Virus record (IMG/VR): IMGVR_UViG_3300033142_002138
Span: 1-36,145 of that record
Source: a virus
DNA length: 36,145 bases
Direction: 5' to 3' (one strand)
Part shown: positions 1 through 36,145 of the stretch, piece after piece
How the letters are laid out: every line of letters starts with the position of its first letter
Position numbering within the stretch: the first letter of the stretch is position 1
Position numbers and translations under genes: made by a program
Notes under the pieces: model-generated
Database searches by the model: none
The model's input: the letters and a program-made list of their open reading frames with translations, nothing else
What the model was told of the DNA's origin: nothing

Positions 1-2
1 TT

Positions 3-857
3 GGCGCTCTCGGTGCTGAGGATGAAATGGAATTATCTACCTCTCTGGAAGATAGTATTCCTCTTGCAGGCGCACCCCCCGAATCAATTGATGAACAAGA
101 AATTGTACTAAGTATGGAAGAACTTAAAGATATGGCTGAAGCTCTCGCTGATGCAGAAGGAGATTTAATTGGTGAACCGTCACCACACGAAAATCTTGTT
201 GATGATATGCAGGGTACAGAGCCACCTTCATCCAAAGAGGCAGAGACTTCATCTGTTCCTGTTGACGTAACCTTAGAAGAAGAGATAGATTTGGAAGATC
301 TTGATGAGATCTTGGAAGAACTCATCGTTGATATTGTTCCTGAAAAAAGCGGCTGGGCTGGCACCCCCGAGCCCATCATGAACTATAAAGAAGAAATGGC
401 TTTGGCGCAGCGCTCCGGAACAGAGGCGCTAGCAAAAGCAAAAGCATTGACACAGGCTGGAGAAAGACTTAGAGAGGCAAATAGAGACCTCAAATCAAAA
501 AATACAAAAATGATAAAAGCACTCCAGATCTTAAAAGAAAGTTTTAATAAAGTTAATCTCTCAAATGCGAGATTAGTTTACACGAATCAGGTCTTAACAG
601 ACAACTCCTTGAATGAGCGGCAAAAAAAGAAAATTGTCGAAGCTCTGTCGAAATCAGATTCTATTGAAGAAGCAAAGGTAATATTCGAAACTCTAAAAAG
701 CGCGGTGGGAAGTGTAACAGGTAAAGCACGTCCACAATCACTACGCGAGCACATCGAAAGACCCTCTGCCACTTTACCTAGAAGAGCAGTCAGATCTGTT
801 GAATCTCCGGAAGCGGACAGGATGCAAATACTGGCTGGAATAAAGACAAACAAATAA
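3..857 (+). CDS. Prohead core/scaffolding protein (T4 gp22-like), 5' partial
   Basis: The frame is open to the left edge, so the N-terminus may lie outside the window; an ATG at 27 with a GAGGA sequence just before it is an alternative start. The first ~110 residues are strongly acidic (many Glu/Asp, low complexity). Residues ~115-230 (counted from ATG 27) are helical and charged, including the stretch LTDNSLNERQKKKIVEAL followed by SIEEAKVIFETLKSAVGS, a pattern I recognise from T4-like head scaffold proteins. It lies directly upstream of the major capsid gene, where T4 gene 22 also sits. Family knowledge: such proteins form the internal core around which the capsid assembles and are later degraded by the prohead protease. 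The assignment rests on composition, motif and position. Confidence 0.7.
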   Translation, partial: GALGAEDEMELSTSLEDSIPLAGAPPESIDEQEIVLSMEELKDMAEALADAEGDLIGEPSPHENLVDDMQGTEPPSSKEAETSSVPVDVTLEEEIDLEDLDEILEELIVDIVPEKSGWAGTPEPIMNYKEEMALAQRSGTEALAKAKALTQAGERLREANRDLKSKNTKMIKALQILKESFNKVNLSNARLVYTNQVLTDNSLNERQKKKIVEALSKSDSIEEAKVIFETLKSAVGSVTGKARPQSLREHIERPSATLPRRAVRSVESPEADRMQILAGIKTNK

Positions 858-873
858 GGAGATTTTTAAAATC

Positions 874-2589
874 ATGTCTATACTTAAAAAATTAACTGAA
901 GGTATTGTTCGTCGCGATCTATCTAAAGAAGGATCTGCTCTTCTCTCCAAGTGGGAAAAGACTGGACTTTTAGAGGGACTCGGGAACGAACGTGCTAAAT
1001 ATGGGATGGCAGCATTGCTAGAAAACCAAGCGAAGGAACTACTTCGTGAGGCTTCTACTATGGCTGGCTCACCCTCTGGAGACGTTGAAGGTTTTGCTTC
1101 CGTCGCCTTTCCTATTGTCCGTCGAGTATTCGGCGGCCTAATCGCTAACGATCTTGTTAGCGTTCAACCAATGAGCCTTCCTTCGGGACTCATTTTCTTC
1201 CTGGACTTCACCTATGATCGTGCGCGCCTTGATACTCTTGCCAATACTTCGGTATACGGTGGTGGTGTCGTCGCTTCACAAATCACTGGCGGTGTTTCAC
1301 TTGCTGGCGATCTCGCTGAACAAAGCTATTATTCTTTGAACAATGGGTATTCAAGTCCAACAGGTTCCGCCAACTTCACATTGACCGCTTTTGCATCAGG
1401 CACAGTTGGCTCTGGAGTTCCAGGCGACTGGTCGGGCGCCACTGCCGCCGGCATCGCTCTCGCGCTGCACGGTGATCGCCTAGTCCGTTTTGATCCAGAC
1501 TTGGAATCAGGCTCTTTTGCTTGTGTTTCAACTTTGGCTCTGTCAACCCTCACCGCCGGCCAGTTTAACGTTAAAGATCTCGTCACTGTGACTCTTAACG
1601 ATGCAGCCGGTGTTGTCGATGTTAATCAAGTCAGACGCCTGACTCGTGATGACCCTGATACTGCTGGTTCTGTCTTACTGGTTAACGCAGGGCTCGCATC
1701 TGCCAACGCCTGCGCCGCCGACCTTGTTTTACAGAATACAGCATCATTTGTTATTGATGACAACTTCGCCGCAATTGGCGCGGTTGGTTCTGTATCTGGT
1801 CTAGATACATGGGGATTGGAAAACAATGCGGCAATTCCAGAAATTGACATCAAGGTTGATTCTGTGGCTGTCACTGCGAAGACCAAGAAGCTCAAAGCGA
1901 AATGGACACCAGAATTGGCTCAAGACTTGAACGCATACCATAACTTGGATGCCGAAGTCGAATTGACCTCAATTCTGTCCGAGCACATCGCTCTTGAAAT
2001 CGACCAAGAAATCTTGGAAGATCTCGTGAAGGGTGCAACTGCTGAAACCTTGTTCTGGTCACGACTTCCTGGTAAGTTTGTAAATCGCCAAACAGGTGCA
2101 CCACTAATTCCAACTAGTGGGTTTCCTGACTTCACGGGTAATGTATCCGAGTGGTATGAGACTCTGATTGAGACCATCAATGATGTCTCGGCCCAAATTC
2201 ACCGCAAGACCCTTCGAGGCGGCGCTAACTTCATCGTGTGTTCACCTGAAGTTGCCAACCTTCTTGAGTTTACCGCTGGATTCCGTGGTGCCGTGACTCA
2301 CGATGATGATCGTGGTCAAGTTGGTGCTGTTAAAGTCGGCTCTTTGAGCAAGAAGTTTGACGTTTACGTCGATCCTTACTTCCCACGGAACGTTGTTCTC
2401 GCAGGACGTAAAGGCTCTTCTTTCCTCGAAAGCGGATATGTGTACGCACCGTATGTACCTCTCCAGATGACTCCAACAATCTTCGGTACCGAGGACTTCG
2501 TGCCGCGCAAAGGCGTCATGACTCGATACGCCAAGAAGATGGTTCGTCCGGATATGTACGGTTTGGTCGTCGTTCAAGATTTGTCATAA
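874..2589 (+). CDS. gp23: Major capsid protein (T4 gp23-like, HK97 fold family)
   Basis: A 571-residue protein starting at an ATG preceded by AAGGAGA. The N-terminal ~65 residues are charged and helical, like the segment that gp23 proteins lose on maturation. The C-terminal half has typical gp23 features: LKAKWTPELAQDLNAYHNLDAE, then EIDQEILEDLV, the segment ANFIVCSPEVANLLE, and near the end a PYVPLQMTPTIFGTEDFVPRKGVMTRYAKKM-type region around residues 525-557. Length is close to T4 gp23 (521). Codon use looks more GC-rich and regular (GCT, CGT, AAG, GTC) than in neighbouring genes, as expected for the most expressed virion protein. It is followed by a strong terminator, so it probably ends a transcript shared with the scaffold. 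Confidence 0.93.
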   Translation: MSILKKLTEGIVRRDLSKEGSALLSKWEKTGLLEGLGNERAKYGMAALLENQAKELLREASTMAGSPSGDVEGFASVAFPIVRRVFGGLIANDLVSVQPMSLPSGLIFFLDFTYDRARLDTLANTSVYGGGVVASQITGGVSLAGDLAEQSYYSLNNGYSSPTGSANFTLTAFASGTVGSGVPGDWSGATAAGIALALHGDRLVRFDPDLESGSFACVSTLALSTLTAGQFNVKDLVTVTLNDAAGVVDVNQVRRLTRDDPDTAGSVLLVNAGLASANACAADLVLQNTASFVIDDNFAAIGAVGSVSGLDTWGLENNAAIPEIDIKVDSVAVTAKTKKLKAKWTPELAQDLNAYHNLDAEVELTSILSEHIALEIDQEILEDLVKGATAETLFWSRLPGKFVNRQTGAPLIPTSGFPDFTGNVSEWYETLIETINDVSAQIHRKTLRGGANFIVCSPEVANLLEFTAGFRGAVTHDDDRGQVGAVKVGSLSKKFDVYVDPYFPRNVVLAGRKGSSFLESGYVYAPYVPLQMTPTIFGTEDFVPRKGVMTRYAKKMVRPDMYGLVVVQDLS

Positions 2590-2620
2590 TATAGTCTAGG
2601 ACTTATTAACACAAAAAATA

Positions 2621-2656
2621 CCCCTCTCCGTTTTTCGGAGGGGGGTTTGTTTATTT
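2621..2656 (+). terminator. Rho-independent terminator after the major capsid gene
   Basis: The arms CCCCTCTCCG (2621-2630) and CGGAGGGGGG (2636-2645) form a 10-bp GC-rich stem (one G-T wobble) with a TTTTT loop, followed by TTTGTTTATTT. An A-rich run just upstream can pair with the T tract. It separates the capsid gene from the neck genes. Confidence 0.9.
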
Positions 2657-2685
2657 GGAAACTAATTAATGCGGAGGGACTATAA

Positions 2686-3951
2686 ATGGCATTGCCAACA
2701 CTAACACCAGTCAGCCAAATGAGTAAATCGATTTTGCCCATAACCGGTACTGCCGGAAATGTTGCTGCAACATTACCGCTTGGTATATATACATCTAATG
2801 CTTTTCTTTCTGGCGCCGCTGATCAAGTTGCTTATACATATAAGAAATTGGGTGGAGATGTCTTAGACATTGAAATGTTGGCCGGAAATGTTTATGCAAA
2901 CTATGAAGAAGCTGTTTTAGAATATAGTTATTTGGTCAATTTGCATCAATCAAAAAATATCCTCTCCAACGTTCTTGGACAAACAACGGGAACATTTGAT
3001 CAGGATGGAAATGTTGTAACTGGGCCGACTAATGTTAATTTAAAATTCCCCCGCGTTACTTTCGAATATGAAAGAAGGGTAGCTGATAATTTTTCTTTCA
3101 ACGCTGATGTCGGAGGAACAATTCCAATTTATTCGGCATCTTTTGAGATTACAGAGGGAGAGCAAGATTATGATTTACAAGCAATTATATCAGGATCGTC
3201 GGCTAGCGGCTTGCAGCCCAACGGCGAAGCTGCCCCATTCGCAGGCATTGTTGGAAATAAGAGGGTTATAGTCAAAAAAGTCTTCTTTAAAACACCTGCT
3301 GCAATGTGGAGGTTCTTTGGTTATTACGGAGGATTGAATGTTGTCGGAAACCTTCTATATTATGGACAATATACTGATGATTCTTCTTTCGAGGTAATTC
3401 CTGTATGGCAGAATAAATTACAGGCGAAGGCTTACGAAGACCACTTGTTCACGCGCCTATCTCACTATTCATATGAATTAAGGGATAATAAGTTAAGAAT
3501 ATTTCCTCAGCCACAACTGGTAGGCATATATAGATTTATGTGGGTTGAATTTTCAGTTATACCTGATAGTTGGGATGAGGCTTCCGATGTGGATACTGGA
3601 ATAGGTGGAGTTAATAATATTAATACTATTCCTTTCGATAATCTTCCCTATGAAAACATTAATGCGATAGGAAAACAGTGGATCCGAAGATTTGCTTTGG
3701 CCCTATCAAAAGAGACTCTTGGCCAAATTCGAGGAAAATTCAATCCCATTCCAATTCCAGGATCTGATATTACCTTAAACGCATCTGATCTCTTAAGTCA
3801 GGCCCAAAATGAGCAAGAAAAATTACGAGAAGAATTAAAAACAATTTTAGATGAGTTAACTTATGCAGAACTAGCTAAGAGAGATGCAGAAATAACAGAG
3901 GCAGTTAATGTGATACAAACAAAAGTACCAATGTTAATTTTCCAAGGATAA
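2686..3951 (+). CDS. gp13: Neck / head-completion protein, T4 gp13-like
   Basis: 421 residues starting at an ATG 9 bases after GCGGAGGG. Near residue 50 it has YKKLGGDVLDIEM...VYANYEEAVLEYS, equivalent to the gp13 start RRLGAPIINVEL...IYDCIQRALELY. Near the C-terminus (about residues 328-385) it has KQWIRRFALALSKETLGQIRGK, then LNASDLLSQAQNEQEKLREEL, which lines up with gp13's RWVKDYATALAKELNGQIL and GQRLIEEARLEKEALREEL. Longer than T4 gp13 (309), with extra sequence between these regions. In T4, gp13 joins gp14 to close the filled head and provide the tail attachment surface. It begins the neck cluster and is separated from the capsid gene by the terminator. Confidence 0.8.
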   Translation: MALPTLTPVSQMSKSILPITGTAGNVAATLPLGIYTSNAFLSGAADQVAYTYKKLGGDVLDIEMLAGNVYANYEEAVLEYSYLVNLHQSKNILSNVLGQTTGTFDQDGNVVTGPTNVNLKFPRVTFEYERRVADNFSFNADVGGTIPIYSASFEITEGEQDYDLQAIISGSSASGLQPNGEAAPFAGIVGNKRVIVKKVFFKTPAAMWRFFGYYGGLNVVGNLLYYGQYTDDSSFEVIPVWQNKLQAKAYEDHLFTRLSHYSYELRDNKLRIFPQPQLVGIYRFMWVEFSVIPDSWDEASDVDTGIGGVNNINTIPFDNLPYENINAIGKQWIRRFALALSKETLGQIRGKFNPIPIPGSDITLNASDLLSQAQNEQEKLREELKTILDELTYAELAKRDAEITEAVNVIQTKVPMLIFQG

Positions 3952-3959
3952 ATATATAA

Positions 3960-4832
3960 GTGAGCAGCAAAAAAGACCAATTTGATGATGAATTCAGGCC
4001 CTTTTATCCTAAGGACAAAAAGGACACCAAACCCAGTTTAAAAGAAATTTCTTTTATGCCATCCACCGTCGAAACAATCGATTATGCCCTTTATGACTGG
4101 ATGAACGACGAATTGAACATATTCTGCACAACAAATGAAGGCTGGAAAAAGGTTCCCCTTATATGGTCAATGCCAGAACGCGCTTTTCAAATAAAAGACA
4201 ATAAAGATTTGCGCAATTTAGATGATATTTTTACATTCCCGGTTATGAGCGTGGAAAGAACTTCATTAATAAAAGACCCACAGATGAAAGGTGTCGCATG
4301 GGCCCATATTCCACGACGAGATGACGCCAAGGGGGGTGCGATCGCTGTCGCAAGAAGGATACAACAAAAGAAAACAGCTAATTTTGCAAACACCGAGGCA
4401 GAAAACCTCTTCGATCAGCAGACTTATCCTTTTGATAATAAAAAGATTGTTTACGAAACAATAACGATGCCGATGCCCACTTATGTCGTGGCAACCTATA
4501 AAGTCACAATAACAACAGAATACCAACAACAAATGAATGAAATTTTTACCCCATTTATTACATCAACGGGACAAATAGATAATTTTTTTATCAATAGGGA
4601 CGGTCATAAGTTTGAAGGCTTCATTCAGGGCGAGTTTAGTTTAGAAAATAATATCTCTAATTTAGGAGAAGAAGAGAGAAAATTTCAAACTACTATAGAT
4701 TTAAAAATATTAGGATATTTAATGGGTGCTGATAAAAACGACGATCAACCAAAAATCACGATTAGGGAGTCGGCCGCCGAGTTTAGATTCACGAGAGAAA
4801 GAGTTATGATTGGGGATAAAAAGGAATATTAA
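3960..4832 (+). CDS. gp15: Tail completion / sheath terminator protein, T4 gp15-like
   Basis: 290 residues; the start is a GTG with a weak AAGGA about 11 bases upstream. Residues ~30-100 contain a repeated-in-family pattern: YALYDWMNDELNIF, NEGWKKVPLIWSMPERAFQIKDN, IFTFPVMSVERTS. Later it has VATYKVTITTEYQQQMNEIF and REEERKF-like LGEEERKFQTTIDLKILGYL. These correspond in order to gp15's VPITYASKEHF, ILPRINLHL, MIYELSIFTRYEDDMFQIVEQILPYF and RRIEWSLTFEVNGWMY. gp15 caps the finished tail and binds the neck in T4. Flanked by gp13- and gp14-like genes, a different order from T4 (13-14-15), which is an odd but small rearrangement. Confidence 0.7.
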   Translation: MSSKKDQFDDEFRPFYPKDKKDTKPSLKEISFMPSTVETIDYALYDWMNDELNIFCTTNEGWKKVPLIWSMPERAFQIKDNKDLRNLDDIFTFPVMSVERTSLIKDPQMKGVAWAHIPRRDDAKGGAIAVARRIQQKKTANFANTEAENLFDQQTYPFDNKKIVYETITMPMPTYVVATYKVTITTEYQQQMNEIFTPFITSTGQIDNFFINRDGHKFEGFIQGEFSLENNISNLGEEERKFQTTIDLKILGYLMGADKNDDQPKITIRESAAEFRFTRERVMIGDKKEY

Positions 4833-4837
4833 TAATT

Positions 4838-5335
4838 ATGGCTGAAAATAAATGGGAAAAACCTTCGAATCCGCCTCCTCCTCTTTTTCTTGGAGAAAAA
4901 GAAAGGGATCTCGTAAAACAAGTCAACGACGAGCTTATGGAGCGTGTTATTGGACAGGCGATAACATATTTCCCACTTTCCGTTGAAAGAACCAACTTCC
5001 ATCCGCTTTACGGAGAAGCAATAGAAAAATGCTTCCTTGCACCCGTCAGGGTATATGTTCTGGTTGAATTTGACGGAATAGGGACAGCCACAGAAAATTA
5101 TGGTCTGGATAAAACCTACTCTCTAACGGTTAGGTTTCACGAAAGAAGATTATTTGAAGATCAAGACCTTTATGTGAGAGAAGGAGACTATATACAGTAC
5201 GGCTCCTCTTTCTTTGAGATTGTCACGCTCACGGAAGAGAGAGAAATATTTGGACAAGTCGAAGCGAGATTTCAACTAAGTGCCAAATGTATCAAATCGC
5301 GGAAGGGGTTAATGAGTTTCAAAGTAGTTTCTTAA
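4838..5335 (+). CDS. gp14: Neck protein, T4 gp14-like
   Basis: 165 residues, ATG start 6 bases after the previous stop. Contains ERTNFHPLYGEAIEKCFLAPVRVYVLVEF, then YSLTVRFHERRLFEDQDLYVREGDYIQYGSSFFEI. The same arrangement (promised partner site, FGED/YGEA segment, beta strand, [20 protein letters not shown] in T4) is found in the N-terminal part of T4 gp14. It is much shorter than T4 gp14 (256), lacking the C-terminal tail. Family role: with gp13 it forms the collar/neck that seals the DNA-filled head and receives the tail. Assigned from motif order and neighbours. Confidence 0.65.
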   Translation: MAENKWEKPSNPPPPLFLGEKERDLVKQVNDELMERVIGQAITYFPLSVERTNFHPLYGEAIEKCFLAPVRVYVLVEFDGIGTATENYGLDKTYSLTVRFHERRLFEDQDLYVREGDYIQYGSSFFEIVTLTEEREIFGQVEARFQLSAKCIKSRKGLMSFKVVS

Positions 5336-5416
5336 AATATTAATTGAGGCTTTCGCAATTCCGTGAACTATTTATTATGTGATAAAGTAATCTAGATTTA
5401 GAGGAGAATCTCTTAG

Positions 5417-8281
5417 ATGTCAGTTAAAAAATTTAAATTTGTGTCTCCTGGGGTCTTTGTTAATGAAGTTGACAATTCCCAGCTACCGGCTGTTGATACT
5501 CCTGCTGGACCTATCATTATAGGAAGGCTCCCGAGAGGTCCAGGAATGAAACCCGTAAAAGTGGATTCCTTTTCAAGATTCATTGAAGTTTTTGGAAATC
5601 CAGTCTCTGGGAGAAAAACCGGCGATGTGTGGAGAGAAGGAAACTATCAGGGTCCTACTTATTCTGCCTACGCCGCTCAAGCTTATTTAGCAGCAGGCGT
5701 TGGATCTGTTAATGTGGTAAGGCTCTTGGGCTATGAAAATGAAGATGCCGTAGCAGCAGGCGCCGCAGGGTGGGAAACGGTCTTAGACCCATCACCGCTT
5801 CCCGGCTCCAACGGTGGAGCATACGGACTATTTATTGCCCCCTCGTCATCTGCCGGGGGATCCATAATTGGATCTTTAGCAGCAATTTGGTATTTGGACA
5901 GTGGTTCTAGCGTTCTACTTTCGGGAACAGAGGCTGGTAGTTCAACAGTTGTAACTGGAACGGCTGGATTGATTAACTCAGCCGTAGGCTCGGATCCTTA
6001 TGAATTTACTGCAATGATCTACAATGGCAGCACATCAGTTCATAAAACATCTTTTAACTTTGATAAATCAAGTCAAAAATTTATTAGAAATGTTTTTAAT
6101 ACCAATCCTCAAACTGTAAACAGTACTGTTGTGCCGACTACCAATTTTTCACAGGGTGAACAATACTATTGGCTTGGCGAGTCATTTTCAGCGACGACAC
6201 TAAACCTCGTCCCTGGCTCATCTGCTATTGGTTTTATTATGCCGCTTGATGGTAAAAACGAATATAGGCAAGATGCAAGAGAAGCTCATACTGGGTGGTT
6301 CTTTTCGCAAGATTTAACGAACGATTTTAGTTCCTATTCTACTTTGGATATGCAGAAATTATTTAGATTTCATGCACTGGACGCAGGACAATGGTCACAA
6401 GAAGCTTTAAAGATTTCAATTCAAGATTTAACTTATTCTCGCAATACATCCGGAGCGAATCCTTTTGGAACTTTTACAGTGGTCATAAGAAAAGCTGATG
6501 ATACTGATAATGTTGTCGAAATTATTGAGAGATATTCAAATTGTAACCTCAACCCCCTCTCGACAAACTATGTTGCACGACGAATTGGTGACAGGTATAT
6601 GCTTTGGGATGCATCTCAAAGGCGCCTAAAAACATACGGGAATTATAGCAATATTTCATCATATATAAGAATAGAGATGATACCCGAAGTTGAAAATTCG
6701 GCCGTCGATCCCAAATTGTTGCCATATGGTGTCCTCGGACCCCCGAAATATCATACAACGAGCCTTGCTTGCGGTAGTCTTGGTGCTAATACTATCATCA
6801 AGAGTGGATCACTAGGCGCCTTCGCAATCGGAGATACGGGCTCATGCCCAATTTTAGATACTGGATCCTATGGCGCGACTACGGTTGAAGCGCGATTCCC
6901 CTCTTCGGCAGTCCGACTATCTGCTTCAGCAGGAGGGTTATCCGATCCGAAGAACGCATATTTTGGCCTCAACGTGTCATCTTACCAGGAAATTGACAAA
7001 ACATCTTCTAGAGAATCAAGACCCGATCCTGGATATGGCGATTATCTATATCCATTAGGCGACGACTTCGCCGCAGGCGCCGACGATCCTTCTGGAAATG
7101 CTAAATTAGACTATCAATGGGTAGTTTCATTGGATGATCTGGTCCTCACTGGAACTTCAAATGTTTACTGGAAAAGTGGCTCGCGAGCAGACGGGGACTC
7201 GATGACCTGTGCAACAGGTTCCGATTGGCAGGAAGTAATAGATCAGGGGTATACCCGCTTTACTTCTCCCCTCTTTAATGGCTTTGATGGATTAAATATT
7301 ACCGAAATAGAGCCATTTAGAAATACGTTGCTCGATAACGGAGGCGGCCCAACGACTGATTATGCTAATAGTTCAATCAGGCGCGCTGTAGATACCGTAA
7401 GAGACGCAGAGTTTGTCGAATGTAATTTAATTACAATGCCCGGCCTTACAAACGCAGGACTTACAGAACATATAATTCAAGTTTGCGAAGATCGCGGGGA
7501 TGCATTGGCTTTGATTGATATTCCACATGCTTATACTCCGTTTACAGAAGGTACCGCGCAATATGCAAGTGTTACAGCTAGGGTCGGTACTGTCTCCGAA
7601 GCTGTTAGCACTTTAGAAAATAGAGAAATAAATAGCTCTTATGGCTGCACCTATTATCCTTGGGTACAAATTAGAGATACCATTGATGGCGCCCTTTTGT
7701 GGGTTCCACCCTCTGTCGTCGCTCTTGGAACGTTTGCTAGTTCCGAAGCCGCAACAGAGATTTGGTTTGCTCCCGCTGGTTTTAATCGCGGAGGCTTAAC
7801 AGAGGGTTCGTCAGGACTCCCTGTCCTTTCAGTATCTGATCGCCTAACATCTCAGGATCGCGATAATCTCTATGAAGCTAATATTAATCCAATTGCATCA
7901 TTTCCGAATGAAGGAATTGTAATCTTTGGTCAAAAGACCCTACAGTCTTCTCAATCCGCATTAGATAGAATTAATGTAAGAAGAATGATGATTTTTGTTA
8001 AGAAACGAGTTTCTGTTCTCGCAAAAACAATTCTGTTTGATCAAAATGTACGAGTAACCTGGAATCGCTTCATATCAAAGGCGGATCCATTCTTACGAAG
8101 TGTACAGAACAGACTTGGTATTAGCGAATACAGACTAATTTTAGACGAAAGTACTACCACTCCAGACTTGGTTGATCAAAACATTGTCTACGCAAAAATA
8201 TTTATTAAGCCGACCAAAGCTATTGAATATATTGCCATCGACTTTGTGCTTACCAATCAGGGCGCAGGTTTTGAAGATTAA
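5417..8281 (+). CDS. gp18: Contractile tail sheath protein, T4 gp18-like
   Basis: 954 residues with a good ribosome site (AGAGGAGAATCT before ATG). The N-terminus (FKFVSPGVFVNEVDNSQLP...GPIIIGRLPRGPGMKPVKV) is the typical sheath opening. The C-terminus (INVRRMMIFVKKRVSVLAK, VTWNRFISKADPFLRSVQNRLGI, IKPTKAIEYIAIDFVLTNQG) is the conserved domain that links neighbouring subunits. It is about 300 residues longer than T4 gp18 (659); the extra Ser/Gly/Thr-rich middle (residues ~130-500) is likely a surface domain. It sits before the tube gene, the standard sheath-tube order. The sheath contracts around the tube during injection. Confidence 0.93.
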   Translation: MSVKKFKFVSPGVFVNEVDNSQLPAVDTPAGPIIIGRLPRGPGMKPVKVDSFSRFIEVFGNPVSGRKTGDVWREGNYQGPTYSAYAAQAYLAAGVGSVNVVRLLGYENEDAVAAGAAGWETVLDPSPLPGSNGGAYGLFIAPSSSAGGSIIGSLAAIWYLDSGSSVLLSGTEAGSSTVVTGTAGLINSAVGSDPYEFTAMIYNGSTSVHKTSFNFDKSSQKFIRNVFNTNPQTVNSTVVPTTNFSQGEQYYWLGESFSATTLNLVPGSSAIGFIMPLDGKNEYRQDAREAHTGWFFSQDLTNDFSSYSTLDMQKLFRFHALDAGQWSQEALKISIQDLTYSRNTSGANPFGTFTVVIRKADDTDNVVEIIERYSNCNLNPLSTNYVARRIGDRYMLWDASQRRLKTYGNYSNISSYIRIEMIPEVENSAVDPKLLPYGVLGPPKYHTTSLACGSLGANTIIKSGSLGAFAIGDTGSCPILDTGSYGATTVEARFPSSAVRLSASAGGLSDPKNAYFGLNVSSYQEIDKTSSRESRPDPGYGDYLYPLGDDFAAGADDPSGNAKLDYQWVVSLDDLVLTGTSNVYWKSGSRADGDSMTCATGSDWQEVIDQGYTRFTSPLFNGFDGLNITEIEPFRNTLLDNGGGPTTDYANSSIRRAVDTVRDAEFVECNLITMPGLTNAGLTEHIIQVCEDRGDALALIDIPHAYTPFTEGTAQYASVTARVGTVSEAVSTLENREINSSYGCTYYPWVQIRDTIDGALLWVPPSVVALGTFASSEAATEIWFAPAGFNRGGLTEGSSGLPVLSVSDRLTSQDRDNLYEANINPIASFPNEGIVIFGQKTLQSSQSALDRINVRRMMIFVKKRVSVLAKTILFDQNVRVTWNRFISKADPFLRSVQNRLGISEYRLILDESTTTPDLVDQNIVYAKIFIKPTKAIEYIAIDFVLTNQGAGFED

Positions 8282-8324
8282 AATATGCCCAACAACTACT
8301 TAAAGATAGAGGAGAAGTAATATT

Positions 8325-8879
8325 ATGGCTAATGAGTTTTGGACTAGTAAAGATGTAGAACCCAAAAGAAAATATAGATTTTTGGTTCAATTTGGGGCAA
8401 GCGCCTCAACTGCGGAGATTGGAAATTTATGGTTTGCAAAATCTGTTACAAAGCCAGAGATAACCGTTGGCTCAACAGAACACGCCTTTATGAATCATAA
8501 GTTTTATTATCCGGGTACCGTCGAGTGGAATGAAATCACTCTAACTCTTGTGGATCCGGTATCTCCCGATGCTGCAAAAATGACCGCTCAAATGCTGCAT
8601 GCATCTGGATATAAGGGACCCGGATCCTTAAAGACAGACAGCCCGGTAACCCTCTCAAAAGCAGCTTCGGTCAATGCTCTTGGGGGTGTAATTATTACAG
8701 TAGTTGATCATGAGGGAAAACCCCTTGAGACATGGACATTGAATAACGCATTCATTACCAAAGTTGGATACGGAGAGCTATCTTATGGTGAAGATGGGCT
8801 GACAGAAATTGAACTTTCATTTAGATATGATTGGGCTACTATTAAATCGAGCGATGGAACCCAAATCTGGCAAAACTAG
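8325..8879 (+). CDS. gp19: Tail tube protein, T4 gp19-like
   Basis: 184 residues, ATG preceded by AGAGGAGAAG. Starts MANEFWTSKDVEPKRKYRF, then LVQFG, and has the tube-fold strand pattern WFAKSVTKPEITVG, YYPGTVEWNEITLTLVDPVSPDA, LETWTLNNAFITKVGYGELSYG, EDGLTEIELSFRYDWA. Length is close to T4 gp19 (163). Immediately downstream of the sheath gene, as expected. Hexameric rings of this protein form the inner DNA channel of the tail. Confidence 0.9.
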   Translation: MANEFWTSKDVEPKRKYRFLVQFGASASTAEIGNLWFAKSVTKPEITVGSTEHAFMNHKFYYPGTVEWNEITLTLVDPVSPDAAKMTAQMLHASGYKGPGSLKTDSPVTLSKAASVNALGGVIITVVDHEGKPLETWTLNNAFITKVGYGELSYGEDGLTEIELSFRYDWATIKSSDGTQIWQN

Positions 8880-8908
8880 TTATTTTTAAATTTAAATTGA
8901 GGTGTTAA

Positions 8909-9763
8909 TTGTCTAGAAATAGTCAAAGAAAAGCAACCGGATTGGAAAGACAAAAACCGTCGCCCGCTGATCCGGCCATAGATACTGCGGGTGGCACAAG
9001 TGGATTAAATTTTTCAACCCCGACTGAGCATGTTGATTTGCCTTCTGGGGGTGTTTTTTATCCCGAAAACCATCCGCTACATGGAAAAGATTCAGTCGAA
9101 ATAAAATATATGACGGCGAAAGAAGAGGATATCCTAACCTCAAAAAATCTTTTAAGAAAGGGCCTCGCGCTCGAAAGATTGTTGGAAAGTATTATACTAG
9201 ATAAAACAATCAATCCACGAGATCTATTAGTGGGTGACAGAAACGCGATTTTGGTAGCTTCCAGAATAACGGGGTTTGGTCCCGAGTATGAGACTCAAGT
9301 AATGTGTCCTTCTTGTACCACTAGTTCAGAATATATTTTTGATCTAAGCGAAGTTAGCGCCAAGGAAAGAGAAATCCCTCCGGAAATCACACAGACACCA
9401 GAGGGGACTTTTTTACTTGATCTTCCTTCAACGCAAGTTCAAGTGGAATTATCTCTTATGACAGGGGTTCACGAGCAAAGGCTTGCAAAACAACAAGAGT
9501 CTAAGAAAAAACATAAACTTCCAGAATCCCCCCTCACAGATCAATTAAGGATGATAATAAAATCCGCAAATGGTAATCAAGAGCGATCAATTGTTAATAG
9601 TTTAATAGAAAATATGCCGTCTAGGGATACTAGATATTTAAGAAAAATATATGATAAACTAACTCCAAATATTGATATGAGCCAAAATTTTGAATGCCCA
9701 TCTTGCTTTAGCGTAACGGACCTGGAGGTTCCGTTCACCGTTGCGTTTTTTTGGCCTAAATGA
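8909..9763 (+). CDS. T4-type baseplate/tail assembly protein (gp26-like family) with zinc-ribbon cysteines
   Basis: 284 residues; the start is a TTG with TTGAGGTG just upstream. Residues ~37-75 have VDLPSGGVFYPENHPLHGKDSVEIKYMTAKEED, the hallmark of the phage family annotated as T4 baseplate/hub assembly proteins. Two CPSC pairs (Cys133/136 and Cys263/266) could bind one zinc ion; the second lies 18 residues before the stop. The C-terminus PFTVAFFWPK is typical of the family. It sits between tube and tape-measure genes, where many phages encode tail assembly chaperones, often made in two frames. The end overlaps the next ORF at a run of seven T's, so a frameshifted longer product is possible. 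Confidence 0.65.
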   Translation: MSRNSQRKATGLERQKPSPADPAIDTAGGTSGLNFSTPTEHVDLPSGGVFYPENHPLHGKDSVEIKYMTAKEEDILTSKNLLRKGLALERLLESIILDKTINPRDLLVGDRNAILVASRITGFGPEYETQVMCPSCTTSSEYIFDLSEVSAKEREIPPEITQTPEGTFLLDLPSTQVQVELSLMTGVHEQRLAKQQESKKKHKLPESPLTDQLRMIIKSANGNQERSIVNSLIENMPSRDTRYLRKIYDKLTPNIDMSQNFECPSCFSVTDLEVPFTVAFFWPK

Positions 9764-9935
9764 TAAATATATTGAGAGCGTCTATGAAGAGATGTTCTTA
9801 ATGAAGTATCATGGAGGATGGAGTTTCATTGAAACTTACAGCCTTCCGGTGAAAATTAGAAGATGGTTTTTGGGTCGCCTTGTCAAAGAGCTTGAAAAAG
9901 AGGCCGAAGAAATAAAAAAGGCCAATAAGAAATAA
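9741..9935 (+). CDS. Small tail-assembly ORF overlapping the previous gene, possibly translated by frameshift
   Basis: 64 residues in the +1 frame relative to the upstream gene. It contains YIESVYEEMFLMKYHGGWSF, IETYSLPVKIRRWFLGRLVKEL and a charged helical end. No ATG is available before residue ~18. The only start that keeps the whole conserved stretch is the TTG at 9741, with GGAGG 12 bases upstream, a long spacing. The alternative is entry from the upstream frame by a +1 (or -2) shift at TTTTTTT (9746-9752), giving ...VAFF-GLNDKY. Overlapping small genes between tube and tape measure are the usual place for tail chaperone pairs (lambda G/GT, P2 E/E'). The coding nature is well supported by composition and conserved-looking helices; the mode of expression is open. 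Confidence 0.6.
   Translation: MRFFGLNDKYIESVYEEMFLMKYHGGWSFIETYSLPVKIRRWFLGRLVKELEKEAEEIKKANKK
9746..9754 (+). other. Candidate programmed frameshift site (TTTTTTTGG)
   Basis: A run of seven T's in the last codons of the 8909-9763 gene reads TTT TTT TGG in that frame. A +1 or -2 slip continues into the 64-residue downstream frame; a -1 slip meets TAA at 9757-9759 at once. GGAGG lies 17 bases upstream of the run. This is a proposal from sequence and position only. Confidence 0.35.
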
Positions 9936-10000
9936 AGCATATAAAAAATTCTTTAATTAATGTTGGTTTTACTATTTATGATAGAAGGGGAACATTTTAT

Positions 10001-10783
10001 ATGGGTAGCGAATCTTTTGGCTTTTGGACTGATTCAGAAATTTATCTGAAAAGATCTAATCTTTTTTCGGTTCAGTTTGATTTTGATCTCGCCGCGCTTG
10101 AGTTGGTGAATGCCAGTCCTCAAATAATAAAAGATTTCGAAAGACATAAAAAAATCGTAGAACGTATTAATGGCATACCAATCTTTTTAAAATCAGTGAC
10201 CCTTCCAGGTTTTGAAATTGCAAACGAAGTTACCAAAAATTACATTGGAGGACAGACCAAGGAACTCCAACCGGGTACGCTAGATTGGAAACCAATAGTT
10301 ATTACTATGGTGGACCCAGTTACCCGAACAAGTGACTCCACCGCAACGCTCGCCCGCCGACGCGCAGACCAAAGAGAAGCAGCCGCCTCCACCACCACCG
10401 CCGCCGCTGGCCGAGTTGCCGCCAAAGCAGCGGGCACAGAATATATCTCTGCACTCGAAGCTATTGAATTGGTAGTTTATTATGCGCTTGGCGGCCCAGG
10501 AGGCTCGGCGGTATACGAAGGCGCCACTGCGTTTGATACCAGAACAATGGGCGCTGTTTTGAGCGATATAAGAATAAACACCCACCATCCAAATGGAAAC
10601 GTATTAGAAGAATGGAACCTCATAGATTGTTGGCTAACATCATTTGATAAATCTGACTTATCTTATGACTCCGCCGAAGAACTCACCTTCTCGCTATCAA
10701 TAGATTATATGACCGCACAATACACCCCCTACACCCCAGCCGGGGTACCAAAATATACAATTTTCAAGAGGAACTTGAACTGA
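10001..10783 (+). CDS. Second tail-tube-fold protein (tube paralogue, possibly baseplate-proximal)
   Basis: 260 residues, ATG with AGAAGGGGAAC upstream. It repeats the tube strand plan of the gene at 8325: FLKSVTLPGFEIANE, then LQPGTLDWKPIVITMVDPV, then VLEEWNLIDCWLTSFDKSDLSYDSAEELTFSLSIDYM. Between the two halves (residues ~105-150) is an Ala/Thr/Arg-rich, GC-rich insertion that looks like a flexible loop. In T4, tube-fold paralogues (gp48, gp54) start the tube on the baseplate, and this gene lies beside the tape measure and baseplate genes, so a tube-initiator or hub-adaptor role is a fair inference. It could also be a minor tube protein. Confidence 0.6.
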   Translation: MGSESFGFWTDSEIYLKRSNLFSVQFDFDLAALELVNASPQIIKDFERHKKIVERINGIPIFLKSVTLPGFEIANEVTKNYIGGQTKELQPGTLDWKPIVITMVDPVTRTSDSTATLARRRADQREAAASTTTAAAGRVAAKAAGTEYISALEAIELVVYYALGGPGGSAVYEGATAFDTRTMGAVLSDIRINTHHPNGNVLEEWNLIDCWLTSFDKSDLSYDSAEELTFSLSIDYMTAQYTPYTPAGVPKYTIFKRNLN

Positions 10784-10802
10784 ATTGGAGAAAATATAAA
10801 AA

Positions 10803-11195
10803 ATGTCACAAAAAGATGAATCAGAATTAGAATTAGAATTAGTAACAGACACATCCGATATGGGAGATCTGGTAGGATTCGAAATAGACTTGGAAGAGCT
10901 AAAAAAGAACGAGCTAAATGAAAATTTCTCAAGAATGTTCGCTGGTGCACTCGATCTAGCGCTGAGTAATATGTTTGGCTGGAAGACAATGAGAAATTTT
11001 AAGTCTTTCATCAAGGGAAAACCCTCGGATATAAGAAGCCTCGCAAAAACACTTGGTCACGAAAAGAAGTACATTGAAGCTGCCCAAAAACACGGGTTGA
11101 ATAACCCCTCAACATATAAGCAAAAGTCTCTTTTGAATAGATCCGTAAAGGGTTTTGAAAAGATGACCGGTCTGAAATGGCCGTTTGGAGGATAA
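10803..11195 (+). CDS. Small tail-region protein of unknown function
   Basis: 130 residues; ATG start with TTGGAG about 12 bases upstream. The N-terminus has a short tandem AGAATT repeat in the DNA, giving alternating Glu-Leu residues, followed by an acidic stretch. The middle (FSRMFAGALDLALSNMFGWK) is amphipathic helical and the C-terminus is basic. It ends six bases before the tape measure start, whose ribosome site (GGAGG) lies in its last codons, so the two genes are translationally linked. A tail assembly role is inferred from position only. Confidence 0.55.
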   Translation: MSQKDESELELELVTDTSDMGDLVGFEIDLEELKKNELNENFSRMFAGALDLALSNMFGWKTMRNFKSFIKGKPSDIRSLAKTLGHEKKYIEAAQKHGLNNPSTYKQKSLLNRSVKGFEKMTGLKWPFGG

Positions 11196-11201
11196 TAATA
11201 A

Positions 11202-13559
11202 GTGGCACTCACTGAAGCAGAAAAACTAGCACTCGCTGAAAGAAGAATTAGTCTTCATGAAGCAGAAAGAGACGCGATACTTGATAAGACGAATGCCTTA
11301 TCTCAGTTGGACTCCCAGTTAGAGGCCGGCCTAGCCCGACAAGAACTTTGGTTAGAGGCTGGTCGTAAGCAGCTTGAAATCTTCAAAGAAGAAGAAGAAA
11401 AGATCAAAGCGAAGATAGTCATCGAGCACACGGAAGGCCGCACCACAGCGGCCTTAACACTTAAATTACAACTGCAACAGCAGGCCACAGAGGCCCTCAC
11501 TGTATCAATAGAACGCTCCACCGAGGGTTATAAAAAACTTGCAAAGCAAACCGAAAAAGCACTAAATATAGCAGACGATTTCGTTGGAAAAATGAGTGCT
11601 GTCCTCGGAATTCAAAAAGATTTTAGTGAAACCCTGTCTGGAAGCGTATTCGAATTATTCAAAACTGGGAAGGGGCTATCTGCTCTAGGCGAAAAATTCA
11701 AAAAAATGAAAGATCCCATGAATATCATGGGCTCTATGATGGATGTAATAGTCAAACAAAGCATCGCACTAACTCAGGCTCAGGACGCTGCTAGTGCCTC
11801 CTTTGCCCAAGCCGGCGGTAATGTATCAAGGTACAATGATGATATAAACAATTTGGAAAAATCTTTCAATCAACACGGGATTACTATAGAAGAGGCCGCA
11901 GACTCGATGTTTGCTTTACAATCCAGTTTTGTTAATTTAAGAAAAGAAAGCAAATCTTCTCAAACAGATATGCTTAAAACAACATCGATTCTTAGCGAAA
12001 TGGGTGTTGATGCTAACACCACGTCCTCAAATATGCAAACGATGACGGCAGCATTAGGATTCACAGCAAAGCAGGCAGCACAAACCCAACGAGAATTATT
12101 TGTTTTAGCTCGAACTATTGATATGCCTCCCGATCAAATGGCAAAAGCCTTTGGTGATGCAATGCCAAAATTAGCAGCATTTGGAAAAGAAAGTACAGAT
12201 GTCTTTAAAAGGCTCCAAGTTAATGCCCGCGCCGCAGGGATGGAGGTTTCAGATGTTTTAAGCATTACTGAACAATTTGATAAATTTGATACAGCAGCAT
12301 CTTCGGTTGGAAGATTAAATGCAATTCTTGGAGGACCATATTTAAATTCTCTTGAAATGGTGACAACCACAGATCCAGCAGAAAGAATGAAAATGCTTTC
12401 TGCCGCTGTAAATGAGGCAGGGGTATCTTTCGATCAGATGGATTATTATCAGAGAAAGGCTTTGGCAAGCACTCTTGGTGTTGATGTTCAACAATTGGCA
12501 CTTATGATGCGCGATGGTTTTGATTCAGCCGTTCCTGGCGCTCAAAAAAGCCAAGCAGAATTGGCAGCCCTTGCTGAATCGGCCAAAGAATTTCAGACGA
12601 TTATGGATGAATTAAGGCAGACAGGCAGATTACTGGCGACCTCCTTAAAGCCTCTTTTGATGATGATAAAGGGTATGCTAAATAATTTTCAATGGTTGGT
12701 TAATTTATCCCCCAAGGTAGCTGAGGCTCTCCCGCTAGTGGCCAGTGGAATAATGATGGTTGCCATGGCGGTGAAGTTTTTTGGAACGTCATTAACATTT
12801 AGTAAAATGGGTACTATTTTGTTTGTCGTAAGCGCCATTATTGCGTTTATGACGATTTTTTCAGAAGCTAGTAATCCTGTAAAAGTCGCCATCATTGCCA
12901 TCGCTGTCGTTGTGGGAATACTGGGCATCGCTATATGGAATGTGACGACCGCAACAGCGGCTTTTAATGTGATGACCGGCGGACTCCTCCCAGTTTTAGC
13001 CGGCGTGGCAGCCGCTGTTATAACCATTGCAAGCATTTTTTTATATAGTGCAGGCTCACCGGGATTTATTACCATACTGGATATGGTTTCGAGTGCTGTT
13101 ATGTTATTGGGAAAGGCACTGTTCTTCCCAATAACAATGTTCAATTCTCTTGCTAGCGCTGTTATGAGCGCCGCAAAGGCAATTTTTGGTTTAGACGGCG
13201 CGAAAGCAAGCGTGAGTACCACTACCACTTCTACTGCATCAACAAGACCCGGCGCCAGCAATGTTACTGCAACCACGCCTACTGTTGGCGCCACCGCCAT
13301 GAGCGCGCCAAAAACAACCGTAACTGCAACCGATGCCAATGGTAGAATTCAAGGAGCGAGGCAAGAGGGCACTACCGCCGCCGCAGCCGGTTCCCGCACC
13401 GCCTCGGCCAGCGCCGCTGGTGCATCCGCTGTTAATGTTAAGATCGGCGCCTCAGATAACTTTTTCAAAGTTGTTACAGATATTGTAAAAGAAACCAATA
13501 ATTATGAAGCACAAGGCAGAAAGCCTAAACCAAATGTGATAAGGAGTAAAATAGCGTAA
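11202..13559 (+). CDS. Tail tape measure protein
   Basis: 785 residues, GTG start with GGAGG 10 bases upstream. Residues 1-135 are long charged coiled coil; residues ~140-500 are helical and Gln/Ala/Met-rich, with ALGFTAKQAAQTQRELF and similar segments; residues ~508-650 hold about five hydrophobic segments (for example SGIMMVAMAVKFF, ILFVVSAIIAFMTIF, VAIIAIAVVVGILGIAIW); the end is a Thr/Ala/Gly-rich low-complexity linker and a short charged tail. This architecture and the position between tube and baseplate genes are typical. Tape measure proteins set tail length and leave the tail during DNA entry; at roughly 1.5 angstrom per residue this predicts a tail near 115-120 nm. Confidence 0.85.
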   Translation: MALTEAEKLALAERRISLHEAERDAILDKTNALSQLDSQLEAGLARQELWLEAGRKQLEIFKEEEEKIKAKIVIEHTEGRTTAALTLKLQLQQQATEALTVSIERSTEGYKKLAKQTEKALNIADDFVGKMSAVLGIQKDFSETLSGSVFELFKTGKGLSALGEKFKKMKDPMNIMGSMMDVIVKQSIALTQAQDAASASFAQAGGNVSRYNDDINNLEKSFNQHGITIEEAADSMFALQSSFVNLRKESKSSQTDMLKTTSILSEMGVDANTTSSNMQTMTAALGFTAKQAAQTQRELFVLARTIDMPPDQMAKAFGDAMPKLAAFGKESTDVFKRLQVNARAAGMEVSDVLSITEQFDKFDTAASSVGRLNAILGGPYLNSLEMVTTTDPAERMKMLSAAVNEAGVSFDQMDYYQRKALASTLGVDVQQLALMMRDGFDSAVPGAQKSQAELAALAESAKEFQTIMDELRQTGRLLATSLKPLLMMIKGMLNNFQWLVNLSPKVAEALPLVASGIMMVAMAVKFFGTSLTFSKMGTILFVVSAIIAFMTIFSEASNPVKVAIIAIAVVVGILGIAIWNVTTATAAFNVMTGGLLPVLAGVAAAVITIASIFLYSAGSPGFITILDMVSSAVMLLGKALFFPITMFNSLASAVMSAAKAIFGLDGAKASVSTTTTSTASTRPGASNVTATTPTVGATAMSAPKTTVTATDANGRIQGARQEGTTAAAAGSRTASASAAGASAVNVKIGASDNFFKVVTDIVKETNNYEAQGRKPKPNVIRSKIA

Positions 13560-14269
13560 TGGCATCATCAGGAAAATCAGGAAAACCAGACAAAAAAACA
13601 GGAAAACCCGATCCAATTATAATTGATGCATCGCAAAAGGAGAATCCGGTTGATATATATATTAAACACGTTGCAACCGAGAGGACATGGAAATTCATCT
13701 CCACCGGACTTAGATCTTTTCAAGATGCATTTACATCGAACTGGACTTCCGAATCTGTATACGGTAGACAAGATCCAATTATGACATTTCAAAATACGCA
13801 AAGAAGTATCACCATTGAATTTGTGGTGACCAAGAGCGCGGAAGCAGATATTTATGGTGAGGCCAAAGCTGCGCAAACGCTCTCTGCGGTCGTCGCGGTT
13901 GATGATCTGGCCAGATCTCTTTACCCTACTTATTCTGATAAAGATGGCGCCCTTTCCATAAAAGAGCCACCACTTATTCGTATTAAGTTTGCAAATTTTC
14001 TGTTAAGTAAAGAAGGATCCAAGGCCGACGCCGGCCTACTGTGTGCGGTTAGTAGCTATTCTTTAGACAGGGGACAGTCCTTTTCTCCTGGCACAGAACG
14101 TGGAGCCAGCCAGAAAATCCTACCAAACAATATTATTGTTTCAATGACCCTCACACCTTTACATGAATTTGATCTCGGTTGGATTCGTGATGAAGGTGCT
14201 GGAAAATGGAAATTTGGCGGCGACAAAGGAAAGAACTATTATTTTCCAACAAGTAAGATTACAGAGTAA
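13559..14269 (+). CDS. Baseplate / tail-tube cap protein (T4 gp48/gp54-type), tentative
   Basis: 236 residues; its ATG overlaps the tape measure stop (TAATG). The N-terminus is a Lys/Gly/Pro-rich tail. Residues ~38-90 contain WKFISTGLRSFQDAFTSNW and then SVYGRQDPIMTFQNTQRSI. A 'YGR-DPI-T-NT-R' signature is known to me from phage baseplate proteins that sit at the inner baseplate or tube end. The C-terminus has PNNIIVSMTLTPLHEFDLGW, another strand pair. It precedes a gp53-like wedge gene. The exact T4 equivalent is uncertain. Confidence 0.55.
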   Translation: MASSGKSGKPDKKTGKPDPIIIDASQKENPVDIYIKHVATERTWKFISTGLRSFQDAFTSNWTSESVYGRQDPIMTFQNTQRSITIEFVVTKSAEADIYGEAKAAQTLSAVVAVDDLARSLYPTYSDKDGALSIKEPPLIRIKFANFLLSKEGSKADAGLLCAVSSYSLDRGQSFSPGTERGASQKILPNNIIVSMTLTPLHEFDLGWIRDEGAGKWKFGGDKGKNYYFPTSKITE

Positions 14270-14293
14270 TAAAATAACAGGAGTTTTAAAAAA

Positions 14294-14635
14294 ATGCCCT
14301 TTAGAAGATATTCGGGAACAAAAATTATTAGAAATGATAATGACTTATATGACGAATTCTTAGATAAAAAAGATCTTCGTAGTATTCGACAATTTGCATC
14401 ACCGCGCTTCATTAAAATAGGAGAAGATGTGAAAGACAACATCCCTCAGATAATACACACCTGGAGATTGGGTGACAGATATTATAAATTAGCATTTGAA
14501 CATTATGGCGATTCAAGATATTGGTGGATTATAGCACTTTTTAATAACAGACCAACTGAAGCACATGTTAAAAACGGCGATCAAATCCGCATACCCCTTC
14601 CCTATGAAGATGTTATGTTGTTGTATGGATTTTAA
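14294..14635 (+). CDS. gp53: Baseplate wedge protein, T4 gp53/LysM-like
   Basis: 113 residues, ATG with CAGGAG upstream. Residues ~50-110 read HTWRLGDRYYKLAFEHYGD, SRYWWIIALFNN, then VKNGDQIRIPLPYEDVM. This is the LysM-like pattern of gp53-type wedge proteins: 'W..GD..y.lA...YGD...WW.Ia..N' followed by 'G..i.iP'. In T4, gp53 links wedges around the central hub. The gene follows the tube-cap-like protein and precedes the large hub-like protein. Confidence 0.7.
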   Translation: MPFRRYSGTKIIRNDNDLYDEFLDKKDLRSIRQFASPRFIKIGEDVKDNIPQIIHTWRLGDRYYKLAFEHYGDSRYWWIIALFNNRPTEAHVKNGDQIRIPLPYEDVMLLYGF

Positions 14636-14647
14636 TGAGGTTTAAAA

Positions 14648-17600
14648 ATGGCTTATGGTAATTTAATATATATTGTTTTTGATGATCCGAAAACAAGTCA
14701 ATACACGGCTAAATGGCTTTTTAAGGGCACTGGCTATAGTCAACAGATCTTGGAACCTTTCGACCTCGAAAAGCTCTCTAATAAAAATATACTCCGAGTA
14801 GTTCCAGCAGGCGACGGCTGGCCAACGGGTTGGTCTGAGAATAACTCAAATCTTGCTGAGATTATTTACACTCACGAAAATTACACGAACTTCACCTACT
14901 GGTGGGACCAGTTAAAGCCCAAAAGTCTAGGGACGAAAGTGAGTGATGTTTGGAATTCGTATGCAAATTCATTTAAAATCAAAGAACTTGATGATGCGGA
15001 TGAGCAAGCTGTTTATAATCCCAAAGAATTCTTTGAGAAAGAAGTCGAACCACGAATTTCCAAATTGGTCGAACAAGATCTCGATTCCCTTAAAAAGGCC
15101 ATTGAAAACTATCAGTTATTTGTATTGGCCGGTGGGGCCTACACCCCGTACAAGAATGAGAATATAGCTTATGTATTTTGGGGTGTAAATAAAGGTGGTC
15201 ATCACCCCCAGAATGAAGCCAACCAGGAGACACTTTATAAACTTCTTTCGGATGAACTTAAAAGAAACCTTGACAAGGCGGAAAAAACAATAAATTTATT
15301 GTGTTCTCCGCAAGAAGTACTTGATATAAAAAGGAGAACACAACTTGATCGCCGATATGGCAACATTCCGGGTGGCACGACATGGTTCTTCACTGGAAGA
15401 GAAATTGCCCCCGCCGGTAGAATCACTATAGACGCACCCGCCGACGCATCCACCGGCCGCAACAAAATGGAATGGGTGGTCGGCCCCGTGGGCAATCCCT
15501 ACCGCATACCCGTGAGAGAGGACATCCTCTCCCTCCTCGACCCAAAGCCAGACGAAATCAGCGATAGAAATTTTACATTAGGACAACAAACTCCCGCAGC
15601 TTCCCAAGAATTGCTGGATAAGGTCATATCTGATGAGCAGAGCGGCCTGTTTAGTCACGGCAACGATCCAGAATCACTAGCGAAGGTTATTCTAGCCAGA
15701 AGGGCTATAAGAATTCTTGCAAACGCAAATCGAGCATTCTCCGAACTCGGAGATCAGGCCGGTGTGGCAGGACAGCTAGACAATATAATTGATACTGTCG
15801 CTCGTGAAATCAACTCTAATCCAGATATTGACGATGGTCAGATTGGACTTGGTCTTGCTGATGACGCAAAAAGACTTGCTTTAATATCTTCGCAATGTTA
15901 TTTGATATCAAATATTCACGAATTGGCTAAATTAAACAGGAAAAGATTAAATCTTCCAAGTAGCCTCGGCGCCGGCGCTGGTTCACGACCCGTAATAGAT
16001 TATAATTATGTTAGACTTATCAGTTCTCCGTCCAGTCCCTCTTCGACCATAAATAGGCTTTATGCTGGAAATGAAGATCAGGATCAATCAGGAATGATGG
16101 GGCTAAAAACTTATGATTTGGCAAAATTATTACCATATATACGAATTTACAAAGTAGAATATGATACATCAACAAAAAAACCAACAGGCGCCGAAATAGA
16201 ATTTAAATTTCCTAATTCTACAAATGTTCAAACAACTCGGGAAAATATGGACATACACGAGATATTAAAAAACAAACTTTCCCAGGAATATGGATTAAAA
16301 TCATTTAATTGGAAGTATGTTGGATCGGATCCCTTCTCATATCAAAATGATATCGAGGCAACGATGGTAGTCTATTTTCAAGATTTTGAACAATTAACAG
16401 TCCTAAGAAAAACAAAAGTCAATGTTACGAACGGTACCGGAACGACGGTGGAGCCAAAGGAGTATAGGTTTGTAGATTTATTAATCCCGACTCCCAAGGC
16501 TACCAAGGGAAGCGCCAAGCCACCAAAAGTTAGTAAACAGACTGCGGACAAATATTTTTATGATATAAGGGTTGATGTTGGCAACTCCGGACCAGATAGA
16601 GTTGGGGGATGGGATCCAAAGAGTTCAATTCGCTCTCTTTTCTTAACAATGATAGACTATGATATTAGCTTTAATCAAGAGGGCTTTTTTGAATTAACAA
16701 TTAATTATAAATCCAGACTAGAACAAGCCTTTTATGATAAACGAACTAATATTTTGGCTCCCAACGAAAATCAAAGAAAGCAGATAGAGCGTAAGGAAGC
16801 GGATATAGAAGAACTACAAGAAGAAAGTGATGAGAAAGGTCAATCTAATGTGGAGAATATAAGAAAATTAGAAAAAGAGTTAAGTGAACTTAGGTTGACC
16901 ACAAAACAGGATTCTTTTGAAAATATGATAACTTTTTTATTAGACAATCAATCAATTTACGCGCAACCCACCTCCGCAGAGAATCTTTACACAGATAGAA
17001 AGGCCCATTTTAAATCCCAACGCTTGGGCAAAGCCGCCTTCAAAGAAGGAGAATATTTTCCGAACCTAAGAGATTTGATATTAAATTTAAAGGAGGTTCC
17101 AACATCAGAAAAGGAGCCAGTCAATATTGAAAAATTCTTCGCCCCCAAAGCGGGGGAAACCAATGATCTTGTAGTTTCTTGGTTTTATCTAGGAGATTTA
17201 GTGGAGGCGCTAGCAAAAGGGTGCTTCGAACGCCAGCCATCAAAGGGCGCATTGAAAGAATTTTCAGAGAATTCACGAATACTATTAACTGATTTTTTAA
17301 TATATGATCCGCGTAATCTGTCTAATAAACATATATTAAGGATTAATATCGGAGATATACCGATAAATGTTAATCTTTTCACTCACTTTTATTATGAAAA
17401 AGTTGTTAAGTATAATGTTAGTTCCTATCCTTTAATGAAATTTATTCGAGATGTTATTTCTTATTGTATTTTAAATATTTTTGAAGAGTGTTTTGATTCA
17501 TCTAACTTAAAGACTACATTAAAAACTGGATTTTTGCACTTTGCAAAAGATAAGGGGAAAGACCCTTTTAATGTTAGGGCCATAGAAATAAACAAGACAA

Positions 17601-18457
17601 GTGAGTTTATAGCATTGGGAACAGAGTTAATTGGAGATAAATATCAAAAAGGGTCGACTCTACAAGAAAATTATGTAAATCTGGAAAAAGCCAGACGTGT
17701 AAGAGTCGCCGCTAAGGACCAGATGGCCAACTGTATTCATGCTTTGATTATTTCATCAGATTCTATAGATCCAAATGAGTTAAAAATAAAAAATAATAAT
17801 TATACCAAACAAAGGGAAGAAGATCATAAGAAGGGCCTCTATCATTTGCACGTTGGTTCCGCTAGCGGGTTACTAAAGAATATAACTTTTTCAAAAACAG
17901 ATCAAGAATATTTGAGAGAACAAAGGTATACATCGGAGAGGGGATCTAGTCCTTTTGCTATACTTTCAAATGTTTTTGATGTCACCATTAATCTTTATGG
18001 AAGCAATGTGTTTTTTCCAGGACAAAGAATATTTTTATATTTAGGAGAAAGATTCTCTGGCCTTGGAAGGCCGTGGGATAGCGATAGTTTTGCAAATACA
18101 ATGGGAATAGGGGGATATCATTTAGTCATTTCCGTTGATAATGAGATTTCATCGGGAAAATTTGAAACCAAATTGGAAGCTCGATGGGAAGCATCTGGCG
18201 ATGGCAAAAGGGTGGATCCGGACAAAACAATTGGAAATTCTTCCGCGCCTTCGGATCCCAACCGTACACTTAAAAAAATTCAAGCAATACGCGCTGCCGC
18301 GAAGACCAAAGCAGCAGCAGGTGGCCCCGCTGCCATACAACAATTTGAAGAAGACCGCAAAGCACAGGAAGCAAAGGCTGATAACAAAAAAATTCGTAGT
18401 CTTATGAACGGCGGACTCTCCGAAGCTGAAGCCAAGAAGCGGCTGGGAATAAAATAG
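14648..18457 (+). CDS. Large baseplate hub-like structural protein
   Basis: 1269 residues, ATG with TGAGGT upstream. The N-terminal third is soluble and mixed; residues ~240-300 form a GC-rich Pro/Gly/Ala-containing segment; residues ~712-755 are a clear charged coiled coil (ERKEADIEELQEESDE and onward). The last quarter (FDVTINLYGSNVFFPGQRIFLYLG, then GIGGYHLVISVDNEISSGKF and ETKLEARW) looks like the final domain of gp27/VgrG-type hub proteins, where a polymer platform ends in a 'GgY.V..v.h.i..G.f.T.l.' strand pair. The very end is an Ala/Lys-rich tail. The hub role is inferred from this C-terminal pattern, size and position; the first 700 residues are not recognised. Confidence 0.6.
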   Translation: MAYGNLIYIVFDDPKTSQYTAKWLFKGTGYSQQILEPFDLEKLSNKNILRVVPAGDGWPTGWSENNSNLAEIIYTHENYTNFTYWWDQLKPKSLGTKVSDVWNSYANSFKIKELDDADEQAVYNPKEFFEKEVEPRISKLVEQDLDSLKKAIENYQLFVLAGGAYTPYKNENIAYVFWGVNKGGHHPQNEANQETLYKLLSDELKRNLDKAEKTINLLCSPQEVLDIKRRTQLDRRYGNIPGGTTWFFTGREIAPAGRITIDAPADASTGRNKMEWVVGPVGNPYRIPVREDILSLLDPKPDEISDRNFTLGQQTPAASQELLDKVISDEQSGLFSHGNDPESLAKVILARRAIRILANANRAFSELGDQAGVAGQLDNIIDTVAREINSNPDIDDGQIGLGLADDAKRLALISSQCYLISNIHELAKLNRKRLNLPSSLGAGAGSRPVIDYNYVRLISSPSSPSSTINRLYAGNEDQDQSGMMGLKTYDLAKLLPYIRIYKVEYDTSTKKPTGAEIEFKFPNSTNVQTTRENMDIHEILKNKLSQEYGLKSFNWKYVGSDPFSYQNDIEATMVVYFQDFEQLTVLRKTKVNVTNGTGTTVEPKEYRFVDLLIPTPKATKGSAKPPKVSKQTADKYFYDIRVDVGNSGPDRVGGWDPKSSIRSLFLTMIDYDISFNQEGFFELTINYKSRLEQAFYDKRTNILAPNENQRKQIERKEADIEELQEESDEKGQSNVENIRKLEKELSELRLTTKQDSFENMITFLLDNQSIYAQPTSAENLYTDRKAHFKSQRLGKAAFKEGEYFPNLRDLILNLKEVPTSEKEPVNIEKFFAPKAGETNDLVVSWFYLGDLVEALAKGCFERQPSKGALKEFSENSRILLTDFLIYDPRNLSNKHILRINIGDIPINVNLFTHFYYEKVVKYNVSSYPLMKFIRDVISYCILNIFEECFDSSNLKTTLKTGFLHFAKDKGKDPFNVRAIEINKTSEFIALGTELIGDKYQKGSTLQENYVNLEKARRVRVAAKDQMANCIHALIISSDSIDPNELKIKNNNYTKQREEDHKKGLYHLHVGSASGLLKNITFSKTDQEYLREQRYTSERGSSPFAILSNVFDVTINLYGSNVFFPGQRIFLYLGERFSGLGRPWDSDSFANTMGIGGYHLVISVDNEISSGKFETKLEARWEASGDGKRVDPDKTIGNSSAPSDPNRTLKKIQAIRAAAKTKAAAGGPAAIQQFEEDRKAQEAKADNKKIRSLMNGGLSEAEAKKRLGIK

Positions 18458-19735
18458 ATGCCAAACTTTAGAATCAACGCAAATAATAATTTAGGAGCCT
18501 CTGAGGTTTTTCACAGGAGATTGCTATATCGATTTTTCGCTCTCTCTTTTGGAAGTCAAACTCCTACCCTATCATTACCCGGCGTTAAAGAGTACTGGAC
18601 ATTCGAAAATCATTTTTATGGAAAAGTGGATCCTGCTTTTGTGTCAGTGATGCCAGAGATTCAGAGATTGGTGCAGCTACAAGGAGAGGGCGGAAATATA
18701 CTCGTATTAGATTTCGTCGCAGAATCTTTTAAGAGGTTTAAATCATTTTTCAAATCTGCCCTCAGGTATGGGGCGATCGAACAGGGAACTTCTATTTCAG
18801 ATCCAGTGCCAGTTCGGGGGTATCAAAGCCCCCTTACTCAATATAATGATCATATTATGAAATTTATTAGAGATTTTAATGCTGATTTGATGAAAACACA
18901 AAAATATTATAAAATTAAAGGAGTAAAAGATTATACTAAAGAATTTTTTAAATTTTATTTTACAAAAAATATTATATTAAATAAAAGTTCATATTATATG
19001 TCTAGCAATGTTAGCAATCTTTCCTCCGGACTTTCTATAGAGATAGCAGATTTAGATCCGTCGAACGATCAGCAAAAAGTAGATTTTATAAATTCTTTTA
19101 ATTTTTCTTTTTATCGTCAAGCAGCTATTAATGCGGGATTTCTAATAGATAAAAATATCCCCTGGAGATTAAATATAGATTTAAAATCTCCGGTAACAAT
19201 TAAAAGATATGGCACCTCTCATATTGATGGGATAAGTTTTGTAGATGATGTTTTTTTAACATATTTTCGCAATACTCATTCCGAAGATATCTTTAATTTA
19301 AAAACCCTAATCGTATTAGGATATAACGAGTTCTATGAAGATATCCCCCCTAGTGGACCAGCAGTCCCCGGCCAAGGAGAGAAATCGAATTGTACAACAA
19401 AGTTGGAAAAAACTTCTATACAAAAATTAAATCAGACTTTTAATTTTTTCTACTGGTCTAACAACTATATTGATATAAAAAATAAAGAAATGGGAATGCC
19501 CAACAACAAGCAGGACCTCGAAAGAATAAAGAGAAACTCGCGATATATGGGAACAACCGAGGGAAGCACAATTAATTATATAAACAAGAAATTTAGATTA
19601 CCATGGCTGCATGAGGGTTCTTTGGTTTATGAAAAATTAAAACAAGAATTTCGAGAAAGTGGTGATTTTTCTCTTGACAATTTCTCTGAATATGTTATAA
19701 TGAGTATAAAGAGTTCGATCGACTCCATTTATTGA
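18458..19735 (+). CDS. Structural/baseplate-region protein of unknown function
   Basis: 425 residues; ATG begins directly after the previous stop (TAGATG). Mixed sequence rich in Phe, Tyr, Asn and Lys, without signal peptide or membrane segments. It includes PGVKEYWTFENHFYGKVDP near residue 40 and a late FRLPWLHEGSLVYEKLKQEF segment. It is the last gene of the structural block; its final codons hold a consensus promoter for the next gene. A virion role is inferred from operon position and translational coupling to the hub gene. I do not recognise the family. Confidence 0.6.
   Translation: MPNFRINANNNLGASEVFHRRLLYRFFALSFGSQTPTLSLPGVKEYWTFENHFYGKVDPAFVSVMPEIQRLVQLQGEGGNILVLDFVAESFKRFKSFFKSALRYGAIEQGTSISDPVPVRGYQSPLTQYNDHIMKFIRDFNADLMKTQKYYKIKGVKDYTKEFFKFYFTKNIILNKSSYYMSSNVSNLSSGLSIEIADLDPSNDQQKVDFINSFNFSFYRQAAINAGFLIDKNIPWRLNIDLKSPVTIKRYGTSHIDGISFVDDVFLTYFRNTHSEDIFNLKTLIVLGYNEFYEDIPPSGPAVPGQGEKSNCTTKLEKTSIQKLNQTFNFFYWSNNYIDIKNKEMGMPNNKQDLERIKRNSRYMGTTEGSTINYINKKFRLPWLHEGSLVYEKLKQEFRESGDFSLDNFSEYVIMSIKSSIDSIY
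19674..19701 (+). promoter_or_regulatory. Sigma70-type promoter with extended -10 for the replication block
   Basis: TTGACA (19674-19679), 16-base spacer, TATAAT (19696-19701) preceded by TGT, so both boxes match consensus and the extended -10 is present. It lies in the last codons of the structural gene, 40 bases before the DNA polymerase start. Confidence 0.8.
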
Positions 19736-19741
19736 GGATTT

Positions 19742-20923
19742 ATGCTTTTCCAAACACTTGACGACAAGAAAGATTGCGTCGGAATTTACTATGATGAACT
19801 TCTTTTCAACCAAGAATTGCCAGATGACCTGACTCATACATGGTCATATTCGGGATTTCTCAAGGGAAAGGAGATTGAGTACGCAAAACTCTATTGTGGA
19901 GGAAGGACCCTCGATATGGTGTGCCCAGAGGCTCTGAGGGACCGCTACAAGAGATCCAGTGATAAACTCAGGGCTTTCATCAAATCTTTTATGACGGCTC
20001 GTGTATCGCTCGATGAGAACTGTTTTTTTGATTTAGTACCTCAAAAATTCCTTGAGGAGTTCTGTCAAGTCAAAAATTATATTTGTGAGCACGTTTTTGA
20101 GAATTATGAAAAGCCAAAGAACTATGATTATCTTGTTTCTTTGACTGAAATAATCGAAGACATAAAATATAGAAGCCTAAACTTAAATCCCCAGAACCTT
20201 TCCATGTTTAAAACAGATCATAGAAAGTTTTCACAAAACTTAAATCAGATTGAACATTCGTGCAAGTTCAATATTCACGGAACAAAGACCGGTCGATTGA
20301 CAACAGAACCAAAAAGTTTTCCCATTCTTACCTTGAGGAAAGATCTCCGATCTGTTATTGAACCTCGGAATGATTATTTTGTAGAGCTTGATTTTAATGC
20401 AGCAGAATTAAGGACACTTATATCCCTTCAGGGCAAACCGCAGCCCAAAGAGGATATCCACGAATGGAATATTCAAAATGTATTCCATGGCTTGGGGACG
20501 AGAGACGAGGCTAAGAAAAGAATTTTCGCGTGGCTATATAATCCAGAAAGCCAAGATTATCTTTCATCAAGGGCTTATAACCGCGATTCGGTGGTACAAA
20601 AGTACTTCACACAGGGCCAAGTGACAACCTTTTTTAACAAGGTGATCCCCTCTGAGGAGAGGACCGCCTTGAACTACATTATTCAGAGCACTTGTGCTGA
20701 AAATCTTTTGAAACAAATGATAAAGGTATCTAATTATTTGGAAGGAGCTAAGTCTTATGTTGCTTTCCCGATCCATGATTCTATTGTATTGGACCTATCG
20801 GTTGAGGATAGAGAAAGATTGCCAGAAATCATAGATATTTTTTCCAATACGGTATTAGGAAAATTTATGGTGAATGTTAGAGTAGGTCAAAATTTTGGCC
20901 AACTAAAGAAATTAGGAGTATAA
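19742..20923 (+). CDS. polA: Short family A DNA polymerase (PolA-like polymerase domain)
   Basis: 393 residues, ATG with TTGAGGATT upstream. The polymerase motifs are visible: GTKTGRLTTE (residues ~180-189), motif A as DFNAAELRTL (Asp217), motif B as R254-DEAK-...-F262-...-Y266, and motif C as HDS (345-347). The tyrosine of motif B is followed by Asn instead of the usual Gly. It is much shorter than T7 polymerase or Pol I (700-930) and shows no 3'-5' exonuclease motifs in its ~140-residue N-terminus, so it is a polymerase domain with a short leader, not a complete proofreading enzyme. It starts the replication block under a strong promoter. The window also contains a family C polymerase, so this one may serve repair or Okazaki processing. 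Confidence 0.8.
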   Translation: MLFQTLDDKKDCVGIYYDELLFNQELPDDLTHTWSYSGFLKGKEIEYAKLYCGGRTLDMVCPEALRDRYKRSSDKLRAFIKSFMTARVSLDENCFFDLVPQKFLEEFCQVKNYICEHVFENYEKPKNYDYLVSLTEIIEDIKYRSLNLNPQNLSMFKTDHRKFSQNLNQIEHSCKFNIHGTKTGRLTTEPKSFPILTLRKDLRSVIEPRNDYFVELDFNAAELRTLISLQGKPQPKEDIHEWNIQNVFHGLGTRDEAKKRIFAWLYNPESQDYLSSRAYNRDSVVQKYFTQGQVTTFFNKVIPSEERTALNYIIQSTCAENLLKQMIKVSNYLEGAKSYVAFPIHDSIVLDLSVEDRERLPEIIDIFSNTVLGKFMVNVRVGQNFGQLKKLGV

Positions 20924-20924
20924 T

Positions 20925-21764
20925 TTGAATATCATAGGTCTAGGAGATGCTGGGTGTAATATTGCAGACGCCTTCTCTCAATACTCACAGTATAAAATAT
21001 TTAAAATAAATGTTGACATCGAGGGAAATAAGTGCTATAATATATTAAAGTGTAAGACAGCAGAGGAATACGAGAACGTGGATCTCCCAAAAATCAAAAC
21101 ATTCTTCAAAGGAACAAAAGGGGATACCCTTTTTATTATCGGAGGCTCAGGAAAAATATCTTGTGCTTCTTTGAAGATATTAGAACATATTAGACATTTG
21201 CCAATTTCTGTTCTTTACATTAAACCAGATATAGCATTACTCAATAAGGTGCAGAAAATGCGCGAAAGACTCGTTTTTGGCGTGATGCAAGAATACGCAC
21301 GATCGGGAGTTTTTGAGAAGATATATATAATTTCAAATACCGAGCTTGATTCTGTTGTGGGCAGCGCCCCGATTATCGGATATCACGATAAATTAAATGA
21401 AGTTTTAGTTTCAACGATCCATATGATAAATGTATTCCAGAATACAAAACCAGTAATTGGCAAAATCGGGAAACCCAAGGAAACACACCGCATATTAACG
21501 ATTGGCCTTTTCGACGCAGAAAAAAATGAAGAAAAAATGTTTTTTTCCCTTGACAAAGCCCGAGAAAGATGTTATATTTATAGTATAAACGAAGATAAGT
21601 TAAGAACAGATAACGACTTATTCAACAAGCTTAAAAAGCAAGTGAAATCAAAAACAACAGAAGATCTCAACATAACATACGCCGTGTATTCAACCAATTA
21701 TGATTATGATCTCGGCTACGTTATAGAAAGAACACCAAACATCCAATTACAGGAAATAAATTGA
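20925..21764 (+). CDS. Divergent tubulin/FtsZ-like protein
   Basis: 279 residues, TTG start with TAGGAG upstream, one base after the polymerase stop. The N-terminus GLGDAGCNIADAF (residues 5-17) matches the FtsZ/tubulin nucleotide-binding start, followed by the strand IFKINVD. Residues 69-82 (LFIIGGSGKISCAS) stand where FtsZ has its GGGTGTG loop, but here it is IGGSGK, a shortened variant. ISVLYIKPDIALLN and the NTELDSVV segment fit the next Rossmann strand and helix. The C-terminus has a FtsZ-like second domain (RILTIGLFDAEKN...). It is shorter than PhuZ or FtsZ (~310-380). Tubulin-like filaments position DNA or nuclei in large phages; here that is inference. Weak loop conservation leaves GTP hydrolysis uncertain. 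Confidence 0.55.
   Translation: MNIIGLGDAGCNIADAFSQYSQYKIFKINVDIEGNKCYNILKCKTAEEYENVDLPKIKTFFKGTKGDTLFIIGGSGKISCASLKILEHIRHLPISVLYIKPDIALLNKVQKMRERLVFGVMQEYARSGVFEKIYIISNTELDSVVGSAPIIGYHDKLNEVLVSTIHMINVFQNTKPVIGKIGKPKETHRILTIGLFDAEKNEEKMFFSLDKARERCYIYSINEDKLRTDNDLFNKLKKQVKSKTTEDLNITYAVYSTNYDYDLGYVIERTPNIQLQEIN
21013..21041 (+). promoter_or_regulatory. Sigma70-type promoter inside the tubulin-like gene (first)
   Basis: TTGACA (21013-21018), 17-base spacer, TATAAT (21036-21041) with TGC before it (extended -10). It lies ~90 bases inside the coding frame. Confidence 0.55.
21550..21578 (+). promoter_or_regulatory. Sigma70-type promoter inside the tubulin-like gene (second)
   Basis: TTGACA (21550-21555), 17-base spacer, TATATT (21573-21578) with TGT before it. 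It would transcribe the 89-residue gene and the SSB gene. Confidence 0.5.
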
Positions 21765-22030
21765 AAGCGCATTCAGGAACATTTATGAAGAAAGACGGAA
21801 GTCTACGAACAATGAGATTTATATCACTGGATAATCTCCCAGAAGGATTTTTTATCTCTCAAACAAAAGGCACCGGCAAGAAGAGAACTCTTGCAGAGGG
21901 GAGCAATCTTGTTTGGGACTTGGATAGACAAGGATTTCGTGTTTTTAACAGAAGCACGATTATAGGAGAGATTAAGAATTTCAATATTGAAAGTCTTGAG
22001 AACTTCGAACTCATTAGTGATTTTGAGTAA
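21761..22030 (+). CDS. Small DUF2693-like protein
   Basis: 89 residues, TTG start overlapping the previous TGA (TTGA) with CAGGA upstream. The pattern MKKDGSLRTMRFI, then KRTLAEGSNLVWDLDRQGFR and VFNRSTIIGE resembles the phage family with 'kkDGt.RtMr' and 'vwDl...GwR.f....i.' known as DUF2693, which has no established role. It lies between the tubulin-like and SSB genes. The family call is from memory of the motif, not from alignment. Confidence 0.6.
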   Translation: MKAHSGTFMKKDGSLRTMRFISLDNLPEGFFISQTKGTGKKRTLAEGSNLVWDLDRQGFRVFNRSTIIGEIKNFNIESLENFELISDFE

Positions 22031-22047
22031 ACAATAAAACAAACTAG

Positions 22048-22071
22048 CAAGACGAGAGATTTGTCGTCTTG
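22048..22071 (+). other. Inverted repeat overlapping the SSB promoter -35 box
   Basis: CAAGACGA (22048-22055) and TCGTCTTG (22064-22071) form a perfect 8-bp stem with an 8-base loop. The right arm contains the first three bases of the -35 box. There is no T tract after it, so it is a poor terminator; it could be an operator or an attenuating structure. Confidence 0.45.
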
Positions 22072-22096
22072 ACTTTAGCCAATGGCACAGTATAAA
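22069..22096 (+). promoter_or_regulatory. Sigma70-type promoter for the SSB gene
   Basis: TTGACT (22069-22074), 16-base spacer, TATAAA (22091-22096), 20 bases before the SSB start, with TAGGAGA as ribosome site. The SSB then has its own terminator, so it probably forms a single-gene transcript. Confidence 0.6.
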
Positions 22097-22116
22097 ACTA
22101 ATAGGAGAAAATTAAC

Positions 22117-22893
22117 ATGGCACTAGATATTGCAAAAATTCGAGCAAGGCTCGATAGCGTTAAAAACAACGGAAAGGCAGGAGGGTCTTTTTGGCGTCCA
22201 AAAGACGGCACTCAGACAATCCGCATTGTTCCAACCGCTGACGGCGACCCCTTTAAGGATTATTGGTTCCACTATAACTTGGGTCCAGATCAACGTGGAG
22301 GTCTTCTTTGTCCTAAGAAGAATCATGGAGAGGGATGTCCCATCTGTGATTTTAAGGATCAACTCTGGAAGGAGTTTAATGGGAATCAGGATTCTGATAC
22401 CATGAAACTCGCTAAGGACTTGAGCCCTCGGCAACGTTTCTTCTCACCCGTAATGGTTCGTGGTGAAGAAGCAGAAGGAATTCGTATCTGGGGCTATGGT
22501 AAAGAAGCCTATACTGCTCTTCTCAACTTGGTTTTAAATCCCGAGTATGGTGATATTACTGCGATCGATGACGGAACCGATCTTACTATGACCTATGGGA
22601 AGCCACCAGGAGCACAGTTCCCGAAGACTACCTTGACCCCCCGCCGTCGCACATCACCGCTTTGTGATGAAGCGATTGGTGGAGAAGAAGAGTGTAGTCG
22701 TCTTATGGATAATATTCCCAACATCGATGGCCTTTTCCCCAAGAAGACGCTTGAAGAAGTCCAAACAGCTTTGGACGGGTTTATTAATTCTTTGGAAGGC
22801 ACGAGCGAAGAATCTGACTCTTTCACTCCTCCTGTTCCATCGAATACGACTCCTGATGTTGTTGCTGCGTTCAATGAGCTAACTGGAAACTAG
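22117..22893 (+). CDS. gp32: Single-stranded DNA-binding protein, T4 gp32-like
   Basis: 258 residues. The N-terminus MALDIAKIRARLDSV is the basic helix that gp32 uses for cooperative binding. A zinc site is visible: Cys65, His70, Cys74, Cys77 (CPKKNH...CPIC), like the His-Cys3 site of gp32. The central region (YWFHYNLGP, RFFSPVMVRGEEAEGIRIWGYG, GDITAIDDGTDLTMTYGKPPG) is the OB-fold core. The C-terminus is acidic (EGTSEESDS), which in the family recruits partner proteins. Own promoter and terminator flank it, consistent with high, separate expression of this stoichiometric protein; Arg/Gly codons (CGT, GGT) also look optimised, as in the capsid gene. Confidence 0.88.
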   Translation: MALDIAKIRARLDSVKNNGKAGGSFWRPKDGTQTIRIVPTADGDPFKDYWFHYNLGPDQRGGLLCPKKNHGEGCPICDFKDQLWKEFNGNQDSDTMKLAKDLSPRQRFFSPVMVRGEEAEGIRIWGYGKEAYTALLNLVLNPEYGDITAIDDGTDLTMTYGKPPGAQFPKTTLTPRRRTSPLCDEAIGGEEECSRLMDNIPNIDGLFPKKTLEEVQTALDGFINSLEGTSEESDSFTPPVPSNTTPDVVAAFNELTGN

Positions 22894-22910
22894 TAATCCC
22901 CCCCACCGTT

Positions 22911-22950
22911 TGGGAGCACGCGGTTTAAAATAAGTGCTCCCATTTTTATT
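22911..22950 (+). terminator. Rho-independent terminator after the SSB gene
   Basis: TGGGAGCAC (22911-22919) pairs with GTGCTCCCA (22934-22942): 9-bp stem, 14-base loop, then TTTTTATTT. It lies between SSB and RecA. Confidence 0.85.
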
Positions 22951-22965
22951 TCGAGGGGTTAATTT

Positions 22966-24063
22966 ATGGCGAGAAAATCAATATCAACGGGCAAGCTTTC
23001 TATGGACGAGATGAGAAAGCTTATCAATAAGAAAGCCGGAATGAATGTCGCCCACAATCTCAAGGAGGCAAACCCAACAGAGGTTACACAGTGGATCCCT
23101 ACTGGCTCCCGCTGGCTTGACTCGATCATCTGTCGCGGCAAGCTGTCTGGGATCCCTGTAGGAAAGGTCACGGAAATCGCCGGCTTAGAGGCAACAGGTA
23201 AGTCCTATATGGCCGCCCAAGTCGCTGCAAACGCCCAAAAGATGGGTATGGACGTTGTATATTTCGATTCAGAATCCGCCATTGACCCGACCTTTCTTGA
23301 GAATACCGGATGCGATCTCGACAAGTTGCTATATATTCAAGCAACCTCTGTCGAGTTCGTTCTGGAAACGATCGAAGAAGACAATCAGATTCTCTTTATC
23401 TGGGACTCCTTGGCTTTAACACCGGCAATCTCCGATGTTGAAGGAGACTTCAACCCACAGTCATCTATGGCGGTCAAAGCGCGCATTCTGGCAAAGGGAA
23501 TGTCAAAACTGACGCTATCCATCGCGAATACTAAATCAACTTTCTTGGTCTTGAACCAATTGAAGACAAACATCACGCGCTCCCCAAGCGAGGCTATGAC
23601 CACACCCTATGTGACACCCGGCGGTAAAGCGATGATATACGCATATTCGCTGCGTATATGGCTCACCGGTAGAAAAGCAAAGGCCAGTTTTGTCCTTGAT
23701 GACAATGGATTCCGAATCGGATCCGAAGTCAAAGTGAAGCTTGAAAAGTCTCGCTTTGGAACGCAAGGCCGACGCTGCAACTTCCAAATCCTGTGGGGAG
23801 GAGACAAGGTAAGCATTCAGGACGACGAATCTTTGTTTGAAGCCGTTAAGGGATCCGATAACATCCTTCAAGCGGGGGCGTGGTTCACTATGGTTTTCGA
23901 GGACGGCTCAACCGAGAAGTTTCAAGCATCAAAGTGGGCAGATAAAATGCAATCTGACAAGTTCCGGCAAAGAGTTTATCAAATCATTGATGAAGAAATA
24001 ATTTATAAATTTCACAATCGGCAAGGAAAGGCAGAAGACTTTTACGAACCAGATGAAGGGTAG
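22966..24063 (+). CDS. recA: RecA/UvsX-type recombinase
   Basis: 365 residues, ATG with GAGGGG upstream. Walker A GLEATGKS (residues 73-80), the YFDSESAID strand after it (catalytic Glu103), a Walker B-like LFIWDSLAL (143-151), the NQLKTNITRSP segment and loop L2 around TPYVTPGGKAMIYAYSLRIWL. The length is between RecA (352) and T4 UvsX (391). It catalyses strand exchange in recombination-dependent replication and repair. Downstream genes (nuclease, helicase) follow closely. I see no internal promoter, so its transcript probably comes by read-through or from a promoter I did not recognise. Confidence 0.92.
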   Translation: MARKSISTGKLSMDEMRKLINKKAGMNVAHNLKEANPTEVTQWIPTGSRWLDSIICRGKLSGIPVGKVTEIAGLEATGKSYMAAQVAANAQKMGMDVVYFDSESAIDPTFLENTGCDLDKLLYIQATSVEFVLETIEEDNQILFIWDSLALTPAISDVEGDFNPQSSMAVKARILAKGMSKLTLSIANTKSTFLVLNQLKTNITRSPSEAMTTPYVTPGGKAMIYAYSLRIWLTGRKAKASFVLDDNGFRIGSEVKVKLEKSRFGTQGRRCNFQILWGGDKVSIQDDESLFEAVKGSDNILQAGAWFTMVFEDGSTEKFQASKWADKMQSDKFRQRVYQIIDEEIIYKFHNRQGKAEDFYEPDEG

Positions 24064-24069
24064 ATTAAG

Positions 24070-25026
24070 ATGAAGAGAGTAATGGTTATTGACGCCCTGA
24101 ATGCATATTTCAGGGCGTATATCGTTAACCCAAGCCTGTCCAAGAACGGCCAACCGATCGGAGGATATAAAGGGTTCATAGGAATCTTACAGAAGTTATG
24201 TCGGGAAATGAAGCCCGATGAGATTATTATAGCTTGGGATGGAGCAGGAGGCTCTTTGAAGAGAAGGGCGATCAACTCTAATTATAAAGTTGGTCGAAAA
24301 CCAATCAGGTTGAACCGAGACATTAGAGTTCTCACAAAGGATGAGGAGCTACAAAACAAAGTTTGGCAGCAATATCGCTTGATGGAAATGCTTAACTTTA
24401 TGCCAGTCGTTCAGCTAATGGTTGACGCCGTAGAAGCTGATGATGTAATTGCTTTTATATCTCAATCTCCACGGTATAAGGGCTGGCAGAAGGTGATTAT
24501 ATCCAGCGACAAAGATTTCTTCCAATTGTGCGATGACGAGACGGTTTTGTACCGACCAATTCAAAAGAAATTCATGAACAAGCCAAGGCTACTGGAAGAG
24601 TTTAAAATTCACCCAACGAATTTTGCCTTAGCCCGCGCCATGGCAGGCGATTCAAGCGACAACCTTCCGGGAGTTAAGGGCGTTGGCCTCGGAACCATCT
24701 CTAAGCGCCTTCCATTTTTCGCGGAGGAGAAGTCTGTGACCATTCCAACACTCATAGAATTCTGTGAGAACGATAATACAGGTTTAAAAGCCTTCTCTTT
24801 AATCTGCGAAGCGGAGGAAGTTATAGCAGAAAATTATAAAATCATGCAACTCTATAGCCCATCCATGTCTATTGATGACAAAAGTAGGGTAAAATACGCC
24901 ATTGACAACTTTGAGCCAGAGTTCAACAAGACAGAAGTAATTAAGCGTATGGCCGAAGACGGGTTTGGGAACTGGGATACATCAGACCTGTTTTCTACTT
25001 TCAAAAGAATATCAAGTAAAGCTTGA
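24070..25026 (+). CDS. rnh: 5'-3' exonuclease / FLAP nuclease, T4 RNase H-like
   Basis: 318 residues, starting 6 bases after the recombinase stop. Metal-binding acids of the FEN/5'-3' exonuclease family are visible: MVIDALNAYFRA (Asp8), IIAWDG (Asp57), VEADDVIAF (Glu122, Asp124, Asp125), ISSDKDFFQLC (Asp147, Asp149), and GDSSDNLPGVKGVG (193-206), which includes the helix-hairpin-helix. Length is near T4 RNase H (305). It removes RNA primers and flaps on the lagging strand. It lies between recombinase and helicase genes. Confidence 0.9.
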   Translation: MKRVMVIDALNAYFRAYIVNPSLSKNGQPIGGYKGFIGILQKLCREMKPDEIIIAWDGAGGSLKRRAINSNYKVGRKPIRLNRDIRVLTKDEELQNKVWQQYRLMEMLNFMPVVQLMVDAVEADDVIAFISQSPRYKGWQKVIISSDKDFFQLCDDETVLYRPIQKKFMNKPRLLEEFKIHPTNFALARAMAGDSSDNLPGVKGVGLGTISKRLPFFAEEKSVTIPTLIEFCENDNTGLKAFSLICEAEEVIAENYKIMQLYSPSMSIDDKSRVKYAIDNFEPEFNKTEVIKRMAEDGFGNWDTSDLFSTFKRISSKA

Positions 25027-25051
25027 CAAGACAAATCTTAGGTGTTATAAT
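25023..25051 (+). promoter_or_regulatory. Sigma70-type promoter with extended -10 for the helicase-NrdJ operon
   Basis: TTGACA (25023-25028; overlaps the nuclease stop), 17-base spacer, TATAAT (25046-25051) with TGT before it, 20 bases before the helicase start, where GGGGGGG serves as ribosome site. Confidence 0.8.
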
Positions 25052-25071
25052 AAGACAATAGGGGGGGAATA

Positions 25072-26430
25072 ATGCCGAAGGAAGACTTTAGCCAATACGG
25101 TAAGGACTTTCAAGAAAGCTTGTGTCATTTGATTTTGGTTGATAGACCATTTGCAGATCAAATGTTCGAGGTTTTAAATATTAATTTTCTGGAGCTTAAA
25201 TATCTCCAGGTTTTTGTGCAGTTGGTCAAAAAATATAGAGAGAAGTATTCTGTCCACCCGACAGAAAAGATTATGACATCTATTCTGAGAACAGAATTAG
25301 AAGAACATAACGACTCTGTTAAACAACAGATTAGAAACTTCTTCGCACGAATATCCAAAACACAGATAGAAGATTCTGAATACATTATTGAAACTTCTCT
25401 CGATTTTTGCCGCAAACAAAAGTTAAAAGAGGCAATGTTGAAATCCGTTCGGCTTCTTAAGACTTCTTCTTTTGATGAAATTTCTCAGGTTATCAATGAT
25501 GCCCTAAAGCTCGGTTCGGATTCTAACTTTGGTCATGACTATGTAAAAGACTTTGAGCAGCGGTTTTTATTCAAGTCTCGAAACCCCACTCCAACCGGCT
25601 GGCCAGAAATTGATACTATAACTCATCAGGGATTGGGAGAGGGAGAACTTGGAGTGGTGATCGCCCCAACTGGAGCCGGAAAAAGTATGGCACTTGTTCA
25701 TCTCGGAGCCGAAGCCCTAAAAGCTGGTAGAAATGTGGTGTACTATACTCTCGAATTGGCAGATACAGTTGTGGGATCCAGATTTGATAGTTGTATAACA
25801 AATGTACCCCTTAATGATCTTAGCTCCTTTAAAGAAGAGATTTATGAGAAGGTCCAGATGCTAAACGGAAAGCTTGTTATCAAGGAATATCCCACCAAGT
25901 CTGCTAGTGTGAACACACTAAAAAATCACGTTGAAAAATTAATAAATCGAGGATTTAAACCAGATGTGATACTGGTAGATTATGGGGATCTTTTACGCCC
26001 AGCTTCAACATTAAAAGAGAAAAGGCATGAGTTGGAGACTATTTATGAAGAGCTTCGCGCACTTGCGCAAATACACAATTGTTGTGTATGGACCGCATCT
26101 CAAACTAATCGTTCTGGTTTAAATGCCGAAGTTATTACAATGGAATCCATAAGTGAGGCTTTTAATAAGTGTTTTGTCGCAGACTTTATTTTTTCAATAT
26201 CCAGAACGTCGGAAGACAAATTGAGTAATTCCGGCCGCATCTTTATTGCTAAAAATAGAAATGGTCTGGATGGAATCATCTATCCGATTTATATGGATAC
26301 AGCAAACGTCACAATACGGGTAGAGTCCTCAACGGGCGAGACCATTGGTGACGTTAAAAAAGAAGCTAAGAAAAGACAAGAAAAGAAATTGGTCACATTA
26401 TATAAAAAAGTAAAAAACGGGGGAAAGTAA
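25072..26430 (+). CDS. gp41: Replicative DNA helicase, DnaB/T4 gp41-type
   Basis: 452 residues. A helical N-terminal domain (~1-150) is followed by a RecA-type ATPase core: Walker A APTGAGKS (198-205), YYTLELAD (H1a, Glu228), Walker B VILVDYGDLLRP (~299-310), motif WTASQTNRSG (H3 region) and RIFIAKNRNGLDGIIYPIYMD near the end. Length is close to T4 gp41 (475). It unwinds the fork on the lagging strand. Four bases separate it from the reductase start, so they share one transcript from the promoter at 25023. No primase is seen in this window. Confidence 0.9.
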   Translation: MPKEDFSQYGKDFQESLCHLILVDRPFADQMFEVLNINFLELKYLQVFVQLVKKYREKYSVHPTEKIMTSILRTELEEHNDSVKQQIRNFFARISKTQIEDSEYIIETSLDFCRKQKLKEAMLKSVRLLKTSSFDEISQVINDALKLGSDSNFGHDYVKDFEQRFLFKSRNPTPTGWPEIDTITHQGLGEGELGVVIAPTGAGKSMALVHLGAEALKAGRNVVYYTLELADTVVGSRFDSCITNVPLNDLSSFKEEIYEKVQMLNGKLVIKEYPTKSASVNTLKNHVEKLINRGFKPDVILVDYGDLLRPASTLKEKRHELETIYEELRALAQIHNCCVWTASQTNRSGLNAEVITMESISEAFNKCFVADFIFSISRTSEDKLSNSGRIFIAKNRNGLDGIIYPIYMDTANVTIRVESSTGETIGDVKKEAKKRQEKKLVTLYKKVKNGGK

Positions 26431-26433
26431 TTA

Positions 26434-28566
26434 ATGTCAATAAACGCACTACAAGAATATACGAGAATAGCAAAATATGCAAAGTATTTGCCAGAATTAA
26501 AAAGACGAGAGACTTGGAAAGAACAAGTTACCCGAGTTTTTGATATGCACCGAGAAAGGTTCGAGGACAATGACGAAATCATGTCTTTCATCGATGAAGC
26601 CGAAGCGGCTGTTCATAAGAAAGAGGTTCTGGGCTCACAAAGAATTCTTCAATTCGGAGGAGATCCAATCTTTAAGCACAACGCTCGCGTATACAATTGC
26701 GGATTTGGCCACATTAACCGTACCAGAGCTTTTCAAGAACTAATGTATCTTCTTTTATGTGGTTGTGGTATTGGGTTTTCTGTTCAAAAGCACCACGTTG
26801 CCTCTCTTCCTCCCATTAGTCGTCCAGATGGTACAACTAGATCTCAAATTTTTGTCGTTCCAGATACTATTGAGGGTTGGGCAGATGCTATCGGTGTGTT
26901 GGTGACAAGCTACTTTGGTGGGAATCCAGAATTTGATGAATATATCGGTACAAGAGTGGGCTTTGATTATTCTGAAGTACGACCAGCGGGAGCACCTTTG
27001 AGTTCTGGAGCGAAGGCCCCAGGTCCAGGTGGGCTGAAGAGATCTATTGAAAAGATCCGACAAGTGTTTGATGCACGCCTTGGAGATAGCAACTATATCC
27101 GCATGCGCCCCATAGATGTTTACGATATTATTATGCACGCTGCTGATGCAGTCATCTCGGGCGGTGTCCGACGATCTGCAACTATTGCGCTGTTTTCACC
27201 CGAAGATGAAGAAATGGCCCGAGCAAAAACGGGTAACTGGTTTGTTGAAAACCCCCAACGAGGAAGATCAAATAACAGTGCCCTTCTCATCCGCGATCAA
27301 ACTACAAAAGCAGAGTTTAATCAATTGATGGAGTGGGTGCGAGAATTTGGAGAGCCGGCTTTTGTCTGGGCCGAGAGTAAAGAGATGGGATTTAACCCCT
27401 GTGTTGAGATCGGTTTATATCCAGTTGATGTGGAGACAGGCAAACCTGGATGGCAGTTTTGTAACTTGACAGAGATTAATGGGAAGAAAGCGAATACTCC
27501 AGAGAACTTTTATAAAGCATGCCGGGCGGCAGCTATAATTGGCACGCTTCAATCTTCTTATACGAGCTTTCCGTATTTAGGAGAGACATCAGAGAATATA
27601 ACAAAGCGCGAAGCGTTGCTCGGCGTTTCCATTACTGGTATGATGGACAATGCAGAACTTTCAACAAGTTGTATCCTTGGTACCGCTAGTGGTATTCACC
27701 CCCACCACGCAAAGAGATATTTTCGAAGAGTACAGGCAAACAAGCAAGAAAACCCAGTTCAACATTTTAAGAAATATAATCCCCGCGCAGTTGAAATTTC
27801 AGTGTGGGATCCAAACGAGGTCACAGAAGTTATTACTTTTCTTTGTGAAGTCCCTGTTGGGGCTAAGACAAAGAATCAGATTGATGCGCTAAGATTGTTG
27901 GAAAGTGTTAAATTAACCCAACAGAATTGGGTTCGTTATGGAATTAATAAAGATCTTTGTACACAGCCATGGTTGAGCCATAACGTTTCCAATACGATTC
28001 ACGTTAAAGAAGGTGAGTGGGATGAGGTTGCAGATTACATTTATAAAAATAGAAAATACTTTGCAGGCATCTCCCTAATTCCACATTCTGGAGATAAAGA
28101 TTATCCTCAGGCTCCGTTTTGTGCCGTACCTTACCCTAACGATATTCTTCGTGAATACGGCGCCGGTTCTTTTTTTGCTTCTGGGATCATCGAAAAAGGC
28201 ATCGCAGCCTTTGACCACGATCTTTGGGCCGCAAGCGATTGTCTACTGGGAATCGGAGAGCCACTTGATCAAGTTACTCCCCTCAAACGAGATTGGGCCA
28301 CCGCCGCTATCAAGTTCGCACATAGCCATTTTGAGGGAAATGTTAGAAAGATGACTTATTGTTTAAAAGACGTTTATAACTTAAAACGATGGGAAAAACT
28401 TTCTCAAGAATATGGAGACGTTGACTGGACAACAATGTGTGAAGAAGAAAATAATGTACATTTTGAAGCAGACTCAGCGTGTGCTGGAGGCGCATGCGAA
28501 TTGCCAATTGAATATTTAGAAGCGCTTAGAGAATCAAAAAATATAATGCATCTGGAGGAGACATGA
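26434..28566 (+). CDS. nrdJ: Class II (B12-dependent) ribonucleotide reductase, with an internal in-frame gap
   Basis: 710 residues of the monomeric adenosylcobalamin-dependent ribonucleoside-triphosphate reductase family. Visible: VYNCGF (Cys89, redox pair), NPCVEI (Cys323, expected thiyl radical Cys), FCNLTEI (Cys343, redox pair), ASGIHPHHAKRYFRRVQANK, and the C-terminal CAGGAC (Cys683, Cys688) that re-reduces the active site. Between MMDNAEL and STSCILG (residues ~403-415) family members carry about 40 further residues, ending in a TCVKPxGT loop that binds the substrate phosphate. Here that stretch is absent without a frameshift, so activity is doubtful. It supplies dNTPs for phage replication. 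Its stop overlaps the next start (ATGA). Confidence 0.88.
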   Translation: MSINALQEYTRIAKYAKYLPELKRRETWKEQVTRVFDMHRERFEDNDEIMSFIDEAEAAVHKKEVLGSQRILQFGGDPIFKHNARVYNCGFGHINRTRAFQELMYLLLCGCGIGFSVQKHHVASLPPISRPDGTTRSQIFVVPDTIEGWADAIGVLVTSYFGGNPEFDEYIGTRVGFDYSEVRPAGAPLSSGAKAPGPGGLKRSIEKIRQVFDARLGDSNYIRMRPIDVYDIIMHAADAVISGGVRRSATIALFSPEDEEMARAKTGNWFVENPQRGRSNNSALLIRDQTTKAEFNQLMEWVREFGEPAFVWAESKEMGFNPCVEIGLYPVDVETGKPGWQFCNLTEINGKKANTPENFYKACRAAAIIGTLQSSYTSFPYLGETSENITKREALLGVSITGMMDNAELSTSCILGTASGIHPHHAKRYFRRVQANKQENPVQHFKKYNPRAVEISVWDPNEVTEVITFLCEVPVGAKTKNQIDALRLLESVKLTQQNWVRYGINKDLCTQPWLSHNVSNTIHVKEGEWDEVADYIYKNRKYFAGISLIPHSGDKDYPQAPFCAVPYPNDILREYGAGSFFASGIIEKGIAAFDHDLWAASDCLLGIGEPLDQVTPLKRDWATAAIKFAHSHFEGNVRKMTYCLKDVYNLKRWEKLSQEYGDVDWTTMCEEENNVHFEADSACAGGACELPIEYLEALRESKNIMHLEET

Positions 28567-28832
28567 AACTTGAACCCTGTAACCGATACCTACTTATAGA
28601 GAGGATATCAGCCGCAAAAGAAGAAAGCCTTATAGCTCTTCCTGATAGTTTTAAAACGAAGGAAAAATATGAGAGAGTAAAGATTTTATTAATAGCGTCA
28701 GATGTGAGGCCGCCCATTTCACCAGGACAACAAGTAGTCGTTTTGGCGCATATGATCGAAGAGGTTGATTTTGGCGAAGGTAAAGTCTATTTAGTATTAG
28801 AAAACCACGTCGTAGGCGTACTAAAGGAATAA
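28563..28832 (+). CDS. GroES-like co-chaperonin (T4 gp31-type), tentative
   Basis: 89 residues, ATG overlapping the reductase stop, with an excellent GGAGG site. MKLEPCNRYLLIERI resembles the GroES start (K..PL.DRVLV..); then comes a loop-like region and VKILLIASDVRPPISPGQQVVVLAHMIEEV, VYLVLENHVVGVL, the beta-barrel closing pattern (GD.V......G....i..e.Dil.v). It lacks a clear mobile-loop IVL motif, though SLIALPDSF could serve. T4 gp31 helps GroEL fold the capsid protein. Call from fold pattern and length, not from a clear signature. Confidence 0.5.
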   Translation: MKLEPCNRYLLIERISAAKEESLIALPDSFKTKEKYERVKILLIASDVRPPISPGQQVVVLAHMIEEVDFGEGKVYLVLENHVVGVLKE

Positions 28833-28838
28833 GTATAA

Positions 28839-28988
28839 ATGAAGATAACAGATAAACAATTTTTGAACTTACTCAAAGATCTTATTAAAGAAGAAGTGGG
28901 TGGCAAGGAGGTTCTTTTAGAAACTCCGAAGAAAAAGAAAACCATTTGCGAAAAAACGAGAGAACGTGAAAAGATTAGACAAGCATGA
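28839..28988 (+). CDS. Small basic protein of unknown function (49 residues)
   Basis: An ATG-started ORF fills the gap between the GroES-like gene and the next gene and overlaps that gene's GTG start. The product has an amphipathic helix (FLNLLKDLIKEEV) and then a Lys/Arg-rich end (TPKKKKT, EKTRERE). The AAGG ribosome site is weak. Kept because the gene spacing would otherwise be unusually large for this genome. Confidence 0.45.
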   Translation: MKITDKQFLNLLKDLIKEEVGGKEVLLETPKKKKTICEKTREREKIRQA

Positions 28989-29859
28989 ATATAAATATGA
29001 AACGATTGTCATCGGAGGGGGGATAAATGCTCTTTTATTCTCTTATTACAATAACTATCCTTGCATCTTTCGTAAACCTCTTGTTCCCTTTATACTTGAT
29101 GTATACAATGAGGGGTACGACTTCTCATTCTTGGGTCTACGGCCCGGTGCCAGTAAAGTGCTCGTTTGGCAAAGATTAATAATTTCTCTTTCTCTTGGTG
29201 GTCTTCTACCGATGGGAGACAAAGTTGCATCATTGAGTGTCCAAGAAAATAAATTAAAAGCCTCAACCCATAATTCTAGACTTGGAAGGTTTGAATTTAG
29301 CAAGCTCATCATCTTTGATGATAAAGATATCAGAGGATTGCCCAGAGTAAAGGAACAGAAGTTTGGAAAGTGTAGAGTTGTTGATTGGTTTCATGTCCGT
29401 TCTGGTATGGAGCACGATCATAATTTGTTCGAGACCGAAGATAACTTCGTTAAGAAGGTTGTTTTCTATCCCTCCGAAAGATTTGGCAATCAAAAATCAG
29501 GAAGAATTAGAAAAGACCTTGTGGCGATATCACATTTGGACGAGGAGCAAATAAATGATTTTGATTATTCCGATACGATGGCCAAATTTAAGATAACCCA
29601 AATGATGAAGGATGCGGGAATCAGGGGCGCCCGAAATGGTCGGGATACTTACAATCCCAAGATTTATCGCTATTACTCTCCCAAAATTGAGGCAGTCGAA
29701 AGAGAGGTTATTAAAAATATTAAGAATTTTTATCACACGGATGAAAGATTTGAGTTTTATTATAAAACGCCAGAAGAAATTATTGAAAAGTTTAATCGCC
29801 ATCCAGAAACTTACGCAGCAAAAATTGCAAACTTAATAAATCACGCGAACTATTTATAG
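28966..29859 (+). CDS. Protein with a Rossmann-like dinucleotide-binding start, function unknown
   Basis: 297 residues, GTG start; AGAACGTG gives little ribosome site, so it may be coupled to the upstream small gene. Residues 12-24 (ETIVIGGGINALL) resemble the GxGGGxxA loop of FAD/NAD-binding oxidoreductases. The rest (FILDVYNEGYDFSFLGL, KLIIFDDKDIRGLPRV, GMEHDHNLFETEDNF) does not show a second flavoprotein motif. The C-terminal third (FYHTDERFEFYYKTPEEIIEKFNRHP) is charged and helical. An oxidoreductase or a sugar-nucleotide mutase-like fold is possible; I do not recognise the family. Confidence 0.6.
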   Translation: MKRLDKHEYKYETIVIGGGINALLFSYYNNYPCIFRKPLVPFILDVYNEGYDFSFLGLRPGASKVLVWQRLIISLSLGGLLPMGDKVASLSVQENKLKASTHNSRLGRFEFSKLIIFDDKDIRGLPRVKEQKFGKCRVVDWFHVRSGMEHDHNLFETEDNFVKKVVFYPSERFGNQKSGRIRKDLVAISHLDEEQINDFDYSDTMAKFKITQMMKDAGIRGARNGRDTYNPKIYRYYSPKIEAVEREVIKNIKNFYHTDERFEFYYKTPEEIIEKFNRHPETYAAKIANLINHANYL

Positions 29860-29861
29860 AT

Positions 29862-31460
29862 ATGAAATCCTTATTCGAAGACTTCCGCAATTGGTCTACA
29901 TTAAATAAAACGCAACTTCTTGTAGAGTCAATCCTCAAGGATGTTAGAAAGAAATATCCAGACATTAACACAGATGTAATAACGACTCTTTCCAATAACG
30001 ATCCTTCCGGCAGAAATAAATATTTAATGTGGATGGCCAACCAACTTTACACACGATTAGTTGTTATGGCTAAAGAAGCCGCAGCAACGGTCGCACCACA
30101 GGATCGCCCGATATATGGTGACACTCTTGGGACACCCGCTATGTTTCGCCGCCGCCACCACATCGCCCATAACGCGGCAGAAGAGATAATGAGAGAAATA
30201 AAAAAGTTTCACGAAAACAGGCAGAGAATAAAAAACACGGATCTTAGCTCTTATAAAACCTTAGAAGATTTGAAAAAAGTTAATAGAGATCTGGGATTCA
30301 CCGATAAACAAAAGAGAAAAAAGTCACGCGAAGCTGCAAGAGCCGGATCAAGTATCATTTTTCAAAATGATGATTTCTTTATGGTGAGGCCAACCACACA
30401 AAAGGCATCGTGCTACTACGGACGGGGTGCACCATGGTGCATTTCCAGACAGGGCAGTGATTATTTTCACCAATATACCAAAGAAGGTAAGGCTTTCTAT
30501 ATGATTTTGCTGAGAAATCTTGATGACCTTGATCTAGGGCAGCACGTTGTAATAGTTTACAATTCGGAGCAAGAAGCCACACAACCTTCCGAAATATGGA
30601 ATTTTGACAATAAGGAAATCGGATACAGGGATCTTTTTCGTCACATTACCAAAAACATTTTGGCCGGCCATGTTTCTGATTATGAAAGATTTTATGAAGA
30701 ATATAAAACATTCTCTGGTCAGCCATCAGAAAAAATAACACCCGAAATTAAAAAAGTATCGGAAGCCATACTCGAAAATAAGGACTCCTTCAGCGGCCCA
30801 ATGTCGAAAGAGGAATTAAAAACATACGACCCAGTAGATCTTGCAAATGCGATTCATGAAGAATTTACACAAGCCTATGAGACACTGATTACTTCCGCAT
30901 TTGTGAATAATTACGAAAACCCAGCAGATCCAGGTGAAGTCAGCCTAGCAATTTACAATAATGTCTTGGCTGAATATGAAGATAATTTGCATACTGTCAG
31001 TGTAGATTTAAAGCTCGACAGTGAGGATCCAGAGAATATGCACTATTCCGCCGCAATGGGTTGGCCACTTCCCGGCGATCTCAAATATACATTAGACGAC
31101 GACGGGGTTGCATACGATTTTGGAGACTGGCAAAATGAAATTGAAGAAATCTTCAAAGCAGCCGGAGAAGATAGAGGGATTGATCCAGATACAATAGATA
31201 GCAATGATTATAGGCAGGATCCAGTAGTTCGCTTTGACTTTTACCCAAAAATTGATGAATTGAACCATTCCGATGGATTTAGGGATTTCTTAATAAGAAT
31301 TTCAGATTATGATGGGAAACATGATGAGGTTCTCCAGCTTTCGTTGCAAATGATGGAAGAGAAGGGAATTATTCGTTCCGACGAATCCGACGCCGCACTC
31401 GCCGAAAATGCTTCTTACGGAAAGCTGTGTGAAAGCTGGAAGGGGTGGGTGAAGAGATGA
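29862..31460 (+). CDS. Unknown protein with a conserved 'C-Y-G-x-G-x-x-W-C-I-S' core and a capsid-targeting-like N-terminus
   Basis: 532 residues; ATG two bases after the previous stop, without a visible Shine-Dalgarno sequence. The N-terminus MKSLFEDFRNW and the C-terminus KLCESWKGWVKR carry 'M-K-x-L-x-E-x-x-R-x-W'-like helices resembling the N-terminal helix of the next gene. Residues ~175-220 contain MVRPTTQKASCYYGRGAPWC and then YFHQYTKEGKAFYMILL, a motif I have seen in hypothetical proteins of marine phages ('aCkYGaGTkWCt...f..Y...g.lyyi'). The rest is acidic. It has no transmembrane segment. An internal head protein injected with the DNA is possible, but not shown. Confidence 0.55.
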   Translation: MKSLFEDFRNWSTLNKTQLLVESILKDVRKKYPDINTDVITTLSNNDPSGRNKYLMWMANQLYTRLVVMAKEAAATVAPQDRPIYGDTLGTPAMFRRRHHIAHNAAEEIMREIKKFHENRQRIKNTDLSSYKTLEDLKKVNRDLGFTDKQKRKKSREAARAGSSIIFQNDDFFMVRPTTQKASCYYGRGAPWCISRQGSDYFHQYTKEGKAFYMILLRNLDDLDLGQHVVIVYNSEQEATQPSEIWNFDNKEIGYRDLFRHITKNILAGHVSDYERFYEEYKTFSGQPSEKITPEIKKVSEAILENKDSFSGPMSKEELKTYDPVDLANAIHEEFTQAYETLITSAFVNNYENPADPGEVSLAIYNNVLAEYEDNLHTVSVDLKLDSEDPENMHYSAAMGWPLPGDLKYTLDDDGVAYDFGDWQNEIEEIFKAAGEDRGIDPDTIDSNDYRQDPVVRFDFYPKIDELNHSDGFRDFLIRISDYDGKHDEVLQLSLQMMEEKGIIRSDESDAALAENASYGKLCESWKGWVKR

Positions 31461-32119
31461 AACTCCTTATGGAAAACTGGCGAGAATATCTTAAAGAAGA
31501 AACCGTTGATGAAGCCTGGAATCCTTTTGGTAGACGAGACATCGACATCGGACCCCCAAGAGAGAAAAGGAATAAGAAGGAAGCTCAGATAAGCGGGGAA
31601 GACTTTAAGCTCTCCGAAGAGGTCCTTGAATACGCAAACAGTCTTATCTGTGTATTAAGTCTCCATGGAGAGGCCGGCGAGACCGGAAGACAGGCCGGCT
31701 TCCCCGATCGTGACTGTCACAAGTATCAGAAATTTGGTAGGGATTGGTGGCAGGACGACGACACATTCTATATAAGCGGCTCGCACGAAATCGGGGTACC
31801 CTATGAAAACGAGACATTATCCGAGATGCTAGAAAGAGTAATAAGATTTTATGAAGAGCACCTGGAACCACTTTTAACTAAGTTAATAATCGCGCGAGCA
31901 CAAATAGAAAATTATGGCAAACGATTTCCAAAAGAACTGGGACGCACCGGGAAAGCTCACGACCGCCTCTCAAAATCAATCGGAGCACTCGAACAGCACC
32001 GAAACGCTCTTTTGGGATTATACAAGAGATTACATGGCGTGGCAGGTTTGCCAAAATATACACCAAAACCTGGGATATACGATCTCCAAAAATTGAGGCA
32101 GCATGCCGGCGCCGCCTAA
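31457..32119 (+). CDS. Unknown protein with capsid-targeting-like N-terminus
   Basis: 220 residues from the ATG at 31457, which overlaps the preceding stop (ATGA). A GTG 12 bases upstream also fits the frame, but the ATG has GAAG/GGGTG before it and yields MKLLMENWREYLKEE, a helix like those seen at the start of many phage proteins. It ends in LKE-E, and T4 capsid-targeting peptides are cut by the prohead protease after a similar Leu-x-Glu. The central part has LHGEAGETGRQAGFPDRDCHKYQKFGRDWW; the C-terminus is helical. The function is unknown. Confidence 0.55.
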   Translation: MKLLMENWREYLKEETVDEAWNPFGRRDIDIGPPREKRNKKEAQISGEDFKLSEEVLEYANSLICVLSLHGEAGETGRQAGFPDRDCHKYQKFGRDWWQDDDTFYISGSHEIGVPYENETLSEMLERVIRFYEEHLEPLLTKLIIARAQIENYGKRFPKELGRTGKAHDRLSKSIGALEQHRNALLGLYKRLHGVAGLPKYTPKPGIYDLQKLRQHAGAA

Positions 32120-32159
32120 AAAGACAAATTTATTCAGCGGAAAACCCGATGAGGATTAA
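32103..32159 (+). CDS. Possible 18-residue leader ORF
   Basis: ATG with GAGG four bases upstream, product MPAPPKKTNLFSGKPDED, ending in TAA directly before the TTG start of the next gene and in the same frame. It overlaps the end of the preceding gene by 17 bases. It may couple translation of the next gene, or a stop codon may have split an N-terminal extension from that gene. Confidence 0.3.
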   Translation: MPAPPKKTNLFSGKPDED

Positions 32160-33044
32160 TTGAGCAGCTTTCATCTGGCCGGCATCATACCGGTGGCAGG
32201 ACAGCCATTAGATTTCAAAATGGACTGGCACGACGCGATGATGCCGATAGCCCCGAACTACCTCGCGGTTGAGCGAGCGGTGTATGAGTGTACTTGGGCT
32301 GGATGTGAAACCATCTGGATTGTCTGTAACGATGACATGAAGCCGTTGATAAGACATCGACTTGGAGAGTGGGTTCAAGATCCTGTTTGGATTGGAAGAG
32401 GGCTCGATCCCTATCCATCACAGACGAGAAAACAAATCCCAATCTTTTACGTTCCGGTTCATGCAAAGGACGTGGGCAAACGAGACTGTTTATCTTGGAG
32501 CATCATTTGGGGAGCAACCACTGCTTTCAGAGTCTCGATCAAGCTGAGCAAGTGGATCGTTCCCAAAAGATATTATGTGGCATTCCCTTACGGGGTTTAT
32601 GATCCGGAGATTCTGAGATCACATAGAAAAGATATTTCAAGTGAGAGACCATTTATGTTGAGCCACGACGGGAAGACCGTTAAGAACAATGAGTATCTTG
32701 GATTTACATTTGGCCGCGATGACTTTGTTGCTTGTCGTAGAAAGCTCCGCGAGGGCACCGGACAGTATAATTCTGAGGTTATGGAGGACGGAATATATCC
32801 CAGGGAGAAACTGCCAAAAGAAGAAAGATATTCTGCACGACATTTTTTACTTGACAAAATCTTTGAACCTGTTATAATAGATATAGAAAGCAAAGTTGAA
32901 GTCCCATGGTATTACAACATAGATTCTTGGGATGGATACTGCGACTACTTGGGATCAGAAGAGCGAAAGCTAATTGAAAGACCTCACCCAATATTTATGA
33001 AGTATCACGAATGGAATGAAATAGGAGTTGATGATGAAGAATAG
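32160..33044 (+). CDS. Nucleotidyltransferase-like protein (GT-A-type fold), tentative
   Basis: 294 residues, TTG start with GATGAGGA upstream. The N-terminus (LAGIIPVAGQPLDF, MPIAPNYLAVERAVYECTWAGCETIWIVC) follows the sugar-nucleotidyltransferase plan: a glycine-rich start, a helix naming the base pocket, then 'a.vv..d'. The usual G-x-G-T-R loop is not seen; VAGQPLDF stands in its place, so catalysis is uncertain. The ending ...GVDDEE overlaps the start of the next gene. A sugar-phosphate or base-modification role cannot be read from the sequence. Confidence 0.5.
   Translation: MSSFHLAGIIPVAGQPLDFKMDWHDAMMPIAPNYLAVERAVYECTWAGCETIWIVCNDDMKPLIRHRLGEWVQDPVWIGRGLDPYPSQTRKQIPIFYVPVHAKDVGKRDCLSWSIIWGATTAFRVSIKLSKWIVPKRYYVAFPYGVYDPEILRSHRKDISSERPFMLSHDGKTVKNNEYLGFTFGRDDFVACRRKLREGTGQYNSEVMEDGIYPREKLPKEERYSARHFLLDKIFEPVIIDIESKVEVPWYYNIDSWDGYCDYLGSEERKLIERPHPIFMKYHEWNEIGVDDEE
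32851..32878 (+). promoter_or_regulatory. Sigma70-type promoter upstream of the restriction-modification genes
   Basis: TTGACA (32851-32856), 16-base spacer, TATAAT (32873-32878) with TGT before it (extended -10). It lies inside the nucleotidyltransferase-like gene, ~155 bases before the restriction endonuclease start. Confidence 0.7.
33023..33038 (+). repeat. Direct repeat copy 1 (16 bases) at the restriction endonuclease start
   Basis: AGGAGTTGATGATGAA, exactly repeated at 34481-34496. It carries ribosome site plus start codons and also encodes the last residues (GVDDE) of the upstream protein. Together the two copies flank the restriction-modification pair. Confidence 0.85.
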
Positions 33045-33720
33045 CAATGCAAACCAAGATACATTGGGAGGCGTCAGCGATGCTTGCAATAATTTGGTCG
33101 GAAGTACATTGGGTATCTCTCGGGATGATCGTCTGGGCGATGACGGTGCCTTCGGCCGCAGTTTGGAAAAAGCTTTGGGAGTTGAAGAAAATAATCGAGC
33201 CGGCGCCGATATAGTATTAAAAGATGGAAATATTGAACTCAAAACAACAAACGGAAAGTCTAAAATGACCTTGTTCTCCAAGGAGCCCATATGGATGAAA
33301 CAATGGTTCTCGGGCAGCCGTGACTTTTTCAAGAGATTTTCTAAGTGCGGAATAAGGTTAAACACTTCAATCAAAAGTGGTCCGAACAACTTGGGTCTTT
33401 ATTTACAAATTTTAGAAAATCGCCTCATTATCATGCACAATGATCGTGAATGTGGTTACTGGGAATTAGATGCCCTTCTTGAGCATGCTGGAAGGAAGTT
33501 GGATAGAGTATTTTCTCTTGAACACGAGAAAGGCAAAATTAAAAAGTTTCATAAATATAGCGGAATGTCTTGTGATAATTTTGTTCGACTTGTTAAATCT
33601 GGGGATTTAGTAGTTGAAATTAGGATCTCCAAAGGGGGAAAAAAGAACAGGGGGACAGCCTTTAGAATTAATCCAAGAAAAGTCGAAAAGCTTTACGAAA
33701 AAACCAGCGGAGTTCAATAA
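33034..33720 (+). CDS. Type II restriction endonuclease, MvaI/BcnI family
   Basis: 228 residues from the ATG at 33034 (AGGAG six bases upstream; TTG 33028 and ATG 33031 also possible). The N-terminal part GDDGAFGRSLEKALGVEENN, then AGADIVLKDGNIELKTTNGKSKMTLFSKEP, is the MvaI/BcnI layout: 'tG.g.tLE.llGi..N', Asp, 'iELK', 'TLFt'. Likely catalytic residues are Glu45, Asp59, Glu68 and Lys70 (numbered from this ATG), matching the E...D...E-x-K centre reported for MvaI. Length is similar to MvaI (249) and BcnI (238). These enzymes act as monomers at CCWGG or CCSGG. A methyltransferase starts inside its stop (TAATG). All key residues are present, so it may be active. Confidence 0.78.
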   Translation: MKNSNANQDTLGGVSDACNNLVGSTLGISRDDRLGDDGAFGRSLEKALGVEENNRAGADIVLKDGNIELKTTNGKSKMTLFSKEPIWMKQWFSGSRDFFKRFSKCGIRLNTSIKSGPNNLGLYLQILENRLIIMHNDRECGYWELDALLEHAGRKLDRVFSLEHEKGKIKKFHKYSGMSCDNFVRLVKSGDLVVEIRISKGGKKNRGTAFRINPRKVEKLYEKTSGVQ

Positions 33721-34502
33721 TGGATTTTGAAACAAGGGAATTTAAAAATGGAATTATGATCTTAGGAAATTGTCTGGAGGTTCTACCCACACTAGAAAAA
33801 GGATCTGTAGAAGTGGTCGTCACCTCTCCCCCCTATAACCTTTGCAAAAGATATTCTAATTATAAAAACTCAAAAACATCGAAAAGTATGACCGAAAAGT
33901 ATGAAAAATGGTATGATGATGACCTGCCAGAATGGTCCTATCAGGGCCAGCAGCAAGCTGTTATTTTTGAGTTGATGAGGGTAAGTCGTAGTTCTATTTT
34001 TTATAACCATAAGATTAGATTTGCTTGGCACAATCGCAATATTTATCGCACCAATAATAACTTGCATCATCCGATGCACTGGCTAGATAAGTTCCCAATT
34101 TGGTGCGAAATAATCTGGGATCGATGCGGTATTGGTAATCCATCCAACAGGTATCATATCCAAGAGGAGAGGATCTATCAGATTAAAAAGCCCAAGAAGT
34201 GGGACAACAAAGAGCACAAGTTAACAAATATTTGGAAAATCCCACCCAGCAGAAATAAAGGTCATGTGTGCACTTTTCCAGAAAAATTAGTTGAAAATTG
34301 TATTTTTCCCACGACAGAAGCCGGTGATGTAATATTGGACCCCTATATAGGTTCTGGCACCACCGCGATTGTTGCCATAAAGAATTCGAGACGATTTATT
34401 GGAATCGAATCCAATAGGGAGTACTTCGAATTAGCATGCTCAAGAATACAGAAGTTAGAAGATGAATTAGAATCAGAAACAGGAGTTGATGATGAAAGAT
34501 AA
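33720..34502 (+). CDS. DNA methyltransferase (N4-cytosine/N6-adenine, beta class), partner of the endonuclease
   Basis: 260 residues, ATG overlapping the endonuclease stop. Motif IV TSPPYNL (35-41) comes before motif I DPYIGSGTT (207-215) and FIGIE (226-230), the beta-class order. N4-cytosine or N6-adenine methylation are both compatible; MvaI/BcnI-type endonucleases are usually paired with N4-cytosine enzymes. The middle contains a distinct region (YRTNNNLHHPMHWLDKFPIW, CEIIWDR) for target recognition. It overlaps a 16-base repeat at its 3' end. It would protect phage DNA from the neighbouring nuclease; the target must be tested. Confidence 0.88.
   Translation: MDFETREFKNGIMILGNCLEVLPTLEKGSVEVVVTSPPYNLCKRYSNYKNSKTSKSMTEKYEKWYDDDLPEWSYQGQQQAVIFELMRVSRSSIFYNHKIRFAWHNRNIYRTNNNLHHPMHWLDKFPIWCEIIWDRCGIGNPSNRYHIQEERIYQIKKPKKWDNKEHKLTNIWKIPPSRNKGHVCTFPEKLVENCIFPTTEAGDVILDPYIGSGTTAIVAIKNSRRFIGIESNREYFELACSRIQKLEDELESETGVDDER
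34481..34496 (+). repeat. Direct repeat copy 2 (16 bases) after the methyltransferase
   Basis: AGGAGTTGATGATGAA, identical to 33023-33038. It encodes the end of the methyltransferase (GVDDE) and the ribosome site/start of the next small gene. Confidence 0.85.
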
Positions 34503-34728
34503 CCGGCCGAAGACCTACAAAGGAAGGCAGGTAGAATACCGAGGCGAGATCTCCGATAGAGAATCTTTCGAGGGCAAAGAAGAAGGAATCTATTATTTGA
34601 TTTCCACTGGGTCTGGCTATTGTTATTATGATGGCGTTGGATCGCTTGATTTGCGGTTCATACCCAACCCACATAATCCAGAGGTGTCGGCTATGAAGCC
34701 CTGTTGGTATAGTGAGATGAGAGAGTGA
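34492..34728 (+). CDS. Small protein of unknown function (78 residues)
   Basis: ATG at 34492 with AGGAG six bases upstream, overlapping the methyltransferase end. It has a beta-rich core (GIYYLISTGSGYCYYDGVGSL). Acidic and basic residues are mixed; no membrane segment or motif is recognised. Sits in the cluster of small overlapping genes between the methylases. Confidence 0.55.
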   Translation: MKDNRPKTYKGRQVEYRGEISDRESFEGKEEGIYYLISTGSGYCYYDGVGSLDLRFIPNPHNPEVSAMKPCWYSEMRE

Positions 34729-34731
34729 AGA

Positions 34732-34920
34732 ATGAAAAGTGAATTGATTTTAAAAGTTGTGTTGTGGCGTATAATATCTATTTTGATAACGCTGATCGTC
34801 CTGTACGCTATTACGGGAGACACACAGGAAACCACATGGATCACAATATTGTTGCATACGCTGTTTACCATCGGACACTATGTGTTTGAAAGGGTCTGGG
34901 AGAAATGGAGAAGGAAGTGA
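34732..34920 (+). CDS. DUF2061-like small membrane protein
   Basis: 62 residues; ATG three bases after the previous stop. Two hydrophobic segments (IISILITLIVLYAIT and ITILLHTLFTIGHYVF) are separated by TGDTQETTW. The beginning K..LWR and the ending HYVFERVWEKW match the DUF2061 plan: 'wR.i...t...i.TG.......i...e...k...yy.hEr.W'. Role unknown; located in the inner membrane by prediction. Confidence 0.7.
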   Translation: MKSELILKVVLWRIISILITLIVLYAITGDTQETTWITILLHTLFTIGHYVFERVWEKWRRK

Positions 34921-35138
34921 TTGAAAAGCCGCAAGAGGGAGACTTCGTATCAATCTCCTCCGAAAGAGTAAGGTTTGGAGACATCATGCAGGGCATAATT
35001 TTAAAAGTTATGGATGTCCCTGGCGCCCCTTATGGAAAGATGTACGAGGTTTTTACTTGCGGAACTATTGTAGTTTACGTTCAGGGTTTTTGGAAATTTA
35101 AAATATTAAGTAGAGCAAATGAAGAAGTTAATAAATAG
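34905..35138 (+). CDS. Small protein of unknown function with SH3-like strand pattern
   Basis: 77 residues, ATG overlapping the membrane protein gene by 16 bases. The core EGDFVSISSERVRFGDIMQG, then IILKVMDVPGAPYGKMYEVF, and a last GFWKFKILSR segment suggest a small beta barrel. Its last codons overlap the start of the methylase gene by 20 bases. No function known to me. Confidence 0.55.
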   Translation: MEKEVIEKPQEGDFVSISSERVRFGDIMQGIILKVMDVPGAPYGKMYEVFTCGTIVVYVQGFWKFKILSRANEEVNK

Positions 35139-35847
35139 TGTTGTTTGTGGCGATGCCATTCAAGTAATGAAAACAATTCCAGATGGTTCAGTGGATATGA
35201 TCCTGTGTGATCTTCCTTATGGAACCACCAAGTGTAGGTGGGATACTCCACTCCCGCTAGATGAGCTATGGGAACAGTATCTGAGAATAACAAAGGTGAA
35301 TGCAGCGATCGTTCTGACAGCTTCGCAGCCATTTACGAGCGTCCTTATCTGCTCAAACTTAAAGGACTACCGGTACAATTGGGTGTGGGAGAAGTCGAAG
35401 GCGTCGGGTTATTTGAACGCAAAGAGAATGCCACTAAAAGCACACGAAGAAGTTTGTATCTTTTACAAGAAGCCACCTACTTATAATCCTCAGTTCTGGG
35501 AGAGCACGCCTTACAACAAGGGTGAGGCTCACAGACCCACCGAGGTTTATGGAAAACAAAAATCTGTGTTAGTAAAAAGTGACGGACAACGCTATCCTCG
35601 ATCAGTTCAGTATTTCAAAACTGCTGAGAGCGAAGGTAAAACGCGCCACGCGACACAGAAGCCGCTATCTCTTTTTGAGTATTTGATCCAGACTTATACA
35701 AACCCAGGGGAATTGGTCCTCGATAACTGTGTTGGTAGCGGAACAACTGCGGTGGCTGCAAAAAGATTAAAAAGAAGTTATATTGGTATTGACATTGACC
35801 CAGAATATGTTATAATAAGTAAAGAAAGGTTGGAGAACACACAATGA
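35119..35847 (+). CDS. DNA methyltransferase (N6-adenine type), apparently orphan
   Basis: 242 residues. Motif IV DLPYGTT (31-37) precedes motif I, seen as LVLDNCVGSGTTAVAAK (~200-215), and GIDIDPEYV. The DLPYG form of motif IV with the CVGSGTT motif I is common in phage and prophage N6-adenine methyltransferases of the beta/DAM-like type. It differs from the other methylase (TSPPYNL), so the two are not recent duplicates. No nuclease adjoins it, so it may protect the phage against host restriction. Confidence 0.85.
   Translation: MKKLINSVVCGDAIQVMKTIPDGSVDMILCDLPYGTTKCRWDTPLPLDELWEQYLRITKVNAAIVLTASQPFTSVLICSNLKDYRYNWVWEKSKASGYLNAKRMPLKAHEEVCIFYKKPPTYNPQFWESTPYNKGEAHRPTEVYGKQKSVLVKSDGQRYPRSVQYFKTAESEGKTRHATQKPLSLFEYLIQTYTNPGELVLDNCVGSGTTAVAAKRLKRSYIGIDIDPEYVIISKERLENTQ
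35789..35816 (+). promoter_or_regulatory. Sigma70-type promoter for the DNA polymerase III gene
   Basis: TTGACA (35789-35794), 16-base spacer, TATAAT (35811-35816) with TGT before it. The 13 bases from GAATATGTTATAAT onward are nearly those of the promoter at 19674. 27 bases before the start of the next gene. Confidence 0.75.
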
Positions 35848-36145
35848 AAAAGATCCCATTTGTTGGATTACACGCGCATTCCGTAGCCGGAAGCATTTTT
35901 GATGCCCTTGGGTATCCACAAGAACACATGGACTTTGCCTTTAATAATGGTATGGACGCGCTAGCGTTGACTGACCATGGCAACATGAACGGCTTGCCAT
36001 ATCAGGTGCTTCACGCAAAGAAGATGAAGGAAGAGGGAAGAGATTTTAAGCCCATCTTTGGTATTGAAGCTTACTTCTTGCCCAGTCTCGATGATTGGCG
36101 TGATGACTATGAAGCAGCCAAAGAAGATAAGAAGAAACGCAAGAC
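35844..36145 (+). CDS. dnaE: DNA polymerase III alpha subunit, N-terminal PHP domain (3' partial)
   Basis: ATG overlaps the methylase stop (ATGA). The first ~100 residues show the PHP start: GLHAHSVAGSIFDAL (His10, His12), then GMDALALTDHGNMNGL (Asp44, His45), and later PIFGIEAYFL, exactly the order in bacterial alpha subunits. The frame is open to the right edge, so most of the protein lies outside. A family C polymerase in a phage that also has a short PolA is uncommon among T4-like viruses, which normally use family B gp43. A PHP-domain nuclease alone would be an alternative only if the rest is missing. Confidence 0.85.
   Translation, partial: MKKIPFVGLHAHSVAGSIFDALGYPQEHMDFAFNNGMDALALTDHGNMNGLPYQVLHAKKMKEEGRDFKPIFGIEAYFLPSLDDWRDDYEAAKEDKKKRK

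Follow-up and report, generated by a model that had tools for sequence, protein, structure and literature searches.

The locus and its surroundings

The DNA considered here is a 36,145-base virus record from IMG/VR (IMGVR_UViG_3300033142_002138), which we refer to in its entirety as “the window”. Its carrier is a marine phage. Profile searches identified genes for a contractile tail sheath, a major head protein, a UvsX-like recombinase, and a DnaB-like helicase, and a DNA polymerase III alpha-type gene lies at the right end. No tyrosine integrase was found in the contigs of the phage’s relatives, which fits a non-integrating phage without proving it. We refer to the position between a conserved core gene (the “upstream gene”, or NT) and the polymerase gene as the “slot”. 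The features in and around the slot are as follows:

32160 to 33044, + strand: upstream core gene (NT), nucleotidyltransferase-like according to the first-pass annotation; the reading frame ends in EIGVDDEE and a stop codon
32851 to 32878, + strand: predicted perfect sigma-70-type promoter-like site facing the slot (TTGACA-16-TATAAT, with TG before the -10)
33023 to 33038, + strand: 5′ copy of the junction, AGGAGTTGATGATGAA, holding the final codons of the upstream gene along with the ribosome site and start of the nuclease gene
33034 to 33720, + strand: MvaI/BcnI-family restriction endonuclease, 228 aa (PF15515, E = 2.3e-17)
33720 to 34502, + strand: beta-class DNA methyltransferase, 260 aa, ending in ETGVDDER and a stop codon (PF01555, N6_N4_Mtase, E = 2.6e-27)
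34481 to 34496, + strand: 3′ copy of the junction, AGGAGTTGATGATGAA, holding the final codons of the methylase along with the ribosome site and start of the following gene
34492 to 34728, + strand: small accessory gene downstream of the methylase, 78 aa from this start (the “80-aa gene”)
35119 to 35847, + strand: second, unpaired DNA methylase (PF01555, phrog_67)
35789 to 35816, + strand: second perfect promoter-like site (promoter scan), inside the end of the second methylase and facing the polymerase gene
35844 to 36145, + strand: start of the DNA polymerase III alpha-type gene (PHP domain; PF02811, phrog_405), the downstream wall of the slot

The upstream gene has no match in Pfam, PHROG, or NCBIfam, and none in a protein search of annotated phage records; its relatives occur at >100 IMG/VR loci. 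In most relatives that show both genes, the polymerase gene follows the upstream gene, either directly or past a variable slot. Relatives keep the same end to the upstream gene, (E/P)IGVDDE, whether or not a cassette occupies the slot, and within this end lie a ribosome site and an out-of-frame start codon. The 80-aa gene has relatives in unrelated places in other phages. At two related loci, L005 (8322–8390) and L007 (7477–7540), it carries an extra start segment that is absent from the window (34492); in L007, this segment comprises 51 bases, MSKLDEAYIEKFQKGRR. The 3′ repeat of the window may owe some of its exactness to the loss of this segment. Further downstream, L005 lacks the second methylase: a deletion immediately ahead of the polymerase gene, between AATAAATA and AATAAGTA, has also removed the internal promoter-like site at 35789.

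A restriction-modification pair in a phage

The endonuclease scores 64.2 bits against PF15515, above the curated cut-off of 25, and its matches in the PDB are R.BcnI (2e-8) and R.MvaI (2e-7). When an AlphaFold model built on six phage homologue sequences (pLDDT 76) was used for a fold search, nothing in the PDB matched at E ≤ 0.001 except four MvaI chains (9e-11 to 3e-9), with TM scores of 0.50–0.66; as modeled, the nuclease has an MvaI-like fold. The active-site residues that the first-pass annotation had numbered E45, D59, and E68-x-K70 are invariant in the six phage sequences and line up with the corresponding residues of BcnI. The nuclease gene of L005 differs from that of the window by four synonymous differences and one that changes an amino acid. 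A search of annotated phage records with the endonuclease returned a single 29% match, in an unannotated single-cell marine virus; in a genome collection, the one match was partial (50 residues) and lay in an Abditibacterium MAG. In L166 (4620–6145), a locus that also has a relative of the upstream gene, a more distant MvaI-like nuclease lies beside a different methylase.

In the translated methylase, TSPPYN precedes DPYIGSGTT, i.e., the beta order, which agrees with the class first assigned to this gene. The nearest PDB entries are N4-cytosine methylases (8s9n, a cytosine-N4 methyltransferase, 1.4e-25), and the product is probably N4-methylated cytosine. The two genes overlap by a single base, as previously described: base 33720 is common to the nuclease stop codon (TAA) and the methylase ATG. 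Nuclease and methylase are adjacent in the window, L005/L006, L067, L068, L069, and L076/L161, while in L163 the methylase beside the nuclease is cut by the end of the locus. The pairing is conserved and recurs in several other phage surroundings: before a UVDE-like gene in L067 and L068, and after a recA-like gene in L069 and L076/L161 (in L069 and L076, also before a purA-like gene). Family profiles, predicted fold, and invariant residues all support the claim that the phage carries a complete MvaI-type pair. By analogy with the family, the methylase would shield phage DNA, and the nuclease would cut unmodified DNA of the host or of competitors. Restriction-modification (R-M) systems are reported to be nearly absent from phages, with 9 systems in 831 genomes (PMC4176335), consistent with the rarity noted in the first-pass annotation.

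The pair resembles R.MvaI (CCWGG) and R.BcnI (CCSGG) in Pfam family, predicted fold, catalytic residues, and the presence of a methylase of the expected N4-cytosine type. It differs from them in that it is phage-borne, the nuclease is only about a quarter identical (21–24% in structural alignments), the nuclease gene comes first with the methylase coupled to it, and site depletion suggests CCNGG as the target. Of 48 palindromes with the pattern NN[W/S/N]NN, the one most depleted in the two R-M carriers is CCNGG; these carriers are related and therefore amount to one observation. The observed/expected ratio is 0.64 in the window (z = −3.3) and 0.51 in the other carrier, G006 (z = −4.5), versus 1.04 and 0.91 in empty genomes. 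In aligned homologous DNA, there are 19 sites in the window versus 45 in G003, and 13 in G006 versus 41 in G003. Close relatives that lack the R-M pair are also low in CCNGG, with 20 sites in the window versus 25 in G005, and 12 versus 12 in the comparison with G002. The cassette itself contains no CCNGG. The depletion is a hint, compatible with a CCNGG enzyme, with a common host enzyme, or with both. Other palindromes are depleted elsewhere: CTSAG is the most depleted in the contigs of L009, L012, L010, and L080, and TGNCA is the most depleted in the contig of L056 (z = −6.6).

The promoter-like site at 32851–32878 lies inside the upstream gene, ~150 bases before the nuclease. It scores 12/12 in all 15 of 15 near relatives, and 11–12 of 12 in 40 of 83 distant relatives, as compared to 4 of 162 distant control segments. 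The contents of the slot would be transcribed from this site, with the nuclease leading and the methylase coupled behind it. The layout of the cassette reveals no delay of the nuclease; an undelayed nuclease would be well suited to DNA that is already methylated on entry into the cell.

The junction repeat

The first-pass annotation described the R-M pair as a cassette bounded by an exact 16-base repeat. The repeat is indeed present at both ends of the unit (33023–33038 and 34481–34496), and each copy is the coding end (GVDDE) of one gene and the ribosome site and start of the next. With flanking bases included, GAAA[T/C]AGGAGTTGATGATGAA, the two copies are identical at 20/21 positions; no further copy of AGGAGTTGATGATGAA within two mismatches was found in the 36-kb window. 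The length of 16 bases is not decisive on its own because AGGAGTTGATGATGAA is one of four exact 16-base repeats in the window. It had also been proposed that removing the unit would fuse the flanking genes and leave both of their ends unbroken. In-silico removal of 33039–34496 (1,458 bases, in frame) does leave both ends intact, with the upstream gene ending in GVDDER and a stop codon and the next gene starting MKDNRP; what it restores, however, is a gene overlap and not a protein fusion.

A survey of exact repeat pairs of ≥14 bases at 110 loci yielded 191 pairs. Of these, 36 have both copies at gene starts, invariably in the same register, versus 0.24 expected and none in five controls in which the gene-start windows were shifted by 100–300 bases; many of the 36 come from few arrays (11 loci) and are not independent events. 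Placement at gene starts in one register is thus not a matter of chance.

The 5′ copy is an old gene junction, since the upstream-gene end is conserved and overlaps the polymerase gene directly in L012 and L087, where the slot is empty. Judged by sequence comparison, the 5′ copy is ancestral and the second copy derived; the latter gives the methylase a GVDDE tail that is missing from its homologues outside the slot. Hence, the cassette is bounded by the repeat as first described, but the repeat did not come in as an element specific to the cassette: it is the junction of the upstream gene, present in relatives without a cassette, and was then duplicated. L005, which has the same R-M pair as the window, has a degenerate 3′ copy with three differences (AGGAGTTAATAATGAG), meaning that exactness of the repeat is not required now.

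The slot in related phages

In addition to the empty state of L012 and L087, there is a precise empty site for another cassette. When the flanks of L010 are joined with one copy of the junction, they align to L009 with 362/406 identical positions and no gap. The first-pass annotation had anticipated a relative in which the unit is precisely absent and one repeat copy is left; this was seen for the L010 cassette, a sister in the same slot, and an empty site of the window’s own unit (the upstream gene followed directly by the 80-aa gene) was not found among the relatives, including by way of the 80-aa gene.

Several relatives have other cassettes in the slot. L010 and L080 encode a 190-aa protein with a PD-(D/E)XK-like motif (D-x9-E-x-K), L007 encodes a distant relative of this protein, and L014 has an HNH-like gene and a methylase. 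All four cassettes start at the junction and end in a junction copy, whose identity to the junction is 16/21 in L007, 20/21 in L010, 20/21 in L014, and 21/21 in L080, with other slots reaching ≤14/21. Every cassette with a junction copy (window, L005, L007, L010, L014, and L080) leads with a nuclease or nuclease-like gene; in L007, L010, and L080, this gene is alone, with no methylase directly beside it. L010 and L080 have the same cassette followed by different genes, and the switch occurs at the junction. We conclude that the position between the upstream gene and the polymerase gene is an exchangeable slot for DNA-cutting enzymes.

The nuclease-like family comprises L010 6875–7450, L080 7875–8444, and L007 6875–7501, with WLPDA..IELKTG in L010 and L080. 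No Pfam or PADLOC match was found for the three proteins, nor any match to the L010 protein in annotated phage records. They are PD-(D/E)XK candidates by motif. A structure prediction for the L010 protein was discarded (pLDDT 43).

A different R-M pair occupies the same slot in L054/L055 (L054 6906–8190; in L054, PDDEXK_11 plus a D12 methylase). This pair has its own ribosome site and no junction copy, which means that another route of insertion exists. The same slot in L070 (2887–5849) has a nuclease-like gene, an Eco57I-type methylase, and a relative of the window methylase. Separately, arrays of small genes in L060, L110, L061, L062, L063, and L016 are joined by another standard junction, GGAGARCGAAGAATGA, with up to five copies per locus and with protein tails ENEE or ESEE before the stop codon.

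A similar pattern is seen at a second site, the start of a UVDE-like gene (the names UVDE-like and HNH at this site were assigned by eye from the sequences). In L068, an R-M pair of the window type lies between two copies of the promoter-leader of the UVDE-like gene, with 43 identical bases. In L227 (4200–5010), an HNH-like gene lies inside the start of the UVDE-like gene, and the promoter, the leader, and the first 10 codons are duplicated. The two loci share the same neighbors at 97–99% identity, the HNH-like gene of L227 replacing the R-M pair. Other loci (L210–L212 etc.) have the same promoter-leader before the UVDE-like gene and no such R-M pair beside it. Since the UVDE-like site shows the same pattern, nuclease insertion accompanied by a duplicated gene start extends beyond a single place.

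Possible mechanisms

Duplication of the junction, empty sites, and cassette swapping can all be read from the locus sequences. The probable explanation, in our view, is that a complete type II R-M pair entered the overlap between a conserved phage gene and the next gene, duplicating the overlap, and that the slot has been reused. The duplicated overlap would comprise tail codons, ribosome site, and start codon, with the upstream gene finishing and the nuclease beginning in the first copy, and the methylase finishing and the following gene beginning in the second. The R-M genes would be read from the promoter inside the upstream gene, nuclease first, with the methylase coupled. Reuse of the slot would account for the relatives’ other nuclease cassettes being bounded by a copy of the same junction. 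Movement would most likely proceed by homologous recombination through the flanks and the junction sequence, the phage encoding a UvsX-type recombinase, and might be stimulated by the nuclease cutting cassette-less genomes. The tract shared by the window and L005 (~99% identity) extends from about 31885 to about 34400, i.e., it begins far upstream of the repeat, and the upstream gene of L007 is nearly identical to that of the window except for its divergent last ~100 bases. For these reasons, recombination over longer flanks is no less likely than recombination at the 16 bases themselves.

Could the repeat be something other than a trace of this insertion? Overlapping starts with strong ribosome sites resemble one another, and translation favors the core AGGAG-N6-ATG, so that such a repeat might arise without common origin. 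We regard such convergence as highly improbable, and reject it together with chance, because other slots reach ≤14/21 and the shifted controls yield no pairs; moreover, the identities of 20/21 and 21/21 include coding positions upstream of the ribosome site. Selection alone is harder to set aside, though we consider it doubtful. Here, any illegitimate insertion would be tolerated only with a duplicated overlap, both neighbors needing it, and the repeat would be a survivor’s mark with no part in movement. Such a view would accommodate the junction repeats of other sequence (GGAGARCGAAGAATGA) between small non-nuclease genes in these phages, the variation of the 3′ copy in L005 and L007, and the absence of a repeat in L054/L055, which have their own ribosome site. 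It does not readily explain why the neighbors of the L010/L080 cassette change exactly at the junction, or why the duplication at the UVDE site (promoter plus 10 codons) exceeds what a ribosome needs.

The third alternative adds a driving force to the explanation that we favor: the nuclease would cut co-infecting genomes that lack the cassette, and repair would copy the cassette into the same slot, with R-M and solo nuclease genes behaving like free-standing homing genes. That all cassettes with a junction copy lead with a nuclease or nuclease-like gene, as do L068 and L227 at the UVDE site, would be expected of such spread, as would the single nuclease-like gene without an adjoining methylase in L007, L010, and L080; there are also CCNGG sites near the junction in empty genomes. 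Nonetheless, we think this unlikely: a 5-base specificity would cut the whole genome and not the junction, and the PD-(D/E)XK assignment in L010, L080, and L007 is by motif, with no family match and a poor model (pLDDT 43). In a broader reading, to which we likewise assign a low probability, restriction enzymes, with or without a methylase, would be homing-like elements in these phages, and one junction would be a common docking point for unrelated nucleases. Nucleases would then repeatedly enter the starts of replication and repair genes, seize the promoter and start codon, and regenerate the target with a duplicated start or overlap.

Relationship to known systems and significance

In T4-like phages, free-standing homing endonuclease genes, including HNH types, are found between core genes. 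The window unit is similar in that nuclease genes are inserted between core phage genes, but it differs in that its nuclease is of the restriction type and comes with a protecting methylase. In T4-type phages, PeSL promoter-stem-loop cassettes (Arbiol 2010; Comeau 2014; both as summarized in PMC4503421) also tie short repeated regulatory junctions to the shuffling of accessory genes between core genes. As far as that summary describes them, they differ from the window repeat, which consists of a coding end, ribosome site, and start and not of a promoter-terminator; the repeat at the UVDE site does contain a promoter. In bacterial chromosomes, R-M genes have been found inserted with long, variable target duplications (Nobusato 2000; Furuta 2010; both as outlined in PMC3031569). 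As outlined there, the shared features are an R-M complex with direct target duplication, empty sites in relatives (here those of L012 and L087 and the one matching the L010 cassette), and no transposase. The differences from that outline are that the present case is in a phage, that the target consists of ~20 bases of gene junction in the NT slot and of a promoter-leader-start in the UVDE slot, and that different, unrelated nucleases reuse the same target. A search of the open literature, outside which most subscription papers lie, turned up no phage example of R-M genes inserted with target duplication, and none at a gene overlap.

In this lineage, restriction or nuclease genes have repeatedly filled a fixed place before the DNA polymerase gene, and empty sites, swaps, and a common junction can still be seen. 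The movement of R-M genes without a transposase, a long-standing question, thereby becomes directly testable in phages, and the slot points to a source of undescribed nucleases.
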